Of a stretch of DNA of 64,000 bases, positions 1-64,000 are shown piece after piece. Under the pieces are notes generated by a model that was given only the letters and a program-made list of their open reading frames with translations, made no database searches and had not been told where the DNA came from. The position numbers and the translations under genes are program-made. Origin of the DNA: Methanolinea sp. (GTDB lineage: Archaea; Halobacteriota; Methanomicrobia; Methanomicrobiales; Methanospirillaceae). Each line of letters starts with the position of its first letter. The first letter of the stretch is position 1. The stretch is from assembly GCA_024518585.1 (NCBI GenBank), contig JANIHI010000001.1, positions 160,483-224,482 on the forward strand, in the 5' to 3' direction.

Positions 1-1
1 G

Positions 2-316
2 CCCATCCACGACCGCCCCGCTTTCTCCTGCCTCGCCACGCGCGTGCCCTATGGCACCGTTCTCTCCCGCGACATCCTCTCGACGGTCGAAAAGGCAGAA
101 GATTTTCTCATCTCCCTTGGTCTCCGGCAAACACGGGCCAGGATTCATGGTGATATTGCCAGGATTGAAGTCCTTCCCGAAGATATGGCCCTCGTCCTCC
201 GGTACCGGGAAGCGATTGACGAGGCCCTTCGTTCGATGGGTATCCATTACGTTACCCTCGATCTCCGCGGATTCCGGAGCGGAAGCATGGACGAGGTTAT
301 CACGCGCGAGGGGTGA
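2..316 (+). CDS. larE: ATP-dependent sacrificial sulfur transferase LarE family, C-terminal part (5' end outside window)
   Basis: Reading frame open from window start; CLATRVPYG...E.AE.FL..LG....R.R.HG..ARIEV motif typical of LarE/ExsB-like C-terminus. Confidence 0.75.
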   Translation, partial: PIHDRPAFSCLATRVPYGTVLSRDILSTVEKAEDFLISLGLRQTRARIHGDIARIEVLPEDMALVLRYREAIDEALRSMGIHYVTLDLRGFRSGSMDEVITREG

Positions 317-383
317 CCCCGTTTCCCTGCAGGGACAGGGAAAACCTCATGCAGGATGAGGAGAAGTATTCCGGCATGGAGAG

Positions 384-1151
384 GTGGTCCAGGTGACCGT
401 GCCGGACGGTAACGATATACCACCGGAGCTGGAGGCGGCGTGGCTCTCCTGTCTGGGCCGTTTCAATGAGGCACTCCGCCTTTTCTCGGGAACCGGGGGG
501 AAGGGACCGGTGGACCCCCGGGTCCATGCCGCGTGGGCATATACCCTGAGCCGGATGGGCCATTTCAAGGAGGCACTGAAACATTGCGAGGAGGCACTCT
601 CCCTGGACATCGCGTGCCCGGACGCGTGGTTCGTCAGGGGCCTCTCTCTCTCGTACCTGGGCCGGTACCGCGAGGCTGTTGACTGCCTTTCTGAAGTAAT
701 CTCCCGGGACCCATCCCATGCAGAGGCCTGGTACATCCGGGGAAACTGCCTCTATTCCCTCGGCGACTACGCGGGTGCAGTGGAATCCTACGAAAGGGTC
801 CTCTCGCTTGACCCCGCGTACCCCAAAGCCCTCTACAACCGTGGTGTAGCGCTCGCAGATCTCGGGGATTATGCCTCTGCAATCGATTCATACGATGCCT
901 GCCTCGCGATCAACCCCGATATCGCAATTGTTTACACCAACAAGGGCGTAGCCCTTGCTGCCCTCTCCCGCTTCGAGGAGGCCATCCTGGCATTTGACCA
1001 GGCACTCCTCCTTAACCCTGATGACGTGAGCGCCCTCAACAACAAGGGTCTCTGCCTTTCCCGGATGGGACGTGACGAGGAGGCAATGGTTATCCTGCGG
1101 AAGGCCCGGAAACTCTCCCGGTTACCCCATGTCCAGCGGGGTGTCCGCTGA
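384..1151 (+). CDS. TPR repeat protein
   Basis: Repeated A.Y.RG..L..LG.Y..A...Y...L.LDP units. Confidence 0.9.
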   Translation: MVQVTVPDGNDIPPELEAAWLSCLGRFNEALRLFSGTGGKGPVDPRVHAAWAYTLSRMGHFKEALKHCEEALSLDIACPDAWFVRGLSLSYLGRYREAVDCLSEVISRDPSHAEAWYIRGNCLYSLGDYAGAVESYERVLSLDPAYPKALYNRGVALADLGDYASAIDSYDACLAINPDIAIVYTNKGVALAALSRFEEAILAFDQALLLNPDDVSALNNKGLCLSRMGRDEEAMVILRKARKLSRLPHVQRGVR

Positions 1152-1264
1152 TGGGATACCTCTCTTTCGGCCCGAATGCAAGCGGGATTCCTGTACCTTG
1201 CGGAGAATGGGACCGGGGCCTGCACAAACTATAACACATGACCGGGTCCCAATAACGATCTGCT

Positions 1265-2443
1265 GTGAACCCTCTGCCTCACTGCCGGGAGATCCCCCGT
1301 CTCACATGCGCCCTCTTTGGGGCCATCAAAGCGGCAGCGACCCTGAAAAATACCGTGATCCTTGTCCATGGACCGCGGGGATGCGTTTACCATATCAACT
1401 ACATCCTTGGGATGAGGGGGGATGCGCACAACCCCGTGTACTGCACGTGCATGGACGAGCATGACGTGGTCTTTGGTGCGGAAGAGAGGTTACAGAATGC
1501 AATAGTGGAACTTGACGGGGAGAAGTCTCCTGATATCATCGTTGTCCTCTCGTGCTGTGCCTCGGGGATCATCGGTGAGGACGTCGAGAGTGCGTGCAGG
1601 GCCGCACACACCCGTGCAGTCATTATCCCGGTCGATGTCGGCGGATTTTCAGGGGATTTTTCAACAGGGTACGACCGCGCACTCCTTGCCATTGTCTCCA
1701 GGACCGCGAAGAAAGGGGTCGGGAAGGAGAGGGGATTGGTTAACCTGGTGGGAATGATGCGGGGAGGGCCTGACCTCCGCGGGATAAAGTCCCTCCTTGC
1801 GTCCCTGGGTGTCAGGGTCGGGACGGTCATCCCGGCAGGTGCGTCCCTCGAAGAACTTGAGGCATGCGGGCGTGCAGACTATAACATCCTCATGTGCGAG
1901 ACGGCGGGGACTTCTGCTGCCCGCTACCTCAAGGAAACATTCCAGACGGAGTACATCCCCGTGACCTTCCCGGTCGGTGTCCGCCTCTCTTCCCAGTTTC
2001 TCAACGACGTAGCCGGTGCACTGGGACTGCCACGACCGGCCCCGGTTACCGGGGAGTGCTCTGCCCGGTTCCCAGTGAAGAAAGACCCCCGTATCGCAGT
2101 TTTTTCAGGGCCGACACGTGCAACAGCCCTTTTTTCCTTCCTCTCCTTCCACGGACTGACTCCCCGGATGATCGTGGTTGACTTTGAATCTCCCCTTCTC
2201 TCCCGCCTGCGGGACCTCGTCGGGGCACAGTGTAGCATCCTTGTTTCTCCCTCCTGGGAGGAGATTGAGGAGGCCCTCGTGGAACACCGGGTAAACCTGA
2301 TCGTAGGAGGGCTGATGGAGCGTTCGATGGCCACCAGGCTCGACATCCCCCTCGTTGACGTGATGCACGGGAGCCAGGTCACGGTGGGGCCCGGTGGTGA
2401 AGAAAACCTCCTCGCCCTCATACGCGAAGGTCTGGACCGGTAA
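1265..2443 (+). CDS. Stand-alone nitrogenase component 1 (NifD/NifE-like) family protein
   Basis: HGPRGC, CTCMDEHDVVFGAEERLQNAI and VVLSCCASGIIGEDV motifs resemble the P-cluster-side cysteine motifs of nitrogenase component 1 proteins; GTG start. Confidence 0.75.
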   Translation: MNPLPHCREIPRLTCALFGAIKAAATLKNTVILVHGPRGCVYHINYILGMRGDAHNPVYCTCMDEHDVVFGAEERLQNAIVELDGEKSPDIIVVLSCCASGIIGEDVESACRAAHTRAVIIPVDVGGFSGDFSTGYDRALLAIVSRTAKKGVGKERGLVNLVGMMRGGPDLRGIKSLLASLGVRVGTVIPAGASLEELEACGRADYNILMCETAGTSAARYLKETFQTEYIPVTFPVGVRLSSQFLNDVAGALGLPRPAPVTGECSARFPVKKDPRIAVFSGPTRATALFSFLSFHGLTPRMIVVDFESPLLSRLRDLVGAQCSILVSPSWEEIEEALVEHRVNLIVGGLMERSMATRLDIPLVDVMHGSQVTVGPGGEENLLALIREGLDR

Positions 2444-2585
2444 GGTGTCAGGGGAAAGACCCCGGGAGGGGCACACTTCCCCGGCGCCGGGAGAGACAGG
2501 AGAAAATCTCACCGGGATAGTATATACAAAAAAATTTCTCCCCCTCCGTTGATTCGGGGATTTATCGGTCTCGTGTGATCATGCT

Positions 2586-3170
2586 TTAAAAATGATTTCC
2601 TTCTTCCCCGCTCCTCTCTTTTGCACGGAGGGCTTCCTGGAAAGTCCTGTTTATGCCGGGTGATGAGACGAGGGAGGGGTCGTCAATGAACGCTCTCGTT
2701 ACACGCCCTGTGGAAACATTGACCCGGAAGTGAGTCCCTCCAGCCCCCATCTCGTAGTACCCGTCGCGGAAAATGAACTCCTCGGGGGAATACGCAAAAT
2801 CGGGCACCCCGAGGAATATACGGACAGCCTCCCGCGTCCTCGCGTAAGGGAGGGAGTGGGAGAGAGCAAAAACTTCCTCTCTTCCCTTGATCTCTGCTGC
2901 CATCACCTCCCACCGGGATGTATCGATGACAAATGTGCGGTGGGAGTCCCGGCACTCGATGATGCCTCCTGCTCCCGATGGCAGGCAGGGGGGAGTGTCA
3001 TATTTTGCGTCATTGACAAAGTTCCTGATGGCAAGGACATCCGAAGAAGGCACTTCGCGGGGTTGATGGGGGGAACTCCCCTGGGACTGCAGGAGTCCGC
3101 TTTCGAAAAGACACCCGGTGCAGGCGATGGACAGGCTTGCTATGATCGACAGGACAATTATTTTCCTCAT
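2586..3170 (-). CDS. Lipoprotein of unknown function
   Basis: N-terminal hydrophobic segment followed by lipobox SIACTGC. Confidence 0.65.
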   Translation of the reverse strand: MRKIIVLSIIASLSIACTGCLFESGLLQSQGSSPHQPREVPSSDVLAIRNFVNDAKYDTPPCLPSGAGGIIECRDSHRTFVIDTSRWEVMAAEIKGREEVFALSHSLPYARTREAVRIFLGVPDFAYSPEEFIFRDGYYEMGAGGTHFRVNVSTGRVTRAFIDDPSLVSSPGINRTFQEALRAKERSGEEGNHF

Positions 3171-3239
3171 TTTCTCCCTTCATTGTGGATTTTCCAGACA
3201 GATTATGATTTTTGGCTCTTCGCTACTTTGAGTGGGTGG

Positions 3240-3331
3240 ACGGAAACTGAAGTAGGGGCTGCCTCGCCCCCACACTCCCACCTAAGGATAAACCCGTCGC
3301 CCCCGACGGGGCGCCCCCGCGGCGGTTCAAC
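3240..3331 (+). other. GC-rich intergenic segment with nested hairpins ending in GGCGGTTCAAC
   Basis: GGGGC-N6-GCCCC and a 7-bp stem CCCGTCG (3293-3299) / CGACGGG (3304-3310); strong composition contrast with AT-rich flanks. Confidence 0.45.
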
Positions 3332-3465
3332 TGGCTCACTTTTCTGATGACCGAAATACTTGTTAAAGGGGATAACTCAGACTCTCTCTTGTACAGGTGA
3401 GATTTTAGCCGATCTTGTGACACAACCAAAAATTTTTCTCCTTCCTCCCCCACCAATCCCCCAAC

Positions 3466-3603
3466 ATGCCGACATGCAAAGATTGCATCCTCTATATCCC
3501 GAAAAAAGGGAGCAACCAGGGGGAGTGCCGCATCAACGGTACAGCTCCCCCCGACAGGGACGCAGAGAGGTGCCCGTCCCGGACGTTTCGGCCACGGTTG
3601 TAG
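3466..3603 (+). CDS. Small Cys-rich protein, 45 aa, possibly BssC/TutF-like Fe-S small protein
   Basis: Hand translation MPTCKDCILYIPKKGSNQGECRINGTAPPDRDAERCPSRTFRPRL; CxxC...C...DRDAxxCP pattern; not in the ORF track because of length. Confidence 0.55.
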   Translation: MPTCKDCILYIPKKGSNQGECRINGTAPPDRDAERCPSRTFRPRL

Positions 3604-3657
3604 CACCCCTGCTGTGAGGAACCACCTTCCCCCGGTCACTCTCCCCACCCGGCTGCC

Positions 3658-4221
3658 TTACCCGGAGGGTGTCCGCGTGCAGAGGAGGACGCTGAGTGTC
3701 TCCCCCTCCATCCGGTACTCCGCGAGGGTGACCCACTCAAAGCCATACCCCCTCAGAGTATCGTGTATCCGCGGGAGATGGGAGAGGGAGGAGACAAGAA
3801 TCAGGACTTTGCCGCCGGGAGCGAGGACATCTCCTACCTGGGCAATGAACCGCCGGGTGACCTCTGTCCCGTCTCCCCCCCCATCGAGTGCGTACTCGAG
3901 CCAGTCGGCACACCTATCCCCCGGGTGCGTGGGGAGGTAGGGGGGATTGAAGAGGATCACGTCAAAAGGCCCCCTGATTCCCGAGAGGAGGTCTGCCCTG
4001 ACAGTCTCCACTCCCGCCTCCCGTGCCATCCTGACAGCATGGGGATTGATATCTGAGGCGATGACCCGGGCAAAGGGCGCAAGCTGTGCCGCAATGAACC
4101 CACTGCCGCACCCTACCTCAAGGACCCGGTCAGTGGGCTGCACAAACGATGTGGCAGCACCGAGAAGGAGGAAGGTGTCCTCGGCGGGAGGGTATACCTG
4201 CGGGGGGTTCATGGGGAACAC
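3658..4221 (-). CDS. HemK2-type protein N5-glutamine methyltransferase
   Basis: PAEDTFLLL, VLEVGCGSGFIA, FNPPYLP motifs. Confidence 0.85.
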   Translation of the reverse strand: MFPMNPPQVYPPAEDTFLLLGAATSFVQPTDRVLEVGCGSGFIAAQLAPFARVIASDINPHAVRMAREAGVETVRADLLSGIRGPFDVILFNPPYLPTHPGDRCADWLEYALDGGGDGTEVTRRFIAQVGDVLAPGGKVLILVSSLSHLPRIHDTLRGYGFEWVTLAEYRMEGETLSVLLCTRTPSG

Positions 4222-4979
4222 ACGTTGGTGATGGTCGCGAAGTCCTCGAGGTAGAGCTCCTCTGCCCGGGCGGAGAGTATTTCATGAGGGAGGGATGACA
4301 GAAGGCATTCCACACGCCGATCGCCAAGAAGGGATCCCGCGCTCTTCAGGCAGTTCCGGACAGTCTTTCGCCGGTGGGAGAAGAGTGCCCTGACTACCTT
4401 CGCATAAATAGTCCGGTCATAGATGGGGAAGAGGGGTTCGCGCGGGACGAGGTGCACGACCGTGGACCAGACCTTGGGGTGGGGTGAGAATGACTGGGGC
4501 GAAATCTCGCAGACCTTCCCCACAGCACAGTATGTCTGGACCATGATCGAGAGACGCCCGCAATCCGGTGTCCCGGGGGGTGCCAGCATCCGGTGGGCAA
4601 ACTCGCTCTGGTACATCAGGACCGCTTCCTCGAAGCCGGTATCAAGCAACCGGAAGGTGATCTTTGACGATGCCGAGTACGGGAGATTTGAAACAACGAC
4701 ATCAAAATCAGGAAAAGGACAGGTTACCGCATCCCCATGGATGAGGACAAGGCGCCCGTCCTGCTGTTGCCGAGAAAATTGCCCGGCAAGTTTTTCCACA
4801 AGTTCACCATCGACTTCGATGGCAACGACCCGTGCCCCCCTTTCGAGCAATGCTGCAGTCAGGGCTCCGCGACCCGGTCCAATCTCGAGGACAGTCCTCC
4901 CATCAAGATCAATGCAGCCAGCAATACGTTCAATGACCTTTTTGTCCACCAGGAAGTGCTGGTCGTATCGCGCACTCAT
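4209..4979 (-). CDS. rsmA: 16S rRNA dimethyladenosine transferase
   Basis: QHFLVD, VLEIGPGRGALT, VVSNLPYSASS; KsgA/Dim1 family. Confidence 0.93.
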   Translation of the reverse strand: MSARYDQHFLVDKKVIERIAGCIDLDGRTVLEIGPGRGALTAALLERGARVVAIEVDGELVEKLAGQFSRQQQDGRLVLIHGDAVTCPFPDFDVVVSNLPYSASSKITFRLLDTGFEEAVLMYQSEFAHRMLAPPGTPDCGRLSIMVQTYCAVGKVCEISPQSFSPHPKVWSTVVHLVPREPLFPIYDRTIYAKVVRALFSHRRKTVRNCLKSAGSLLGDRRVECLLSSLPHEILSARAEELYLEDFATITNVCSP

Positions 4980-5536
4980 CGCGATGTAAAGAGGTGGTAT
5001 TTGACGTTCGGGTCCTGGAGTTCCTCCATGACCCGGGCAATGATCATCTTCTCGGGATGGGGTATCGCCTTAATGCGCTGGCTTATATCGGAAAAGCTCT
5101 CGAAAGGTTTCTTCTCCCTTTCTCCCAGGATTTCCCACATCAATTTTTTCCCTATCCCGGGGAGAAGGTGGAGCATGTGGAGTTTCGGACTGATGGAGAT
5201 TGACTTGTTAAAGAACTGGACAAACTCACTTTCCTTCTCCCTGACGATTCTTTCGACGGCAAAAGGCAGTTCAAGGCGGGCTGTCTGCGTGAGGTCATCG
5301 TAGCTTATCCGCCTCTTGACCCTCTCTATCTTCTCGCGCTCACCGTCACCGATGTACACGTTCTCATGGATCTGGATGTCGAGCGTCTTTGGCACCAGTT
5401 CAAGGAGTTTGAACTGCGCCACGCCGACGGCCTGCACGAGCGGTTCACGCTTGAAAACGGGACGGGGATCATCAGGGTGCCCTTTCTGAAGGACATCGAG
5501 GACTATCGCATTGACCTCTTTTTTTTCCGTCTTCAT
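4976..5536 (-). CDS. DUF655 family protein
   Basis: Archaeal DUF655 pattern (VLDVLQKGHPDDPR..., LLPGIGKKLMWEIL HhH-like) in its usual place next to rpoF and ksgA. Confidence 0.88.
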   Translation of the reverse strand: MKTEKKEVNAIVLDVLQKGHPDDPRPVFKREPLVQAVGVAQFKLLELVPKTLDIQIHENVYIGDGEREKIERVKRRISYDDLTQTARLELPFAVERIVREKESEFVQFFNKSISISPKLHMLHLLPGIGKKLMWEILGEREKKPFESFSDISQRIKAIPHPEKMIIARVMEELQDPNVKYHLFTSR

Positions 5537-5544
5537 AGTGAACC

Positions 5545-5895
5545 TCAGAGGTGAGCCTTGACTATCTCGATGATGGTATCCAGTTCATCGGGTTGGAGTG
5601 TATATTTCTCCTTTGCGTAGATAGCCCTTAGTTCGTCCCTGGTCCGTGGCATCACATTCGCAATGCGATATGCGATGTCGGGTTTCATCTTTTCGAGTTT
5701 TTGTAATTCGTTCACCAGGAGACGGGACTTCTCTGCGGAAGTCCTGGAAAGGAGATTGGCATGCTCGATACTCTTCCGGAGTTCATACGACATCTCCTTG
5801 CCTGCCTCGATCCGCTCGGCCTCCACTTTGTGGAGGAAATCGCGGAGCTCGGGGAGGGTTATTCGTTCCTCCCGAATGATAGCCTTTACCTTCAT
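5545..5895 (-). CDS. rpoF: RNA polymerase subunit Rpb4/RpoF
   Basis: Size, position between DUF655 and L21e, C-terminal ...LQPDELDTIIEIVKAHL. Confidence 0.88.
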   Translation of the reverse strand: MKVKAIIREERITLPELRDFLHKVEAERIEAGKEMSYELRKSIEHANLLSRTSAEKSRLLVNELQKLEKMKPDIAYRIANVMPRTRDELRAIYAKEKYTLQPDELDTIIEIVKAHL

Positions 5896-5928
5896 GCCAG
5901 TCTCCTGGGAGTTCCCGTGGTGGAGTGT

Positions 5929-6219
5929 TTACCTTTGGGCTTTTAGATGTTGCGGTCTTGCGATGACGACCTTTTCTTTGTCCCCATCCCGAAGGGACAG
6001 GAGCCAGGCTCTCCCCCTCTGACCGATGACGGTCCCTGTCATCCCATGGAACCTCCGGTGCGGCATCCCCTTCTGGATGCTGGGTTCGACGACGATGTGT
6101 ACTTTCTGGCCAATATCAAATCTCTGGATAAGCGATGTGACGGGCACGATTCCCCGCCGGCGTATCTCCTTCTTGAACTTGTACCGTGTCTTTTTCCGTG
6201 GACCATTGTGGTGTGCCAT
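5929..6219 (-). CDS. 50S ribosomal protein L21e
   Basis: MAHHNGPRKKTRYKFKKEIRRRG...G.GMPHRRFHGMTGTV. Confidence 0.95.
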   Translation of the reverse strand: MAHHNGPRKKTRYKFKKEIRRRGIVPVTSLIQRFDIGQKVHIVVEPSIQKGMPHRRFHGMTGTVIGQRGRAWLLSLRDGDKEKVVIARPQHLKAQR

Positions 6220-6224
6220 GACGT

Positions 6225-7454
6225 TTACTCTCCCTCGTTGTCCGCTGATACGTGTATGACGTCCAGCCGGGAGACCCGGGCGGGTCTTCCCAGGATTCCG
6301 GAAAGGCTGGGTTCTGTCCGACCCTGGTCACCGGAGATCAGTTCCTTGATATAGAGACCTGCTTCTCCGGTGACCTCCAGGACTGCCCTGCCATCCTCCT
6401 CCCCCAGGAAGCGGATATCGATCACCCGTCTCTCCCGCACCCTGTCTGCACGCCGGTGAACGACCCGCAGAGGGGTGCGCTGGTATACTTTTACCCCTTT
6501 TAGGGCTCCGATTGCAGATTGAAGTTCATCCTGTGTGCATGGACCTTCAATCTCGACCAGGATCCTGTATCTTTTATCCCCTCTGGCTGATTTAATAATT
6601 TCCACATCTTCCCGCACGCCATAGCGGTCAAGGACAACGGTGACCCTGCCTGCTGCCTCCCTGTTGATGGCGGCCTCGAGATCTTTCAAGTCCACGGATC
6701 GGGTGCGGGGGGCCACCACTTCCATCACGAACGGTCGGCCTGTCCCGGTCATGAGGGCATCGATGTCCTCCCTCCCTGACCCGTGGAGTATCGATTTTCC
6801 CGCAGAGAAGAGGCGGATTGCGGGCCTGCCGATCAATTCCTCAACAGAGTCAGGGTACTGCTTGCCCGTGTACCCGCACTTCTCGCATCCCTTTCCCCTG
6901 CACGCCCGGCAGTCCCAGTGTGTCTGGGGGATTCCCCTCTCCAGCTTGCAGTAACGTCCGCAGAAGAAGACCGGGTTTATCTGGAGTTCCACAGATCCTG
7001 CTGAAATGTCCAGGATTGCCACAACATCGGGGTGAGTGGGGTCTGCAGTCTTTCCACTCTTCCGGGCCACGATTTTCCCGACTTCGCGGTTCAGCTCCGA
7101 CTTGAACGGTTCGGCATGAGAAAGGCCAAGGTCACTCCAGACGACCTCTTCACTCTCGGCAATGAGCGGCGGGACTTTCGTACCAATCGCAAACGTTTCG
7201 AATTCTATTCCCCTGAGTGCAGAAATGACCTTGTCCGCCCATTCTTCCAGGTTGGAGAAGAGACCTCCGCAAATCCAGCAGTTCGCCGGAGGTGTCGAGG
7301 GCCTGTTCTCGGCCAGGAACACCGCAGTCCTCAAAGCATGTCCCCTCTCCCTGTTCGAGAGCCCAAACGAGAGCTTCCCAAAGAAGCGGCCGAGGCAGTT
7401 GTCACAGGTATCGCCGTACGCGAGTATCCTGGATGCGAGGTTCACGATGTCCAT
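6225..7454 (-). CDS. pus10: tRNA pseudouridine(54/55) synthase Pus10
   Basis: CDNCLGRFFGK, CWICGGL Zn motif, GSGREDIDALMTGTGRPFVMEV. Confidence 0.93.
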   Translation of the reverse strand: MDIVNLASRILAYGDTCDNCLGRFFGKLSFGLSNRERGHALRTAVFLAENRPSTPPANCWICGGLFSNLEEWADKVISALRGIEFETFAIGTKVPPLIAESEEVVWSDLGLSHAEPFKSELNREVGKIVARKSGKTADPTHPDVVAILDISAGSVELQINPVFFCGRYCKLERGIPQTHWDCRACRGKGCEKCGYTGKQYPDSVEELIGRPAIRLFSAGKSILHGSGREDIDALMTGTGRPFVMEVVAPRTRSVDLKDLEAAINREAAGRVTVVLDRYGVREDVEIIKSARGDKRYRILVEIEGPCTQDELQSAIGALKGVKVYQRTPLRVVHRRADRVRERRVIDIRFLGEEDGRAVLEVTGEAGLYIKELISGDQGRTEPSLSGILGRPARVSRLDVIHVSADNEGE

Positions 7455-8047
7455 CCAGCCCTCCTCCTGTCAATTTCATTGAGGAGGACCACGATTGCGT
7501 GGTCGGCATGGAGGGTCACGGGCCCAACCGAGAGCATCTCCCGTTCCCCAAGGATTGCCCGTTCTTCTGGAGAAAAGTCCAGGTGATCACTCAGGAGGAA
7601 TCCCTCGGGCAGACGGGGGGATGCCCTGATATCTCTTCCCCCCTCGTCGAGGACTGCAAAAGGGAACATTGCCACAAGGTCAGGGAGGCCTCCCCGGCGC
7701 ACAGCGACTCCCGGCGTTGACTCGCGGAACTCTGATCCGACCGGAAGACCGAGCGCCTTCTTTATCAGGGCCCCTGCACTCCTTTCGTCCGGGTTGAGTG
7801 ATCTCAAAGAGGCACCCGAAAACCGGACGATCTTGGGAGGACTGGGGGGACCACACAGGACGAGGTAACATTCGATCTCCCTGCGCAACCCGTGGGAGAG
7901 GAAGAACGCTGCATTGATGCACCTGCAGAGTATATCCATCCGGCCTGCCCCGCCCGGCATATCCGAGAGGAAAAAGTCACCGGAGGTGCGTGCAAGGTGC
8001 CCGACCACGGCTATCCGAATCATGGCGCCTTTTTTAGGTCCCGCCAC
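7442..8047 (-). CDS. trmY: tRNA (pseudouridine(54)-N1)-methyltransferase TrmY
   Basis: SPOUT/DUF358-like: [48 protein letters not shown]; overlaps pus10. Confidence 0.88.
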
Positions 8048-9356
8048 CGAATTTTTTCATCATCCGCTGCATGTTGAACCGTCCCTGCGGGCCCCGTACA
8101 CCTTTGAGCGCCCTCTTCATCATCTTGTAATAGCGGAGGAGTTCGCGGACCTCGTCGGGAGATGCCCCGGCTCCCCGCGCGATGCGCTGGATACGCGAGC
8201 TGCCGATGAGGGAGGGATCATCAAGCTCTGCTCCCGTCATCGAGTCCATGATAATCCGGTAACGTGCCATCTTGGTGCTCGTGATGTCGTAGGCATCTTC
8301 CGGGATCTGCACGTTCCCCAGCGGGAGCATGCTCATGATCTGTTTGAGCGGTCCCATCCGGGTGACTGCCTCCAGCTGGCTGTACATGTCGCGGAGCGAG
8401 AACTTCCCGCGAAGCATGGCATTCACGTCGACCTCGCCCTTCGCGAGGGTCTCTTCCGCCTTTTCAACGAGGGCCTTGAGGTCCCCCATACCGAGGAGAC
8501 GGGAGATAAACCCATCCGGGTCAAACCTTTCCAGGTCGTCGATTGTCTCACCGCTCCCGATAAAAACAATCCCTGACCGGGTCTCAGCCACTGCAGAGAG
8601 GGCTCCGCCACCCTTGGCTGTCCCATCCATCTTCGTTATGATGACCCCGTCGATACTGATGGCCTCGTGGAACCGTCGGGCCTGCTCGGCAGCCTGCTGA
8701 CCGAGTGCGGCGTCAATGACCAGCCACCTGTGACGGGCCTTCGCAATTGCCTGGAGGTCGATGATCTCCTGGATGAGGTCTGCCTCGAGGGCATGCCTCC
8801 CCTGGGTATCGATGATCACCACTTCAGACGAACCCATTGCCGGCAATCCGTCCCTGACAATTTTCCTGGCGTCCTTCTCCGCGGGATCCCCGAAACACGG
8901 GATATTGGCGCGTGAACAGAGCGTGTTGAGCTGGTCAAACGCCCCCGGGCGGAAGGTATCTGCACAGATGACACCGACGCGCAGTCCCTTGCGCTGGAAG
9001 TAGCGTGCGAGCTTGGCAGTCGTCGTTGTCTTCCCGCTCCCCTGGAGCCCGGCCATGAGGATGACCTGGGGCTCAAGCCTCACCTCTCCCGCAGAGCCCA
9101 CGAGGCGGACAAGTTCCTGGTAGACTATCCGGAGCACGTGTTCTCGGACCGTCATCCCGCGGGGGGGTTGTTCGTCAAGCGCACGTCTCTTTATGGATTC
9201 CGAGAGCTGCATGACCAGGCGGACGTTCACGTCAGCCTGTATGAGTGCCCGCTGGAGGTCCTTGACGAGTTCTTCGACAGCGGCCCGGTCAACAACCGTT
9301 TTTCCTGCGAGTTTTTTCAGGGCGTCCTTGAGGGATGTTCCCAGTTTATCGAGCAT
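8034..9356 (-). CDS. srp54: Signal recognition particle 54 kDa protein
   Basis: [33 protein letters not shown]-terminal M domain [13 protein letters not shown]. Confidence 0.97.
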
Positions 9357-10390
9357 CAGGCTTGCACCCCGAGGAGTTCATCGACGAGGCGGACGGGCGA
9401 AAAGGGTGTGATATCCTCGTAACCCTGGCCTGTACCGAGAAACATGACGGGCTTTCCAATCGTATGGGCAATCGATACGGCAGCACCACCCTTGGTGTCC
9501 ATGTCGGCCTTGGTGAGGATAACGGCATCTGCTCCCACTGTTTTTTCAAATTCGTGGGCACGGACAACTGCATCGTTGCCCGCGACTGCTTCATCCACGT
9601 ACACGACGAGGTCCGGTTTCATGACCCTCCGGATCTTTTCGAGCTGGCTCATCAGGTTTGCCCTGTTATGGAACCTGCCCGCTGTATCGGCGAGAACCAC
9701 GTCGATCTTGTGGGCCTGGGCGTACTGGACTGCGTCAAAGAGGACCGCAGATGGGTCCGCCCCCTGCTGGTGACTGATGACTTTTATCCCCAGGCGGTCC
9801 GCATGGACATCGATCTGCTCCTGGGCTCCGGCACGAAAGGTATCCCCCGCACCGATGACAACCGAAAAACCGTTCCTTTTCAGGTAGGAGGCAACCTTTG
9901 CAACCGTGGTGGTCTTCCCTGTACCATTGACGCCGGTAAAAAGAATTTTGACGGGACGGTCATGGTTCCTGACGTAGGAGAGGAGGTCAAAGCCATCCCC
10001 CAGGACTGCAAGGAGCGCTCCCCGGAGGGAACTTCTGGCTATCCCCTGCAGCTGTTCACCCACCTTTCTCCGGCTCCGGGTCAGGTCCTCCCTGACCCTC
10101 CGGATAATTTCATCGGCTACCGGAAGTGCAACATCGCTCTCGAGGAGGACCATGTGGAGTTCAAAGAGGGGTTCCTCGATGTCCTTTTCAGAGATGAAAA
10201 ATTCCCTGTCGGTGATGAGGACCTTGACTCGCTCCAGGAGACCGGGGTCTTTTGGCTGCTCTGGTAACGGGCGCAGGACACTCCCGACAGCCGTGGCGGG
10301 AGCGATGGTATTTTTCTCGATATTTTCCTCGATTTTATTCTCTAACGACCCCGTAATTTTCTGGAGCCTTGCCCGGAGCCCCTCAAACAT
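9356..10390 (-). CDS. ftsY: SRP receptor FtsY
   Basis: [40 protein letters not shown]. Confidence 0.96.
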
Positions 10391-10408
10391 CTCTCACCAC
10401 GACCCTGC

Positions 10409-10882
10409 TCAACCGGCCTGTTCCCCATCCTGCATTGCACGGGCCTGCTGCATCTGGAACTGCTGGTATCCTGCCTCGAGGCGGCGGGCTATCTCGTTCA
10501 TCTGGCCACGTATCTGCTCGAGCGTCTCCATGACCTTTTTAGCCGATGCCTCCATCTCGGTGATGCGGTCCTTGAGGTACTCAACTGCTTCCTCGCTTGA
10601 CTTTTCCACGACGACCTCAGAACCGATGTTCACGAGGACCCTTGATGGTTCACTGATTCTGACCCGAACACTGATACCGGCTCCCAGCGGGAGGAGGACT
10701 GTGTTGTCTGGTGAGTCCTTTATTCCATTGATGGCCTCTATCGCAGAGAATGCTTCCACCCTCCCCTCCTCAAGGAGTGCAAGCTGCTGCGAGAATATCT
10801 CTGCCTGCTGCCTGTACTCGTTGAGGTATATCTGGAGGGACTGGAGTTCCCGGGGGTCAACGCCATCCACGTTAGTCACCAC
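10409..10882 (-). CDS. pfdA: Prefoldin alpha subunit
   Basis: Coiled-coil with central LPLGAGISVRVRI. Confidence 0.9.
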   Translation of the reverse strand: MVTNVDGVDPRELQSLQIYLNEYRQQAEIFSQQLALLEEGRVEAFSAIEAINGIKDSPDNTVLLPLGAGISVRVRISEPSRVLVNIGSEVVVEKSSEEAVEYLKDRITEMEASAKKVMETLEQIRGQMNEIARRLEAGYQQFQMQQARAMQDGEQAG

Positions 10883-11063
10883 TGAGCAAGGTAATTGAGT
10901 GGATCGTGATATAACTTCTTTTCACCCGGTGTTTACTCCCAAAAACTGCATATGTGCGTTCTTTTGCCTGCGCTTCACTCGGGGCTTCGATGACCTTGGT
11001 AAATGGCCTCCACTCATCGCCCATCCGGAAGTCTCCTTTTACCTCGAATTTCTGTTCCTTCAT
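10872..11063 (-). CDS. rpl18a: 50S ribosomal protein L18Ae/LX
   Basis: KFEVKGDFRMGDEWRPFTKVIEA...GSKHRVKRSYI. Confidence 0.92.
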   Translation of the reverse strand: MKEQKFEVKGDFRMGDEWRPFTKVIEAPSEAQAKERTYAVFGSKHRVKRSYITIHSITLLSGD

Positions 11064-11069
11064 TCTCTC

Positions 11070-11732
11070 TCACTCCAGAAAACCAAAAACATCCTCAATC
11101 CTTCCCAGCTCAAAGCCGGTTGTTTCAAGTCCCGCCACGTATCCCTTTGCGTTCACAAGGAGTCCCGTCCCCACAAGACCTGTCCCCCTGTTCACGGATC
11201 CCGTCCCGACCGGGACACCCGCAATCTCCTCCATGCGCTGGATTTCAGCCCTGCTGCTCCGGGGGTGAACGAGGACCCCCTTGTTCGTGGCTGCAGCAGC
11301 CATTCCAACGGCTTTTACCCCTCCCACCGTGAGGGGTGTGACAGGGGTTCCCAGGAAATCTTTCAAACTGCCGATCATTTCCCCGGGCATCTCGGGGTGA
11401 ACAACCGCAAACCTGTCGTTGAGGAGGATGATGTTCCCGGCAGCATTCATAGTATGCTCGAGCAGGAATACGTCGCGGTGTTCCTCGAGGACCGAGATCT
11501 CCCTGTCGGTTGCCATTCCACTCACGATGAATCCCTTTGCATTCCCCGTGAGCAGCGATCCGACGATCTCGCTGCCCTGGATGGTCGTGGAAACAACCTC
11601 GACACCCAGCACCTCCTCCAGTGCAGATTTAAAATCCGGAGGGGCGGTTGGTGGAACGACTGCAATATCATCCAGGACGCGGCAAAAGACCCCGATGTGG
11701 GGATCTCCCCCGTACGAGATCGTTCTTTGCAT
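11070..11732 (-). CDS. Translation initiation factor IF-6
   Basis: [29 protein letters not shown]; internal ATG (MQRTISYGG) preferred. Confidence 0.94.
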
Positions 11733-11733
11733 C

Positions 11734-11997
11734 TCACTCCTCGGCAAGTTCAGCCTGGACCTGGCCATCATCAAACTTCATGGCCCGGATCCTGATGCGG
11801 GACGGAGGTTTCTCTGCCCCCCTGTCCCAGACACGTTCATTGATCGTCCGGTCGAGTTTTACGTCCCGGCTCTTCATGTGACGGGCGAGGAACTTTCTGA
11901 TATCCTTTATAGCAGTATTGCTCCTCTTCCACCGCGGTGCTCTTTTCGCTTCGCGGAGAGGAACCACGTAGATCTGCTCCTGAACCTTCTCTGCCAT
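11734..11997 (-). CDS. 50S ribosomal protein L31e
   Basis: [33 protein letters not shown]. Confidence 0.95.
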
Positions 11998-12003
11998 TTT
12001 CTC

Positions 12004-12156
12004 TCACACCTTTAAGGTGCTCCTTCTCCAGTTTCGCCGGCGGGGGTGCGTGGTGACCTGGCGCCTGGTGCGTGCCATGACCCATGCGGGGACCCTGCGG
12101 TTCTGTTCACACGCCTTTGCAAGGCGAATCTTGTATCCTTTTGTTGTTCTGCTCAT
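12004..12156 (-). CDS. 50S ribosomal protein L39e
   Basis: Hand translation [50 protein letters not shown]; missing from ORF track (50 aa). Confidence 0.96.
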
Positions 12157-12761
12157 GTGCAATTCACCTTCTCGTCTTTTGCGGTTCCAAGGACGAGCGA
12201 CTGTTCATGGTTGGGGGGGAAAAAGCGGTAGATGTCCTTCCCACTGGCACGGACAGCCTCCCTGATCTCGGCCTCGTAATCACCATTCTCCAGTTTTCCG
12301 GTCTCCCCGATGACGATGTGGAGGTGCTGGCCTGCGAGGCGGTCGACCTCCCTCCGGGGGAAGCCAAGGAGCGGCCTGATATAGGAACATCTGCAGGTGT
12401 CCTGGAGCGCCTGGGCCTCGTCCCTGCTCAGCATGGGGATCCGGTCATCAAAACGCGTGCCGTCCGCGATGATGCGATAGTGCAGGGCAAGGTCCTGGAG
12501 CGCCTTTTTGTGCACCATCTGTATCGCTTCTCCCGGGTGCCCGGTCTTTTCCACCATGTCAACAACGGTGGAGATATCAAGACCTGAAAATACCCGGACT
12601 TTCCAGGGGATCCCAAGGGCCCGTGCGGCCCTCTCGACCCCGGGGAGTGGGCGGTCCTCATGAAACACGTATGTATTCAATTCCACGCAATAGTCCCGGG
12701 AGAGGAGGATCGCGGCAAGGGAACTGTCTTTTCCCCCGCTGAAGAGGACACCGGCCTTCAT
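12153..12761 (-). CDS. PP-loop ATP-binding protein (adenine nucleotide alpha-hydrolase superfamily)
   Basis: [16 protein letters not shown]-loop, [11 protein letters not shown]. Confidence 0.82.
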
Positions 12762-13099
12762 CCTTTCCGAATGATCTTGAAGTCCTTCCGTGCAGGTTGT
12801 AACTGCTGGAGGATTGCCTTCAACTGTTCGTCTGTAATCTTCTGCGTGAGACGACCGCTCTTTGCGAGGAGGACCAGCTGCTGCTCGACGGCACGGGCAA
12901 AATCCGGCCGTGTCAGCCGTATGGCATTGAGACGCTCCCTTGCCGCGGGTTCCATGATCTGGAGGAGGACGGTGTGAATTTGTGCATCAAGCTGCCTCTG
13001 CCTCTCTGCTTCCTCCTGCATCAGCTGCTGTTCGTATGCCTGCTGCTGTAACTGCGCCAGCTTCCTCCTCCGCAGTTCTGCAAGCTCGTCGTCTCCCAT
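12758..13099 (-). CDS. DNA-binding protein, PDCD5/TFAR19 family
   Basis: ELAELRRRKLAQLQQQ...LLQIMEPAARERLNAIRLTRPDFARAVEQ. Confidence 0.94.
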   Translation of the reverse strand: MGDDELAELRRRKLAQLQQQAYEQQLMQEEAERQRQLDAQIHTVLLQIMEPAARERLNAIRLTRPDFARAVEQQLVLLAKSGRLTQKITDEQLKAILQQLQPARKDFKIIRKG

Positions 13100-13110
13100 G
13101 GTTCACTCCC

Positions 13111-13548
13111 TCACTGGGGGGTATTTGCTTTCTCCTCTCGGGCAATCCTGTCTGCCAGGTTGTCCATGTAGGAGATGCCCGTCGGGCTTACCTTCCTCCC
13201 TGTCTTCTCCTTCTGGATAAGCCCGGCTCCCTCGAGCTGCTGGAGGGCCTTGCGGAGGATTGACCCGCTGCCTTTCCTGAACTGCTTCGGGCGGGAACCC
13301 CTGTCCTTCTTCCCCCCATAGATGGTGCGCAGGCGCTGTACACCTATGGGCCCCTCGATGTAGACCCGGCGGAGGATGGAGGCGGCCCTCACGAACCACC
13401 ATTCGGGGTCATGGGGTGGCATCTCCTTGTGGACCCCGGTCTTGGCAAACGCAGCCCAGTCCGGGGGTTTCATCTCTGGTCTTTTCTTGAGTTCCTCGGC
13501 CAGGGTGCGGATGAACCTCTCTGCCGGAACATCATAGACGGTTGTCAT
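13111..13548 (-). CDS. 30S ribosomal protein S19e
   Basis: MTTVYDVPAERFIRTLAEELK...PPDWAAFAKTGVHKEMPP. Confidence 0.95.
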   Translation of the reverse strand: MTTVYDVPAERFIRTLAEELKKRPEMKPPDWAAFAKTGVHKEMPPHDPEWWFVRAASILRRVYIEGPIGVQRLRTIYGGKKDRGSRPKQFRKGSGSILRKALQQLEGAGLIQKEKTGRKVSPTGISYMDNLADRIAREEKANTPQ

Positions 13549-13668
13549 GCCTGGTAAAACCTCACTGTCACTGGTTGGATATAACAGTCTTTACTTATTT
13601 GTATGCTGCGCTTTTATATATTTCGAGCGCGTTGCCCTCCGCAGGCAACGGCGCAGGATATCCCGGAT

Positions 13669-13905
13669 TTATCTCTTTTTTTCTCCTTCGAGCACAGCAG
13701 TCCTCCCCCTTACCGCGAGGACCTTCGCACCTGCCCGGCTCGCCAGGGCGGCCGGGTCTACATCTGTAGACCGGAGCCACTTTACCTTGACCCTCTGTCT
13801 CTTTTCCAGTTGCTGGACGATCTCTCCAACGACTGCATCGGTCAAGCCGTTCTTCCCGACCCAGACTGTTGCCCGTATTTCCTGCTCCCCTGGTTCCTTT
13901 CCCAT
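13669..13905 (-). CDS. YhbY/CRM-domain RNA-binding protein
   Basis: VWVGKNGLTDAVVGEIVQQLEKRQRVKVKW...GAKVLAVRGRTAVL; ATGA overlap with the upstream gene's stop. Confidence 0.88.
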   Translation of the reverse strand: MGKEPGEQEIRATVWVGKNGLTDAVVGEIVQQLEKRQRVKVKWLRSTDVDPAALASRAGAKVLAVRGRTAVLEGEKKR

Positions 13906-14219
13906 CACGACTTCCTCCTGGCTGGGTAGCGCATCTGTTTCCGGCAGGAGAGGCACGTCACCACGACTTTCCCGTGGGATATCCTGACCCGCATGTTTAC
14001 CCCGGGTACCAGGAAGCGGTGGCAATGATGGCAGAATTGCCGACGGAACTCCCTGTCGAGGCGGACCCGCTGCTTCATCGAGATCTTCCTGGCAAGTGCG
14101 ATGTAGCGGTGACTCAGCGCGGGGTCAGTGGGAAATACCCTGCGGGCCTGTTCAAAAAGGATTGCGATCCTTTCCCGGGCGATGCGCCGTATCTCCGGGT
14201 GCGATGTTTTTCGTGTCAT
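13905..14219 (-). CDS. rnp4: Ribonuclease P protein component 4 (Rpp21/Rpr2)
   Basis: RRIARERIAILFEQA...CHHCHRFL...VTCLSCRKQMRYP; start set at MTRKTSHPEI. Confidence 0.88.
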   Translation of the reverse strand: MTRKTSHPEIRRIARERIAILFEQARRVFPTDPALSHRYIALARKISMKQRVRLDREFRRQFCHHCHRFLVPGVNMRVRISHGKVVVTCLSCRKQMRYPARRKS

Positions 14220-14826
14220 TTCCCTCGTTGACGAGAACTCTGCGTCCCTCGATGCGAAATCGTCCCTCACAGACGATCCTGACAGCCCATGGCAGGCACT
14301 GGTGCTCTTTCTCAAGGATCCTGGCTGAAAGGCTCTCCTCGTCATCTCCGGGGAAGACCGGCACGCAGGCCTGGATGATGATGGGGCCGGTGTCCATCCC
14401 CTCATCGACGAAGTGAACCGTGCACCCGGAGACCCGGACTCCGTACTCGAGGGCCTGGCGCTGGGCATGCAGGCCTGCAAAGCTGGGCAGGAGTGCCGGG
14501 TGAATATTGATAATCCTTCCGGAAAACTCGCGGACGATTCGCGGGCCGAGAATGCGCATGTAACCGGCTAGCACAAACAGGTCGACGTCCAGGGACTGCA
14601 TCACGGAAAAAAGTGCGGCTTCGTAATCCTCCTTTGTGGAAAAGAGAGAGTAGTCGATGACACGGACGGGAATCCCCGCCTCCCGTGCACGCACAATGGC
14701 ATATGCACCGGGATTGTCGGTCACGAGCCCTGCACAGGCGACGTTGAGGTACCCATCCCGGATGGCATCGATGAGGGCCTGGAAGTTCGATCCCCGGCCT
14801 GATGCAAGGACCGCGATCCGTTTCAT
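14152..14826 (-). CDS. purN: Phosphoribosylglycinamide formyltransferase
   Basis: IAVLASGRGSNFQALIDAI, INIHPALLPSFAGLHAQRQALE. Confidence 0.95.
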   Translation of the reverse strand: MKRIAVLASGRGSNFQALIDAIRDGYLNVACAGLVTDNPGAYAIVRAREAGIPVRVIDYSLFSTKEDYEAALFSVMQSLDVDLFVLAGYMRILGPRIVREFSGRIINIHPALLPSFAGLHAQRQALEYGVRVSGCTVHFVDEGMDTGPIIIQACVPVFPGDDEESLSARILEKEHQCLPWAVRIVCEGRFRIEGRRVLVNEGNDTKNIAPGDTAHRPGKDRNPF

Positions 14827-16112
14827 GATCCTTTCTCCCCCTCTTTCTCCTCTCCGGGGGGATGGATGATGACCTTGACCTTGACGATACGGCGGGAGAG
14901 CATCTGTGTGACAACGAGCGTCGCGTTACTTTCCCTGATATACACGCTCTCCCCTGGATGGGGGATGTGCCCGAGTCGATCGATGACAAGGCCCCCGACA
15001 CTCTCGTAGGACTCTGATACGGGGAGGGAGATATCAAGCTCTTCGTTGAGGTCTTCGACCCAGACCTTGGCATCGACGAGAAACACCCCCTCCCCGATCT
15101 TCTGCACCTTTGGCTCTTCCCTGTCAAACTCGTCAAGGATGTCGCCGACCAGTTCTTCAAGGATATCTTCGACCGTCACGATGCCCACGAAACTGCTGTA
15201 TTCATCGAGAACGATGGCCATCTGCACCTTGCGCAACTGGAGTTCCCGCAGGAGGTCATCGATCTTCTTGCTTTCGGGGACGAAGAAGGGGTCGTACATC
15301 AGGTCCCTGATACTCGCGTGTTTCTTCCCCGAAATGATGCTTGAAAAGACGTCCTTGACGTTGAGAACGCCGATGATGTTGTCCATGTGCTCGTGGTAAA
15401 CAGGAATGCGGGAAAAACCAGTCTCGTTGAAGAGATGGAGGGCTGCTTCGAGGCTACTCTCGTCTTCGATGAGGGCAACGTCGACACGAGGTGTCATGAT
15501 CTCCCGTGCCGTCGTGTCACCGAACTCGAGGACTGAGTAAAGCATCTCCCTCTCTTCCTGCTCGATGGCCCCCTCCTCCTTTCCAACCTCGATCCATTCG
15601 CGTATCTCTTCCTCGGTTACGCTGGGTTCAGATGTTCCCTGCTCGGCCGACCCCTTCCCCATGGCTTTCTCAATGGTCCAAATCAGGGGGAAAAAGACGA
15701 CGGAAAGGAAGTGGATTGGCCTGGCGACGGTAAGGGCAAATTTTTCCGCGTGCCGGGTCGCGTATATTTTCGGGCTAATCTCTCCAAAAACGAGGAGGAG
15801 GATGACGACGGCTCCCGTGGCTATCCCGACTCCGATATTTCCAAAGACCCTGATTGTCACGGCTGTCGCAATCGCTGCAGCCGCAACATTCACGATGTTA
15901 TTGCCGATCAGGATCGTGATGAGAAAGCGGTTCGGATGCTCCTTCAGGCGGGCGAGTGCCTGGGCACCCTGCCTTTTTTCATTGACGAGTGTCCTGACCT
16001 TTGCCCTGCTGATCGATATGAGGGCAACTTCCGATGCCGAGAAAAATGCAGAGAGCAACAGGCACACGATGAACAGTAAAAGGAGTAAAAGGTCCTCAAT
16101 CATCAATTCCAC
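14823..16112 (-). CDS. Hemolysin-family CNNM/CorC membrane protein with CBS domains
   Basis: DUF21 TM region, REIMTPRVDVALI, two CBS motifs, CorC_HlyC C-terminus. Confidence 0.92.
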   Translation of the reverse strand: MELMIEDLLLLLLFIVCLLLSAFFSASEVALISISRAKVRTLVNEKRQGAQALARLKEHPNRFLITILIGNNIVNVAAAAIATAVTIRVFGNIGVGIATGAVVILLLVFGEISPKIYATRHAEKFALTVARPIHFLSVVFFPLIWTIEKAMGKGSAEQGTSEPSVTEEEIREWIEVGKEEGAIEQEEREMLYSVLEFGDTTAREIMTPRVDVALIEDESSLEAALHLFNETGFSRIPVYHEHMDNIIGVLNVKDVFSSIISGKKHASIRDLMYDPFFVPESKKIDDLLRELQLRKVQMAIVLDEYSSFVGIVTVEDILEELVGDILDEFDREEPKVQKIGEGVFLVDAKVWVEDLNEELDISLPVSESYESVGGLVIDRLGHIPHPGESVYIRESNATLVVTQMLSRRIVKVKVIIHPPGEEKEGEKGS

Positions 16113-16194
16113 GCCGCCCAGACGGCCTTTCTCATCGTATCCATGGATCCCGTGACACTGTAACTATCGTGCTGACATTTTATAAACTCGTCGA

Positions 16195-17016
16195 TTACCC
16201 AAACGCGGTCTTCATGAATTCTGATTCCCGCGCGAGGAGGAGAATTTTCTCTTCATAGGATAACTCGCAGGACAGGGCGAGGTCCTCGATCTCCAGCATG
16301 AGATTTCCATCATACCCCATTTGTGCCAAATCCCGGAGAATACTGCGGACGGCTGTATTCCCCCCGACGGGGAGGTGCATCCTTCCACCGGCCGCGGCTC
16401 CCACGTGCACATTGACGAGCCTCTCCCCGCAGAGTTCAATGTACCTCTCCACCTGTCCCGGCCCGTCCCCCATGGCGTGGGAGATGTCGAGTGTAAACGA
16501 GAGCCAGGGCTCACGGTCAAGGAGGTCGCGCATCACCTCTGGCTTTCCGACCAGCGAGTTCACTTTGTTCTCCATGTTCTCCATGGAGACCACAACTCCC
16601 GTCTCGCGGGAGACCTCCTCAAGGCTCCGGAGGTATCGCTCGAACTTTTCATAGTCGGGGGCACTGGGCACCCTCTTGGCAGTCCTCCTCCCGGGATGCA
16701 CGGTGACGATGGGGATGTCTGCCGATGCGGCCAGCCGGATGGCATCGCAGACGAATCGGACCGAGACCTCGGCAATAACCGGGTTGATCGACGTGGGATT
16801 GAGATCAAGGATGGGCGCATGGAGTGTTGCATGACGCATCACAGGTGACGATTCTTTAAGAGATACAAGTTCATCCCGGGGCTGGCCGGCGAGCCAGAAC
16901 GCCGGTGTCTCCACCCAGAACTCCACAGAGTCGAGCCCGGCTTCCTCGACCGCCGAAATGATCTCCTCGAGGGGATATTCGTGAAAAAACATGGTGGAGA
17001 CTCCAAAATGAACCAT
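16195..17016 (-). CDS. Sugar phosphate isomerase/epimerase (xylose isomerase-like TIM barrel)
   Basis: VEFWVETPAFW, HAPILDLNP, VHPGRRT, MENMENK, TLDISHA. Confidence 0.85.
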   Translation of the reverse strand: MVHFGVSTMFFHEYPLEEIISAVEEAGLDSVEFWVETPAFWLAGQPRDELVSLKESSPVMRHATLHAPILDLNPTSINPVIAEVSVRFVCDAIRLAASADIPIVTVHPGRRTAKRVPSAPDYEKFERYLRSLEEVSRETGVVVSMENMENKVNSLVGKPEVMRDLLDREPWLSFTLDISHAMGDGPGQVERYIELCGERLVNVHVGAAAGGRMHLPVGGNTAVRSILRDLAQMGYDGNLMLEIEDLALSCELSYEEKILLLARESEFMKTAFG

Positions 17017-17054
17017 GATCCTATTTCATGTCGGGCAACTGCTAATAACTGTTT

Positions 17055-18308
17055 ATGCCCTGGTACCAGGAAAGGGAGTCGCAGGGGCAAGGGGAGATGC
17101 AACCGGGAGTCTACACCGTTTCAGAGATCTCCTCCCTCATCGGTTCGCTGCTTGATGACCCCCGGATCCATGATATATGGGTCAGGGGGGAGGTTACCAA
17201 CTTCAAGCTCCATGGGTCAGGCCACTGTTTCTTTTCCCTGGGAGAGAGGACGGAAAACACGAGCGCACTTATCTCCTGTGTCATGTGGCGGACGGATGCA
17301 GCCCGGCTCCCGGCCGGCATCAGCGATGGGATGGATGTCTTTGTCTTTGGGTCCGTGGGGCACTACTCCCCGCAGGGACGCTACCAGTTATATGTCCGCG
17401 ATATCCGGCCTGCAGGCCGGGGTGAAAAATACCTCCAGGTAGAGCAGTGGAAAGTACTCCTCTCTTCCGAGGGATGCTTTGACAGTGCCCGCAAACGCCC
17501 CCTTCCCAGCTTTCCGGTGCGCATCGGCGTCGTGACGTCAGAAACGGGGGCCGTGCTCCAGGACATAAAGAACATCATATCGCGCCGGTACCCCCTCGAA
17601 GTCGTGGTTTCACCCACGGTCGTCCAGGGAGAGGGGGCGCACCTCGAGATTGCCCGGGCAATAACCCGCCTCTATGGTCGGGCTGACGTGATCATCGTCG
17701 CTCGCGGCGGGGGAAGTTTCGAGGACCTGTTCCCCTTCAACCACCCCGATGTGGTGAGGGCGGTATCGGCCTCCCCCGTGCCCGTCGTGAGCGCGATCGG
17801 GCACGAGGTCGATGCACCTCTCGCGGACTTTGCTGCCGACGTCCGGGCCCCGACACCTTCGGCTGCAGCCGAACTCGTGGTCCCTGACAGGATCGCGATC
17901 CGGGAGGCGCTCGGGGACTTTCGGAAGGCACTTTGCGCCCGTCTGCTCGGGAAGCTTGACCGGGCTGCAACGGAAATCGCCGAGCTGCGCGAGAGGTTCT
18001 CCCCGCGGCGGATGGAGCAACGCCTGAACGTCCGGAGGGAAGACCTGAATGTCCTGGAGACACGGATGCTGCGTGCAATGACTGCGCGCATTGACCGGGG
18101 GAGGGAGAGGGTCTCTGCCATGGCACATATCCTGGAGGCAAAGAATCCCTGCCAGGTCCTCGGCAGGGGCTACTGCATACTCACGCGGCAGGGACGAGTC
18201 ATCCGTTCTGCAAGGGAGGTATCGCCGGGGGACAGGCTTTCTGCCCGGCTCTCAGACGGTACAATCGACACGATCGTCCACGAGGTGAGGCATGACCCAG
18301 AAGTTTGA
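17055..18308 (+). CDS. xseA: Exodeoxyribonuclease VII large subunit
   Basis: VRGEVTNFKLHGSGHCFFSL, GVVTSETGAVLQDI, IIVARGGGSFEDLFPFN, IGHEVDAPLADF. Confidence 0.95.
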   Translation: MPWYQERESQGQGEMQPGVYTVSEISSLIGSLLDDPRIHDIWVRGEVTNFKLHGSGHCFFSLGERTENTSALISCVMWRTDAARLPAGISDGMDVFVFGSVGHYSPQGRYQLYVRDIRPAGRGEKYLQVEQWKVLLSSEGCFDSARKRPLPSFPVRIGVVTSETGAVLQDIKNIISRRYPLEVVVSPTVVQGEGAHLEIARAITRLYGRADVIIVARGGGSFEDLFPFNHPDVVRAVSASPVPVVSAIGHEVDAPLADFAADVRAPTPSAAAELVVPDRIAIREALGDFRKALCARLLGKLDRAATEIAELRERFSPRRMEQRLNVRREDLNVLETRMLRAMTARIDRGRERVSAMAHILEAKNPCQVLGRGYCILTRQGRVIRSAREVSPGDRLSARLSDGTIDTIVHEVRHDPEV

Positions 18309-18474
18309 GGAGATATTGAAAGAGATAAAGGAGATCCTCCAGAAGATGGAGGATAACCAGACAGGCCTCGATGAGGCAATTGCACTGTACGAGAGGGGAG
18401 CAGCCCTTATCCGGCAGGCAGAGGAGATCCTTGCGAATGCAGAGATGAAGATCACGATGCTGGGGAGGGACTAA
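18292..18474 (+). CDS. xseB: Exodeoxyribonuclease VII small subunit
   Basis: KFEEILKEIKEILQKME...LDEAIALYERGAALIRQAEEILANAEMKI; overlaps xseA. Confidence 0.92.
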   Translation: MTQKFEEILKEIKEILQKMEDNQTGLDEAIALYERGAALIRQAEEILANAEMKITMLGRD

Positions 18475-18486
18475 AGGTACGGGCCG

Positions 18487-18927
18487 TCAGGGCACAAAGA
18501 CGGAGATTTCAACTGTCATCGGGTGACCCCTCCGCAGCTCTTCCACAAAATCACGGGGAAACAGGCGGGCAGTCAGGTCAGTGCCGATTGCAACCGTCCT
18601 CCCGCAGACGAAATGACTCCTCCGGAAGACCATGTCAGAGGGGTCTGACAGAGTCATTTTTCTGCTGCCATGCCCGTGGAGTACGACTGTCAACCCCCTG
18701 CACCGGAAACAGGCAGTAACCCGGGCCTCATCGCGGCAGAGGAGGTCGCGGACATCGGGGGGGAGGTCACGGGCCCCCCTGACAGCACCGACGCCGACAA
18801 TGCAGTCTCCCCGGAGCGTCACTGCAGGCTCCCTCGTAATTTCAAGGGTACTGGGATGGAGGGCGGTAATGTGGGGGTGACCGTGGCAGGAAATTGTTAC
18901 ACCGGCATATTTTTGCATGGGAGGCAT
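18487..18927 (-). CDS. DUF371 family protein
   Basis: ISCHGHPHITALHPSTLEITREP.VT.RGDCIVGV. Confidence 0.88.
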   Translation of the reverse strand: MPPMQKYAGVTISCHGHPHITALHPSTLEITREPAVTLRGDCIVGVGAVRGARDLPPDVRDLLCRDEARVTACFRCRGLTVVLHGHGSRKMTLSDPSDMVFRRSHFVCGRTVAIGTDLTARLFPRDFVEELRRGHPMTVEISVFVP

Positions 18928-18999
18928 CTCTCTTTATAACTCGGGAGGGGGTAATCGGGAATGTCCCGGGAGGAGACGCGGGACACTGCAGGCCAAGCC

Positions 19000-19839
19000 C
19001 TAGTACTTATACCATCTCCCCTTTTCATCGTACTCACCCTGGAGGGGAATTGTCCCGCCGACCGGTATTTCTCCACTGACCTTTCGGTAGAAAGCAGCCT
19101 TGAATGCCAGGATGAGGTTTCCCCCCAGGAAGACCCCGGCGAAACAGATGAGTGCAGTAACCACGATTCCTTCAAGACCGAGCAGGGAATTGAAGCTCGC
19201 CAGTGTAAAATTCTGGAATTCCGTTGGAGTCATTGTGGTGAGGGGAAGGAGCCTATCATAGAGGAGTGCTGTCCAGAGGACCAGGAGGGGCAGGGTGATG
19301 CAGAGGATGAGTCCTGCCGATACCAGGAAAAAGGCGATGACACGGCCGGGGCGGTTCAGGACGATCTCAATGCTCCGCCTGATACTGTCCAGGACTTTGC
19401 AGTCCTCGAACACCGCGGCGCAATCAAAAAAGAAAGTGAAAAAGAGGATGGGGATGACTGTCCCAAGGGTGACGAAGGGGAGGATGGTCATACCAGTCCC
19501 GGCAAGGGAAAGGGGGATTACAAGGAGGAATATCGTGAGGAGGATGGCAAACGCAACGACAAGGGCCGGGAGAAGGATCCTGAAATAGTACGACGATGCC
19601 CCCCTGATAAAAGCACGGCCCCCCGATTCCCCGGTACGGATCAGGTAATAGGTTCCGGCGAGGAAGAAGGGGAGGATGATCACCTCGATAAACCATAACC
19701 TCGTGAAGATGAACTCCCCCATGAAGAACTGGATGACCAGGTCAGCCGCCCCGAGGCCCCCGGCGACGAGGCCCGGGGTCCACAGGAGGACGTCTCTTTT
19801 GAGGTATGACAGTGACTGCGAGAGGGCGGAGAGGACCAT
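19000..19839 (-). CDS. Multi-TM membrane protein of unknown function
   Basis: Several hydrophobic segments; start set at MVLSALSQSLSYLKRDVLLW. Confidence 0.7.
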   Translation of the reverse strand: MVLSALSQSLSYLKRDVLLWTPGLVAGGLGAADLVIQFFMGEFIFTRLWFIEVIILPFFLAGTYYLIRTGESGGRAFIRGASSYYFRILLPALVVAFAILLTIFLLVIPLSLAGTGMTILPFVTLGTVIPILFFTFFFDCAAVFEDCKVLDSIRRSIEIVLNRPGRVIAFFLVSAGLILCITLPLLVLWTALLYDRLLPLTTMTPTEFQNFTLASFNSLLGLEGIVVTALICFAGVFLGGNLILAFKAAFYRKVSGEIPVGGTIPLQGEYDEKGRWYKY

Positions 19840-19843
19840 TCCC

Positions 19844-20434
19844 TCACCTCTCCCGCGGCATTGCAACAATCTCCCTGACCTGGAGGTCCAGGAACGACGA
19901 GGTATGGGCAGGCAGGATAACACACACGGTGTCTGCACCACTGGCGGTCCCTCCGACAGCGACGACCTCCTGGTCTACCGGTATTGCCCCCTGGTCCGCT
20001 GCAATGAGCGTGCACTCGACCGCGACCTTGAGGCCCACCGCGATGAGCTTGCGCAGCGCCTCGGCAACTGCCTCCGAGCGGGAGCCCCCTCCCACCTTTG
20101 GCGACCGTGAAAAGGCCCGTTCGAGCCCGGAAAGAACGTGAGTTCCGGTCACGATCGTGACGCCGGCCTCCTTCAGACGCCGCGCTGTCTGTGGCGAGAA
20201 CTCCCACTCTCCCGGTTTTGAGAACCCGACGACGTGGGTCACGACAACGAGGGAGATTCCTGTCCCCATAAAGAACCGGGAGAATATTTCGGCCGTTTTC
20301 CCGCTGGTACTCGCTACGACAACCCTCCCGATGGAGAGTTCCCTTGCCCTCTCGAGGGCGAACCGTGCGCAATCCTCGGTGTTCTGGGGCCCGGGTTTAT
20401 CGAAGTAATACGTCGACTTCCTGATGTAAGACAT
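19844..20434 (-). CDS. Pyruvate kinase C-terminal alpha/beta-like domain protein
   Basis: VVASTSGKTAEIFSRFFMGTGISLVVVTHVVGFSKPGEWEF; DQEVVAVGGTASGADTVCVI. Confidence 0.8.
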   Translation of the reverse strand: MSYIRKSTYYFDKPGPQNTEDCARFALERARELSIGRVVVASTSGKTAEIFSRFFMGTGISLVVVTHVVGFSKPGEWEFSPQTARRLKEAGVTIVTGTHVLSGLERAFSRSPKVGGGSRSEAVAEALRKLIAVGLKVAVECTLIAADQGAIPVDQEVVAVGGTASGADTVCVILPAHTSSFLDLQVREIVAMPRER

Positions 20435-20476
20435 AAGGCATTATCTTTTAGGTGGTCAGAGGTAAAGGGAATTGCT

Positions 20477-21646
20477 ATGATCACGCTGGCCCTTGCCGGA
20501 AAGCCAAACTGCGGAAAGTCCACGTTCTTCCGGGCGGCGACCATGGCCCCTGCAGAGATCGCCGGGTACCCTTTCACAACCATTGACGCGAACTTCGGCG
20601 TTGCCTACTTTCGGTCAGTCTGCCCCTGCAGGAGCCTCGGGCTTTCCTGTGGCCACTGTACCGACGGTATCAGATACGTCCCGGTCAACCTTATCGACGT
20701 CGCCGGCCTCGTGCCGGATGCCCACAAGGGGAGGGGTCTTGGAAACCAGTTCCTTGACAACCTCCGGCAGGCCGATGCGATCATCCACATCGTGGACGCG
20801 AGCGGTTCCACCGACGCGGAGGGGAACCCCGTGGAGCCAGGGAGCCACGACCCACTCGAGGATATCGCTTTCCTGAAACGCGAGATGACGATGTGGGTGT
20901 GTGGGATCCTCGAGAAACACTGGCAGAAACTGCAGCGCCAGGCCCAGTCAAAAACCTATTCCCTGCACAGGGGTGTATCGGAGGTGCTGACGGGACTGCG
21001 TATCTCTCCCGAGGATGTCATGGATGCTGAACGGGCTGCTGCTATCGATCTTGTGAGGACTGACATGGAAGGCCTTGTCCGTTTCTGCGATGAGATCGTC
21101 CGGATCAGCAAGCCGATGGTAACGGTCGGAAACCGCGTTGACATTGCCCCCCCGCCCCTCGTCGAGAGGCTGCGCACTGCAGGTCTCTCCTTTGCAACTG
21201 CCGCAGGAGAACTTGCATTGCGGAACGCGGTTTCGGCAGGGCTTATTTCGTATCACCCGGGAGACCCGTCCTTCTCCCTCATCCATGAAGAGCGCCTTAC
21301 CCCCGCCCAGAAAGCGGGTTTGAAGACTATCGCCCGTGTCATGGAGCTCTATGGCGGGACGGGCGTCCAGCAGGCAATCAACAGGGCGATAAGGGACACC
21401 CTGGGGATGATCGTTGTCTACCCCGTCGAGGATGAACACAAGTTCTCTGACTCCCGGGGACGTATCCTCCCTGATGCCTTCCTCATGCGGGAAGGCTCAA
21501 CACCCCGGGATCTTGCATACCAGGTCCACACCGATATCGGGAAAGGGTTCTTGTACGCCATCGATGCCCGGACCTCCATGAGGGTCAAGGATAGCTACCA
21601 GCTCAAGGAAGGGGACATCATCCGCATCGTGACTGCCGCTAAATAA
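20477..21646 (+). CDS. YchF-like Obg-family GTPase/ATPase with C-terminal TGS domain
   Basis: GKPNCGKSTFF, LIDVAGLVPDAHKGRGLGNQFLDNLRQAD; C-terminal TGS. Confidence 0.93.
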   Translation: MITLALAGKPNCGKSTFFRAATMAPAEIAGYPFTTIDANFGVAYFRSVCPCRSLGLSCGHCTDGIRYVPVNLIDVAGLVPDAHKGRGLGNQFLDNLRQADAIIHIVDASGSTDAEGNPVEPGSHDPLEDIAFLKREMTMWVCGILEKHWQKLQRQAQSKTYSLHRGVSEVLTGLRISPEDVMDAERAAAIDLVRTDMEGLVRFCDEIVRISKPMVTVGNRVDIAPPPLVERLRTAGLSFATAAGELALRNAVSAGLISYHPGDPSFSLIHEERLTPAQKAGLKTIARVMELYGGTGVQQAINRAIRDTLGMIVVYPVEDEHKFSDSRGRILPDAFLMREGSTPRDLAYQVHTDIGKGFLYAIDARTSMRVKDSYQLKEGDIIRIVTAAK

Positions 21647-21692
21647 CCTTTTTTTTGGGAAATGGCCGCTATTTCAAGGTAGAATATGAGAT

Positions 21693-21703
21693 AAATTTAT
21701 ATA
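21693..21703 (+). promoter_or_regulatory. Archaeal TATA box for the small gene at 21730
   Basis: aaatttatata about 27-37 nt upstream of ATG, implying a leaderless or near-leaderless mRNA. Confidence 0.5.
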
Positions 21704-21729
21704 CTAAAAATAATAACCGGTGTATTGCA

Positions 21730-22050
21730 ATGGGTGGCGAGATTTACCAGGCCCAGATACTGAAAAATTTTTTCGATACCATCACAGGCACTGACAGGAA
21801 CCTGACCCGTATCTTCATGTGCGTGGTGAGCCTTGCAAAGATCCGGATGGAGCCTCCGGAAAAACTTGCTTTCCTGATTGACCAATTGAGAAAGAGCAAA
21901 CAGCACAAGGAGCTCTCGGTCGACATCCTCGACTACATGTGCGATGTTGCTGCACAGCTCGAGATAACCGCTGTCCAGACTGCCTTTGGTACCAGGGAGA
22001 TCGGGGAGATTGCCCGCGAATTCCAGGGAATCAGCATGGACAGCCTTTGA
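21730..22050 (+). CDS. Small conserved-looking protein of unknown function
   Basis: ATG-started ORF MGGEIYQAQILKNFFDTITG... with adjacent promoter. Confidence 0.65.
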   Translation: MGGEIYQAQILKNFFDTITGTDRNLTRIFMCVVSLAKIRMEPPEKLAFLIDQLRKSKQHKELSVDILDYMCDVAAQLEITAVQTAFGTREIGEIAREFQGISMDSL

Positions 22051-22186
22051 AAAAGTTCTCTTTTGGATTTTTTGAAAGACAGGTCCTTTTCGGGTGGGTG
22101 GTGAAGACCAGGGGGCAATTGTCCCCACACCCCGCGTGAAATGCTAAAAAGGGTAAAATATCCCTTGGTCTTTTATCGGGGCACTC

Positions 22187-23041
22187 TCATTGGGGTGCAA
22201 TGAGTCGCCTGTACCCTTCCAGGATCTGGATCACGAAGTTCTGGTGTTCATCAAGGGACTGGCCATCGTCCGGGGACTGCAGGTATGCAACGGCATACAG
22301 CAGCAGGATGGCATTGTCAAGGGTGTAAATATTTGGGTCTTCCACCTGGTCCGGCGGGAGGGAGAGGGCAAGGAAAGGCATGTCCTCGCTGCCGAACGCT
22401 ACTGGTGAAAATTCTCCCACCCTGGCCTCCTCGAGGGCTGCTGCCCTGTCACGCAGGATTGCAAGGGCTTTTCCAAGGACCGGCGGGACCTTGCCCTGCT
22501 CCAGGTGTGCCAGTGCCCGGCCTGCATCCGTCTTCACCTTGGGATAGAGCCCAAACTTGAATGACAGCACCGCTGACGCAATGTCATGGGCACAGTCCCT
22601 GCTGACATTTCCAAAATGCGGTGTGATACGGTGGATATACTCATAGAGATATTTTTCCATCTGATCTTCCTCCTTCCTGGGGGTCCTGGGGGTGCTGAAC
22701 CGGAGCTCGAGGCGCAATGCAAGGGCAGTGATACTTGCCGCATAGAGAGCCTGCAAAAGCAGGGACGGCTTTGTTTCCAGCGGCACGATGAAGATGAAGA
22801 GGGCAAACATGGGGGTGCAAAGGGAGACAATGTCTTTCCGCGGCTTGCCCAGTGCTATCCCTGCCAACAGGAGAGAGGCAAAAACGCTCCCCCAGTAAAA
22901 GTCAGCCGCGTCGGTGATCACTCCCGCATGCTGGAGGCCAATCCCGAGGGCAAAGCCTCCAAACGAAAGCACCGGTACAAGGAGGAGGAGCAACCTCTCC
23001 TGCCTCTTCGTTCTCCTTCCACTCCGGCTCTTTAGGAACAC
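22187..23041 (-). CDS. Membrane protein of unknown function
   Basis: N-terminal TM segments, soluble helical C-terminus. Confidence 0.7.
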   Translation of the reverse strand: MFLKSRSGRRTKRQERLLLLLVPVLSFGGFALGIGLQHAGVITDAADFYWGSVFASLLLAGIALGKPRKDIVSLCTPMFALFIFIVPLETKPSLLLQALYAASITALALRLELRFSTPRTPRKEEDQMEKYLYEYIHRITPHFGNVSRDCAHDIASAVLSFKFGLYPKVKTDAGRALAHLEQGKVPPVLGKALAILRDRAAALEEARVGEFSPVAFGSEDMPFLALSLPPDQVEDPNIYTLDNAILLLYAVAYLQSPDDGQSLDEHQNFVIQILEGYRRLIAPQ

Positions 23042-23161
23042 AGTACCACAAGAGTGTTGGGAGAATACGAGAAAAAGATTTCAATAAATATTTTCGTTCG
23101 CCCACGGGAAGGGCGACAGTGTCTCGGATGCTTTATGCGCACCGCCGCAGTACATTTTTCC

Positions 23162-24340
23162 ATGAAGGTGTGCATTATGTGCGGCGGTGAGGGAACACGT
23201 CTGCGGCCCCTCACTTTTGAACGTCCGAAGCCGTGTATTCCCATCGTCAACAGGCCATCGATTCAGCACCTCGTCTCCCACCTCTCCAACCTCGGTTTCC
23301 GGGAGGTGATCGTGACCCTCGGCTACATGGGTAAGGCAATCGAAGGGGCCCTCCGGGACGGGTCTCTCTTCGGGGTTGATATCACGTACGTCCGGGAAAG
23401 GACAAAGCTGGGGACGGCAGGGAGCGTGAAGAATGCACAGGCTTACCTGGAGGATGGCAACTTCCTTGTCGTGGGCGGAGACCACGTGACCGACCTGAAC
23501 CTCCTTGATTTTTACCGGGAACACGGGCGTTTCGAGTCTCCCGTCTCGATAGGGCTGATCAGTATCGATGAACCGGGGGAGTACGGCATTGCCGAGATCG
23601 ATGCAGATTTCCGGATCAAGCGGTTCAAGGAGAAACCTGCACCTGGCGAGATCTTTTCGAACCTGGCCAGCACGGGAATCTATGTCTGCACACCTGAAAT
23701 TTTTGACCATATACCGCCCAAAACAAAATTTGACTTCGCACGTGACCTTTTTCCCACGCTGATGGACGACGGGAAGACCATTACCGGGTGGCTTGCCCGG
23801 GGTAACTGGACGGATGTTGGAAACCCCTCGTCGCTTCGCCAGGCAGAGAAATGGAAGTTGCAGGAGATACCGTACACGAGCATCAGCGGCGACCTCACCA
23901 TCCGTGCGGGTCAGATCCAGGGGCCTGTCCAGATTGGCAATTCTGTTTCCATGGGACGAAAATCCCGCATCATCGGCCCTGTCTCAATCGGATCCGGCAC
24001 AGTTATAGAGGACCATGTCCTCATCGGACCCTACACGAGTATCGGCGAGGACTGCATCATCGAGGGTCATGCCAAGATCTTCTCGTCTTCCCTCTATAAC
24101 CATGTCACAGTAGGGAAGAACACCACAGTCTCGGGGAGCATCATTGACAACGACACCCTGATCGGAAACGATTGCAGCCTCGAGAACGATACTGTCATCG
24201 GACCCCGCGTCACCCTCGGGAACAATGTCGTGGTCCATTCACGCACCCGGGTCTGGCCTGAAGTGGTCGTTGCACAGGGGACAGTGGTCAGGGAGCACCT
24301 GCTCAATGACAGGTTTGAAGAACGGTATGACGGGTCTTAA
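23162..24340 (+). CDS. GlmU-like sugar-phosphate nucleotidyltransferase with left-handed beta helix
   Basis: MKVCIMCGGEGTRLRPLTFERPKP; C-terminal hexapeptide repeats. Confidence 0.92.
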   Translation: MKVCIMCGGEGTRLRPLTFERPKPCIPIVNRPSIQHLVSHLSNLGFREVIVTLGYMGKAIEGALRDGSLFGVDITYVRERTKLGTAGSVKNAQAYLEDGNFLVVGGDHVTDLNLLDFYREHGRFESPVSIGLISIDEPGEYGIAEIDADFRIKRFKEKPAPGEIFSNLASTGIYVCTPEIFDHIPPKTKFDFARDLFPTLMDDGKTITGWLARGNWTDVGNPSSLRQAEKWKLQEIPYTSISGDLTIRAGQIQGPVQIGNSVSMGRKSRIIGPVSIGSGTVIEDHVLIGPYTSIGEDCIIEGHAKIFSSSLYNHVTVGKNTTVSGSIIDNDTLIGNDCSLENDTVIGPRVTLGNNVVVHSRTRVWPEVVVAQGTVVREHLLNDRFEERYDGS

Positions 24341-25122
24341 CCCCTCCGGACCAGCCGGTGGGTGATTGCGACGAGGGGATGACGGGCATAATCAAGAACC
24401 TGGATGTCGTCCAGCGTCCGCAGGTTCATGGCCCGTGCAGTCCTCTCCATGCCAAGCTCGATGTCCTCGTTGACCTCGATCACGTACGCATCGAGGGCCT
24501 TAATACCCATTTTACGGGCAGCTATCGCCCGGTGGTGCCCATCGACGAGTATCAGCCGCCCCGGCTTGCGTACCACTATCAGGGGTTCGGCAAGGCCCTT
24601 CCTGATCTCGTAAATCCTTCCTTCCAGTTCATCCTCGTATATACGCGATTGCGTGGGGACGAGCTTATCGATGGGGACGGTCTCCCTCTTCAGCTCGGGG
24701 GAGATACCATGGAGTGTCTTTAACGTGGCGATGAAATTGAAGACTTTTTCCGGGGATACGTGCTCGATCTGGGACCGGATGACGTCAGTATTCGAGATGA
24801 TCCCAAGAAGGTTGTTGTGCTCGTCAACTACCGGGAGTTTCTGGATGCCTGACCTGAATATGACCCGCGCCGCGTCGTTGATGCTCATGTCTGGGTCTGC
24901 CACGATCAAATGGTCTGACATCACATCCTTTACCGGCGTGTCAGGGGGTTTGAACAGGAGATCGCGTGCAGCAACGTATCCAACGACCTCCTTCCCGTTC
25001 ACGACGGGAAAACCGTCATGACCGGTTTTTCGTATCTTCTCCATGACCTCACGGACGGTACCGTCGGCGCTGACAGTGACGACGTCGTAAGTCATGTAGT
25101 CCCTGACCTTTTTCTTATCCAT
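24337..25122 (-). CDS. Tandem CBS domain protein with ParB/Srx-like C-terminal domain
   Basis: VRDYMTYDVVTVSADGTVREVMEKI; VDGHHRAIAARKMGIKALDAYV. Confidence 0.88.
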   Translation of the reverse strand: MDKKKVRDYMTYDVVTVSADGTVREVMEKIRKTGHDGFPVVNGKEVVGYVAARDLLFKPPDTPVKDVMSDHLIVADPDMSINDAARVIFRSGIQKLPVVDEHNNLLGIISNTDVIRSQIEHVSPEKVFNFIATLKTLHGISPELKRETVPIDKLVPTQSRIYEDELEGRIYEIRKGLAEPLIVVRKPGRLILVDGHHRAIAARKMGIKALDAYVIEVNEDIELGMERTARAMNLRTLDDIQVLDYARHPLVAITHRLVRRG

Positions 25123-25185
25123 CCCATCTCATTTCGGGCTGCAATAATTAAAACCCATCGGGAAAAAATTGAGAAAAGAAAATAT

Positions 25186-25656
25186 TTACTCGATTTTGAT
25201 CCGGCTTCCCCGCTCTTCCTTGGATTTTTTCAGGCGGATCTCGAGGACGCCATTCTTGAAGCTGGCAGATGCTCCCTTGTCCGTGACGTCGTGGGGGAGC
25301 GCTACGGTGCGGGACATCGTCCCGTACATCCTCTCGCGTACATAATATCCTTCTTCCTTCTCTTCCTTGTCCGAGCGTCTCTCGCACGTGATCTCGAGCA
25401 TGTTCGGAGCAACGAGGGAGATGGAGATGTCTTCCTTGTCGACGCCCGGGAGGTCGGCAACTACCATGACCTCGTCTTCGTGCTCCCTCACGTCAACCCG
25501 GAACTCTCCCCTGATAGCAGGGAGGAACCGGTCTGCAACACCTCCAACCGGGAGTAACCGGCCCCCTGTACCCCAGAACCGGTTCTCCATTTCTGCAAGC
25601 ATGTCCTCAAAGTCCCTCATGGTCCAGCTGAATGGATATCTCCTCCTGAATACCAT
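25186..25656 (-). CDS. Hsp20/alpha-crystallin family heat shock protein
   Basis: VVADLPGVDKEDISISL, RTVALPHDVT, ASFKNGVLEIRLKK; SD aggaggt before ATG. Confidence 0.95.
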   Translation of the reverse strand: MVFRRRYPFSWTMRDFEDMLAEMENRFWGTGGRLLPVGGVADRFLPAIRGEFRVDVREHEDEVMVVADLPGVDKEDISISLVAPNMLEITCERRSDKEEKEEGYYVRERMYGTMSRTVALPHDVTDKGASASFKNGVLEIRLKKSKEERGSRIKIE

Positions 25657-25683
25657 ATCAACACCTCCTATCTTTTTTCCTTT

Positions 25684-25702
25684 CAGCATCGCCGTGATGC
25701 TG
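25684..25702 (-). promoter_or_regulatory. Perfect 7-bp hairpin in the hsp20 5' leader
   Basis: CAGCATC-GCCGT-GATGCTG between the AT-rich promoter (tataatatt) and the SD/ATG. Confidence 0.5.
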
Positions 25703-25812
25703 AACTAACCTTATGTTAATAATAATATTATATAAAATTTTCTACTATTGCAGGAGTCTGCCAAAACGTTCACCGTGAAATGTTTATTTTCAGCCACGCC
25801 AATCAAGAATGA

Positions 25813-26511
25813 ATGAAATCAAAGGAGAGGGCAAAGAAAAAGCCTGGCAGCGGGTGGAATGCCAAAAAGATCGGTCTCGTCGTCATCGGAGTGGGGTTTG
25901 CGGTAATCATGGTGGTCAGCTCCCTCGGCATGGGATGGCTCATCTCTCTCAACCCGGCCTCCCCCGGCGACCGCGTGACCGTCGCGGTTACCTTCTACGA
26001 TGGCCAAAACCGCCCTGTTCTCACGTCGAACATCAGGACGTTCAATGCGACATTTGAGGGTGGGACCATGGTGTGGCTCTGCGGTCCTTTTTCACTGCGC
26101 GTGGGGGAGAACAGCACGAAGGATATCATCCCCGTCCCGGTCTACAACTACTATTACGGGGAATCCAAATTTGCCCTGTTTTCCCCTGAATATAATGCAA
26201 TTGCCCGTGAGGTTGCAGGGATGAGACAGGGGGAGACAAAGAAGGTGTCGCTACCCACCTTCTCCGGCCTCGAACGCGAGATGACTGCAGAAGAGTTCAA
26301 TGGGATCGGTGGTAACTTCACGACTGTCGTCCCCGGTGACCAGGTTGTGCTTGCCTTTGCCGACCAGCCGACAGTCTCCATCGAGGAAAATGTCACACCC
26401 TCGTACGTGATCAGGACTGCGTTCATCACGGCCAAGTCCACCGGGGGTGTGCGTGTGAACTATGCCTATCCCGTCGCAGAACTCTCCGTCACCCAGGTGG
26501 TCAAGGCCTGA
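25813..26511 (+). CDS. FKBP-type peptidyl-prolyl isomerase-like membrane-anchored protein
   Basis: N-terminal TM; V.V.Y..FALFSPEYNAIAREVAGMRQGETKKVSLP. Confidence 0.65.
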   Translation: MKSKERAKKKPGSGWNAKKIGLVVIGVGFAVIMVVSSLGMGWLISLNPASPGDRVTVAVTFYDGQNRPVLTSNIRTFNATFEGGTMVWLCGPFSLRVGENSTKDIIPVPVYNYYYGESKFALFSPEYNAIAREVAGMRQGETKKVSLPTFSGLEREMTAEEFNGIGGNFTTVVPGDQVVLAFADQPTVSIEENVTPSYVIRTAFITAKSTGGVRVNYAYPVAELSVTQVVKA

Positions 26512-26551
26512 TACCGGTGATTTTTTATACACCCACACCTTCTTTTCACTC

Positions 26552-26812
26552 ATGGCAATCCGCGTCCTGTATTTTTTCCAGGATGGGTGCATGGCATGTC
26601 ACGAACAGGAACCCATTCTTGCAGAGGTGGAGAAACTACTCGGTTTTTCGGCAGAGAGGATCGACCCGCTGAGAGAAAGGGCGTACATCAGGAAGTACCG
26701 GCTCACGGTCACCCCGACGATTCTCATCGAACGGGATGGGGCCGAGGTTGCCCGGTTTGAAGGACTGGTTCACAGGGAACAACTCGAGGAGGCAGTCCGC
26801 GCACACTCATAG
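26552..26812 (+). CDS. Thioredoxin-like protein
   Basis: VLYFFQDGCMACHEQEP, YRLTVTPTILIERDG. Confidence 0.88.
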   Translation: MAIRVLYFFQDGCMACHEQEPILAEVEKLLGFSAERIDPLRERAYIRKYRLTVTPTILIERDGAEVARFEGLVHREQLEEAVRAHS

Positions 26813-27376
26813 GGGATAGGCAAAGATCCTCCTGATCCGTTTTGCCTCGGCCATCTGGCCAGGCTTCCTGAGGACACCTCCCCCCCTTATCTTGATGACC
26901 GAGACCCGGAACCTTTTTTTGCCGGCCCCGTACGTTTCACCAACCACGAAGTGTTCTTCTCCCGGGACGGTCATCCGGAACGGCACAGTTGTGCTGCCGG
27001 TGTGAATGGCAACCGGGACTGACACTTCTTCAACCCTCCTCGTCCAGAGGGCCGATATATCATGGGAGGTTGCCTGCCTGACCCTCGCGTTTCCTCTCTC
27101 AATGGACGTTACTTCAACTCCGACATAGTCATCGCCACACAGGGCAACGAACGCATCCCCAATCCGGCAGATCTCTCCTTCATCCAACTCAATGGAGCAG
27201 ATGCGGGATTTATCGCCATCGCTCACGATTGCCCGGACTTGCACCGTCTTTTTCCCTTTGCTTAAGTCGACCGGGTGGATATCCCCGCACTCGCGGCACC
27301 TGCCCAGGGGATTTCTACCCCGGGAAATGATATCATGTTCTGTTTCGCACCCGCAGGCAGGACAGTATGTCTCCAT
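26807..27376 (-). CDS. HVO_0476-type zinc finger protein
   Basis: YCPACGCETEHDIISRGRNPLGRCRECG. Confidence 0.82.
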   Translation of the reverse strand: METYCPACGCETEHDIISRGRNPLGRCRECGDIHPVDLSKGKKTVQVRAIVSDGDKSRICSIELDEGEICRIGDAFVALCGDDYVGVEVTSIERGNARVRQATSHDISALWTRRVEEVSVPVAIHTGSTTVPFRMTVPGEEHFVVGETYGAGKKRFRVSVIKIRGGGVLRKPGQMAEAKRIRRIFAYPL

Positions 27377-27429
27377 TCTTCCCTCCCTTGCCAAATTATT
27401 TCATTCCGGGGTGATATCTCCCGTGCCGG

Positions 27430-28626
27430 TCACAGGAGAATGCTGATAACCACTGCAACGACTCCCCCTCCCAGGGTGGCCAGGAAATTCGTCCCTGCAT
27501 TCCCAATCATCCCGGGATTTTCCATCAATGCACCGACAAGGCTGTCTATGTTCGTCCCGATGAAACCTGCGATGGAACAGGCGAGGGCAACCGGAAGATC
27601 CACGATGCCAAGGAGAAGGGCAAGGAGAGATATGGTGAACGAACCTGCAAGGGAGACCAGTTCACCCGCCACCGTGACCCCCCCGTTGGTCCCGGCCCTG
27701 ACCTTCTTCCCTGTGGTAATGAGGTAGGGCTCCCCTTCTGTCACGCCGATCTCGCTTGCCATCGTGTCGGCTGCGGCGGTTGCCACGCTTCCCACAAAGA
27801 GAGCGAGGAAGACGGGGGAGCCAGTGACACCCCAGAGAACGGCTGCCCCCGCGGAAACACTCCCGTTTGCAAAGACATTGAGGTATCCCCGGGCGCCCCC
27901 GTGGGTCTGTTCAACACCCATTTTCTCCTTGTCCAAAAAACGGTACCGGGTGCTTGCAGAGCCCAGTATGAAAAAGGCAAGCATGAGAATGAACCACCGG
28001 ATATCTGCAAAGATGATGAGGACTATTCCGATCAGGGCTCCCGAAAACAGGCCACTGACATCAGCTGTCCCTGTCCGGTAGGAGAAGAAACCGAAGCTGA
28101 AAGCGATGACGACGGCAAATGCAATGAGGGCAAGATCGGCACTGTAGTTCAGTTCATTGATGAGGACCATCGTCATGGCAACACCAAGCGCCTCGATCAT
28201 CAGGGAATCCTCACGCCGGTAAAGGATTGCCTTGAGGAGGACTGCTACGACGATACCAAAGAGGACGACGAGGGGTGCAGAGACATCCAGGTAGACCAGC
28301 ACAAGGGCACATGCGGCAAGGGCAAGGATGATGTGGATGATGTAAGTGGCCATCCGCCCGTCTCTTCCATGGAAGGTTATCTCTCCGGTGACGAGGATTG
28401 CCAGCGTGCAACAGAAAACAAAGAGGGGTAAGATGGATAGCCCAAAAAGGATGGCAATAGGGACCAGTGCGACTGCAAGAAGTCGTGTCCGGGGAATGAG
28501 ATACATCACCAGGGCACTCACTAATACAATAATGGAGAGGAGCCACGGCGGCTGGATGAAGGGTGCGATCAGGATGAACGAGAGGACCACTACCGTTGCG
28601 AGACGCTCCCCGAGGTCGTTCATCAT
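27430..28626 (-). CDS. DUF92 family integral membrane protein
   Basis: ADTMASEIG...GTNGGVTVAGELVSLAGS...GTNIDSLVGA. Confidence 0.9.
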   Translation of the reverse strand: MMNDLGERLATVVVLSFILIAPFIQPPWLLSIIVLVSALVMYLIPRTRLLAVALVPIAILFGLSILPLFVFCCTLAILVTGEITFHGRDGRMATYIIHIILALAACALVLVYLDVSAPLVVLFGIVVAVLLKAILYRREDSLMIEALGVAMTMVLINELNYSADLALIAFAVVIAFSFGFFSYRTGTADVSGLFSGALIGIVLIIFADIRWFILMLAFFILGSASTRYRFLDKEKMGVEQTHGGARGYLNVFANGSVSAGAAVLWGVTGSPVFLALFVGSVATAAADTMASEIGVTEGEPYLITTGKKVRAGTNGGVTVAGELVSLAGSFTISLLALLLGIVDLPVALACSIAGFIGTNIDSLVGALMENPGMIGNAGTNFLATLGGGVVAVVISILL

Positions 28627-28789
28627 CCCTTTCCGTTTGGTCTTGCAGGAATAATAGTTTTGCAGGTTTTTTCCTTCGGCCTGCCTAACCCACTCTCCTT
28701 TCTCCAGCCGATGTATTGCGGATCGGGGCAGTTTCCAGGCGTATCGATATCGATTAGGTATATCTCCTGCCAGTTCCAATATTGGAAGA

Positions 28790-31384
28790 ATGTCGCCGTC
28801 TCCGGATCTCCCGAAAAACTATGATTTTGCCGAGGTGGAAAGGCGCTGGCAAGGTGCCTGGCGGGACGAAGAACACTTTTTTGATCCGCAGTCAACAAGA
28901 CCAAAATTCGTCATCGACACGCCCCCACCTTACCCGACGGGGACTTTCCACATTGGAAATGCGTTCAACTGGTGTTATATCGACTTTATTGCCAGGTACC
29001 ACCGGATGCTTGGTTATAATGTGATGTTTCCGCAGGGCTGGGACTGCCATGGCCTTCCCACAGAGGTCAAGGTCGAAGAGATCCACGGGATAACGAAGAA
29101 CGATCTCCCCCGGGAGGAATTCCGGAGGATGTGCAGGGAACTTACGCTCGGCAATATCGAGAAGATGCGTCGTACTCTCCGGAGAATGGGCTTCTCGGTC
29201 GACTGGAGCAATGAATACATCACGATGCTCCCTGCCTACTACAAAAAGACCCAGATCTCCTTCCTCCGGATGCTTGCGGCCGGCTATATTTACCAGAGTG
29301 AACACCCGGTAAACTTCTGCACGCGGTGCGAGACAGCCATTGCGTTTGCCGAGGTGGCCTATGAACCACGGGAGACAAAACTCAATTATTTCGATTTTGA
29401 TGGCATCGAGATCGCCACCACCCGGCCGGAGCTCCTTGCGGCCTGCGTTGCCGTAGCGGTCCACCCCGAGGATGAGCGTTACCGGGGAATGGCAGGGAGG
29501 GAACTCATCGTTCCAATCTTTGGTCACCGTGTCCCCCTGATAGCTGATCCCGCCGTTGACCCTGAATTTGGTTCAGGTGCGGTCATGATATGTACCTTTG
29601 GAGACAAGCAGGACGTCCACTGGTGGAAACAGCACAAACTCGACCTCCGCAAGGCAATCGACCGCCAGGGGACGATGACTTCCATCGCGGGCAGGTACGC
29701 CGGGATGAAGTCAGGAGAATGCAGGGAGGCAATACTCGAAGACATGAAAAAAGAGCAGATACTCACCCGCCAGGAGCCCCTCGAGCAGAGGGTGGGGACA
29801 TGCTGGAGGTGCAAGACTCCCATCGAGATCATGAGCGAGCGGCAATGGTTCGTAAAGATCGACCGGGAGGCCATCCTCAAGGCTGCCCGGGAGATACGGT
29901 GGGTACCTGAGCACATGTTCCTCCGGATGGAGAACTGGATCCAGCAGATGGAATGGGACTGGTGCATCTCCCGCCAGAGGATCTTCGCGACACCAATCCC
30001 CGTCTGGTTCTGCCGGAGATGCGGGGAGATGATAGTACCTTCCGAAGACGAACTCCCGGTTGACCCCACTGTTGATCAGCCCTCACGCCCCTGTCCCCGC
30101 TGCCAGTCCCGCGACTTCTCCGGGGAAGAAGACGTCCTCGATACATGGATGGACTCGTCCATCTCTGTCCTTAACGTCACGGGGTGGGACGGAAGTGGTA
30201 TTCCCCCCCTCTTCCCTGCCGAGCTGAGGCCCCAGGGACATGACATCATCCGGACGTGGGCTTTCTACACTATTCTGCGTTCGGTTGCCCTGACGGGCCT
30301 GCGCCCCTGGGACCAGATCCTCATCAACGGCATGGTCCTGGGAGAGGATGGCTTCAAGATGAGCAAGAGTCGCGGGAACATCATCACCCCCGAGGAGATC
30401 ATCGAGAAGCACGGGGCCGATGCCCTGCGGCAGTGGGCGGCTCTCGGGGCTGCAACCGGCTCTGACATCATGTTCAACTGGAACGACGTTGTTGCCGCGT
30501 CCCGGTTCCAGACAAAATTCTGGAATATTGCCCGGTTCGTTCACATCCAGCTGAAACGCAGGGACTTTTCTCCTGATGCACCGGTATGTGCCCTTGCCGA
30601 CAGGTGGTTGCTTGACCGCCTCTCCGAGACGATCGGGGATGTCACGTCAGCCATGAACGATTACCAGTTTGACAGGGCACTGAAGGCTATCCGGGAGTTT
30701 GCCTGGGACGTGCTTGCAGACCACTACATCGAGCTTGTGAAGGGGAGGCTCTACTCTGATGAGCCGGGCCGGGACGGTGCCTGCCGTGCCCTGTACACGA
30801 CCCTCGACGCACTCTGCCGGATGATGGCGCCCTTTTGCCCCTTCTTCGCGGAGGAATGTTACTCGTACCTGGGAAAAGGGAGTGTGCATTCCCAGACCTG
30901 GCCCGCTCCCCCCCTGCGGGACCCGGCTGCCCGGAAGGATGGCGACCTGCTCGTCAGGATAGTCGCCGAGCTGCGGCGCTACAAGCATGACAGGGGACTT
31001 GCACTGAATGCACCGATGGGAAGGGTCGTCGTCTTCTCCTCGCCGTTTACCGATGACGGGGGGGACGCAGGAAGGGCAGTCAATGCCGAGGTTGAGTGGC
31101 ATTCACAACCCCCGAAACTCGAGAAGGTCCCTGGCGAGGTGCAGTTTAACATGGCAGTCATCGGTCCGCGCCTGAAGAAAGATGCGCGTGCCTTCATGGA
31201 GGCTGTCCGGGCTCTCCCGCCGAACCTGCTTGAAAATCCCCCTGCACGTATCCGCGTCGGGGAGAGGGACATCGAGGTCCCCGAAGGTGCATTTTCCCTC
31301 CAGTTCACCTATCTCCTTGGGGGGGAAGAGGTGGATGTCCGTATCGTCGACGATGCGATCGTAACAATCCACACCACTCCCTGA
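28790..31384 (+). CDS. valS: Valine--tRNA ligase
   Basis: [41 protein letters not shown]. Confidence 0.97.
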
Positions 31385-31961
31385 TCGCAGCGGCGACCAG
31401 GAAATGTACCTCTTTTTCCGGCCTTCCCGCGTCCACAAGAAGGAATCTCTCTGGTTCGTCGCGGGCAAGCCGAAGGTAGTTTGCCTGGACGCGTTCCAGC
31501 AAAGATGCCTCCTCAAAATGCTCGTTTTTTTGAGAGCCTGCCTTGCGCTGGAGAGCTTCAGTGACCGGGAGGAGGAGGAGGACCGTCCGGTCCGGTGGGA
31601 TCGTCCACCCATCATGGACCGCCTTTAACCATGCGAGGGGGTCAGGGACTACCCCCTCGAGCGTGGCTGTCTGGTACGCATACCTGCTGTCCGTATACCG
31701 GTCAGAAATGACGAGCCTGCCCTGGTCAAGGGCAGGACGGATGACTGTCCTGATGTGCGCTGCGTGGTCTGCCGCAAAAAGGAGGGCCTCGGTGACCGGA
31801 TCGGCCCTCTCTGCTATCGCCCTCCGTACCTGCTCCCCTACCCATGTTGCTCCCGGTTCCCTCGTAAAGACCGGGTCAAGGTCGGCGAGCAGCTCGCGGA
31901 GGGCAAAAATGAGACTGCTTTTGCCGCTCCCATCGATCCCTTCGAGGGTGATCAGCACCAT
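31305..31961 (-). CDS. tmk: dTMP kinase
   Basis: [36 protein letters not shown]. Confidence 0.94.
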
Positions 31962-32623
31962 TTTCCCCTCCTGAGGGCATCAAGGGGGACAGTCCCCCTG
32001 TGCAGGGCTGTTGCCACGATGACCCCCTCAAACCCTATCGCGGAGAGAGCGTCAAGGTCCCTGCTGGTAGAGATACCTCCGCCGTAGATGAGCTCTTTTG
32101 AGTAGGCATCCCGGAGATCCCTAAGAAACGGGAGACTGATGCCGCACCCCGTCCCCACTGCACTGATGTTGAGGATGATTGCACCGGAAAAGTTCCATTC
32201 CTCGGCCCTGGCAAGGAGGCAACGCGGGTCCTCCCCGGAGGGAATCACACGGCCATCCCGCATGTCGAGGGAGAGGATCCCGCCGGGATACCGGGCGAGA
32301 TCCACAACAGAAGACTCGGTTGAGGCAATATCGGTGATGCCCGGGACTTCCAGGAACTCCCCGGGTGTGCGGGCGCCGCGGTCGAGCAGGCACCGCTCAA
32401 CGAGCCTGCTGCAGGAGAGAATCGTTTCCGTATTATCCCCCTTTCCCATGATCCTGTCAAGATCAGCGATATAGAGGTTCCGGGGCGAGAGGGATGTGAT
32501 GTACCCGGCGGGCTCGGCCGTGGGCGAGAGCCCCCAGGTGAGTGGCCGGTAGCTCCCTCGGTTCCCTGATTCTCCCTGCACAACAAGTCCATCCTTCACA
32601 TCGACGGCCAGAATCACATCCAT
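31952..32623 (-). CDS. HisA/HisF-family TIM-barrel protein
   Basis: MDVILAVDVKDGLVVQGESGNRGSYRP...LIYGGGISTSRDLDALSAIGFEGVIVATALHRG. Confidence 0.85.
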   Translation of the reverse strand: MDVILAVDVKDGLVVQGESGNRGSYRPLTWGLSPTAEPAGYITSLSPRNLYIADLDRIMGKGDNTETILSCSRLVERCLLDRGARTPGEFLEVPGITDIASTESSVVDLARYPGGILSLDMRDGRVIPSGEDPRCLLARAEEWNFSGAIILNISAVGTGCGISLPFLRDLRDAYSKELIYGGGISTSRDLDALSAIGFEGVIVATALHRGTVPLDALRRGKWC

Positions 32624-32666
32624 GGGAGAGCGTAATCACTATTAGCCTGCAGGATCATTAAATCCT

Positions 32667-33353
32667 ATGCAATTATTGGTCAGCCCGAGGGACATTGACG
32701 AAGCCAGACGCTCTCTTGCCGCTGATATCATCGACGTGAAAAACCCCTCCGAGGGATCCCTGGGTGCGAACTTCCCCTGGGTGATCCGGGAAATAAAAAA
32801 GATATCACCCAAGCCGGTCAGTGCTGCCATTGGAGACTTTGATTTCCGGCCGGGAGGTGCGGCACTGGCAGCATACGGGGCTGCCTGCGCCGGTGCAGAT
32901 TACATCAAGGTCGGGCTGATGTTCGATGGGATAAAGCAGGCTGATGAGCTCATCAGGGCTGTTATCAGGGCCGTGAAAGAAGAGTTTCCGGAGAAAAAGG
33001 TGGTGATCGCGGGGTATTCTGACTATTCCCGGCTGGGATGTATCTCTCCCTTCGAGCTCGCGACACTCGCAGCAGCCGCAGGGGCTGACGTCGCCATGGT
33101 TGACACGGGGATAAAGGACGGCCGGAGCACCTTTGATTTCCTCTCCGAGAAAGATCTCGCCCGTTTTTGCTCGATGAACCGGGAGAATGGGCTGGAGACC
33201 GCGATTGCCGGTTCTCTCTCTCTGGACGATGTCCCTCTCCTCCGGAGGATTGCCCCTGATATCATCGGGGTCCGCGGTATGGTCTGCGGAGGAGACAGGA
33301 ACCAGGGGGTCAGGCAAGAACTCGTGGAGAACCTGGCACGGATGGTGCACTGA
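32667..33353 (+). CDS. mfnB: (5-formylfuran-3-yl)methyl phosphate synthase
   Basis: MQLLVSPRDIDEARRSLAADIIDVKNPSEGSLGANFPWVI; AGADYIKVGL. Confidence 0.95.
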   Translation: MQLLVSPRDIDEARRSLAADIIDVKNPSEGSLGANFPWVIREIKKISPKPVSAAIGDFDFRPGGAALAAYGAACAGADYIKVGLMFDGIKQADELIRAVIRAVKEEFPEKKVVIAGYSDYSRLGCISPFELATLAAAAGADVAMVDTGIKDGRSTFDFLSEKDLARFCSMNRENGLETAIAGSLSLDDVPLLRRIAPDIIGVRGMVCGGDRNQGVRQELVENLARMVH

Positions 33354-33355
33354 CG

Positions 33356-34822
33356 ATGTTTGTTGAGAAACTCAATGCACCCCTCGCCCTGACTTTTGAT
33401 GACGTCCTCCTCGTCCCTGTTGCATCGCTGGTCGAGCCGAATGAGGCAGACACCCACAGCCACTTCTCGCGCCATATCCCCCTGAACATCCCCCTCGTGA
33501 GCGCCGCAATGGACACGGTGACGGAATCCGCCATGGCGATGGCGCTGGCCCGCGAGGGGGGAATCGGTGTCATTCACCGCAACATGGCGGCAGAACAGGA
33601 GGCAGAGGAGGTCCGGCGTGTGAAAGAGGCCGAAGAGCTGATAGAGAAAAATGTCCTCTTTGTGAGCCCGGAAAGCCTTGTCTCTGATGTTGAACGCCTC
33701 ATGGGGGAGCACGGGATCGGCGGGGTCCCGGTTCTTGACGGGGGAAAAATTGTCGGGATCGTGAGCCGGAGGGACATAAGGGCTATTGCGTCACGCCGGG
33801 GGAGTGAGAAAGTCAAGGTCATCATGACCCGCCAGCCGATTACCGCCCGTGAAGACATCTCGATGGAGCAGGCCCTGGAGACCATGTACACGAACAAGGT
33901 GGAAAGGCTCCCGGTCGTGGACGGGGAGGGGCACCTGGTCGGGATTATCACGATGCAGGACATCCTCGAAAAGCGCCAGTACCCCAACGCGACCCGCGAT
34001 TCCCGGGAAAAACTCCGGGTTGCTGCTGCCGTTGGGCCCTTCGATTTTGACAGGGCGGTCAGGCTCGATGCCTGCGGCGTTGATGCCCTCGTCGTCGACT
34101 GCGCACACGGTCACAACCTGAACGTGGTAAAATCCGTCCGTGACATCAAGGGAAGTGTCAGGGCCGACGTGGTGGCAGGAAACATCGCAACGGCCGCAGC
34201 AGCAGAAGACCTCATGGATACGGTTGACGGGCTCAAGGTTGGCATTGGCCCGGGGTCCATCTGCACGACCCGGATCGTTGCCGGTGTCGGGATCCCCCAG
34301 GTGACGGCGATAGCACAGGTCGCTGATGTGACGAGAGGGACAGGTATTCCCCTCATCGCAGACGGGGGAATACGGTACAGCGGGGATGTTGCAAAGGCAA
34401 TTGCGGCCGGTGCGGACTGCGTGATGATCGGCAGCCTCTTTGCGGGAACCGACGAGTCTCCCGGGAGGGTCATCACGATGAAGGGCCGCCGGTACAAGCA
34501 ATACCGGGGTATGGGCTCCCTTGGCGTCATGAGCGGAGGGGTCTCAAGCGACCGGTATTTCCAGAGGAAGGAGATCGGGAAGACCAAGTTCGTGCCGGAG
34601 GGTGTGGAGGGCGTCACGCCCTACGTGGGATCCGTCTCGGATGTCGTCTACCAGCTCATCGGTGGCCTGAAGTCCGCGATGGGATACACGGGTTCAAGGA
34701 CAATTGCCGAGATGCACGAAAAAACGACATTCGTGAGGATTACGTCCGCAGGGCACACCGAGAGCCACCCCCACAATATCATGATAACAGACGAGGCTCC
34801 TAATTACCGCATCTCCGATTAA
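33356..34822 (+). CDS. guaB: IMP dehydrogenase
   Basis: [10 protein letters not shown], two CBS domains, [30 protein letters not shown]. Confidence 0.97.
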
Positions 34823-34950
34823 AATTTATTTTTCCTTAAAAAGGCCAGAGAAAGACCGTGCCTTATCTCCTCGCACCGACATGTGGGATCATAATGCCTG
34901 GCCGCGATGTGACCGGGGTCACTCCCGGACGGGGAAGAAGTATTGTGAAT

Positions 34951-34970
34951 ACACTAATTATATATAGTGT
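34951..34970 (+). promoter_or_regulatory. Inverted repeat ACACTA-N8-TAGTGT enclosing a TATA-like sequence
   Basis: acactaattatatatagtgt directly upstream of the regulator gene at 34993. Confidence 0.65.
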
Positions 34971-34992
34971 TAATACTAACATTAAGTAAATA

Positions 34993-35613
34993 ATGCTCGA
35001 TCAGGTCGAGGTCGCAAGGATCCTTGATATCCTTGGGAATCGCAACCGGCGACGTATCATTGCTCTCTTACGCCAGAAACCCTGTTTCGTGACCGAGATC
35101 TCCGAACGCCTGATGCTCTCCCCGAAAGCCGTCATCGAACACCTCCAAATCATGGAACGGGAGGAGATCCTCTCCTACCGGATGGATGAAAGGCGTCGCA
35201 AGTACTATTTCCTTGCCAACGATATCGACGTAATCGTACGCCTGCTCCGGCGTGAACAGATGATCATCGAGGAGAGAGATGATTCCAACCGCATGCGCTC
35301 GTCTCTCCTCCAGCTCAGGAAGATGGTCGAGACCAGGGAAGAGATCGCGGAAAACCTGAAGAATATCGAACGGGATATCGACCGGCATATCCGGGAACTC
35401 GTCCAAACGGGCAGGAAGGTACTTGACAATGATACCCAGGTCGATATCCTCATAAGCCTTGCGCACTGCGACCTGACGAGGGAAGAGTTATGCGAGCTTG
35501 TCGAAGTCCCACCGGATGCCGTATCCGATAACCTTGAGATATTGAAGAGGAAAAATATCATTGAACAGGCCGGTGAGACCTACCGCCTGCGTGATAATCA
35601 TGCCCAATACTGA
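34993..35613 (+). CDS. ArsR-family winged-helix transcriptional regulator
   Basis: VARILDILGNRNRRRIIALLRQKPCFVTEISERLMLSPKAVIEHLQIME. Confidence 0.92.
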   Translation: MLDQVEVARILDILGNRNRRRIIALLRQKPCFVTEISERLMLSPKAVIEHLQIMEREEILSYRMDERRRKYYFLANDIDVIVRLLRREQMIIEERDDSNRMRSSLLQLRKMVETREEIAENLKNIERDIDRHIRELVQTGRKVLDNDTQVDILISLAHCDLTREELCELVEVPPDAVSDNLEILKRKNIIEQAGETYRLRDNHAQY

Positions 35614-36022
35614 AAACCCCTACGACGAGATGCTCAGGAAGATCGCCCAGATGGTAGAGGAACTCCTCAAAAACCTCCCCAAGGAGGAAAACACCCGGAT
35701 CATCGGGTGCACCATTATCACGAACGGGGGTATGCCGTACTTCGCACGGAATCCGGGCGTGGAAATCGATGAAAAGGACATTCCTATCGAGGTGATTGAC
35801 TCGCCGGACAGTATATTCGTGACCGCTCGCCTCCCAACAACCCTGCACTCGGCACCGTACGCAGATATCACTCCCCAGGCAGTCCACATCGTCGTAAATG
35901 AGAGACGTATCCCCGTCCCCCTCCCCTGCCCGGTCGATGTCATCCATAGTTTCTACCAGGTCCGCCACGGTATCCTCGATGTCATTCTCCGGAAAAAACA
36001 GGTCCCTGTCAAAAGCACCTAG
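35600..36022 (+). CDS. Hsp20/alpha-crystallin-like small protein
   Basis: Beta-rich ...IEVIDSPDSIFVTARLPTT...ITPQAVHIVVNERRIPVPLP; overlaps ArsR gene end. Confidence 0.6.
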   Translation: MPNTENPYDEMLRKIAQMVEELLKNLPKEENTRIIGCTIITNGGMPYFARNPGVEIDEKDIPIEVIDSPDSIFVTARLPTTLHSAPYADITPQAVHIVVNERRIPVPLPCPVDVIHSFYQVRHGILDVILRKKQVPVKST

Positions 36023-36216
36023 GCGGGCCCTGGTTTTTAACTCTTTATCGGGGACTCTCTTTTTCTTCCCTGTCTCTGCTGCCGATTCAAATTTCTGACT
36101 AATTCCGGGGGAACAACGTTTCCTACGCCTTTCTCCCGGTATTTCCCGGGGCAGCCTTAAACCCTTCCGATTCCTGAGGGGTTATCCCATTAATTCCCGT
36201 GCGGATTCCTGCGTGA

Positions 36217-37020
36217 TTACCGGATGAGCATGAGGAGACCTATAAATACCAGCACGAATGCTAGGACATGCGACAGGAGATCCGGCCTGCAGGCGTGCGA
36301 AAAGCGGACACCGACCCGGGAGAGGGGGACTGTTAGCACCACGAGGACCGCCCATGCCAGGAGATTGATATATCCCAGGGAGAATGCCGGCAGACCTGCA
36401 ACCGAGAGCCCGTTCACGATATAGGCCACAACCGCCGCGCCGGACGAGAAGACGAGGCATGCAGAGGATGTCCCGACGGCGGTATGGATGGGAAAACCCA
36501 GGGCGATGACGAGGATGGGGACGAGGAGAATACCCCCGCCGATTCCGGCAAGGCCTGAAACGATGCCAATGAAAAGACCGACAGCCAGGAATGAAACCCT
36601 CGAACCTCTCCTCTTGCACTCCCGGCAGGATCGAACATGCCACACCATCCGAAGTGCCATGGCGATGACCACGAGGGCAAAGAATGTGCGCAGGATAACC
36701 CCCGGGAGGGAGGTGGCAAGGGTTCCCCCGAGGAGACCCCCCGCAACAGCCCCCACCGCAAGGGGGGTTGCTGCTTTCCAGTCGACCGCACCCCTCCGGT
36801 TGTGACCTGCAGTGCTGCTCACCATTGTCGGAATGATGACGGCAAGGGACGTTGCAAACGCAATCCGGGTCGCAATGGTCTCGTCTATGCCTGCCCCTGC
36901 ATAGAGCCAGTACTGGACCGGCGTCATCAGGAAACCCCCGCCGATGCCCAGGAGCCCCGATGCAAAACCCGCAGTGATACCGGTTGCAGCAAGCACGAGC
37001 ACTGTCATGGGAATATCCAT
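36217..37020 (-). CDS. Sulfite exporter TauE/SafE-family permease
   Basis: GFASGLLGIGGGFLMTPVQYW; second half GIVSGLAGIGGGILLVPILV. Confidence 0.92.
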   Translation of the reverse strand: MDIPMTVLVLAATGITAGFASGLLGIGGGFLMTPVQYWLYAGAGIDETIATRIAFATSLAVIIPTMVSSTAGHNRRGAVDWKAATPLAVGAVAGGLLGGTLATSLPGVILRTFFALVVIAMALRMVWHVRSCRECKRRGSRVSFLAVGLFIGIVSGLAGIGGGILLVPILVIALGFPIHTAVGTSSACLVFSSGAAVVAYIVNGLSVAGLPAFSLGYINLLAWAVLVVLTVPLSRVGVRFSHACRPDLLSHVLAFVLVFIGLLMLIR

Positions 37021-37096
37021 ACTTTCGCTTCCCCTGTCCGGATGTGTCTAGCAGTATTTTCTCCCCGGCGGTATATCACTGGTGGAGGTGATCCCC

Positions 37097-37684
37097 ATGG
37101 GTCTTTTTGCACTCCTCGTCATCGACATGCAGAATGATTTTGTCCGGGAAGGATCCCCCCTCAGGGTGGAGGGGGCAGAAGCAATCGTGCCTGCAATTAA
37201 ATCGGTCCTTGACATCTTCCGGGAACGCCGGCTCCCCGTCATTCACGTCCTCCGCGTGCACAGGCCGGACGGGTCTGATGTGGAGGTCTTTCGCCGGGAG
37301 ATCTTCAAGAAGGGTCCCTTTGCTGTTGAGGGGTCGTGGGGCGCGGCGGTCATTGATGAGCTTTGCCCGCTCCCTGGGGAATACGTGATTAAAAAGACCC
37401 GCATGAGTGCGTTCCTTGGTACTGACCTCGATCTCCTCCTGCGATCCTGCGGGGTAACAGGCCTTGTTGTCACCGGCATCCAGACCCCCAACTGCATCAG
37501 GACAACGGTCTTTGATGCCGCTGCCTACAACTACACGGTCTGCCTGGTCAGGGATGCGGTGGCGGCCAGAACGCCCGAAATCCATGCAGCAAACCTGCAG
37601 GACATGGAAAACATAGGCACCATCATAATTTCAGCATCTCAGGTCGAACCCTGGCTTTTGTCCGTGCAGGAAAGGCAAAACTGA
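37097..37684 (+). CDS. Cysteine hydrolase (isochorismatase family)
   Basis: FALLVIDMQNDFVREGSPL, K.RMSAF.GTDLD, TGIQTPNCIRTT. Confidence 0.92.
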   Translation: MGLFALLVIDMQNDFVREGSPLRVEGAEAIVPAIKSVLDIFRERRLPVIHVLRVHRPDGSDVEVFRREIFKKGPFAVEGSWGAAVIDELCPLPGEYVIKKTRMSAFLGTDLDLLLRSCGVTGLVVTGIQTPNCIRTTVFDAAAYNYTVCLVRDAVAARTPEIHAANLQDMENIGTIIISASQVEPWLLSVQERQN

Positions 37685-37740
37685 ACAAAAAAACGATGGT
37701 GGACCCCAGTCCCGGGTACCCATAACTGGTATACCCTGGT

Positions 37741-39924
37741 TCAGGCCTGGACCCGCGATTCGTGGGAGACCCATCCGGATATCCTGTCCCTGTGGCCGCG
37801 GAACTCGCGGAACTGGTGGAGGGAGACGGTAAGGTCACGCGTAAATGCAAAGTAACCGATCTGCGTTGTCCGGCAGAGGTTGAGAGCCATCTCCATCAGG
37901 CCGCGGGGGTCGGGCCGCGACTCCCCCAACCATATGTGGAATATGTTCCCCCCGTCGACGATCGGGAAGAAGACATGCTCGATGGCGATCCGCTCGGCCA
38001 TGGTTATCTGTGCGCCGGGGGCGACATGTGTCCCGTTCGTATAGTAGATCGGCAGGTCGCGTGTCTTCCCAAGGTCCTGGAGGGCCCTCTCGAGGTCCCC
38101 CTTTATAACCTTCTTTGCATGTTCGCGGAAATCGTGGCTGAGAAGGTCTGCGACGGCAAAACGCTGGCCAGTCGTCTCTGCCGGTGTCCGGGCAAGTGCA
38201 ATTGTCAACTTGTGCCGCTCGGAGAGCTCCTTTGCATAGAACTCCATTTTTGTCATCGCAAGCACTGCCAACGAGAATGCTTCCCGCGACTCGTGCATCT
38301 GCGACCCCGTGTGGTGCTGCACCATCTCGTTGACACCGACCACCCCGATCGTGTAGACGAGGCCGTCGAGGTCCACGGCGACTGCACCCCGTTCCCCCGT
38401 ATGGGGGTCTTTGGGGCGTTGCATGGCAAAGGGCATCCTTCCCTGGGCACGGATCGTCTCGAGCCATCGCCGCTTGATCTTGAAGACCTCCACGCAGACG
38501 TCCATGAGGGCCCGGAGTTCGGCAAAGAGCCTCTCGTTGTCGCCTTCCGCCCTGTACGCCGCCCGCGGGCAGTTGAGGGAGACGACCTGCCATGACCCCA
38601 TCGAGAAATGCTTCCCGTCCCTGAAATAGAGCTTCTCCTCGAACTCGCTGTCCTGGTCGGCAACAGCTGAGAACTGGTACGCACAGCACTGGTAACAGGA
38701 GATCCCCTTCCCTGCGCCCCGGTACGCGGGGATCTGGTTATCGTAGTAGGGTGTTCCGAACTTGGAAGCCAGTTCAAAGGTGAGGAGATAGAGGTCCCGG
38801 TAGGTAGGCAGGTCGGGATGCGCCTCGTTGAACGCCCTGTCCTCCTCCATGAACTCTGGTTCGATGCTGATCTCGGGCTTGGGAAAGGAAAAGGGCTTTC
38901 CCCACGCATCCCCCTCGAGCATCACCTCCATTAAGGCCTTGAAGAGGAGGCGGACCTCGCGCTCGAACTCGCCGTAGGTCCTGCGGGGACCCCGGCTCCC
39001 GTCCCAGACCGTACCCTTGTACACGCAGGGCTTGTCCTTCCAGAGCTTCGGGACGCCCGGGCTGAGCTGAACGGACGAGAAGACGAGCTGGCCCCCGCGG
39101 GCGACCATCATCTGCGTCATCTCGTAGACAAACATCTGCATGAGCTGCTTGATCTCACCGTACTCCATCCCTTCAAAGTAGGGAGCAAGGAACGTGAGGA
39201 AGTTGTAGTACCCCTGTCCCCCTGCAAAGTTCGTCTGTGCACTCCCGAGCGCCTTGACTGCATGGAGGACGGCGACTTCGGCCCTCTTGGCAGGGCCCGC
39301 CACCGATGCCTTCGTGCCGTTTCCGTCCGGCATCAGTCCGTAATAAAAGAAGTACCGGAGGTCCCAATCCTGGCAAAACGGGCGTGTCCCGAAGTACTCG
39401 AGGTCATGGATGTGGATATCGCCCGAGAGGTGGTGATCCGAGAGGTGGGGGGGAAGCTGAAGGAGGTACTGTTCCTTGCTGATCTTGTCGGCTTTCTTCT
39501 TGTGAGAGGTCTCCGCGTTCTCCTGGAGGTTGGCGTTGTCCCTCGCCTCGAAACCGCGGCCGACGTCGATGAGGTGGGCATCGTACACGGGTGTCCCGAC
39601 GCGGGTACAGACATTCCGGTATTGGACCATGCCCTTTTCAAGCAGGGTAATGTTGACGATCTCCCTGATGAGAGGCCCGCTCAGGGCCTGCAGGTTCATG
39701 GACTTGATCCTCTGTTCAACGAGCCGCGCAATCTCCTGCGCTGTCTCCTCGCTGGCGCTCTCGTACCCATAGAACGTGGAGACGAGTTTCGTCTCCTCGA
39801 CGATCTGGCGGACGATACGCTGCCTGTCCCACTCGAGGATGTGCCCGTCGGTTGTCCGGACTGCGGGCATTGGGGCAACAAAGACGCCGTCGAGGGTAGA
39901 CTGCCGGGTATCGCGTGATGGCAT
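37741..39924 (-). CDS. nrdD: Anaerobic (class III) ribonucleoside-triphosphate reductase
   Basis: ATP-cone-like N-terminus, HIHDLEYFGTRPFCQDWDLRYF, C-terminal RISGW putative glycyl-radical motif. Confidence 0.94.
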   Translation of the reverse strand: MPSRDTRQSTLDGVFVAPMPAVRTTDGHILEWDRQRIVRQIVEETKLVSTFYGYESASEETAQEIARLVEQRIKSMNLQALSGPLIREIVNITLLEKGMVQYRNVCTRVGTPVYDAHLIDVGRGFEARDNANLQENAETSHKKKADKISKEQYLLQLPPHLSDHHLSGDIHIHDLEYFGTRPFCQDWDLRYFFYYGLMPDGNGTKASVAGPAKRAEVAVLHAVKALGSAQTNFAGGQGYYNFLTFLAPYFEGMEYGEIKQLMQMFVYEMTQMMVARGGQLVFSSVQLSPGVPKLWKDKPCVYKGTVWDGSRGPRRTYGEFEREVRLLFKALMEVMLEGDAWGKPFSFPKPEISIEPEFMEEDRAFNEAHPDLPTYRDLYLLTFELASKFGTPYYDNQIPAYRGAGKGISCYQCCAYQFSAVADQDSEFEEKLYFRDGKHFSMGSWQVVSLNCPRAAYRAEGDNERLFAELRALMDVCVEVFKIKRRWLETIRAQGRMPFAMQRPKDPHTGERGAVAVDLDGLVYTIGVVGVNEMVQHHTGSQMHESREAFSLAVLAMTKMEFYAKELSERHKLTIALARTPAETTGQRFAVADLLSHDFREHAKKVIKGDLERALQDLGKTRDLPIYYTNGTHVAPGAQITMAERIAIEHVFFPIVDGGNIFHIWLGESRPDPRGLMEMALNLCRTTQIGYFAFTRDLTVSLHQFREFRGHRDRISGWVSHESRVQA

Positions 39925-40193
39925 CAGTCATCCCCGATGAAGGAGAGCACCGCTTCCGTGCGCAGTCCTGAGCCGGAGAAGAGCGCGTCCGTCGTGAGGA
40001 ACTTGTCCCCACGCTGGAGGACAGGGGCCTCGCGGACAAAGACACCATTGATGCGGAGGTGTGCCATTGCTTCTGCCGTTGAGAGGTCTCTCTCGATAAA
40101 TGAGATCTCTTTCTCTTTTAAAAATTTCTTCAGTATCTCGCAGTTCGGGCATAGTTCCAGTGAATAGACGATGATATTATCCGTATTGGTCAC
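39924..40193 (-). CDS. Glutaredoxin-like protein (NrdH-like)
   Basis: YSLELCPNCEILKKFLKEKEISF; TGATG overlap with nrdD start. Confidence 0.9.
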   Translation of the reverse strand: MTNTDNIIVYSLELCPNCEILKKFLKEKEISFIERDLSTAEAMAHLRINGVFVREAPVLQRGDKFLTTDALFSGSGLRTEAVLSFIGDD

Positions 40194-40358
40194 GAATATC
40201 CCCCCGGTATGTTCCTGTTTTCAGTACTTGCTCTCCGGAAAAAAATATTTGTTGATCCTGTTCCCATTATACCTTTTAAGCAGAATATTTTTGGGAAAGG
40301 ATAATTTATCGCGGAAAAATTCCATGAGACCCCGAACCTGGATGCAAGCGTTGCGGAC

Positions 40359-40922
40359 GTGGCGATGATGGACCGGCTTTTCGTGGCGGTCGACCTGCCG
40401 GACGAGATAAAGGAGAGGATTGGATCCACCCAGGCACATTTGAAAAAGACGCGGGCACGCCTCACGCTCGTCGACCCCTCCATCATCCACATCACGTTGA
40501 AATTCATTGGCGATACCCCGGAAGAGAAGACGGAGGCGGTGGTTCATGCACTTGGAGAACTGGACGGAGCTCCCTTCTCTGTCCGTGTCAGGGGAATCGC
40601 CGGCAACAACCCGCGGCGCCCCCGCGTGATCTGGGCACGCGTGGAAGACGGGGGAGCATGCAGGGACCTCCATGAAAAGGTCGAGGGTATCCTCGCTCCG
40701 CTCGGTATCCCCCGGGAAGGACGTGCCTTCACTCCCCACGCCACCGTGGCGAGGGTCAGGGAATTTCACCCCGACCTCGTTGAGATACTCACACAACTCT
40801 CCGGCCGCGACTTTGGGGAGGGGTGGATCGAGAAAGTCTTTCTGAAAAAGAGCACTTTGACTTCCCGGGGCCCGCTCTACGAAAACATCGGGGAGGTCCT
40901 CCTTGAAAAAGACTCCCCTTGA
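40359..40922 (+). CDS. thpR: RNA 2',3'-cyclic phosphodiesterase
   Basis: HITLKFIGDTPEE and FTPHATVARVR HxT motifs. Confidence 0.94.
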   Translation: MAMMDRLFVAVDLPDEIKERIGSTQAHLKKTRARLTLVDPSIIHITLKFIGDTPEEKTEAVVHALGELDGAPFSVRVRGIAGNNPRRPRVIWARVEDGGACRDLHEKVEGILAPLGIPREGRAFTPHATVARVREFHPDLVEILTQLSGRDFGEGWIEKVFLKKSTLTSRGPLYENIGEVLLEKDSP

Positions 40923-42312
40923 AGAGGAGGTCCTCGCGGCCATCAGGCCCCGGCCCGAAGAAGCACGGCATATCCAGCAGGTCGCCGAGAGGATACTCTC
41001 CCGCATCAGGGACGTGGGACGTGCAGAAGGAATGGTTGTCGGGTCAGTCGCCCGGGGAACGTGGATCCATGGGGACAGGGACCTCGATATCTTCCTCCTC
41101 TTCGATCCCTCCCTGACACGGGAAGAACTCGAGGAGCATGGCCTCTCGCTTGCCCGTGAGATTGCCGCAGCCGAGGCCGAGAGCTTCCGGGAGAAGTATG
41201 CCGAGCACCCATACATCAATGCGAGCATCGAGGGGCTCGACGTGGACCTCGTCCCCTGCTACCGGGTAGAGTCAGCCTGCTGCCTCCAGAGTGCCGTGGA
41301 TCGCACTCCATTCCACACGCTCTACATCAGGGAGCGGATCAAACCGTTTATCGATGACGTCCTTCTCCTCAAGCAGTTTGCAAAGGCGGGGGGTATTTAT
41401 GGTTCCGACCAGATGACGGAAGGGTTTGCCGGGTACCTCTGCGAGCTGCTCGTCCTCTCGTACGGCGGCTTTTCTCCCCTCCTCGAGGCCGCGTCCCGGT
41501 GGAGGCCCGGCATCATTATCGATCCCGAGGGCCACAGGGCACGGGACTTTTCAGAGCCTCTCGTCGTCGTCGACCCTGTCGACCCGAAGAGGAACGTGTC
41601 TGCCTCCGTCTCCCTGACACGGATGTGCGAGTTCATCGAGCTTGCCCGGGGATACCTCAAAAACCCCGGACGGGAGTATTTCTTCCCGCCGCCCCGCCCG
41701 GTCCTTTCCATCGACGAGGCGGCCGACCTCCTGGCGAGGCGGGAGACGTTCCTCTATGCCCTTGTCCTTCCCACCCCGCCGTTCATCGAGGAGATTGTTG
41801 TCCCCCAGCTCCGGAAGAGCCTTGAGGCAGTCCGGGGGCTTCTCGACCGCCACGGTTTCCTGGTAAACCGTGCCGACTGCGAGATGCACGAGGAGCAGTC
41901 CATGCTCCTCTTCGAGCTCCTCGTCGAGGAACTCCCGGTCGTTGTCCGCCATACAGGTCCCCCGGTCTGGAACCAGACAAACGCAGCAAAGTTCACCACA
42001 AAGTACCACGCATGCAGCGAGAGAGACCTCTTTTCGGGACCTTTCATCGACGATGGCCTCCTCGTGGTCGAGAAGCGGCGCACCTATACCCGGGCCGCCG
42101 ACCTGCTCCGGTCTCCCGAGGTGCTCCAGGTCGCCCTTGGCAAGCACGTGAAGCAGGCAATGGAGAGGTCCTTTTCCGTCCACAGGGGGATCGAATGCTA
42201 CCGCGAAGAGTTCGCCCCCTTCATCTCCTCTTTCCTGCAGAAGTACTCACCCATGACCTGGATAGCCAGAAGCCGGGAAAAAACCGGTCCTGGAAAGGGA
42301 GAGGGGGGGTGA
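40903..42312 (+). CDS. cca: Archaeal CCA-adding tRNA nucleotidyltransferase
   Basis: GSVARGTWIHGDRDLDIFLLF; DVDLVPCY; overlaps thpR. Confidence 0.95.
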   Translation: MKKTPLEEEVLAAIRPRPEEARHIQQVAERILSRIRDVGRAEGMVVGSVARGTWIHGDRDLDIFLLFDPSLTREELEEHGLSLAREIAAAEAESFREKYAEHPYINASIEGLDVDLVPCYRVESACCLQSAVDRTPFHTLYIRERIKPFIDDVLLLKQFAKAGGIYGSDQMTEGFAGYLCELLVLSYGGFSPLLEAASRWRPGIIIDPEGHRARDFSEPLVVVDPVDPKRNVSASVSLTRMCEFIELARGYLKNPGREYFFPPPRPVLSIDEAADLLARRETFLYALVLPTPPFIEEIVVPQLRKSLEAVRGLLDRHGFLVNRADCEMHEEQSMLLFELLVEELPVVVRHTGPPVWNQTNAAKFTTKYHACSERDLFSGPFIDDGLLVVEKRRTYTRAADLLRSPEVLQVALGKHVKQAMERSFSVHRGIECYREEFAPFISSFLQKYSPMTWIARSREKTGPGKGEGG

Positions 42313-42473
42313 GTGCCCCGCCGGGATGAGAAAAGACCCCCCCTTCCCGGCCAAAAACAGGATGGAAAAAATGCATTCACGCACGGGAAAATCCTCACCG
42401 GGATGCCTGCCGGGGGAACGGGAACAGTTTGATACCTTTATATGGCAACCCGGCACACATACTCCCTTATCCC

Positions 42474-43958
42474 ATGCCGTCCCGACGCTCCGATGAGGCC
42501 CTCTCCGAGGTCATCGGGTTCATCCTGATCCTTGCACTTATCGCAGCACTTGCGTCTCTCTACCTCACCTATGTCGTCCCTGCCCAAGGGAGGGAACTTG
42601 AAATAAAGCACATGGCACAGGTAAATGACCAGTTTCTCCAATACAAGACGTCAATTGATTCGCTCTGGATCAATGGCCAGGAGAATGTCCCGATTTCGAG
42701 CACGTTCACGCTCGGCACGGTGACAGGCCTTACGCAGGGGGCCTTCGTCATCCCCATCTTCCAGCCTTATCCCTCGAGCGGGATGATGGTGGTAAATGGG
42801 AGGGTAGAAAACATCACACTAAGTACCAATGTATTGACAATCGGGTTTCCTGGAGGATCGATCCCAAATTTGAATCCAGTCCAAGAGAATGCCGATCACC
42901 TCTATGTCCAGTTAATGACTTCAGACACCTCAAAAGGTGGGGGGCTCGTTTTAGTTCCCGATAAAGGTAACTGGACAATATGGCTGAATGTGACGAGAAC
43001 GGTAAATCCTGGCTCCAATTCTCAGGTGACTGTTCCACCATTCCCAACTCCCACTACCTCTCAAGCTTCCATAAGCTGGACCGAGTTGCAAACATGGATA
43101 AATAATAATCTCAATAATGCGGGAGGCTGGATATCTCAACTCCAGTCAGGTTTATCACAAACAACCGGTTTTTCTCCTTCTCTGACAATGACACTTTTTA
43201 AAAATAATAATACTGTTTTTTCAGGACTGCCACTTATATCGAACCTCCAGAATAATACATGGTATACTGTTGATATTCTGGATGATGCGTATGGGTTACG
43301 AGATCAACTTGAGTCCTCCTACACGGTAGTGATTCCCAAATCCACAAGCGATTGGATAAGCTCCAGATATCCTGCCGCTACAGGATACCAGGCTAAATCC
43401 CTCATTCTGAACCATTCTTTGGGCTCCCTCGAGTTCCGTTCCACGAATAACTACTGGATACAACAGAATTACTATTACCAGCAGGGCGGGGTTTTCCTCG
43501 AACAGCCGGATGGAAAGGTGGCAAAAGTCGTTCCTCTCATCAGTGTGACCAATAAAAGTGGTATTCCCACCATCAGATATGTCGATATTTTTATGGAGGG
43601 TTCGGGAAACATCGGTGGCACCTCACCGGTCCAGGTTATTTCGGTTCTCTCATCTGTAGAAAAAAACAGGATTAACGGCGAAAAACTTGCCCAGGGAATT
43701 CCCAATGCCATGAATGTGACAATAATCATTTCTGCGCAGGATGCCTCCACCGCATGGATGTGGAAACAGACCTTCTCCCGGATCAGGCAGGCAGCTTTAG
43801 ATGAAAATTTCCCTGCTGAGTGGATATCTGCACCATCCCAAACCGGAAACACAGTTCAATTCACCGTTCGTCACCCTGCTAATCAATATTCACTATTCCT
43901 TGACTATACCCGCGTCGACCTGGCAGTCGATCTCCAGTCGGTGGCCATTCCAGCATGA
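42474..43958 (+). CDS. Large pilin-like surface protein with type IV pilin N-terminus
   Basis: MPSRRSDEALSEVIGFILILALIAALASLYLTYV, then long extracytoplasmic region; TATA-like ctttatatgg upstream. Confidence 0.8.
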   Translation: MPSRRSDEALSEVIGFILILALIAALASLYLTYVVPAQGRELEIKHMAQVNDQFLQYKTSIDSLWINGQENVPISSTFTLGTVTGLTQGAFVIPIFQPYPSSGMMVVNGRVENITLSTNVLTIGFPGGSIPNLNPVQENADHLYVQLMTSDTSKGGGLVLVPDKGNWTIWLNVTRTVNPGSNSQVTVPPFPTPTTSQASISWTELQTWINNNLNNAGGWISQLQSGLSQTTGFSPSLTMTLFKNNNTVFSGLPLISNLQNNTWYTVDILDDAYGLRDQLESSYTVVIPKSTSDWISSRYPAATGYQAKSLILNHSLGSLEFRSTNNYWIQQNYYYQQGGVFLEQPDGKVAKVVPLISVTNKSGIPTIRYVDIFMEGSGNIGGTSPVQVISVLSSVEKNRINGEKLAQGIPNAMNVTIIISAQDASTAWMWKQTFSRIRQAALDENFPAEWISAPSQTGNTVQFTVRHPANQYSLFLDYTRVDLAVDLQSVAIPA

Positions 43959-44356
43959 ATACCAGGTTTGAGCATGAGAATGCTGTTTCTGAGATCCTCG
44001 GTGCACTTCTCCTCATTGCAGTCATCAGCCTTGCAGTCAGCATCATCGGGGTGTCAATCCTCTCCCATGTCAATACCTCTTCTGTCCCTGCCGTCTCTTT
44101 CGTGATCACGAATCAGAGTGCCACTATCACCGTTCTCCACGGGGGTGGAGACACACTCCCTGCCGGTTCCTACAGGATACTCATCGATGGTTCGGACCGG
44201 ACTGGAGAGTTCGAGCCGCTTCCTTCAGATACCCCTTTTATCCCGGGAACTGCCCTTACCTACCAGGGTCTTTCTTTTCCCCGCACTATTATGGTTCTGT
44301 ACCGTGGACCAGACGGGAGAGAGACTTTGCTCGTAGAGAAGATATTCTCCTGGTAA
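43955..44356 (+). CDS. Archaeal type IV pilin N-terminal domain protein
   Basis: ENAVSEILGALLLIAVISLAVSIIGVSIL followed by HGGGDTL module. Confidence 0.88.
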   Translation: MNTRFEHENAVSEILGALLLIAVISLAVSIIGVSILSHVNTSSVPAVSFVITNQSATITVLHGGGDTLPAGSYRILIDGSDRTGEFEPLPSDTPFIPGTALTYQGLSFPRTIMVLYRGPDGRETLLVEKIFSW

Positions 44357-44451
44357 CCTCTTCACGTCCCTCGTACCTCTGTCCCGGCTGGTGATACCCG
44401 TACCTATAAAAAGAACGCAGACAAGAGTATTTTCAAGACAGAATACGGGGG

Positions 44452-46194
44452 ATGGTGTCAGTCGTGAATGAAAATCCTACCCAGGCCGTCTCCGAGCTGA
44501 TCGGGGCAATCCTCCTCGTCGGTCTCGTCATAACCGCCATGGCAATCGTGGCCGTATTGGTATTATCCAATCCTCCTCCGGAAGAAGTACCCCACCTTTC
44601 TTCTCTTGCAAGCAATACGACCAATTCTATCCGGCTTTACCATACCGGGGGGGATGAGTTGAAAGAAGAGCTGACGACGATCACCCTCAATAATGGTCCT
44701 GAAGTTCCCCACTCAAAAATAAGACTGATTAAAGAGGATGGGACGACTGAAAGTGCACCATGGGATATCACGAAGACACCCTGGACAGTCGGGACAGTCC
44801 TGGTTCTCGATACTTCACCGGATGTACCTCAGAGCGTTACAGTCATGTATAGAGGACCTACGTCCCAGCACCTCATCCTGACGACTTCATTCATCGCCGG
44901 CACTGGTCTTGGCACACCGACACCGACTTCATCCCCAACACCGACAACAACTGCAACACCAACCCCTACTGCATCCCCGACGCCGACTCTATCCCCAACA
45001 CCGACAATAAATCAAACCACTACCCCTACTGCATCCCCAACGCCGACTCTATCCCCAACACCGACAACAACTGCAACACCGACTCCAACACCGACACCAT
45101 CCTGTGGCACAATATCTGGGATAAAATACAACGATATCAATGGAAATGGTAAGCGAGACCCGGGAGAGCCTGGATTGCCAGGGTGGACGATGCAATGCTT
45201 CAACAAACAGCAAGGAAATTGGGTTTTAATACAGGAAAAGACCACAAATTCAAGTGGTTTTTATATCTTTACAGGATTGCAGTATTTCCAATCTGCCGAA
45301 GATTACCAGATCAGGGAAATAATTCCTGCCGGTTGGATACCAATTGATCCACCTAATGGGATATCACGTTCTTACACACTCAACAACCCGCATTGCTACG
45401 AAACAGACGTAAATTTTGGCAACCAGCAGGTGTTACCGCCAACGGCAGATTTCACCGCCTCTCCAACCTCTGGTTACGCTCCCCTCTCCGTTCAGTTTAC
45501 AGACACATCCACAGGTAACCCGACTCAATGGCAATGGGATGTCAATAACGATGGAATTGTGGACTACACCGTTCAGAACCCGATGCACGTATACGCCATT
45601 CCTGGTACTTATTCGGTCAGGCTCACTGTATCAAACCCGGGAGGTTCGGACACTCGGATAAAAACAGGATATATTACAGTGAACGTACCCCAAACAACCA
45701 ACATTTATTTGGTTGCCAACAAACCCGGCAGTCTCCAAGAAGGAGGGTACATGCAGTTCCGTGTCACCGGTCCATACTCGTACATAAAGCATGGAAATAC
45801 ACGCTACAACCTCAATATTGGAGATGGTGTGAGACTCGAGATTACATCTGACGGAACAGGAAATATCTATGCAACATCATCGACGGTGAACGATTTCAGG
45901 TTCAATAATGTCAGATTAGTTCTCAATGGTGTCGACATGGGAACAAAGGATATCGGGGGAGGGGATATATGGGTCAGCGGGTACGATTCCTACCTGTCCA
46001 CACTGACACTGATCGTTCCGGCCAAGAATGAATGGACCCAGCTCACTGTCAATGGTGTCACGGTTATATTAGGATCTGATTCACGAGAGATACGCATATT
46101 CAACCTTTGTCCCGATACCTGGGGTGTCATGAACCTCAATACCCGGAATGATGTCTTTTACAGTGGCGGAGCAACGGGCTATCAGCTGACGTGA
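44452..46194 (+). CDS. Type IV pilin N-terminal protein with TP-rich linker, SdrD/Cna-B-like domain, PKD domain and new C-terminal domain
   Basis: [91 protein letters not shown]. Confidence 0.85.
44931..45083 (+). repeat. 60-bp in-frame tandem repeat encoding a [15 protein letters not shown] linker
   Basis: Aligned copies beginning at 44941, 45001 and (partial) 45061 differ at few positions. Confidence 0.9.
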
Positions 46195-46212
46195 ACCTCA
46201 ACCAATTCAGGC

Positions 46213-47466
46213 GTGATTATGGATCTCCTTCTTTTTCAAAAAAAAAGGACTTTTATCATTTTATTCGTGGTATCTGCCATCATCATCAGCATTCTTGGTG
46301 TTGTCATCCTCCATACCCACCCCAGAACCACCTCCACCAACCTCACCCTCACCATCTCGGGAAATACTGCCCTCCTGACCCACACCGGCGGAGATCCCCT
46401 CCCCTGTGACAGAGTGACTGTCCTCCTCGACGGGGAACCCCTCCCACTCGCCCTCGCGGGGACTGACTGTCCCTGGTCGATCGGCGAAACCCTCGCTGTC
46501 CCACTCGGCCCCGGTGACAGTCCCCACAGTATCAGCGTGGTTTATGCCAAAGGAGATACCCGGCAGGAGATCGTGCGTGCAGATATTCCCGGGCTGCCGG
46601 CCGGTGCACCGACCCCCGTCACTTTACCGGAGACCATTGCCACCACTGCTCTCCCAACGCCGTCCCTGACCCCGGCGTTGACCCTCCCCCCTACCCCTGC
46701 ATCTCCTCCCGGTCCCCCTGTCGCCTCCTTCAACGCCACCCCGAGATCCGGGCCGGTACCCCTCGCGGTCCAGTTCACTGACACATCAACCGGGGTCCCT
46801 TCCCGGTGGACATGGTCTTTTGGCGACGGAAAGACCTCTTCACTGCAGAACCCCCTGCACACGTATACCCGGGAAGGGACATATCCCGTCGGCCTGACCG
46901 TGGAGAACGAGTACGGCGGCCATACGAGGGTCAACCAGGGGTACATCACCGTTACTGCAGCGGGTTCAAGAGAGGTCTACCTCGAGGCGGGGAGGGATGC
47001 ACGCGTCTGTCCGGGAGGATTCCTTGAGTTCGGGGTGACAAGAGAACCGTCCCGCATCAGGGTCGGGGGAAAGATCATTGATATCCCGGCCGGTGCCCGG
47101 GTCCGCCTCGACCTCCCCCTCGGTGGCAAGGGCAAAGTGTCCATCCGCGACGACCAGGTAATTGATTTTTCCTTTGACAGTGTCACCCTCTCCCTCGATG
47201 GAGAACCGGTCGCCCAGGGGCTTGTCAGGGACGTCTCTATCCAGGGGTACGACTCTCTCATATCGAGCCTTTGCCTCTCGGTATCTGGAGGAGACGGAAA
47301 AGTCCGGATCCTGGAAGGGGGGGTTTTGGTCGGCATTCCGGACGAGAGATCTCCCGTGGTGCTCACTTCGCTCCGTCCCGGGAGTTCCGGTGCCATGACC
47401 CTGGACTGTTCCCGGGAGGGATTCGTATCTTTCGGGGGCAGAGTCACAGACTATTCCTTTTCGTGA
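46213..47466 (+). CDS. TM-anchored PKD surface protein with HTGGD module and shared C-terminal domain
   Basis: N-terminal [50 protein letters not shown]. Confidence 0.82.
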   Translation: MIMDLLLFQKKRTFIILFVVSAIIISILGVVILHTHPRTTSTNLTLTISGNTALLTHTGGDPLPCDRVTVLLDGEPLPLALAGTDCPWSIGETLAVPLGPGDSPHSISVVYAKGDTRQEIVRADIPGLPAGAPTPVTLPETIATTALPTPSLTPALTLPPTPASPPGPPVASFNATPRSGPVPLAVQFTDTSTGVPSRWTWSFGDGKTSSLQNPLHTYTREGTYPVGLTVENEYGGHTRVNQGYITVTAAGSREVYLEAGRDARVCPGGFLEFGVTREPSRIRVGGKIIDIPAGARVRLDLPLGGKGKVSIRDDQVIDFSFDSVTLSLDGEPVAQGLVRDVSIQGYDSLISSLCLSVSGGDGKVRILEGGVLVGIPDERSPVVLTSLRPGSSGAMTLDCSREGFVSFGGRVTDYSFS

Positions 47467-47630
47467 GGCAGGCTGGAAACCTACTCCTGGCCCGGGTGCA
47501 ATCCCCCCGGGGCTGTCCCCACTCTCCTCCCAGGCCTCCCTTTGCACGGAAAATCTTTGGAATTTTTAGGATACATTGATATAGGGACAGGAGAGAAGAC
47601 TTTTAAATACCGGATGAAAGGGCCGTTTTG

Positions 47631-49196
47631 ATGCGGCTAAGAGCCTCGGTATCCCACATAGTGACGCGGGTTGAGAAAATGGATCGGGAATCTGGAATTG
47701 CAAAAAATATCCTCCTGGCCCTGGTTGCTGCCATTGCAATCATCGTGGTGGTCATTGTCGCAGTCATGATTGTATTTCCACCACAGCCGGATGTTATACC
47801 GAAGTTTCAAGCCAATATCGAACGCTCTGGAAATACCGTTTACATCTACCATGACGGGGGCGATCCCCTCCAGAGCAGCAGGACCCTGGTCCGGGTAAAC
47901 GGTGTCACGGTCCCGCCCTCTTCCATCTCCTTCCTCCACGCCCAGGACTGGCCCTGGACTGTCGGAAAAACCCTGCGGATCCAGTACGAGGGGCCTGGCA
48001 GCCCGGACCTCGTCGAAATCGTCTATTCGGGGTCCAAGGGTGAAGTGATCCTCTTCTCATCGCAGGCGCCAACAGCTTCACAGACACTGATCCCCGTGAC
48101 AACAGTCCAAATGGTCACCCCCACGGTCACTGTGACCCCATCTGTCACCGGTCCTGCCGTTTCCGCAAGTCCAACACCTGCTCCGGTGCGTCCCTCCATT
48201 CCCCAACCGCCCCAGGCCGGGTTCACGGCCGACCCAAGGACCGGCCAGGCACCTCTCATTGTCCGGTTCACTGATACGAGCACAGGGGTCCCCACCTCCT
48301 GGTTGTGGAACTTTGGTGATGGAGAGACATCGACAGAGCAGAATCCGGTCCATACGTATAAAACTCCCGGGACATACTCGGTCGCACTCACCGTCAACAA
48401 CCAGTTCGGAAGCGGGCAGAAGGTTGAAAAGGACTATGTAGCCGTCGGGACGGTCCCTGTTGCACAATTTGCTGCAATCCCTTCCGAGGGGGAGTCCCCA
48501 CTTTCCGTCCAGTTCAATGACCTTTCAGGAGGAAATCCCTCGGCATTTTCCTGGGACTTTGGTGATGGGTCCTGGTCCACCGAGAGAAACCCCACCCATA
48601 CCTACACCAGGCCGGGGACATACACAGTCACCCTGGCGGTGAGCAACCCGTTTGGATCTGATACCCGCATCCAGAGCGGTGTCGTGAAGGTGAGCGCGCC
48701 GAAAGTCGTCGATGTATCCCTCACGGGAAGCCGTAACGGTCTCCTCTCCACCGGCTACCTCCAGTTCCTGGTCACGGGGGAGGGTGGCTGGGTCAAGATC
48801 GCTGGTTCCACGTATCCGTTCTCCCCAGACGACCAGGTCCAGGTCTTCATCGACAACGCCGGGAGTGGAATGGTTGACGTGAATGCAAATGGCATTTCAG
48901 GGCTGCGGTTCGATTCCGTCCGGATGTTCGTGAACGGGAAACATGTCCGGAGCGGTATCGTAACGGATATGAGAGTCCCCTCGTTTGCGGGACTCTCCTC
49001 GACCCTGACTATCACGATCCTGCCGGAAGACCAGACCATGGTCCTCTTCATCAATTCATCCAGGATTATTCCCGGTTCCGGCCAGAAAGTCGTCCTTGGA
49101 AACCTCTGCCAGAACTCCGGTGGACTGATGAACCTCCAGTTCAAGCCTGGTGGGCTCGAATACCGGGGTGGGGCACGGTCCTTTCGCCTCGAGTGA
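47631..49196 (+). CDS. TM-anchored surface protein with two PKD domains and shared C-terminal domain
   Basis: N-terminal TM, YHDGGDPL, two PKD units (WLWNFGDGETSTEQNPVHTY; FSWDFGDGSWSTERNPTHTY). Confidence 0.85.
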   Translation: MRLRASVSHIVTRVEKMDRESGIAKNILLALVAAIAIIVVVIVAVMIVFPPQPDVIPKFQANIERSGNTVYIYHDGGDPLQSSRTLVRVNGVTVPPSSISFLHAQDWPWTVGKTLRIQYEGPGSPDLVEIVYSGSKGEVILFSSQAPTASQTLIPVTTVQMVTPTVTVTPSVTGPAVSASPTPAPVRPSIPQPPQAGFTADPRTGQAPLIVRFTDTSTGVPTSWLWNFGDGETSTEQNPVHTYKTPGTYSVALTVNNQFGSGQKVEKDYVAVGTVPVAQFAAIPSEGESPLSVQFNDLSGGNPSAFSWDFGDGSWSTERNPTHTYTRPGTYTVTLAVSNPFGSDTRIQSGVVKVSAPKVVDVSLTGSRNGLLSTGYLQFLVTGEGGWVKIAGSTYPFSPDDQVQVFIDNAGSGMVDVNANGISGLRFDSVRMFVNGKHVRSGIVTDMRVPSFAGLSSTLTITILPEDQTMVLFINSSRIIPGSGQKVVLGNLCQNSGGLMNLQFKPGGLEYRGGARSFRLE

Positions 49197-49358
49197 GTGA
49201 GAAGGCAGGAGCATCTGGTCCTTTTTTGAGGGGGATAAACCAAGGCACCAGCTTTTATGGCATTGAATATTCCTCCTCCCTGAGCGGGATTGCCCTGATT
49301 TCTTCCCGGGAAGGATATCCCCTCCCGCCTATTTAAAAACCGAGAAAAAGAAGACGAA

Positions 49359-52300
49359 TCAGAGCTGCTGGGTAAGATCTTTCAGCCTCTGGGAGACAAA
49401 ATCGACCAGTTCCTTTGACTCGTTTCTGGCATACTGAAGGAACCCCTCGTATGCATCAACAGCCTCCTTTGTCATTTCCAGCTTCTCGTACGCGAGTGCC
49501 TTGTTGAGGAATGCCCGGGCATACTGCGGGTTTGCGGAGAGTGCACGGTCAAACTCGTGGATTGCTTCCCTGCACATGTTCCGGTTGTAATAGATATTCC
49601 CCATGTTGTAGTAGGCTTCTGCCAGGTCGGGCCGGAGCGCCACCGCATGAGAGAAGTCTGAAATAGCCTCTTCGGTCAGGCCCTTCTTTCCATACTCGAT
49701 CCCCCGGTTATAGAAGGCTATGGCATTATGGGGGTTGATCTCGATAGCCCGCGAAAAGTCTGAAATGGCCTCGTTATACAGCCCAAGGGCTGCATGGGCA
49801 TTACCCCTGTTATTGTATGCCCTCTCGTTCCCTGGCGAAAGGTCGATGGCCCGGGTATAGTCGGCTATCGCGTCCTTGTACCTCTCGAGCTTCTGGAATG
49901 CGACTCCCCGGTTATAGTACGCCTCTGCGAGGTCAGGCTTAATTGCGATGGCATGCGAAAAGTCCTGCATCGCCTGGTCGATTTGTCCCTTCTTCCCGTA
50001 CTCGATCCCCCGGTTATAGTAGGCAGTCGGGTTATCGGGATTAATCTCGATTGCCCGGGAAAAATCTGCGATAGCCTCGTCATGCATCCCCCGTGCAGCA
50101 TACGCATTGCCCCGGTTATTGTATGCTTTCTCGTTCTGGGGGTTAAGCTCAAGTGCAACCGTGTAGTCCGCGATTGCCTGGTCGAGGCTCCCCTGCTTAT
50201 GGGAGGCCACTCCCCTGTTGTAATAGGCCTCTGCAAAATCAGGTCGGAGAGAGATTGCCTTCGTCAGGTCACCGATGGCCTCCGGAAGCATCCCCCTCTC
50301 CCCGTATTCTATTCCCCTGTTATAGTACGCTGTGGGATTTTCTGGGTTTATCTCGATTGCCCGGGAAAAATCTTTCATCGCCTCCTCTGAAAGTCCCATT
50401 CCTGCATAGACGTTCCCCCTGTTTATGAACGCCTTCTCGTTTGCCGGGTCAATCTCGATGACCCGTGAATAGTCCCTGAGAGCTTCCTCCATCATTCCCA
50501 GGCGCTCGTAGAGGAGTCCGCGGGCCAGGAGTATGCCTGTGTCTCCGGGTGAAATCTCGAGTGCCCGGGACAGATCCTGCACTGCCTCGTCGTATCTGGC
50601 CTCCCTGCTGAACTCCGTTGCCCTTGCCTTGTATACCTCAACCGCCTGGGAATTCAGCCGTATGGCATTGGAATAGTCCTCTATGGCCTTTCCGCTCTGC
50701 CCACAACGGCTCCTCTCATCGCCACGGCGAACATAGGCCGGAAAGAGCCGGGGATCGATCTCGAGAGCCCGGGAAAAATCAGCGATTGCCTCCTGGGGTT
50801 GCCCCAGCACCGAGTACTGGATACCCCTGCAAAGGTACGCCTGGGCATGTGCCGGCCGGAAAGTGATAACACGGGTCAGGTCATCGATGGCGTCTTGGGT
50901 GCGGCCCTGTTGAGCGTGCAGGACTGCCCGCCGGAAGAGGGCCTCTGCGTTCTCGGGATCAAGTTCTATTGCCCTTGAAAAATCTGAAATTGCATCCGGA
51001 ATCTTATGGAGACGGCTGTACTCGATTCCCCTCTGGAGGTATATGGCTGAATTGGATGGTTCAAGGGCAAGTGCCCTGCTGAGGTCTTCGATTGCCTTCT
51101 CGCTCTGGCCTTTTCGGGAATACTGCAATGCCCGGGAAAGCAGCGCCTCATGGTAATGGGGTCTCAATTCAAGGGCGCGTGACAGATCCCGGATTGCCAT
51201 CTCGGAGAGACCGATCCGGGAAAATTCGCATCCCCTGTGGTAGAGTGCCTCGGCAAAGCCCGGGCGGATTTCAAGTGCTTTCGTGAACTCCGAGATTGCC
51301 TGGTCAGAAAGGTTGGCCTTCTGGTAATCGAGTCCCCTCGCGAAGCATGCCTCGGCAAACCGGGGGTTGATCTTCATGGCCCTCGTGTAATCATTGATCG
51401 CGTCCTCCACCCTCCCGAGCCGGTCATACTCGTTCCCCCGGTTGTAATAGGCTTCGATGTAGCCGGGATCAATATCGATTGCGTGGGAAAAGTCCTCGAT
51501 TGCCTTCTCCGACAGCCCGAGGCGTGCGTATTCAAGTCCACGCCTGTTGTACAGCTCGGGGTCATCGGGAGACCGTTCGATTTCCTGCGTGATCTCACGG
51601 ATCTGGGGGTTTTCCCCCGGCTCTTCCTGCACGGGAAATGGACGCGCTTCTTCCGTTGCGGGTGCACTCTCTCCCTCTTCCAGGACTTCTTTTTCCCCTT
51701 CGACAACCGGCTCTTCCTCCCCGGCAGCTCTTCCCTGGTCACCGGGGAACCCACGTGAAAAGATCTCGAGTGCACGGGAAAACTCTGCAATGGCCTCGTC
51801 AAAGCGTCCGAGACGGTTGAAGAGGACTCCCCTGTTGTTATAGGCCTCAACGAAGCGCGGGTTTATCTCGACTGCCTTTGCGTAGTGTTCAAGAGCGGTT
51901 TCAACAAGGCCGAGGCGACTGTATTCGACTCCCAGGTTATTGTGAGCCTCTGCATACCGCGGATTTATCTCAAGGCAGTGGAGGTAGTCAGCAATCGCTG
52001 CCTCTGACTGCCCGAGCTTCCCATAGGCAAGACCCCGGTTGTAAAGGATATCGGGGTTTTTCGGGTTGAGCTCGAGTGCTTTCGTGTAATCGGCCAGGGC
52101 ATCCTCCAGGCGACCGACACGGGTGAATTCGATGGCCCTGTTAAAGAGGGCCTCGGTGAAATGGGGATCACGTGCAAAAGCCCTGGTGTAATCCTCGATG
52201 GCTCTCTCATGGTCACCCCGGCGGGCAAAGATAACCCCCCTGTTATTGTAGGCCGGCGCATACGCGGGGTCGATACTGATTGCCTGCGAAAAGTCCTCGA

Positions 52301-52673
52301 TGGCACGGTCGTCCTCCCCGATGCGGGAATACTCGATGCCCCTGTTATAGTACGCTTCAATAAAGTCCGTGTCGGATTCAATTGCCTTGGAAAAATCCTC
52401 TATTGCTTTTTCTGGCTGGTTGAGGAGGGAGTACGCGATACCCCGGTTAAAGAATGCCTCGGAAAAGTGGGGATTGATGCGGAGTGCCGTGGTATAATCA
52501 TCAATCGCTCCCTTGTAGTCATGCTTTCCTGCCTTCGCAACACCCCTGTTGTGGTATGCCTCTGCATCCTGGGGGTTTATCTCGATGGCATGGGTATAAT
52601 CAGCAATTGCCTCGTCGAAAAGGCCCTTTTTGTGGTAGGCAATCCCGCGGTTATAATAAATCTCACCATCCAT
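49359..52673 (-). CDS. Very long TPR-repeat protein (~30 TPR units)
   Basis: Near-continuous 34-aa AIxDFSxAIEIxPxxxEAYYNRGxxY units over 1104 aa. Confidence 0.95.
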   Translation of the reverse strand: MDGEIYYNRGIAYHKKGLFDEAIADYTHAIEINPQDAEAYHNRGVAKAGKHDYKGAIDDYTTALRINPHFSEAFFNRGIAYSLLNQPEKAIEDFSKAIESDTDFIEAYYNRGIEYSRIGEDDRAIEDFSQAISIDPAYAPAYNNRGVIFARRGDHERAIEDYTRAFARDPHFTEALFNRAIEFTRVGRLEDALADYTKALELNPKNPDILYNRGLAYGKLGQSEAAIADYLHCLEINPRYAEAHNNLGVEYSRLGLVETALEHYAKAVEINPRFVEAYNNRGVLFNRLGRFDEAIAEFSRALEIFSRGFPGDQGRAAGEEEPVVEGEKEVLEEGESAPATEEARPFPVQEEPGENPQIREITQEIERSPDDPELYNRRGLEYARLGLSEKAIEDFSHAIDIDPGYIEAYYNRGNEYDRLGRVEDAINDYTRAMKINPRFAEACFARGLDYQKANLSDQAISEFTKALEIRPGFAEALYHRGCEFSRIGLSEMAIRDLSRALELRPHYHEALLSRALQYSRKGQSEKAIEDLSRALALEPSNSAIYLQRGIEYSRLHKIPDAISDFSRAIELDPENAEALFRRAVLHAQQGRTQDAIDDLTRVITFRPAHAQAYLCRGIQYSVLGQPQEAIADFSRALEIDPRLFPAYVRRGDERSRCGQSGKAIEDYSNAIRLNSQAVEVYKARATEFSREARYDEAVQDLSRALEISPGDTGILLARGLLYERLGMMEEALRDYSRVIEIDPANEKAFINRGNVYAGMGLSEEAMKDFSRAIEINPENPTAYYNRGIEYGERGMLPEAIGDLTKAISLRPDFAEAYYNRGVASHKQGSLDQAIADYTVALELNPQNEKAYNNRGNAYAARGMHDEAIADFSRAIEINPDNPTAYYNRGIEYGKKGQIDQAMQDFSHAIAIKPDLAEAYYNRGVAFQKLERYKDAIADYTRAIDLSPGNERAYNNRGNAHAALGLYNEAISDFSRAIEINPHNAIAFYNRGIEYGKKGLTEEAISDFSHAVALRPDLAEAYYNMGNIYYNRNMCREAIHEFDRALSANPQYARAFLNKALAYEKLEMTKEAVDAYEGFLQYARNESKELVDFVSQRLKDLTQQL

Positions 52674-52984
52674 CAGCAGGAGTCCCCCGTAAAAAAGTTA
52701 ACCAGAAACACTCTTGTTTCTACCCCTCGTACCCATGTACACCGCCCACCATTAATTATATTCCCCTTCGGGGGAGCACACCACCACCATTCCGTGGCCT
52801 TTCACGAACCGGTTGGTTCAAAAAAATATATAGATGTCGAGCCCTCACTACACTCTGCAATCTTTTCCATCAGCCCGAGAAAACAGTGCTGAGCAGCATG
52901 ACTCCCCACCGGGAGAAGGGGTTCGTCGTGGTCATGATGGAGAGTATGATGGAGCATATCAGAAGCCACACCGAGGAGAAACAC

Positions 52985-53899
52985 ATGAATGGTCAAAAAT
53001 GCCAAATGATCCTGTTCTTTATTCTCTGCATGGGGGTCATGTCACTCCCCGCCATGGCAAATACCCAGACTAATATCATTTACACGTCAGATTTTTCCCA
53101 GAACCCGGGATGGACCACGAACAGTCCCACGCGGTACTTCTGGGACCCCGCCCGCGAGATGTTTCATTTCAAGACTGAAGGGGGGACAAACGGGTACGCC
53201 TTTATCCCCATCCAGTACGATGATCAGTCATTTACCCTTGATTATGACGTGATCCTGCTCGAATCCCAGCCAAACAGTGCATTTCGATTTGGTCTTACGA
53301 GTTCGGAGATGGACTATACCCGAGGAACAAATGTCCTTTCGGCACTTGAAAACGGGAAATACGGACGCCTCTTTTCGTTGCGAGTAATTGATCAGAATAA
53401 CCAGATGCGGGAGACGACGAGTTACTACACATCCTATTGCGGCGAAATCCCCGGGTGTACCACTGTCCAGTTCAAGGTGAATACAACCTACCACGTGACT
53501 GTCCGGTACAACAGGGAACTGCAGAATGCCGATATCAAGGTAGTGGAGAAGGAGACGGGGGAGCGGGTCTGGGGTTACTACCTGCCCGTCGGGAAAGACC
53601 TCCTCTACATGGACCGCCTCGCGATCACGACCAAGGGTGATTACTCCTTCGGGCCATTCTCCGAGGGCTACATAGATAATGTCGAAATGGTTGCTTTTGT
53701 CCCACCTACCCCAACGAAACCTGCACCCACGCCGTCAGCAACCATGCCCCCGGCTACCCTCCCAACAACGGCCGTGGTCACCGCGACCCCCCAGACACCC
53801 ACCCCGACACAGTCCGGACCCGTCCTCCCATCCCTGCCCCTTGCCGCGCTGGCTCTCGGTGCCATTGGACTCGTCCTTGCAAACCGGCGGGGCCGCTGA
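52985..53899 (+). CDS. Secreted LamG/jellyroll-like protein with TP-rich stalk and C-terminal TM/RR tail
   Basis: Signal peptide MNGQKCQMILFFILCMGVMSLPAMA; C-term SGPVLPSLPLAALALGAIGLVLANRRGR. Confidence 0.7.
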   Translation: MNGQKCQMILFFILCMGVMSLPAMANTQTNIIYTSDFSQNPGWTTNSPTRYFWDPAREMFHFKTEGGTNGYAFIPIQYDDQSFTLDYDVILLESQPNSAFRFGLTSSEMDYTRGTNVLSALENGKYGRLFSLRVIDQNNQMRETTSYYTSYCGEIPGCTTVQFKVNTTYHVTVRYNRELQNADIKVVEKETGERVWGYYLPVGKDLLYMDRLAITTKGDYSFGPFSEGYIDNVEMVAFVPPTPTKPAPTPSATMPPATLPTTAVVTATPQTPTPTQSGPVLPSLPLAALALGAIGLVLANRRGR

Positions 53900-53924
53900 C
53901 GGGCCAAGACCAGACAGAATTCCC

Positions 53925-54782
53925 ATGTCATCCAGGGACATCCACGTTATCGAGGCCATTGGCAGGGCAAGAGTTGTCATCCGGGACGGGAAGGTAGTCT
54001 CCGTCGGAGAACCCTGTATCAAAGAGTGTCCCCTCGCAAAACGTTTTGGAAAACCGGTCATGGAGATCTGTCCGGATGCTATCAGGGAAAACATGGAATT
54101 TCGTATCCGGTCGTTCGGGATGTGCACTCCCGGCAGGGTTATTGAATCCAGAGAAGACTACGTGGGGTTTGGAGCCTCGGAGCTCCTCTCGTCTGCCCTC
54201 CTCCATGGACTCCTTGACTGTGCCGTTATCGTTTGCGACGGGGCCGGGACGGTCATCCTCCGGCATCCCTCCCTTGTCCAGGGCATAGGGGGAAGGATGT
54301 CAGGGCTTATCTCTACTTCCCCCCTCCCTGCTGTCATTAAACGGATAGAAAACCACGGCGGCATTGTCCTGGACCCCCGGGAGGCACGCATTGACCAGGC
54401 CGGGGGGGTCCGCGAGGCTGCGGGGAGAGGATACTCCCGAATCGGCGTCACCGTGGCGTCCCCAAAGGATGCAGCAGCCATCAGGGAGGAGTACCCCCAG
54501 GCCCTGATCATCGCTGTCCACACCACAGGAATTTCAGGAGAGCAGGCAGCTGCCCTTGCAAGCACCGCGGATATCGTGACGGCCTGTGCATCGCGCCACG
54601 TGAGGGAGCAGGCCGGGAAGAGGGCTTTACTCCAGGCAGGGACAGCGATTCCCGTATTCGCCATGACTCAGGCAGGAAAAGACCTCATCCTCGCAAAAGT
54701 ACGACATGTTCCCTCTCCCGTCGTGATAACAGCCTCCGTACTCCCCTATAGCGGGGGACAGGGGCCATACCCTCTCGTCTGA
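53925..54782 (+). CDS. Methanogenesis marker protein 8 (DUF2099)
   Basis: HVIEAIGRARVVIRDGKVVSVGEPCIKECPLAKRFG; CTPGRVIESREDYVGFGASELLSSAL. Confidence 0.88.
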   Translation: MSSRDIHVIEAIGRARVVIRDGKVVSVGEPCIKECPLAKRFGKPVMEICPDAIRENMEFRIRSFGMCTPGRVIESREDYVGFGASELLSSALLHGLLDCAVIVCDGAGTVILRHPSLVQGIGGRMSGLISTSPLPAVIKRIENHGGIVLDPREARIDQAGGVREAAGRGYSRIGVTVASPKDAAAIREEYPQALIIAVHTTGISGEQAAALASTADIVTACASRHVREQAGKRALLQAGTAIPVFAMTQAGKDLILAKVRHVPSPVVITASVLPYSGGQGPYPLV

Positions 54783-54945
54783 CCTGGATTTTCCGAATGT
54801 AAACGCGTCCGCTTTTTTAAACCCACCCGGGGCGTCACGATGATCGGCCCGTCCCGGGACCCGCAGAAGGCCCATCCGGGGGACTTGATCTCACCATGCC
54901 TGACTACTTCGGAAGTTGTCCTGGCCATGATCCGGTTATGTGGAT

Positions 54946-56667
54946 CCGACATTCCGCAGGTCGTAAATCAAAAATAATATTTTTCATACGGCGGCCCCAG
55001 CAGAGCGAGTATTTTCCGCAAATCGTCGTTTAAATTTGCAATTTTCAGAACTCTCTTCCCATCCGCAATGACCGCAAATTCCCTCACCCTCCTGAACAGG
55101 AAGAAGACCCATTTCAACGTTGGCCGTTGGGTCTGTTTCTTTGTCTGGCTGATGACAGTCTTACCCGTCCGGACCAGTGCCTGTCTCAACTGGTATTCCA
55201 CCATGGAATAGATGAACAGACAGATGACCATGATCATTGCCAGGGCCTGGATCCGGGATGGTTTCTTGAGGTAGATTTCAGCCACGCGGAATGACTTGTC
55301 CTTGAGGAACCGGAACCCCCGTTCAACAGCACCCTGGCCCTTGTAATAGTCAAGAAGCAGATCCGGGGAAAGGTCAAGGTCATTGGTGGCAAGGACAAAC
55401 CGCCCCAGTCTCTGTCGTTCCTGCTGAATGAAATCAGGGTCCTGTTCAATCTCAGCTACGATGACATAGACAACAGAGAGAGTTTCGCCGGATTTTGGCC
55501 TTCCCCGGCTTTTCTTTTCCTTATGATGAACTGGAACAATCGCGAGGTGAATGAACCGGTACCGGGGATGATTTTTTATCCATTTATTGGCTGCCGCACG
55601 TGCATCCGGTTCACACTTGAATTCATGGCCCATTAATTTCTTCAGGGATTTCCTGGCCTTGACAATGTCCTTTTCCAACTGAGAAAGAAATGTCTTCTCC
55701 TGGTGCTGGTGCATCGGCTCGGAATGGAAGACGACCCATTTCTGCTCGATGCCTGCATAGGTCATGCGAACCTCGTGGTATGAATACCGTGAATCCTGGC
55801 AGGGAGAAAAGGAAAGGTCCGCTTCCTGGAGGTCTTTGACCCGGGCGATTGTTGCCGGTACCCGCGTGATCCAGAACGTGTGCCTGCCGAGTCCATGGAG
55901 CGTTTCGGGTGTGTAGAATTCTGAATCGGCGATGTGGTAGACTTTATCGTGGGATTTCAGGTTGTTCACCAGGTTACGGATGATTTTCCTGATGGACTCC
56001 TTGTCTGACTCGTTTCCTCTAGAATGTCTGGAGAAAGAGGGGTACACCATGTTGGTTCGCCGCGATACCCAGCACAAATCGCTTGAGGTCCCACCGCCCG
56101 TCCTTGGGATAGCCGTAGGTGATTTGGATCTCTTCTGTCCCGAAATCAGGTTCATAGTTTCCTGTGACGCTGAAGTTCGTTGTGTCAATGTGGACGCAGT
56201 GTGTTCCAAAATCGCTGTGGAGAAGACATTCTCCAACGATTTCGTTAAAAAGTTCAGTCGGACCATATTCGGCGATTGCGTCCAGCGTCCGCCCAAAGAC
56301 ATCGTCGTTGAGGTTATCCCGTGTGATTCCTGGACCGATGAGCCGGTTTAATGCAATGTCATCAAAGAAGTCGGGGAAGAGGTAGAGTCGCCGTTCGACA
56401 AATCCCAGTCCGTTCAGCACCATGAGCTTGACGACATCTGAATGCGTCAGATGGTGATGTTGCGTCTTGGGTATCGCCCGGTCAATAACTTTTCCGATTC
56501 CAAGTGAGTCATAGGCTCCGGCAACAATCCCAAGGTGGCCGATTGTCTGGATGGATTCATCGTCAAATCCATCGATTATGGGCATATTTTGGGTTTTAGA
56601 CTCATAGTACAAAGATCTTTCGGTCCGGATAATTTAATTTCGAGATCTTTTTACTGCGAATTGTCGG
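54946..56667 (-). mobile_element. IS1634-family-like insertion sequence with TIRs and 6-bp target duplication
   Basis: Ends CCGACATTCCGCAG (left) and CCGACAATTCGCAG (right, revcomp), 12/14 identical; flanked by GTGGAT at 54940-54945 and 56668-56673; encloses transposase ORFs. Confidence 0.85.
54968..56612 (-). pseudogene. IS1634-type transposase split by a frameshift near 56019-56030
   Basis: N-terminal frame (56019..56612) ends GVPLFLQTF*; second frame resumes GNESDKESIRKIIRNLV and continues through the DDE region to 54968. Confidence 0.75.
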
Positions 56668-57007
56668 GTGGATGGTGCGGTGGTTTTTCCTTTTCCCGGG
56701 TCTGTCGGGGTATTCATTTCCGATTATCCACTGGGGAAACTGGTTAAAGACTGGGGGCTTCGCAAAGATCGTGTTTGCCTTGAAACGTTTTCCTCACAGT
56801 TTTTTGGTCTCCCCGAGGGTATCGTTTCCGGGACAGATACGAAAATGGAGAAGAGAACGTGAGGTTCCAATGCGAGGGATGGGAATCTGGGCTCCAAGTG
56901 CGATTCGCAAACAGCAAATTTTTGTCGAATTTTAAAATAAAAACTGATTTGAAATTATTTGTCACGCACCATAAATATAAATTTGCCTGAACACCGCTCA
57001 TCAAAAA

Positions 57008-57047
57008 GAGCCTGTCCAACCAATCTTCAGCCTGGTTGGACAGGCTC
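57008..57047. repeat. Perfect 15-bp inverted repeat (hairpin, 10-nt loop)
   Basis: GAGCCTGTCCAACCA / TGGTTGGACAGGCTC. Confidence 0.9.
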
Positions 57048-57122
57048 GATCTGTAAAATCCGTAGAAAAGAAAACTATATTCCAAAAGAGATGAGACAGT
57101 GTCGTTAGGAAATTTCCGGGAA

Positions 57123-57362
57123 GTGAAATGCGATATTCCTTCAGTTACCATTAAGCGCGCTGAATGCACGAGCTGCACCACGTGCTGAAGTACCTGTCCT
57201 GAAGTCTTTGAAGAAGATCCAAAAGACGGGATGAGCAGGATCGTTGAACAATACCGCAAAGGCGGTGACCCTTCAACCGGGGAGATCCCGGAGGAACATG
57301 CGGCCTGTGCACAGGAGGGTGCGGATATCTGTCCGGTCTCCATCATCACCGTATCCGGCTGA
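57123..57362 (+). pseudogene. Ferredoxin gene with in-frame TGA (57186-57188)
   Basis: Translation (GTG start) VKCDIPSVTIKRAECTSCTTC*STCPEVFEEDPKDGMSRIVEQYRKGGDPSTGEIPEEHAACAQEGADICPVSIITVSG; otherwise open. Confidence 0.75.
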
Positions 57363-57514
57363 CTTGAGATGGGAACCGGTATACTGCCCTGGTTCGCGTG
57401 CAGCGTATTTTCTGACTCTAACCCCACTCGTCTCGAACTTGGATCCAGCAAGCATTTCAAAAATTCTTGAATAAATTTAATAAATATGAGACTTATGATC
57501 ACATAGTGAAAACC

Positions 57515-59290
57515 ATGGATGGATACGCAGGAAAGATGGCATTCGTTGACCTCACCAAAGGCAAGGTGACGATCAAGCCGACTCCTGAAGACCTCAAGAG
57601 ATTGTATCTCGGCGGGCGGGGATTCGGCGCACGCATCGTGAGTGACAGGGTCGATCCGAAGACCGACGCCCTGTCGCCAGAGAATGTAATCGTGTTCGCT
57701 GCCGGGCCGCTCACCGGTACCGGCATCCCGCTGGGGAGCCGGTACGAGGTGACAACGAAGGCCCCGCTGAACGATACGCTCACGTCCGCTAACAGTGGCG
57801 GTGTTTTCGGGTGGAAGATGAAAAAAGCCGGGTTTGACGCGGTAGTCATCAGCGGGCGTTCGCCAAAACCGGTCTTTCTCTTCTTGAATGAAGGCACCGC
57901 AGAGGTCCGCGATGGGACCCAGTACTGGGGCATGCGAACAAGCGAGACGACTGCTGCACTCAAACGCGACCTTGAAGACAAGAACGTCCGCGTCGCATGC
58001 ATTGGACCAGCTGGGGAGAAGAAGAGCCGGCTTGCCTGCATCATCAACGAGGAGCACCGCGCAGCAGGGCGTGGCGGCACCGGTGCAGTGCTCGGCTCGA
58101 AGAATGTCAAGGCACTTGCGGCAACCGGTGATCTTCCGATAAAACCCGCCGATGAAGAAAAACTGAATGCTGTCAAGGAGCGTGTCCGGAAAAAGATCGA
58201 GGAGAACGGGATCGAGAAAGCCCTGCACAGCTACGGCACGGCAGTGCTCATCAACATCATCAACGAGAACGGCGTTCTCCCAACACGGAACTTCCAGCGC
58301 GGGTATTTCCCTCAGGCAGAGAAGATCTCCGGTGAGACGATGGCACAGACCATCCTCACAAAACCGAAAGGCTGCTACGCCTGCATCGTCCAGTGCGGCC
58401 GGGTAACAAAAGCAGGTGATGAAGAAGGAGAGGGGCCGGAGTACGAACCCGACTGGGCGTTCGGCGCGGATTGCGGCATTGATGATCTTCCGGCAATCGC
58501 CCGGGCGAACTACCGCTGCAACGATCTCGGGCTGGATGCAATCGGGACGGCAACGGCGATTGCCTGCGCGATGGAGATGACCGAAAAAGGGTATCTTGAC
58601 AACGGCATCGGGTTTGGCGATACGGAAAAAATGCTCAAACTGGTCGAGGACATCGGGTACCGGCGCCTGCTCGGTGCCGAACTGGCCGACGGTTCATTCC
58701 GGTTCGCAGTAAAACACGGGCATCCCGAACTTTCGATGAGTGTCAAGAAGCAGGATCTTCCCGCGTATGATCCCCGGGGGATCCAGGGCTACGGGCTTGC
58801 AGTGGCAACGTCCGTTCGGGGCGGCGACCATGTATATGGTTACATGATCTCGCCCGAGATTCTCGGGGCTCCTGAGAAACTCGATCCGTACACCAGCGAG
58901 GGAAAAGATCAGTGGGTCAAGACCTTCCAGGATCTCACCGCCTCCATCGATGCCTCCGGAATGTGCCTCTTCACATCCTTTGCACTTGGTGCCGATGATT
59001 ACGCGGACCTTATCGCTGCGACAACCGGTATGGCGATGACGGCTCCGGATCTCCTCCAGATCGGAGAACGGATCTGGAACCTGCAGAAGCTGTTCAACCT
59101 GAAAGTGGGCTACACGAAAGCGGATGATACCCTTCCGGACCGTCTCTTAAAGGAACCTTTGCAGGACGGTGCGCCAAAAGGGCGGGTCTGGGAGCGCCAG
59201 CCGTTGCTCGATAACTATTATACAGTTCGCGGCTGGGACAGTGAAGGTCGTCCGACTCCTGAGAAACTCAAAGAACTGGGGCTAATGTAA
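57515..59290 (+). CDS. Aldehyde ferredoxin oxidoreductase family protein
   Basis: LGGRGFGARI, AGPLTGTGIPLGSRYEV, SANSGGVFGWKMKKAGFDAVVISG, C-term DDTLPDRLLKEPLQDG. Confidence 0.95.
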   Translation: MDGYAGKMAFVDLTKGKVTIKPTPEDLKRLYLGGRGFGARIVSDRVDPKTDALSPENVIVFAAGPLTGTGIPLGSRYEVTTKAPLNDTLTSANSGGVFGWKMKKAGFDAVVISGRSPKPVFLFLNEGTAEVRDGTQYWGMRTSETTAALKRDLEDKNVRVACIGPAGEKKSRLACIINEEHRAAGRGGTGAVLGSKNVKALAATGDLPIKPADEEKLNAVKERVRKKIEENGIEKALHSYGTAVLINIINENGVLPTRNFQRGYFPQAEKISGETMAQTILTKPKGCYACIVQCGRVTKAGDEEGEGPEYEPDWAFGADCGIDDLPAIARANYRCNDLGLDAIGTATAIACAMEMTEKGYLDNGIGFGDTEKMLKLVEDIGYRRLLGAELADGSFRFAVKHGHPELSMSVKKQDLPAYDPRGIQGYGLAVATSVRGGDHVYGYMISPEILGAPEKLDPYTSEGKDQWVKTFQDLTASIDASGMCLFTSFALGADDYADLIAATTGMAMTAPDLLQIGERIWNLQKLFNLKVGYTKADDTLPDRLLKEPLQDGAPKGRVWERQPLLDNYYTVRGWDSEGRPTPEKLKELGLM

Positions 59291-59291
59291 C

Positions 59292-59636
59292 ATGGCAGAG
59301 AGTGCAGTAAAACCCCCCGGTCTATGGCATGGGATTCCCCGCAACGAGATAGACTGGCACCCGGTTGTTGATGAGAAGAAGTGTATTGGGTGCGGTTTAT
59401 GTTTCCTCACTTGCGGGAAGGGGGTGTATAATTACGATTGGGACAGGAAAAAGTCGGTTGTTGTCCATCCCGAAAATTGTGTTGTCGGCTGCCAGACCTG
59501 CGCCAACCTCTGCCCAGCGCAAGCGATCCGGTTTGCCGAGGAGGGAGATGATCCCAGGTCGAAGGTGCAGCGACTCATCAAAGAACGGAAGGTCCTTCCG
59601 ACAGTAAAAAATGAACTTGCAATGATGCAAAGCTGA
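59292..59636 (+). CDS. 4Fe-4S ferredoxin-type protein
   Basis: CIGCGLCFLTCGKG and CQTCANLCPAQAI. Confidence 0.9.
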   Translation: MAESAVKPPGLWHGIPRNEIDWHPVVDEKKCIGCGLCFLTCGKGVYNYDWDRKKSVVVHPENCVVGCQTCANLCPAQAIRFAEEGDDPRSKVQRLIKERKVLPTVKNELAMMQS

Positions 59637-59665
59637 CATCTGGAAGGTGAGTTGTTATAGTAATA

Positions 59666-60415
59666 TTGTCCTCGGACGAACGGTTCCTGAGGCAGATCCC
59701 GCTCATCGGCGAAGAGGGACAGGAGAAACTTAAAAAAGCCCGCATCCTCATTGCCGGGGCCGGGGGGCTCGGTTCAGCGATCGCGACATATCTTGCCGCT
59801 GCGGGTGTCGGGTATATCCGAATTGTCGATGTGGATATCGTTGAGAATTCCAACCTGAACCGCCAGATCCTTTATCATGAACCGGACATCGGCGCGTGTA
59901 AAGTCGAAGCAGCGGAGAAAACAATCCGTGCACTCAGTCACGATGTTGAGGTGGATGCCATCTGCCGGCATATCGATGAGAAAACCGTACGGGATCTTGT
60001 GCGTGGGACGGACCTGATCATCGACGGCATGGATAACTTTGCTGCCCGCTACATCCTGAACAGTGCAAGCCTTGATGAAAAAATCCCCTTTATCCACGGA
60101 GCTGTGAACGGTTTCTACGGGCAGGTAACCGTGATCCTTCCCGGTATCACCCCGTGCCTGAGGTGTATCGTTCCCACTCCCCCGACATGGGAGAGGAACC
60201 CAATCATCGGGGTAACCTGCGGGGTGATTGGCTGCATAGAGGCAACTGAAGCGTTCAAGTACCTGACCGGTACCGGGGAAATTCTTAAAAACCGGTTACT
60301 GCTCTGGGATGGGCTGCGTGGCGAGGCCGAATCTCTCCAGATCATGAGATATCCTGACTGCATCGACTGCGGCTCTTCAGCGATTGAACAGGATGTCCGG
60401 CGGTTCCGTGTATGA
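59666..60415 (+). CDS. MoeB/ThiF/HesA-family adenylyltransferase
   Basis: RFLRQIPLIGEEGQEKLKKARILIAGAGGLGSAIATYLAAAGVG...DVDIVENSNLNRQILY. Confidence 0.93.
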   Translation: MSSDERFLRQIPLIGEEGQEKLKKARILIAGAGGLGSAIATYLAAAGVGYIRIVDVDIVENSNLNRQILYHEPDIGACKVEAAEKTIRALSHDVEVDAICRHIDEKTVRDLVRGTDLIIDGMDNFAARYILNSASLDEKIPFIHGAVNGFYGQVTVILPGITPCLRCIVPTPPTWERNPIIGVTCGVIGCIEATEAFKYLTGTGEILKNRLLLWDGLRGEAESLQIMRYPDCIDCGSSAIEQDVRRFRV

Positions 60416-60690
60416 ATGTCACCGTGAAGTCGTTTGCTACGTTCCGCGAAGTCATGGATAGGCAGCTCACTCTGGACATTCCGGAAGGTTCGACCATCCG
60501 TACGCTCCTTGCCGAACTCAACGGTCGGTACAACGGCTTGAACGAGCTGATGTTTGCCACCATGGATACCCTAAAGGATTTTGTAAACATCCTCAAAAAC
60601 GGCAGGAACATCCATTTTCTTGCAGGCCTTGATACCCCGCTCGATGACGGGGACCTGGTTGCGTTGTTCCCGCCCGTTGCCGGGGGATAG
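60412..60690 (+). CDS. MoaD/ThiS-family sulfur carrier protein
   Basis: VKSFATFREVM; C-terminal VALFPPVAGG diglycine. Confidence 0.92.
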   Translation: MNVTVKSFATFREVMDRQLTLDIPEGSTIRTLLAELNGRYNGLNELMFATMDTLKDFVNILKNGRNIHFLAGLDTPLDDGDLVALFPPVAGG

Positions 60691-60728
60691 GAGCGCACAC
60701 ACGCGACTTTGTACCTGTAAAGGACACC

Positions 60729-61625
60729 ATGACAACCGATACGGCCCGGGATTACCGGAAATCCATGAAGATCGCGCTCTTCATCACGCTCATCTTTTTT
60801 CTTGTAGAGGTTGCCGGAGGGCTGCTCTCCGGATCGCTCGCCCTCATCAGCGATGCTGGGCACATGTTCAGCGATCTCCTCTCACTCCTTCTCTCCCTCG
60901 GGGCAATGACCCTTGCCCTTCAGCTTCCCACGAAGGAACGGACCTATGGCTACCACCGGGGGGAGATCCTCGCAGCGTTCATCAACTCCCTGCTGCTGAT
61001 CGCGGTGAGTGCCGGTATCCTGTGGGAAGCCTACCAGCGTCTCCTCAACCCGGCCCCGGTGCAGGGCGGACTGATGTTTATCGTGGCCTGCATCGGTCTT
61101 GCGGCGAACACAGCGATCGTCTTTCTCCTCCACGGGAGCCACAACCTGAACGTGCGGAGCGCTTTCCTGCATGTAGTGGGGGACACGATCTCATCGGTGG
61201 CGGTGATCGCTGCCGCAGTGTGGATCTCTCTCACCGGGCAGGTGATTGCGGACCCCATCCTTTCCGGTATCATCGCAGTCCTGATTGTGATCTCAGCCGT
61301 ACGGTTGCTCCGTGAGACACTCATGATCCTTCTCCAGTTCACGCCGCAATCGGTGGATTTCGATGCGGTCGTTGCTGACATGACTTCCGTGAACGGGGTG
61401 GACGGCGTGCATCATGTCCATCTCTGGAGTCTCTGTTCGGATATCAACGTGCTCGATGCGCACGTGTACTCCTGTGAACGGGACGTGGAAAAGATTGAAC
61501 TGATGAAGCAGGAGATCAAGGAACGCCTGAAGAAGTACCGAATCCTTCACTCTACGCTGGAGTTCGAATGTGAAGAATGCAAAGACTGCGCTCTCGTGGA
61601 ACAGATCAAGGATCATCCCGGTTGA
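60729..61625 (+). CDS. Cation diffusion facilitator family transporter
   Basis: FFLVEVAGGLLSGSLALISDAGHMFSDLLSLLLSLGAM; YGYHRGEILAAF. Confidence 0.94.
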   Translation: MTTDTARDYRKSMKIALFITLIFFLVEVAGGLLSGSLALISDAGHMFSDLLSLLLSLGAMTLALQLPTKERTYGYHRGEILAAFINSLLLIAVSAGILWEAYQRLLNPAPVQGGLMFIVACIGLAANTAIVFLLHGSHNLNVRSAFLHVVGDTISSVAVIAAAVWISLTGQVIADPILSGIIAVLIVISAVRLLRETLMILLQFTPQSVDFDAVVADMTSVNGVDGVHHVHLWSLCSDINVLDAHVYSCERDVEKIELMKQEIKERLKKYRILHSTLEFECEECKDCALVEQIKDHPG

Positions 61626-62050
61626 TCTTCCCGGCAAGGAAGGAGATACAGATACCGGTCACGCTCTGCGACCAGTTTACCTCGTCAAACTACTTGAAAA
61701 CCCCTCTCTTCAAAATCTCCGTTGAAACCATTCGGGTCTCTCCTGTCTCCTCCCTTTGGGATTTGACACCCCGGAAAATTCGACCCCCATATTCGCGTTC
61801 TGGCGGCCTTTCCGGGCCTCGGATTGGGTAAAATAAGTGGCAAAAACCGGCACGATTTAAGGGCCTTTGATGGCCTTTATACGAGGTGCAAACCTGCCGT
61901 ATTTTGGCAAACGGGGCAGTAATAGAGCTTATTTTCCACAGGAAAGAAAATAATCCATTTTACGGGGTTTTCCGGTATTGGCCCGGGCATGGGAGGGGGA
62001 AAAGGAGCCCGTATAGGGCTTATTTCCCCCCGGGGTAAGGACCCCCCGAA

Positions 62051-62300
62051 TTATTTCTGCCCAATCCGCTCTTGTGCAACCGTAAGGTATTGTGTCACAT
62101 CCTTCAGGCAGCATCCGCCGGACGGATTGTTCCGTTCGCAATTGCATCCGGTGGTTTTCATCCGGTTCATGATATCTTCGACTGCCTTGCAGGTTCCGGT
62201 CCGGACAATCTCATCGTCGATCTTCTTTTTCGTCCATCCAAAACAGTAGCAGAGGGAAACGGGATCTTCCGCCTCCTTGATGCCGACCCTACCCTGTTTT
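62051..62300 (-). pseudogene. Truncated CopZ/BFD-like [2Fe-2S] metallochaperone, C-terminal fragment
   Basis: RVGIKEAEDPVSLCYCFGWTKKKIDDEIVRTGTCKAVEDIMNRMKTTGCNCERNNPSGGCCLKDV; N-terminal domain not readable upstream. Confidence 0.6.
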
Positions 62301-62393
62301 GGGTATAAAAATCTGCTTATAATGCTAAATCGATCTGGGATTCCGGTTTGTCCCCCCTGCCAAAAGATGTGGGGCATGATGGGACGGTGCTAT

Positions 62394-63644
62394 TTACTCG
62401 ATCTTCCCCCGCAGCAGCAGCACGAGAACCAGGCCCGACAGGAGACTGGCCCCCATGGTCCAGCCGAGCACCGCCCCGAGATTGGTGCGGTAATACCATG
62501 CGGCAATGCCCGATGCGATGAAGCCGATCTCCGTGGCGCCGAACACGATGGTAAGCCAGAACTGTAAGAGCGTCATCCGTTTCTGGTAGCGCGTGGTGAT
62601 GGCGAAACTCACGGTATCGAGGCGATCTATGACGCCTTCGTAGAGATCTCCAAGGCCGAACAGGCGCTCGCCTTCAATCGTGACCGCGTCACTAAAGCGG
62701 GTGGCTTTGGTGATGGTGCCGTAGTATTCCTCAAGAGCGTCGAGCACTTCCTGCTTGAGCGCGAGCAGTTCATCCACCGATCCCGGCATGCTGCGCGAGA
62801 GCTGCTGGTAAAGGTGCACGAGTACTGCACGTTCGATAAGCAGCAGCTCGATCGTGAGGAGAAACGGCATGACGCTCTTCGGGGGCAGGCCGGTGTCATG
62901 CATATCTCCGGCGAGATCCTCGCGCCCGTGCAGGTCCAGCCCGCTGCGGCGCGCAAGCAGCGTCAGGCCGCCTTCGCGCGTGCAATAGTCGTGGCTGAGT
63001 TCTTCATCCACCAGCCTGGGTTTGAGCGGCCTTGCTGAATGGTCAAGAAAGAGCAGATGGACGAGATTCGTCCGGTGGCGTTCAAGGATTGTTGTGAGCG
63101 GATGGTCCGGGGCGCGCAGAACGGTGACCGGAAAATACAGTCCTGACCAGGCCGGTTTGCCGGTGATTTCCTTGTTGACCGGGCCGAGCACGCGCCACAG
63201 CCTTTCGATGAGTCCGTCTCTGGCATCCGGATCGAGCCAGCCGATCCAGCGGAAAGTATCGAACGGCTGAGCTGGCGCGGGCAGCCAGATTTCCCATAGT
63301 GCTGCACCCGATGTATGGCAGATCAGGTAGACATCGGCATAGGCCGGCGTATCGCCGGGCAGATTATCGAGAGCAATCCGCCCGAGCGGCCAGCGTGTAA
63401 TGCGATGTGTCTCAACGAATGTTTTGCCCAGCAGCTGCGTTTCAAACCGGGCGAACTGCGTATCATAATCTTCAAGCTGCCGGGGCGGCAACGGCGCGAT
63501 GCCGGCAGACTGCCTCGTAAACCCTGTAAACGCACCGTGCAGGTGGATGGAGAAGAACAGCATAAAGGCCGGCTCGACGGCCAGGTCTTCAGGAAAACCC
63601 GAATCTGTGGTATCTCTGCTCGTATTGTGGGTGATTTCCATCAT
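62394..63644 (-). CDS. Membrane-anchored protein of unknown function (two C-terminal TMs)
   Basis: 416-aa ORF; C-term MTLLQFWLTIVFGATEIGFIASGIAAWYYRTNLGAVLGWTMGASLLSGLVLVLLLRGKIE. Confidence 0.65.
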   Translation of the reverse strand: MMEITHNTSRDTTDSGFPEDLAVEPAFMLFFSIHLHGAFTGFTRQSAGIAPLPPRQLEDYDTQFARFETQLLGKTFVETHRITRWPLGRIALDNLPGDTPAYADVYLICHTSGAALWEIWLPAPAQPFDTFRWIGWLDPDARDGLIERLWRVLGPVNKEITGKPAWSGLYFPVTVLRAPDHPLTTILERHRTNLVHLLFLDHSARPLKPRLVDEELSHDYCTREGGLTLLARRSGLDLHGREDLAGDMHDTGLPPKSVMPFLLTIELLLIERAVLVHLYQQLSRSMPGSVDELLALKQEVLDALEEYYGTITKATRFSDAVTIEGERLFGLGDLYEGVIDRLDTVSFAITTRYQKRMTLLQFWLTIVFGATEIGFIASGIAAWYYRTNLGAVLGWTMGASLLSGLVLVLLLRGKIE

Positions 63645-63905
63645 GACTCATGTTGTCTTATTCATTCCATCCATATCATCTGATCGCATCAGGGTGATAT
63701 CCGGGCATTTCAGTGGCAATGAGGGCTGGGAATGGATAAAAGCATCCTATGCAGGAATGATTTGCAGAGCTGCAATCCTCCTCATATCAGGTGCCGGACA
63801 GTGGTCAGGACAATGCCGGGCGTTGCAGCCGGAACGGACCCGTGCCTGAACAAGGGTAGCCTGTCCAATCAGGATTTTGGTATGTAAATCATAAATGGAA
63901 TAGGA

Positions 63906-63936
63906 TCAACCTGAATCCACATGAGGGTCAGGTTGA
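63906..63936. repeat. 9-bp inverted repeat TCAACCTGA / TCAGGTTGA
   Basis: Direct reading; 13-nt spacer. Confidence 0.6.
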
Positions 63937-64000
63937 GCGAGGAAAATATTAGCAGACGAGACAAGTTCCAGAATCTGGTTGAGGTTGAAATACCTGGGTT

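Follow-up and report, generated by a model that had tools for sequence, protein, structure and literature searches.

A cluster of five codirectional genes in a Methanolinea genome is best read as encoding the minor or tip pilins of an archaeal type IV pilus that takes its motor from genes in trans, an interpretation drawn from comparative sequence analysis to which we assign a probability of roughly 0.7. The window, meaning the whole 64,000-nucleotide stretch of DNA that was analysed, forms part of contig C14 of genome G000 (1.78 Mb). As the original prediction held, all five open reading frames lie on one strand, between 42474 and 49196:

42474-43958, + strand: gene 1, a 494-aa pilin-like protein with the N-terminus DEALSEVIGFILIL and a large ectodomain
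43955-44356, + strand: gene 2, a 133-aa archaeal type IV pilin with the N-terminus HENAVSEILGALLLI
44452-46194, + strand: gene 3, 580 aa, with a pilin N-terminus, head, Thr/Pro linker, SdrD_B-like domain, PKD domain and C-terminal domain
46219-47466, + strand: gene 4, 415 aa, with a plain TM anchor without pilin site, head, PKD domain and C-terminal domain
47679-49196, + strand: gene 5, 505 aa, with a degenerate pilin N-terminus, head, two PKD domains and C-terminal domain

The start of gene 2 overlaps the stop of gene 1 (ATGA), an overlap retained in 9 of 11 loci. Defence-system models gave no matches to the sequence. Beyond the cluster, the minus strand of the window encodes a 1104-aa protein in convergent orientation to gene 5 (49359-52673), which consists almost entirely of TPR repeats (26 TPR_1 stretches). 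The same strand carries a DDE_Tnp_1 transposase (54971-56302), a mobile element lying 5.8 kb past the downstream end of the cluster.

The N-termini of genes 1-3 had been described as pilin-type, and they are indeed present as quoted and kept in all relatives, in each of which they carry a class III signal (Gly or Ala at -1 and a hydrophobic helix following S-E). A charged residue at -2, which archaeal prepilin peptidases favour (PMC4371748), is missing from most gene 2 and gene 3 sequences, a point that counts against the pilus reading. Genes 4 and 5 were said to retain only a plain TM anchor; this is correct for gene 4, in which alignment with relatives reveals no pilin site, but not for gene 5, whose N-terminus is degenerate yet recognisably that of a pilin. 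It reads ESGIAKN in the window and ESAIS[KR]N in relatives, where pilins read xxAVSE. Across the gene 5 family the pilin site is present, but at +3 Lys or Arg replaces the conserved Glu in 13 of the 16 sequences; a relative in G048 has an intact site (GLSDALGA). We likewise entertained a plain anchor for gene 5 at an early stage and abandoned it once the relatives had been aligned. Judged by that alignment, the N-terminus of gene 5 is a charge-inverted pilin remnant, a new observation that had escaped the original prediction.

Four of the five proteins share a motif of the form H-x-G-G-D next to their membrane segment:

44138..44158, + strand: H-G-G-G-D-T-L of gene 2, within the pilin head domain
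44641..44661, + strand: H-T-G-G-D-E-L of gene 3
46381..46401, + strand: H-T-G-G-D-P-L of gene 4
47850..47870, + strand: H-D-G-G-D-P-L of gene 5

When genes 2-5 are aligned with relatives, the His, both Gly, the Asp and the Leu are invariant, and across 10-15 relatives per gene an occasional Glu or Asn takes the place of the Asp; because these residues are conserved, we attribute the similarity among the four heads to homology and not to chance. Against the Pilin_N profile (PF07790; cut-off 25.2 bits), genes 2, 3 and 5 score above the threshold (49, 49.6 and 26.7 bits, respectively), gene 4 is borderline (22.5 bits as a protein, 25.7 bits in a genome scan) and gene 1 falls below it (16.4 bits). 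Residues 9-81 of gene 2 cover positions 1-77 of the 78 in the profile, with the motif, at residues 62-68, inside it. Residues 2-122 of gene 2 also align with a subunit of a solved pilus, PDB 8fj5, itself annotated as a "Pilin_N domain-containing protein" (phmmer, E 1.5e-6); gene 3 matches the same subunit weakly (E 0.078), and the search of gene 5 against it gave no match. Five of the eight Pilin_N matches in the entire genome fall in the cluster. The common module once proposed for these genes is thus real, being present in genes 2-5 and lacking in gene 1, but it is nothing special: by profile and alignment it is the globular head that archaeal type IV pilins ordinarily possess, already known. 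That genes 4 and 5 have it accordingly marks both as pilin-derived, and no new motif need be invoked.

Outside the heads, genes 3-5 carry a series of ectodomains:

45124-45339, + strand: SdrD_B-like domain of gene 3 (SdrD_B, 34.1 bits)
45439-45681, + strand: PKD domain of gene 3 (PKD_4, 48.7 bits)
46744-46953, + strand: PKD domain of gene 4
48219-48446 and 48471-48668, + strand: two PKD domains of gene 5 (PKD_4, 132.7 bits)
45679..46191, + strand: C-terminal domain copy of gene 3, placed by alignment of the copies
46948..47463, + strand: C-terminal domain copy of gene 4, placed by alignment of the copies
48693..49193, + strand: C-terminal domain copy of gene 5, all-beta in an AF2 model (block pLDDT 78-94)

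The C-terminal domain, of approximately 165 residues, is common to genes 3, 4 and 5 and was overlooked in the original prediction. No Pfam family was found for it, and a profile search returned no convincing relative in the PDB. Among 232 genomes of the class its profile matches 85, all within one order, and among 295 genomes of the phylum the matches outside that order come from nine genomes of another family. The AF2 model of gene 5 (mean pLDDT 79.4) predicts a beta head at residues 43-129, a disordered linker, the two PKD domains and finally the all-beta C-terminal domain. We assign this last domain no fold relative, since a Foldseek search with the gene 5 model retrieved only generic Ig/PKD chains at low TM-score. 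As far as these searches reach, the shared C-terminal domain is new and unnamed. In G004 (locus L094, 3772-5793), one open frame adjoining gene 1 joins a head like that of gene 2 to a C-terminal domain like that of gene 3. The linker of gene 3 (window 44900-45105) consists of Thr/Pro-rich repeats, and this region appears to be exchanged between relatives, because that of G037 has a PKD-like segment at the same place.

The broad family of which gene 1 is a member has the consensus signature NNYWIQQ.YYYQ.GGVFL.Q and was linked by sequence profiles to DUF7289 (PF23960), a connection missed earlier: 16 of 28 homologues match that profile (best 7.2e-12), with bit scores reaching 40.7 and 27.2 against a cut-off of 27, whereas the window's own gene 1 (P0001) is longer and, at 13 bits, lies below the cut-off. 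An AF2 model of gene 1 built from four sequences had a pLDDT of 35 and was discarded. In G210 (locus L144, 5483-8341), a homologue of gene 1 and two copies of the C-terminal domain of genes 3-5 are fused within a single open frame of 953 aa.

The original prediction named a lack of this gene order in every relative, together with independent expression of the five genes, as grounds for rejection. The order 1-2-3-4-5 is in fact kept in every one of the nine genomes of the same genus whose locus is unbroken (G066, G074, G029, G061, G037, G021, G056, G070 and G050) and in G013, which belongs to another genus. In farther relatives across the order, between one and four head-domain proteins come after gene 1, their ectodomains varying greatly, and many of these other loci lack gene 2 or have large multi-domain pilins in its place. 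With the C-terminal domain as the sole criterion for picking loci, 16 of 20 had a full homologue of gene 1 alongside, and in other families the C-terminal domain is found on true pilins adjoining gene 1. Genes 4 and 5 are more loosely attached. They lie away from genes 1-3 in G007, G067 and G009, and orthologues of gene 5 stand alone in G033 (L031), G025 (L039) and G040 (L041), genomes from which gene 1 and the C16-type motor described below are both absent. It follows that genes 4 and 5 are not obligatory components of the pilus proposed here, and the occurrence of gene 5 in genomes without that motor argues for a wider role of its product. We consequently regard the pair as a separable module whose role is less certain than that of genes 1-3.

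No secretion ATPase had been seen in the window, and the motor genes do indeed sit on other contigs. The genome contains three ATPase-TadC sets, on C4, C16 and C27; the C4 set, accompanied by archaellins and Arl genes, is the archaellum, and those on C16 and C27 are two pilus motors besides. With the single prepilin peptidase of the genome (C27:44224), the machinery of a type IV pilus (secretion ATPase, TadC and prepilin peptidase) is present, its ATPase-TadC part in two sets in addition to the archaellum. A PilA-type pilin is located alone on contig C26. Such dispersal is familiar from euryarchaeal pili, whose pilins are often encoded apart from the motor and whose motors work with pilins in trans (PMC4858521).

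Co-occurrence points to one of the two pilus motors. From a base of 232 genomes of the class, with one divergent genus left out, we scored gene 1 as present at E<1e-25 and tested it against the presence of the C16-type ATPase in the 123 genomes that were at least 90% complete, the presence labels being transcribed by hand. Both genes were found in 88 genomes and neither in 28, with the ATPase alone in 5 and gene 1 alone in 2, so that 116 of 123 genomes were concordant and 7 discordant (Fisher p = 2.4e-20; p = 4.5e-16 when weak gene 1 matches were counted as present). When the gene 1 labels were permuted inside genera 20,000 times, concordance averaged 97.5 genomes and peaked at 110, so that the observed 116 was not attained once. 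In genus g6, where the sole pilus motor is of the C16 type, gene 1 is present except in G043, a genome that is 80% complete, and genomes with only a C27-type motor (four of genus g15, as well as G060) are without gene 1. In G083, moreover, the C16-type ATPase and its TadC are followed on one strand by gene 1, directly downstream of this motor, and then by a small pilin, and in G034 the C16-type motor and the gene 1 group lie on the same strand inside 16 kb. A PilA-like gene is found 3 kb from the gene 1 copies of G077. The co-occurrence and the joined loci of G083 and G034 lead us to tie the cluster to the C16-type motor, a new assignment under which the putative pilin set would belong with that motor.

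Upstream sequences indicate how the five genes might be expressed. The TATA-like boxes predicted before genes 1, 3 and 5 are present, and all are conserved to some degree:

42428..42445, + strand: gene 1 promoter (TTTGATAcCTTTATATGG), with a TATA-like box at 42436-42445, about 30 nt before the ATG
44403..44413, + strand: TATA-like box upstream of gene 3; most relatives have an AT-rich box here
47600..47610, + strand: TATA-like box of gene 5 (CTTTTAAATAC), with a conserved TTGATATAGGG ahead of it at 47576

The gene 1 promoter is kept in the loci of ten relatives as TTTGATAtctTTTATATAAT followed by ACACATAC, and the block upstream of gene 5 is conserved in about nine. Conservation of these two boxes is strong (about ten relatives), whereas that of the gene 3 box is only moderate. 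Together with the retained overlap of genes 1 and 2, the strongly conserved promoters of genes 1 and 5 suggest that genes 1-2, genes 3-4 and gene 5 form the putative expression units. With three conserved promoters, the five genes may not necessarily be expressed as a single unit, and separate expression is allowed. We weighed the hexamer TTGATA, found upstream of both gene 1 and gene 5, as a common regulator site and dropped it, the motif being short and too frequent in the window.

We propose the following mechanism, building on features read directly from the genomes: the pilin N-termini of genes 1-3, the heads of genes 2-5, the gene order, the co-inheritance with the C16 ATPase-TadC and the adjacency to it in a relative. 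The preproteins of genes 1-3 would be cleaved by the prepilin peptidase at C27:44224, and the C16 ATPase and TadC would then pull the processed pilins out of the membrane into a filament that probably consists mostly of the PilA-type pilin on contig C26. The core minor pilin, which is constant, would come from gene 1; gene 2 would contribute a pilin with a bare head, and gene 3 a pilin exposing its SdrD_B, PKD and C-terminal domains, presumably as adhesive parts. The products of genes 4 and 5, having lost the pilin N-terminus or inverted its charge, respectively, probably remain in the membrane and do not polymerise; they could flank the pilus as anchor or docking partner, or else could cap it. 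A tentative extension, which we consider possible but by no means probable, is that both are retired pilins, the replacement of Glu by Lys or Arg, kept among gene 5 orthologues, making a fixed membrane partner that docks with the pilus or some other surface structure, or caps it; docking would run through the head and C-terminal domains common to the true pilins.

Other readings of the cluster deserve consideration. The separate conserved promoters, and the fact that the modules come apart in several genera, could mean that unrelated adhesins happen to lie side by side, the pilin-anchored genes 1-3 next to an independent pair of PKD adhesins with no joint assembly. We think this unlikely, given that both modules have the same head and the same C-terminal domain, that the order is invariant within the genus, and that the C-terminal domain occurs on true pilins beside gene 1 in other families.

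The original prediction favoured a dedicated pseudopilus or surface complex. Its broader element, a pilin-type assembly, agrees with the conserved order, the common head and the succession of gene 1 and head-domain pilins, but the pseudopilus itself is without support, inasmuch as a type IV pilus motor with a matching distribution exists in trans and adjoins gene 1 in a relative; the graded tip subunits envisaged there are conjectural. A pseudopilus or non-filament complex would consist of five membrane-anchored proteins in a short bundle, joined through their shared heads, with the C-terminal domains of genes 3-5 pointing outward; it would accommodate the missing intact pilin signal in two of the five proteins, the predominance by mass of PKD and unnamed C-terminal domains, and the occurrence of the 4-5 module apart from the motor. 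The intact pilin N-termini of genes 1-3 in all relatives, the tracking of the pilus motor by gene 1 and its position beside that motor in G083, and the similarity between gene 2 and a filament subunit of solved structure make such a complex improbable in our view. It is harder still to credit that genes 1-3 are themselves the filament of an independent pilus, with gene 2 as major pilin and no part for the C26 PilA-type pilin. Gene 2 is compact, head-only and major-pilin-like, and the cluster does hold most of the genome's Pilin_N matches; unlike a major pilin, however, gene 2 is absent or replaced at many loci, and a canonical PilA-type pilin exists in the genome. We thus retain the minor or tip pilin set with a motor in trans as the preferred reading.

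Which pilins are served by which motor is usually unknown in archaea, because pilin genes often lie far from motor genes. Here, comparative data pair one pilin set with one of two pilus motors across a whole methanogen order, and the pairing is open to direct genetic test. Within the set, moreover, true pilins grade into fixed surface proteins derived from pilins, and an unnamed domain recurs along this series. Bacterial minor pilin and adhesin operons, like the minor pseudopilins of T2SS, combine a constant minor pilin with larger tip subunits whose genes lie apart from the motor, one tip subunit being without the pilin Glu. The five-gene set would work alike, although this is an analogy for which no sequence relationship is claimed. 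The window shows no sign of a secretin or of other T2SS-specific parts, and archaea of the host's group are not known to have an outer membrane. With the PF07790 Pilin_N pilins, including PDB 8fj5, the cluster shares an N-terminal pilin helix and a small beta head with an H-x-G-G-D loop, and it differs from them in the linkers, PKD, SdrD_B and unnamed C-terminal domains added in genes 3-5 and in the N-terminus lost in gene 4 and charge-inverted in gene 5. Compared by description only, gene 1 fits the size range, duplication and beta-rich character of the arCOG02911 minor pilin (Makarova 2016, PMC4858521). In the literature that we found on euryarchaeal pili, there is no description of the five-gene composition. 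The euryarchaeal ATPase/TadC pili of the H. volcanii PilB3/PilB4 type (Makarova 2016, PMC4858521) resemble the present case in having a motor locus without pilins, a pilin set elsewhere and a large beta-rich minor pilin that goes along; the difference is that here one motor has been assigned by co-occurrence and a rare joined locus. The arrangement is therefore most likely a new layout of a known type of machine, the type IV pilus.

Follow-up and report, generated by a model that had tools for sequence, protein, structure and literature searches.

Within the analysed window, a stretch of 64,000 nucleotides of Methanolinea sp. DNA, three co-directional genes encode proteins A, B and C, which end in a common C-terminal domain (CTD). 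The three open reading frames exist as originally predicted, and Pfam confirmed PKD domains ahead of the shared C-terminal segments (Table 1). The start of the third gene, which had been placed at 47631, is probably ATG 47679, because the orthologues L033:6988, L034:6991 and L036:1721 start with the MDRES that corresponds to it. PKD domains and CTD had been named as the shared content of the proteins, which is correct, but the prediction was silent on an N-terminal membrane segment and a beta-rich Pilin_N module that are also common to A, B and C. The three co-directional paralogues are kept together in L033, L034, L037, L038, L040, L043 and L048.

The run is preceded by two genes for pilin-like proteins, and a counterpart of the first of these was found in L048. 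On the other side it converges with a gene for a TPR protein. Homologous TPR genes are also located near CTD genes at other loci, and a functional link of the TPR gene to the run is conceivable.

Table 1. Genes and protein domains of the CTD gene run; positions refer to the window.
Feature	Position	Strand	Evidence
Pilin-like protein, 495 aa from ATG 42471, weak DUF7289/Pilin_N-type N-terminus	42471..43958 (ORF opens 42429)	+	Matches below curated cut-offs
Small type IV pilin-like protein, 133 aa, without CTD	43955..44356	+	Pilin_N 49 bits
Protein A, 580 aa: prepilin-like N-terminus, Pilin_N, Thr/Pro linker, SdrD_B, PKD, CTD	44452..46194	+	ORF list, Pfam (Pilin_N 49.6 bits, cut-off 25.2)
Pilin_N (PF07790), protein A	44482..44691	+	Pfam
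SdrD_B-like domain (PF17210), protein A	45124..45339	+	Pfam
PKD, protein A	45439..45681	+	Pfam
CTD of protein A, 166 aa	45694..46191	+	Profile match 2.1e-81; AlphaFold2 pLDDT 97.1
Protein B, 417 aa: N-terminal membrane anchor, degenerate Pilin_N module, linker, PKD, CTD	46213..47466	+	ORF list, Pfam
PKD, protein B	46729..46953	+	Pfam; Foldseek to solved PKD domains, rmsd 1.2-1.8
CTD of protein B, 166 aa	46966..47463	+	BLASTP, profile; full-length AlphaFold2 blocks pLDDT 84-95
Protein C, 505 aa from probable start ATG 47679: membrane anchor, Pilin_N module, linker, two PKD, CTD	47679..49196 (ORF opens 47628)	+	ORF list, Pfam
Two PKD domains, protein C	48219..48668	+	Pfam
CTD of protein C, 163 aa	48705..49193	+	BLASTP, profile
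TPR protein, 1104 aa, without membrane segment, convergent with the CTD gene run	49359..52673	-	Neighbourhood comparison

Homology and conservation of the C-terminal domain

The last 166, 166 and 163-165 residues of A, B and C were homologous in BLASTP comparisons, with E-values of 7e-20 for A and B (28% identity), 6e-19 for A and C (30%) and 4e-12 for B and C (26%). This agrees with the predicted segments of ~165 aa in three consecutive proteins (163-166 aa as found). Each CTD alone retrieved exactly the other two among the 224 ORFs of the window (E 2e-11 to 2e-17), and profiles of 3 and of 55 CTD sequences both gave 0 matches among 2,503 reversed ORFs. A profile search of the whole genome revealed no fourth copy.

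Each CTD of the window clusters first with its orthologues in other genera and only then with the two neighbouring copies. This points to paralogue clades older than the divergence of the genera, as expected from the old duplications that had been proposed. Selection on the segments had been suggested as well, and the dN/dS values of 0.10-0.37 in orthologue comparisons of the CTD indicate that it is purifying. The conserved positions comprise hydrophobic strand residues, turn glycines, D44, N78-G79 and S102, and are mostly structural. Only D44 (78%), N78 (84%) and S102 (95%) are strongly conserved polar residues, and no position with His, Cys, Glu or Lys is conserved in the CTD alignment.

Distribution, architecture and the link to type IV pili

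A profile search of archaeal genomes, as proposed with the original prediction, found the CTD in 74 of 199 Methanomicrobiales genomes (24 of 38 genera) and in 27 of 240 genomes of the sister class Methanosarcinia, where it is confined to one family and present in one copy per genome. The prediction had missed this order-wide family and its dispensable PKD domains, as well as the type IV pilin-like nature of the proteins. PKD repeats are optional: they occur in only 47 of 69 diverse carriers, and the protein A orthologue in L037 has lost PKD and kept the CTD. Some of the 69 carriers contain lectin- or adhesin-type domains (Laminin_G_3 in five, PA14 and GLEYA in three, Malectin in two).

In 100 of 112 proteins the CTD lies no more than 10 residues from the C-terminus. 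Tails of 83-385 aa follow it in several carriers; in Methanosarcinia carriers such as L107/L108 these tails are 215-385 aa long and include Laminin_G_3, so that an outermost position of the CTD is not universal. Two CTD copies are present in one protein in L020, L057, L061 and L062. The carrier in L019 has an ordinary signal peptide, no pilin module and an internal CTD between PKD domains.

In 104 of 111 carriers the only membrane segment lies within the N-terminal 60 residues. Pilin_N was detected in 58 of 69 diverse carriers (E 0.001) and DUF7289 in 3 of 69. Proteins A and C (26.6-26.7 bits) both exceed the curated Pilin_N cut-off, and protein B is borderline, with 22.5 bits (under the cut-off) in one scan and 25.7 in another. 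By crude pattern matching, the class III prepilin motif is clear in A, degenerate in C (SGIAKNILLAL) and absent in B. Regular-expression counts of prepilin motifs across the family were discordant (51/114 and 32/111 under two patterns) and were replaced by the Pilin_N count.

The neighbourhood of some carriers also points to pili. In L108, genes for an ATPase (T2SSE with PilB3_N/PilB3_C), a T2SSF/TadC protein, the CTD pilin and a DUF7289 pilin follow each other on one strand, and this four-gene order is repeated in L107, L109 and L118 of the second family, in Methanosarcinia. The genome under study encodes T2SSE ATPases, T2SSF proteins and a prepilin peptidase away from the CTD genes, and no ATPase or TadC gene is found beside A, B and C in the window. 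Makarova et al. 2016 (PMC4858521) describe an ATPase, TadC, a minor pilin and a PilA-type major pilin for the type IV pili of euryarchaea, to which adhesins are added. The CTD proteins share the N-terminal membrane helix and beta pilin module of archaeal type IV pilins (Pilin_N, PF07790), such as those of the Haloferax PilB3/PilC3 pili (PMC4858521), and the CTD genes of L107/L108/L109/L118 likewise adjoin a PilB3-type ATPase and TadC. However, ordinary archaeal pilins are short, whereas the CTD proteins are extended by PKD/SdrD_B stalks and by the CTD, and the prepilin motifs of B and C are lost or degraded. DUF7289 (PF23960) pilin-like proteins are neighbours in the same gene runs, and this domain forms the N-terminal part of three CTD carriers, for example the L104 protein, but it describes a different ectodomain and 0 CTD members match it.

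Family and fold searches

The CTD family has no name in the scanned libraries, as had been predicted, and no Pfam domain matched the segments. Among 55 diverse CTDs the best Pfam E-value was 0.0032, with no family found in more than three members; the best NCBIfam value was 0.0039, in single members only. PHROGs gave no match for 17 CTDs. With tblastn, the CTD had one partial, chance-level match in phages (E 0.07) and none in plasmids. The best hit of the 55-member profile among PDB sequences reached only 0.027. A 31-residue match of the CTD of protein A to the designed protein 7ong (3.3e-5) was taken as chance, because no stretch passes alone and the 55-member profile performed no better than stated. 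The DNRLRE (about 200 aa) and PEGA (about 70 aa) domains are likewise domains of methanogen (Methanosarcina) cell-surface proteins (PMC2447325); they probably differ from the CTD, which no Pfam model matched.

Following the structure prediction and comparison that had been suggested, the AlphaFold2 model of the CTD is all-beta and confident (pLDDT 97). Foldseek returned 479 PDB matches at E<=10, 0 of them at E<=0.001, and no significant match to viral structures. PKD modules as in archaeal surface proteins (PF18911/PF00801; S-layer protein 1l0q) are frequent in the carriers, but the CTD resembles them in neither sequence nor fold and persists where they are absent. A divergent PKD was rejected as its identity: none of the 55 CTDs matched PKD, and the listed Foldseek matches of the domain included none either. 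For a possible internal pseudo-repeat formed by its two halves (residues 20-61 against about 104-149), hhalign gave P 0.0008-0.002 at a probability of only 13-26%.

Proposed role of the domain

The architecture of the CTD proteins and their link to pili are well supported. On balance, we favour the reading that the CTD is the distal recognition or adhesion head of pilin-type surface proteins in Methanomicrobiales and one Methanosarcinia family. In this reading it is a mobile all-beta domain that archaeal type IV pilin-like proteins carry at the end away from the membrane. Their N-terminus is a single prepilin-type membrane helix, clear in A, degenerate in C and lost in B, on which a small beta-module of pilin type follows. 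The spacer that would hold the CTD farthest from the membrane consists of a linker rich in Thr and Pro together with PKD (or SdrD_B) modules, from none to many. Protein A would most likely be processed and built into a PilB3-type pilus, or sit at its base or tip, and B and C would most likely stay as membrane-anchored relatives showing the same kind of head. We infer export and assembly for A, B and C themselves. Binding as the function is suggested in the same way, with a glycan, the S-layer or a partner cell as candidate surface ligands; distal placement, pilin anchoring and the co-occurrence of lectin-like domains are compatible with a putative ligand-binding or assembly-tip role. Protein B without a recognisable prepilin motif, the missing machinery genes beside the run and the L019 carrier without pilin module argue against a pilin head. 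With the PilY1-type tip adhesins of bacterial type IV pili the CTD proteins would share only the way of working, a large non-pilin head on a pilus; in the CTD proteins, head and pilin are parts of one polypeptide. A PilY1-like analogy has been drawn for archaeal adhesins (PMC4858521).

Alternatively, the CTD could dock pilin-like proteins to each other, to the S-layer or to a complex at the pilus tip, with the three paralogues forming one heteromeric cap or anchor. The joint retention of the paralogues in several genera, the conservation of core and turn residues, the proteins with two CTD copies and the purifying selection all fit such a role. However, Methanosarcinia carriers manage with a single copy, so that no hetero-complex of CTDs is needed, and L019 bears the CTD without a pilin module. 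We regard docking as possible, though not the probable explanation. A diverged carbohydrate-binding beta-sandwich, a far relative of a lectin or CBM fold (galectin, CBM40, CBM66) beyond recognition by sequence or Foldseek, appears unlikely. The top non-significant Foldseek matches are mostly galectins and CBMs, and lectin-type domains accompany the CTD in some carriers. However, the best matches have TM-scores of 0.11-0.20 and rmsd of 13-18 and therefore do not superpose on the CTD, so that those to galectins, CBMs and viral proteins were rejected; the same pipeline recognised the neighbouring PKD in the full-length model at rmsd 1.2-1.8. Rather doubtful is the bolder idea of an undescribed fold serving as receptor-binding head of methanogen-specific fused pilin-adhesins, in which the three paralogues would be three heads, for instance for syntrophic partners or mineral/biofilm surfaces.

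A C-terminal sorting or processing signal, comparable in role to the C-terminal domains that are cleaved off in bacterial secretion systems, would suit the extreme position of the CTD in most proteins. This is very improbable and was rejected, since the CTD is neither strictly C-terminal nor single: Laminin_G_3 tails follow it in several Methanosarcinia, and it is internal in L019 and duplicated in four carriers. Moreover, its 165 aa and pLDDT of 97 indicate a full globular domain. An enzyme domain (glycosidase, protease or similar) would be compatible with the size of the CTD, and PKD-bearing surface proteins often carry hydrolases, but without conserved catalytic residues or an enzyme family match in Pfam or NCBIfam this idea is hardly credible and was rejected.

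As a distal head of pilin-type proteins, the CTD would be a concrete target at the probable contact end in the attachment of methanogens to surfaces and syntrophic bacteria, which is poorly understood. Gene deletion is practical in Methanosarcinaceae-type genomes, which include single-copy CTD members. The family, unnamed in the scanned libraries, spans one order of methanogens and a single family of another class and is tied to type IV pilus machinery; were it included in Pfam, many proteins that are probably known at present by their PKD repeats only would be annotated anew.

The C-terminal domain and its proteins

Proteins A, B and C of the window had been predicted to end in similar segments in which no named domain was recognised. 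Pairwise comparison confirmed the similarity of these C-terminal domains (CTDs; 26-30% identity over 141-159 residues, E 4e-12 to 7e-20). When the 224 window ORFs of at least 90 aa were searched, each CTD retrieved the three CTDs and nothing else, and the reversed ORFs, used as decoys, gave no CTD matches. A profile of the three CTDs detected no further copy in the genome (1.78 Mb). As no named domain was found in any library searched either, the CTD appears from its sequence to be a domain family new to all of them.

Features of the window discussed in the text
Feature	Position	Strand	Description
Protein A	44452-46194	+	CTD protein
Protein B	46213-47466	+	CTD protein
Protein C	47679-49196	+	CTD protein
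CTD, first half	45751-45876		compared with second half
CTD, second half	about 46003-46140		compared with first half
TPR protein	49359-52673	-	1104 aa, without membrane segments; convergent with the CTD genes
Linker protein	about 52900-53896	+	signal-like helix, Pro/Thr linker, then C-terminal membrane segment

The CTD is carried by proteins of a recognisable class, the pilin-type surface proteins. Protein A matches the archaeal type IV pilin N-terminus Pilin_N (49.6 bits, Pfam), as does the 133-aa protein preceding it (49 bits); B and C have weaker matches at the equivalent position. All three carry a single N-terminal membrane helix and none elsewhere, followed by a pilin beta-module with a common HxGGD-L ... 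PW--G pattern, a Thr/Pro linker, an optional SdrD_B domain, one or two PKD domains and the CTD. PKD is the exchangeable spacer, because the counterpart of A in another genome (L037:1758-3287) has lost PKD and kept SdrD_B and the CTD. The CTD of this counterpart lies in another clade than that of A.

An AlphaFold2 model of the CTD, built from 17 sequences of the window and related loci, was confident (mean pLDDT 97.1, pTM 0.90) and showed about 17 short strands and zero helix. None of its 479 loose Foldseek matches in the PDB reached E<=0.001, and no viral model was matched. As a positive control, the full-length model of protein B (pLDDT 79.9, pTM 0.50) was aligned to solved PKD domains with an rmsd of 1.2-1.8 and target TM-scores of 0.82-0.86. 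Since the control matched while the CTD did not, the modelled CTD seems to be without a close solved relative by Foldseek against the PDB, and a new fold is possible, the comparison covering PDB and viral models only. By hhalign the two CTD halves are weakly similar to each other (P about 0.001, probability 13-26%), an internal repeat that possibly reflects an ancient duplication inside the domain.

Distribution and link to type IV pili

When searched in archaeal genomes as originally proposed, the three-sequence profile proved the family to be order-wide, with matches in 74 of 199 Methanomicrobiales genomes and 24 of 38 genera. Iterative re-extraction from the retrieved loci yielded 97 non-redundant CTDs, of which 55 diverse ones were aligned. 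In a phylum-wide sample of 397 genomes, matches of the 55-member profile were confined to Methanomicrobiales and one family of Methanosarcinia, presumably Methanosarcinaceae, which holds all 27 CTD-bearing genomes of that class (27/240; 5/39 genera). This range is stated within the phylum, lineages beyond it being covered by a strict pattern scan only.

In 100 of the 112 proteins, at most 10 residues follow the CTD. Among the exceptions are Methanosarcinia proteins with Laminin_G_3 after the CTD, and a protein (L019) in which the CTD lies between PKD domains and the protein begins with a signal-peptide-like helix instead of the pilin N-terminus. The 69 diverse complete carriers contain Pilin_N (58), PKD (47), SdrD_B (10), Laminin_G_3 (5), the pilin-like DUF7289 (3), PA14 (3), GLEYA (3) and Malectin (2); carrier length ranges from about 340 to 2,185 aa. 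In five Methanosarcinia loci (L107, L108, L109, L118 and L110) a tail of 215-385 residues lies behind the CTD. The tail in L108 is a Laminin_G_3 domain and L110 has four of these, so a known lectin-like domain is outermost there.

One strand of L108 carries, in this order, a 599-aa ATPase (T2SSE, PilB3_N and PilB3_C), a T2SSF/TadC protein, the pilin with the CTD and a pilin with DUF7289; the gene order is identical in L107, L109 and L118. In another locus (L104) the CTD is found on a DUF7289-type protein, whose neighbours are one further DUF7289 protein and two proteins with Pilin_N. The window's own genome gave 4 matches to T2SSE ATPases and 5 to T2SSF proteins, and it encodes a prepilin peptidase recognised by both Peptidase_A24 and Arc_PepC_II; on contig C16, ATPase and T2SSF genes lie near each other, the PilB3_C match on the ATPase being weak. 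Euryarchaeal type IV pili comprise an ATPase/TadC module, PilA-type major pilins and the arCOG02911 minor pilin (Makarova et al. 2016, PMC4858521), and the main text of that study does not mention PKD. The pilins are often encoded in trans (PMC4858521), which fits the window, where the pilin-like genes are likewise apart from the ATPase.

Proposed function and age of the copies

On the pilin-type surface proteins, the CTD is a distal and globular domain that does not look enzymatic. It would project from the cell and make contact, its reach being set by the linker and PKD units. We favour a putative ligand-binding head, because the spacers vary while the CTD is kept, the conserved CTD residues give no hint of catalysis and some carriers have lectin-type modules. 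The main rival, a docking or assembly role, is also plausible.

In a 73-row tree the three CTDs fall in separate clades. That of A groups with a sequence from another genus (G053; SH-aLRT 100), and those of B and C, which are nearer each other than either is to A, group with sequences from other genera of the family (SH-aLRT 96 and 95, respectively). Since each copy has relatives in other genera, the duplications are older than the genus, and the predicted old duplications under selection were borne out. The closest named genomes are two Methanolinea MAGs (L033 and L034, 88-89% identity in the CTD of A), which assigns the window to a Methanolinea-like member of Methanoregulaceae. Against their orthologues dN/dS in the CTDs was 0.10-0.37, of which only the purifying direction is safe since synonymous sites are near saturation in the window-L033 pairs; B is the fastest-evolving CTD.

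Neighbouring genes

A TPR cluster was found in 10 CTD loci. In L074 a single protein (7300-9420) combines TPR with three predicted membrane segments, PKD, SdrD_B and the CTD, hinting that TPR proteins may be intracellular partners. Genes for a putative radical SAM enzyme and a putative cis-prenyltransferase adjoin the CTD gene in 18 Methanomicrobiales loci (L064, L077, L045, L047, L049, L065, L066 and others), a location that appears to be conserved in the order. A putative Era-like GTPase gene lies near the CTD gene in 13 loci; these three names were assigned by reading the sequences. The linker protein has no match in Pfam, and its homologues adjoin CTD genes in 8 loci.
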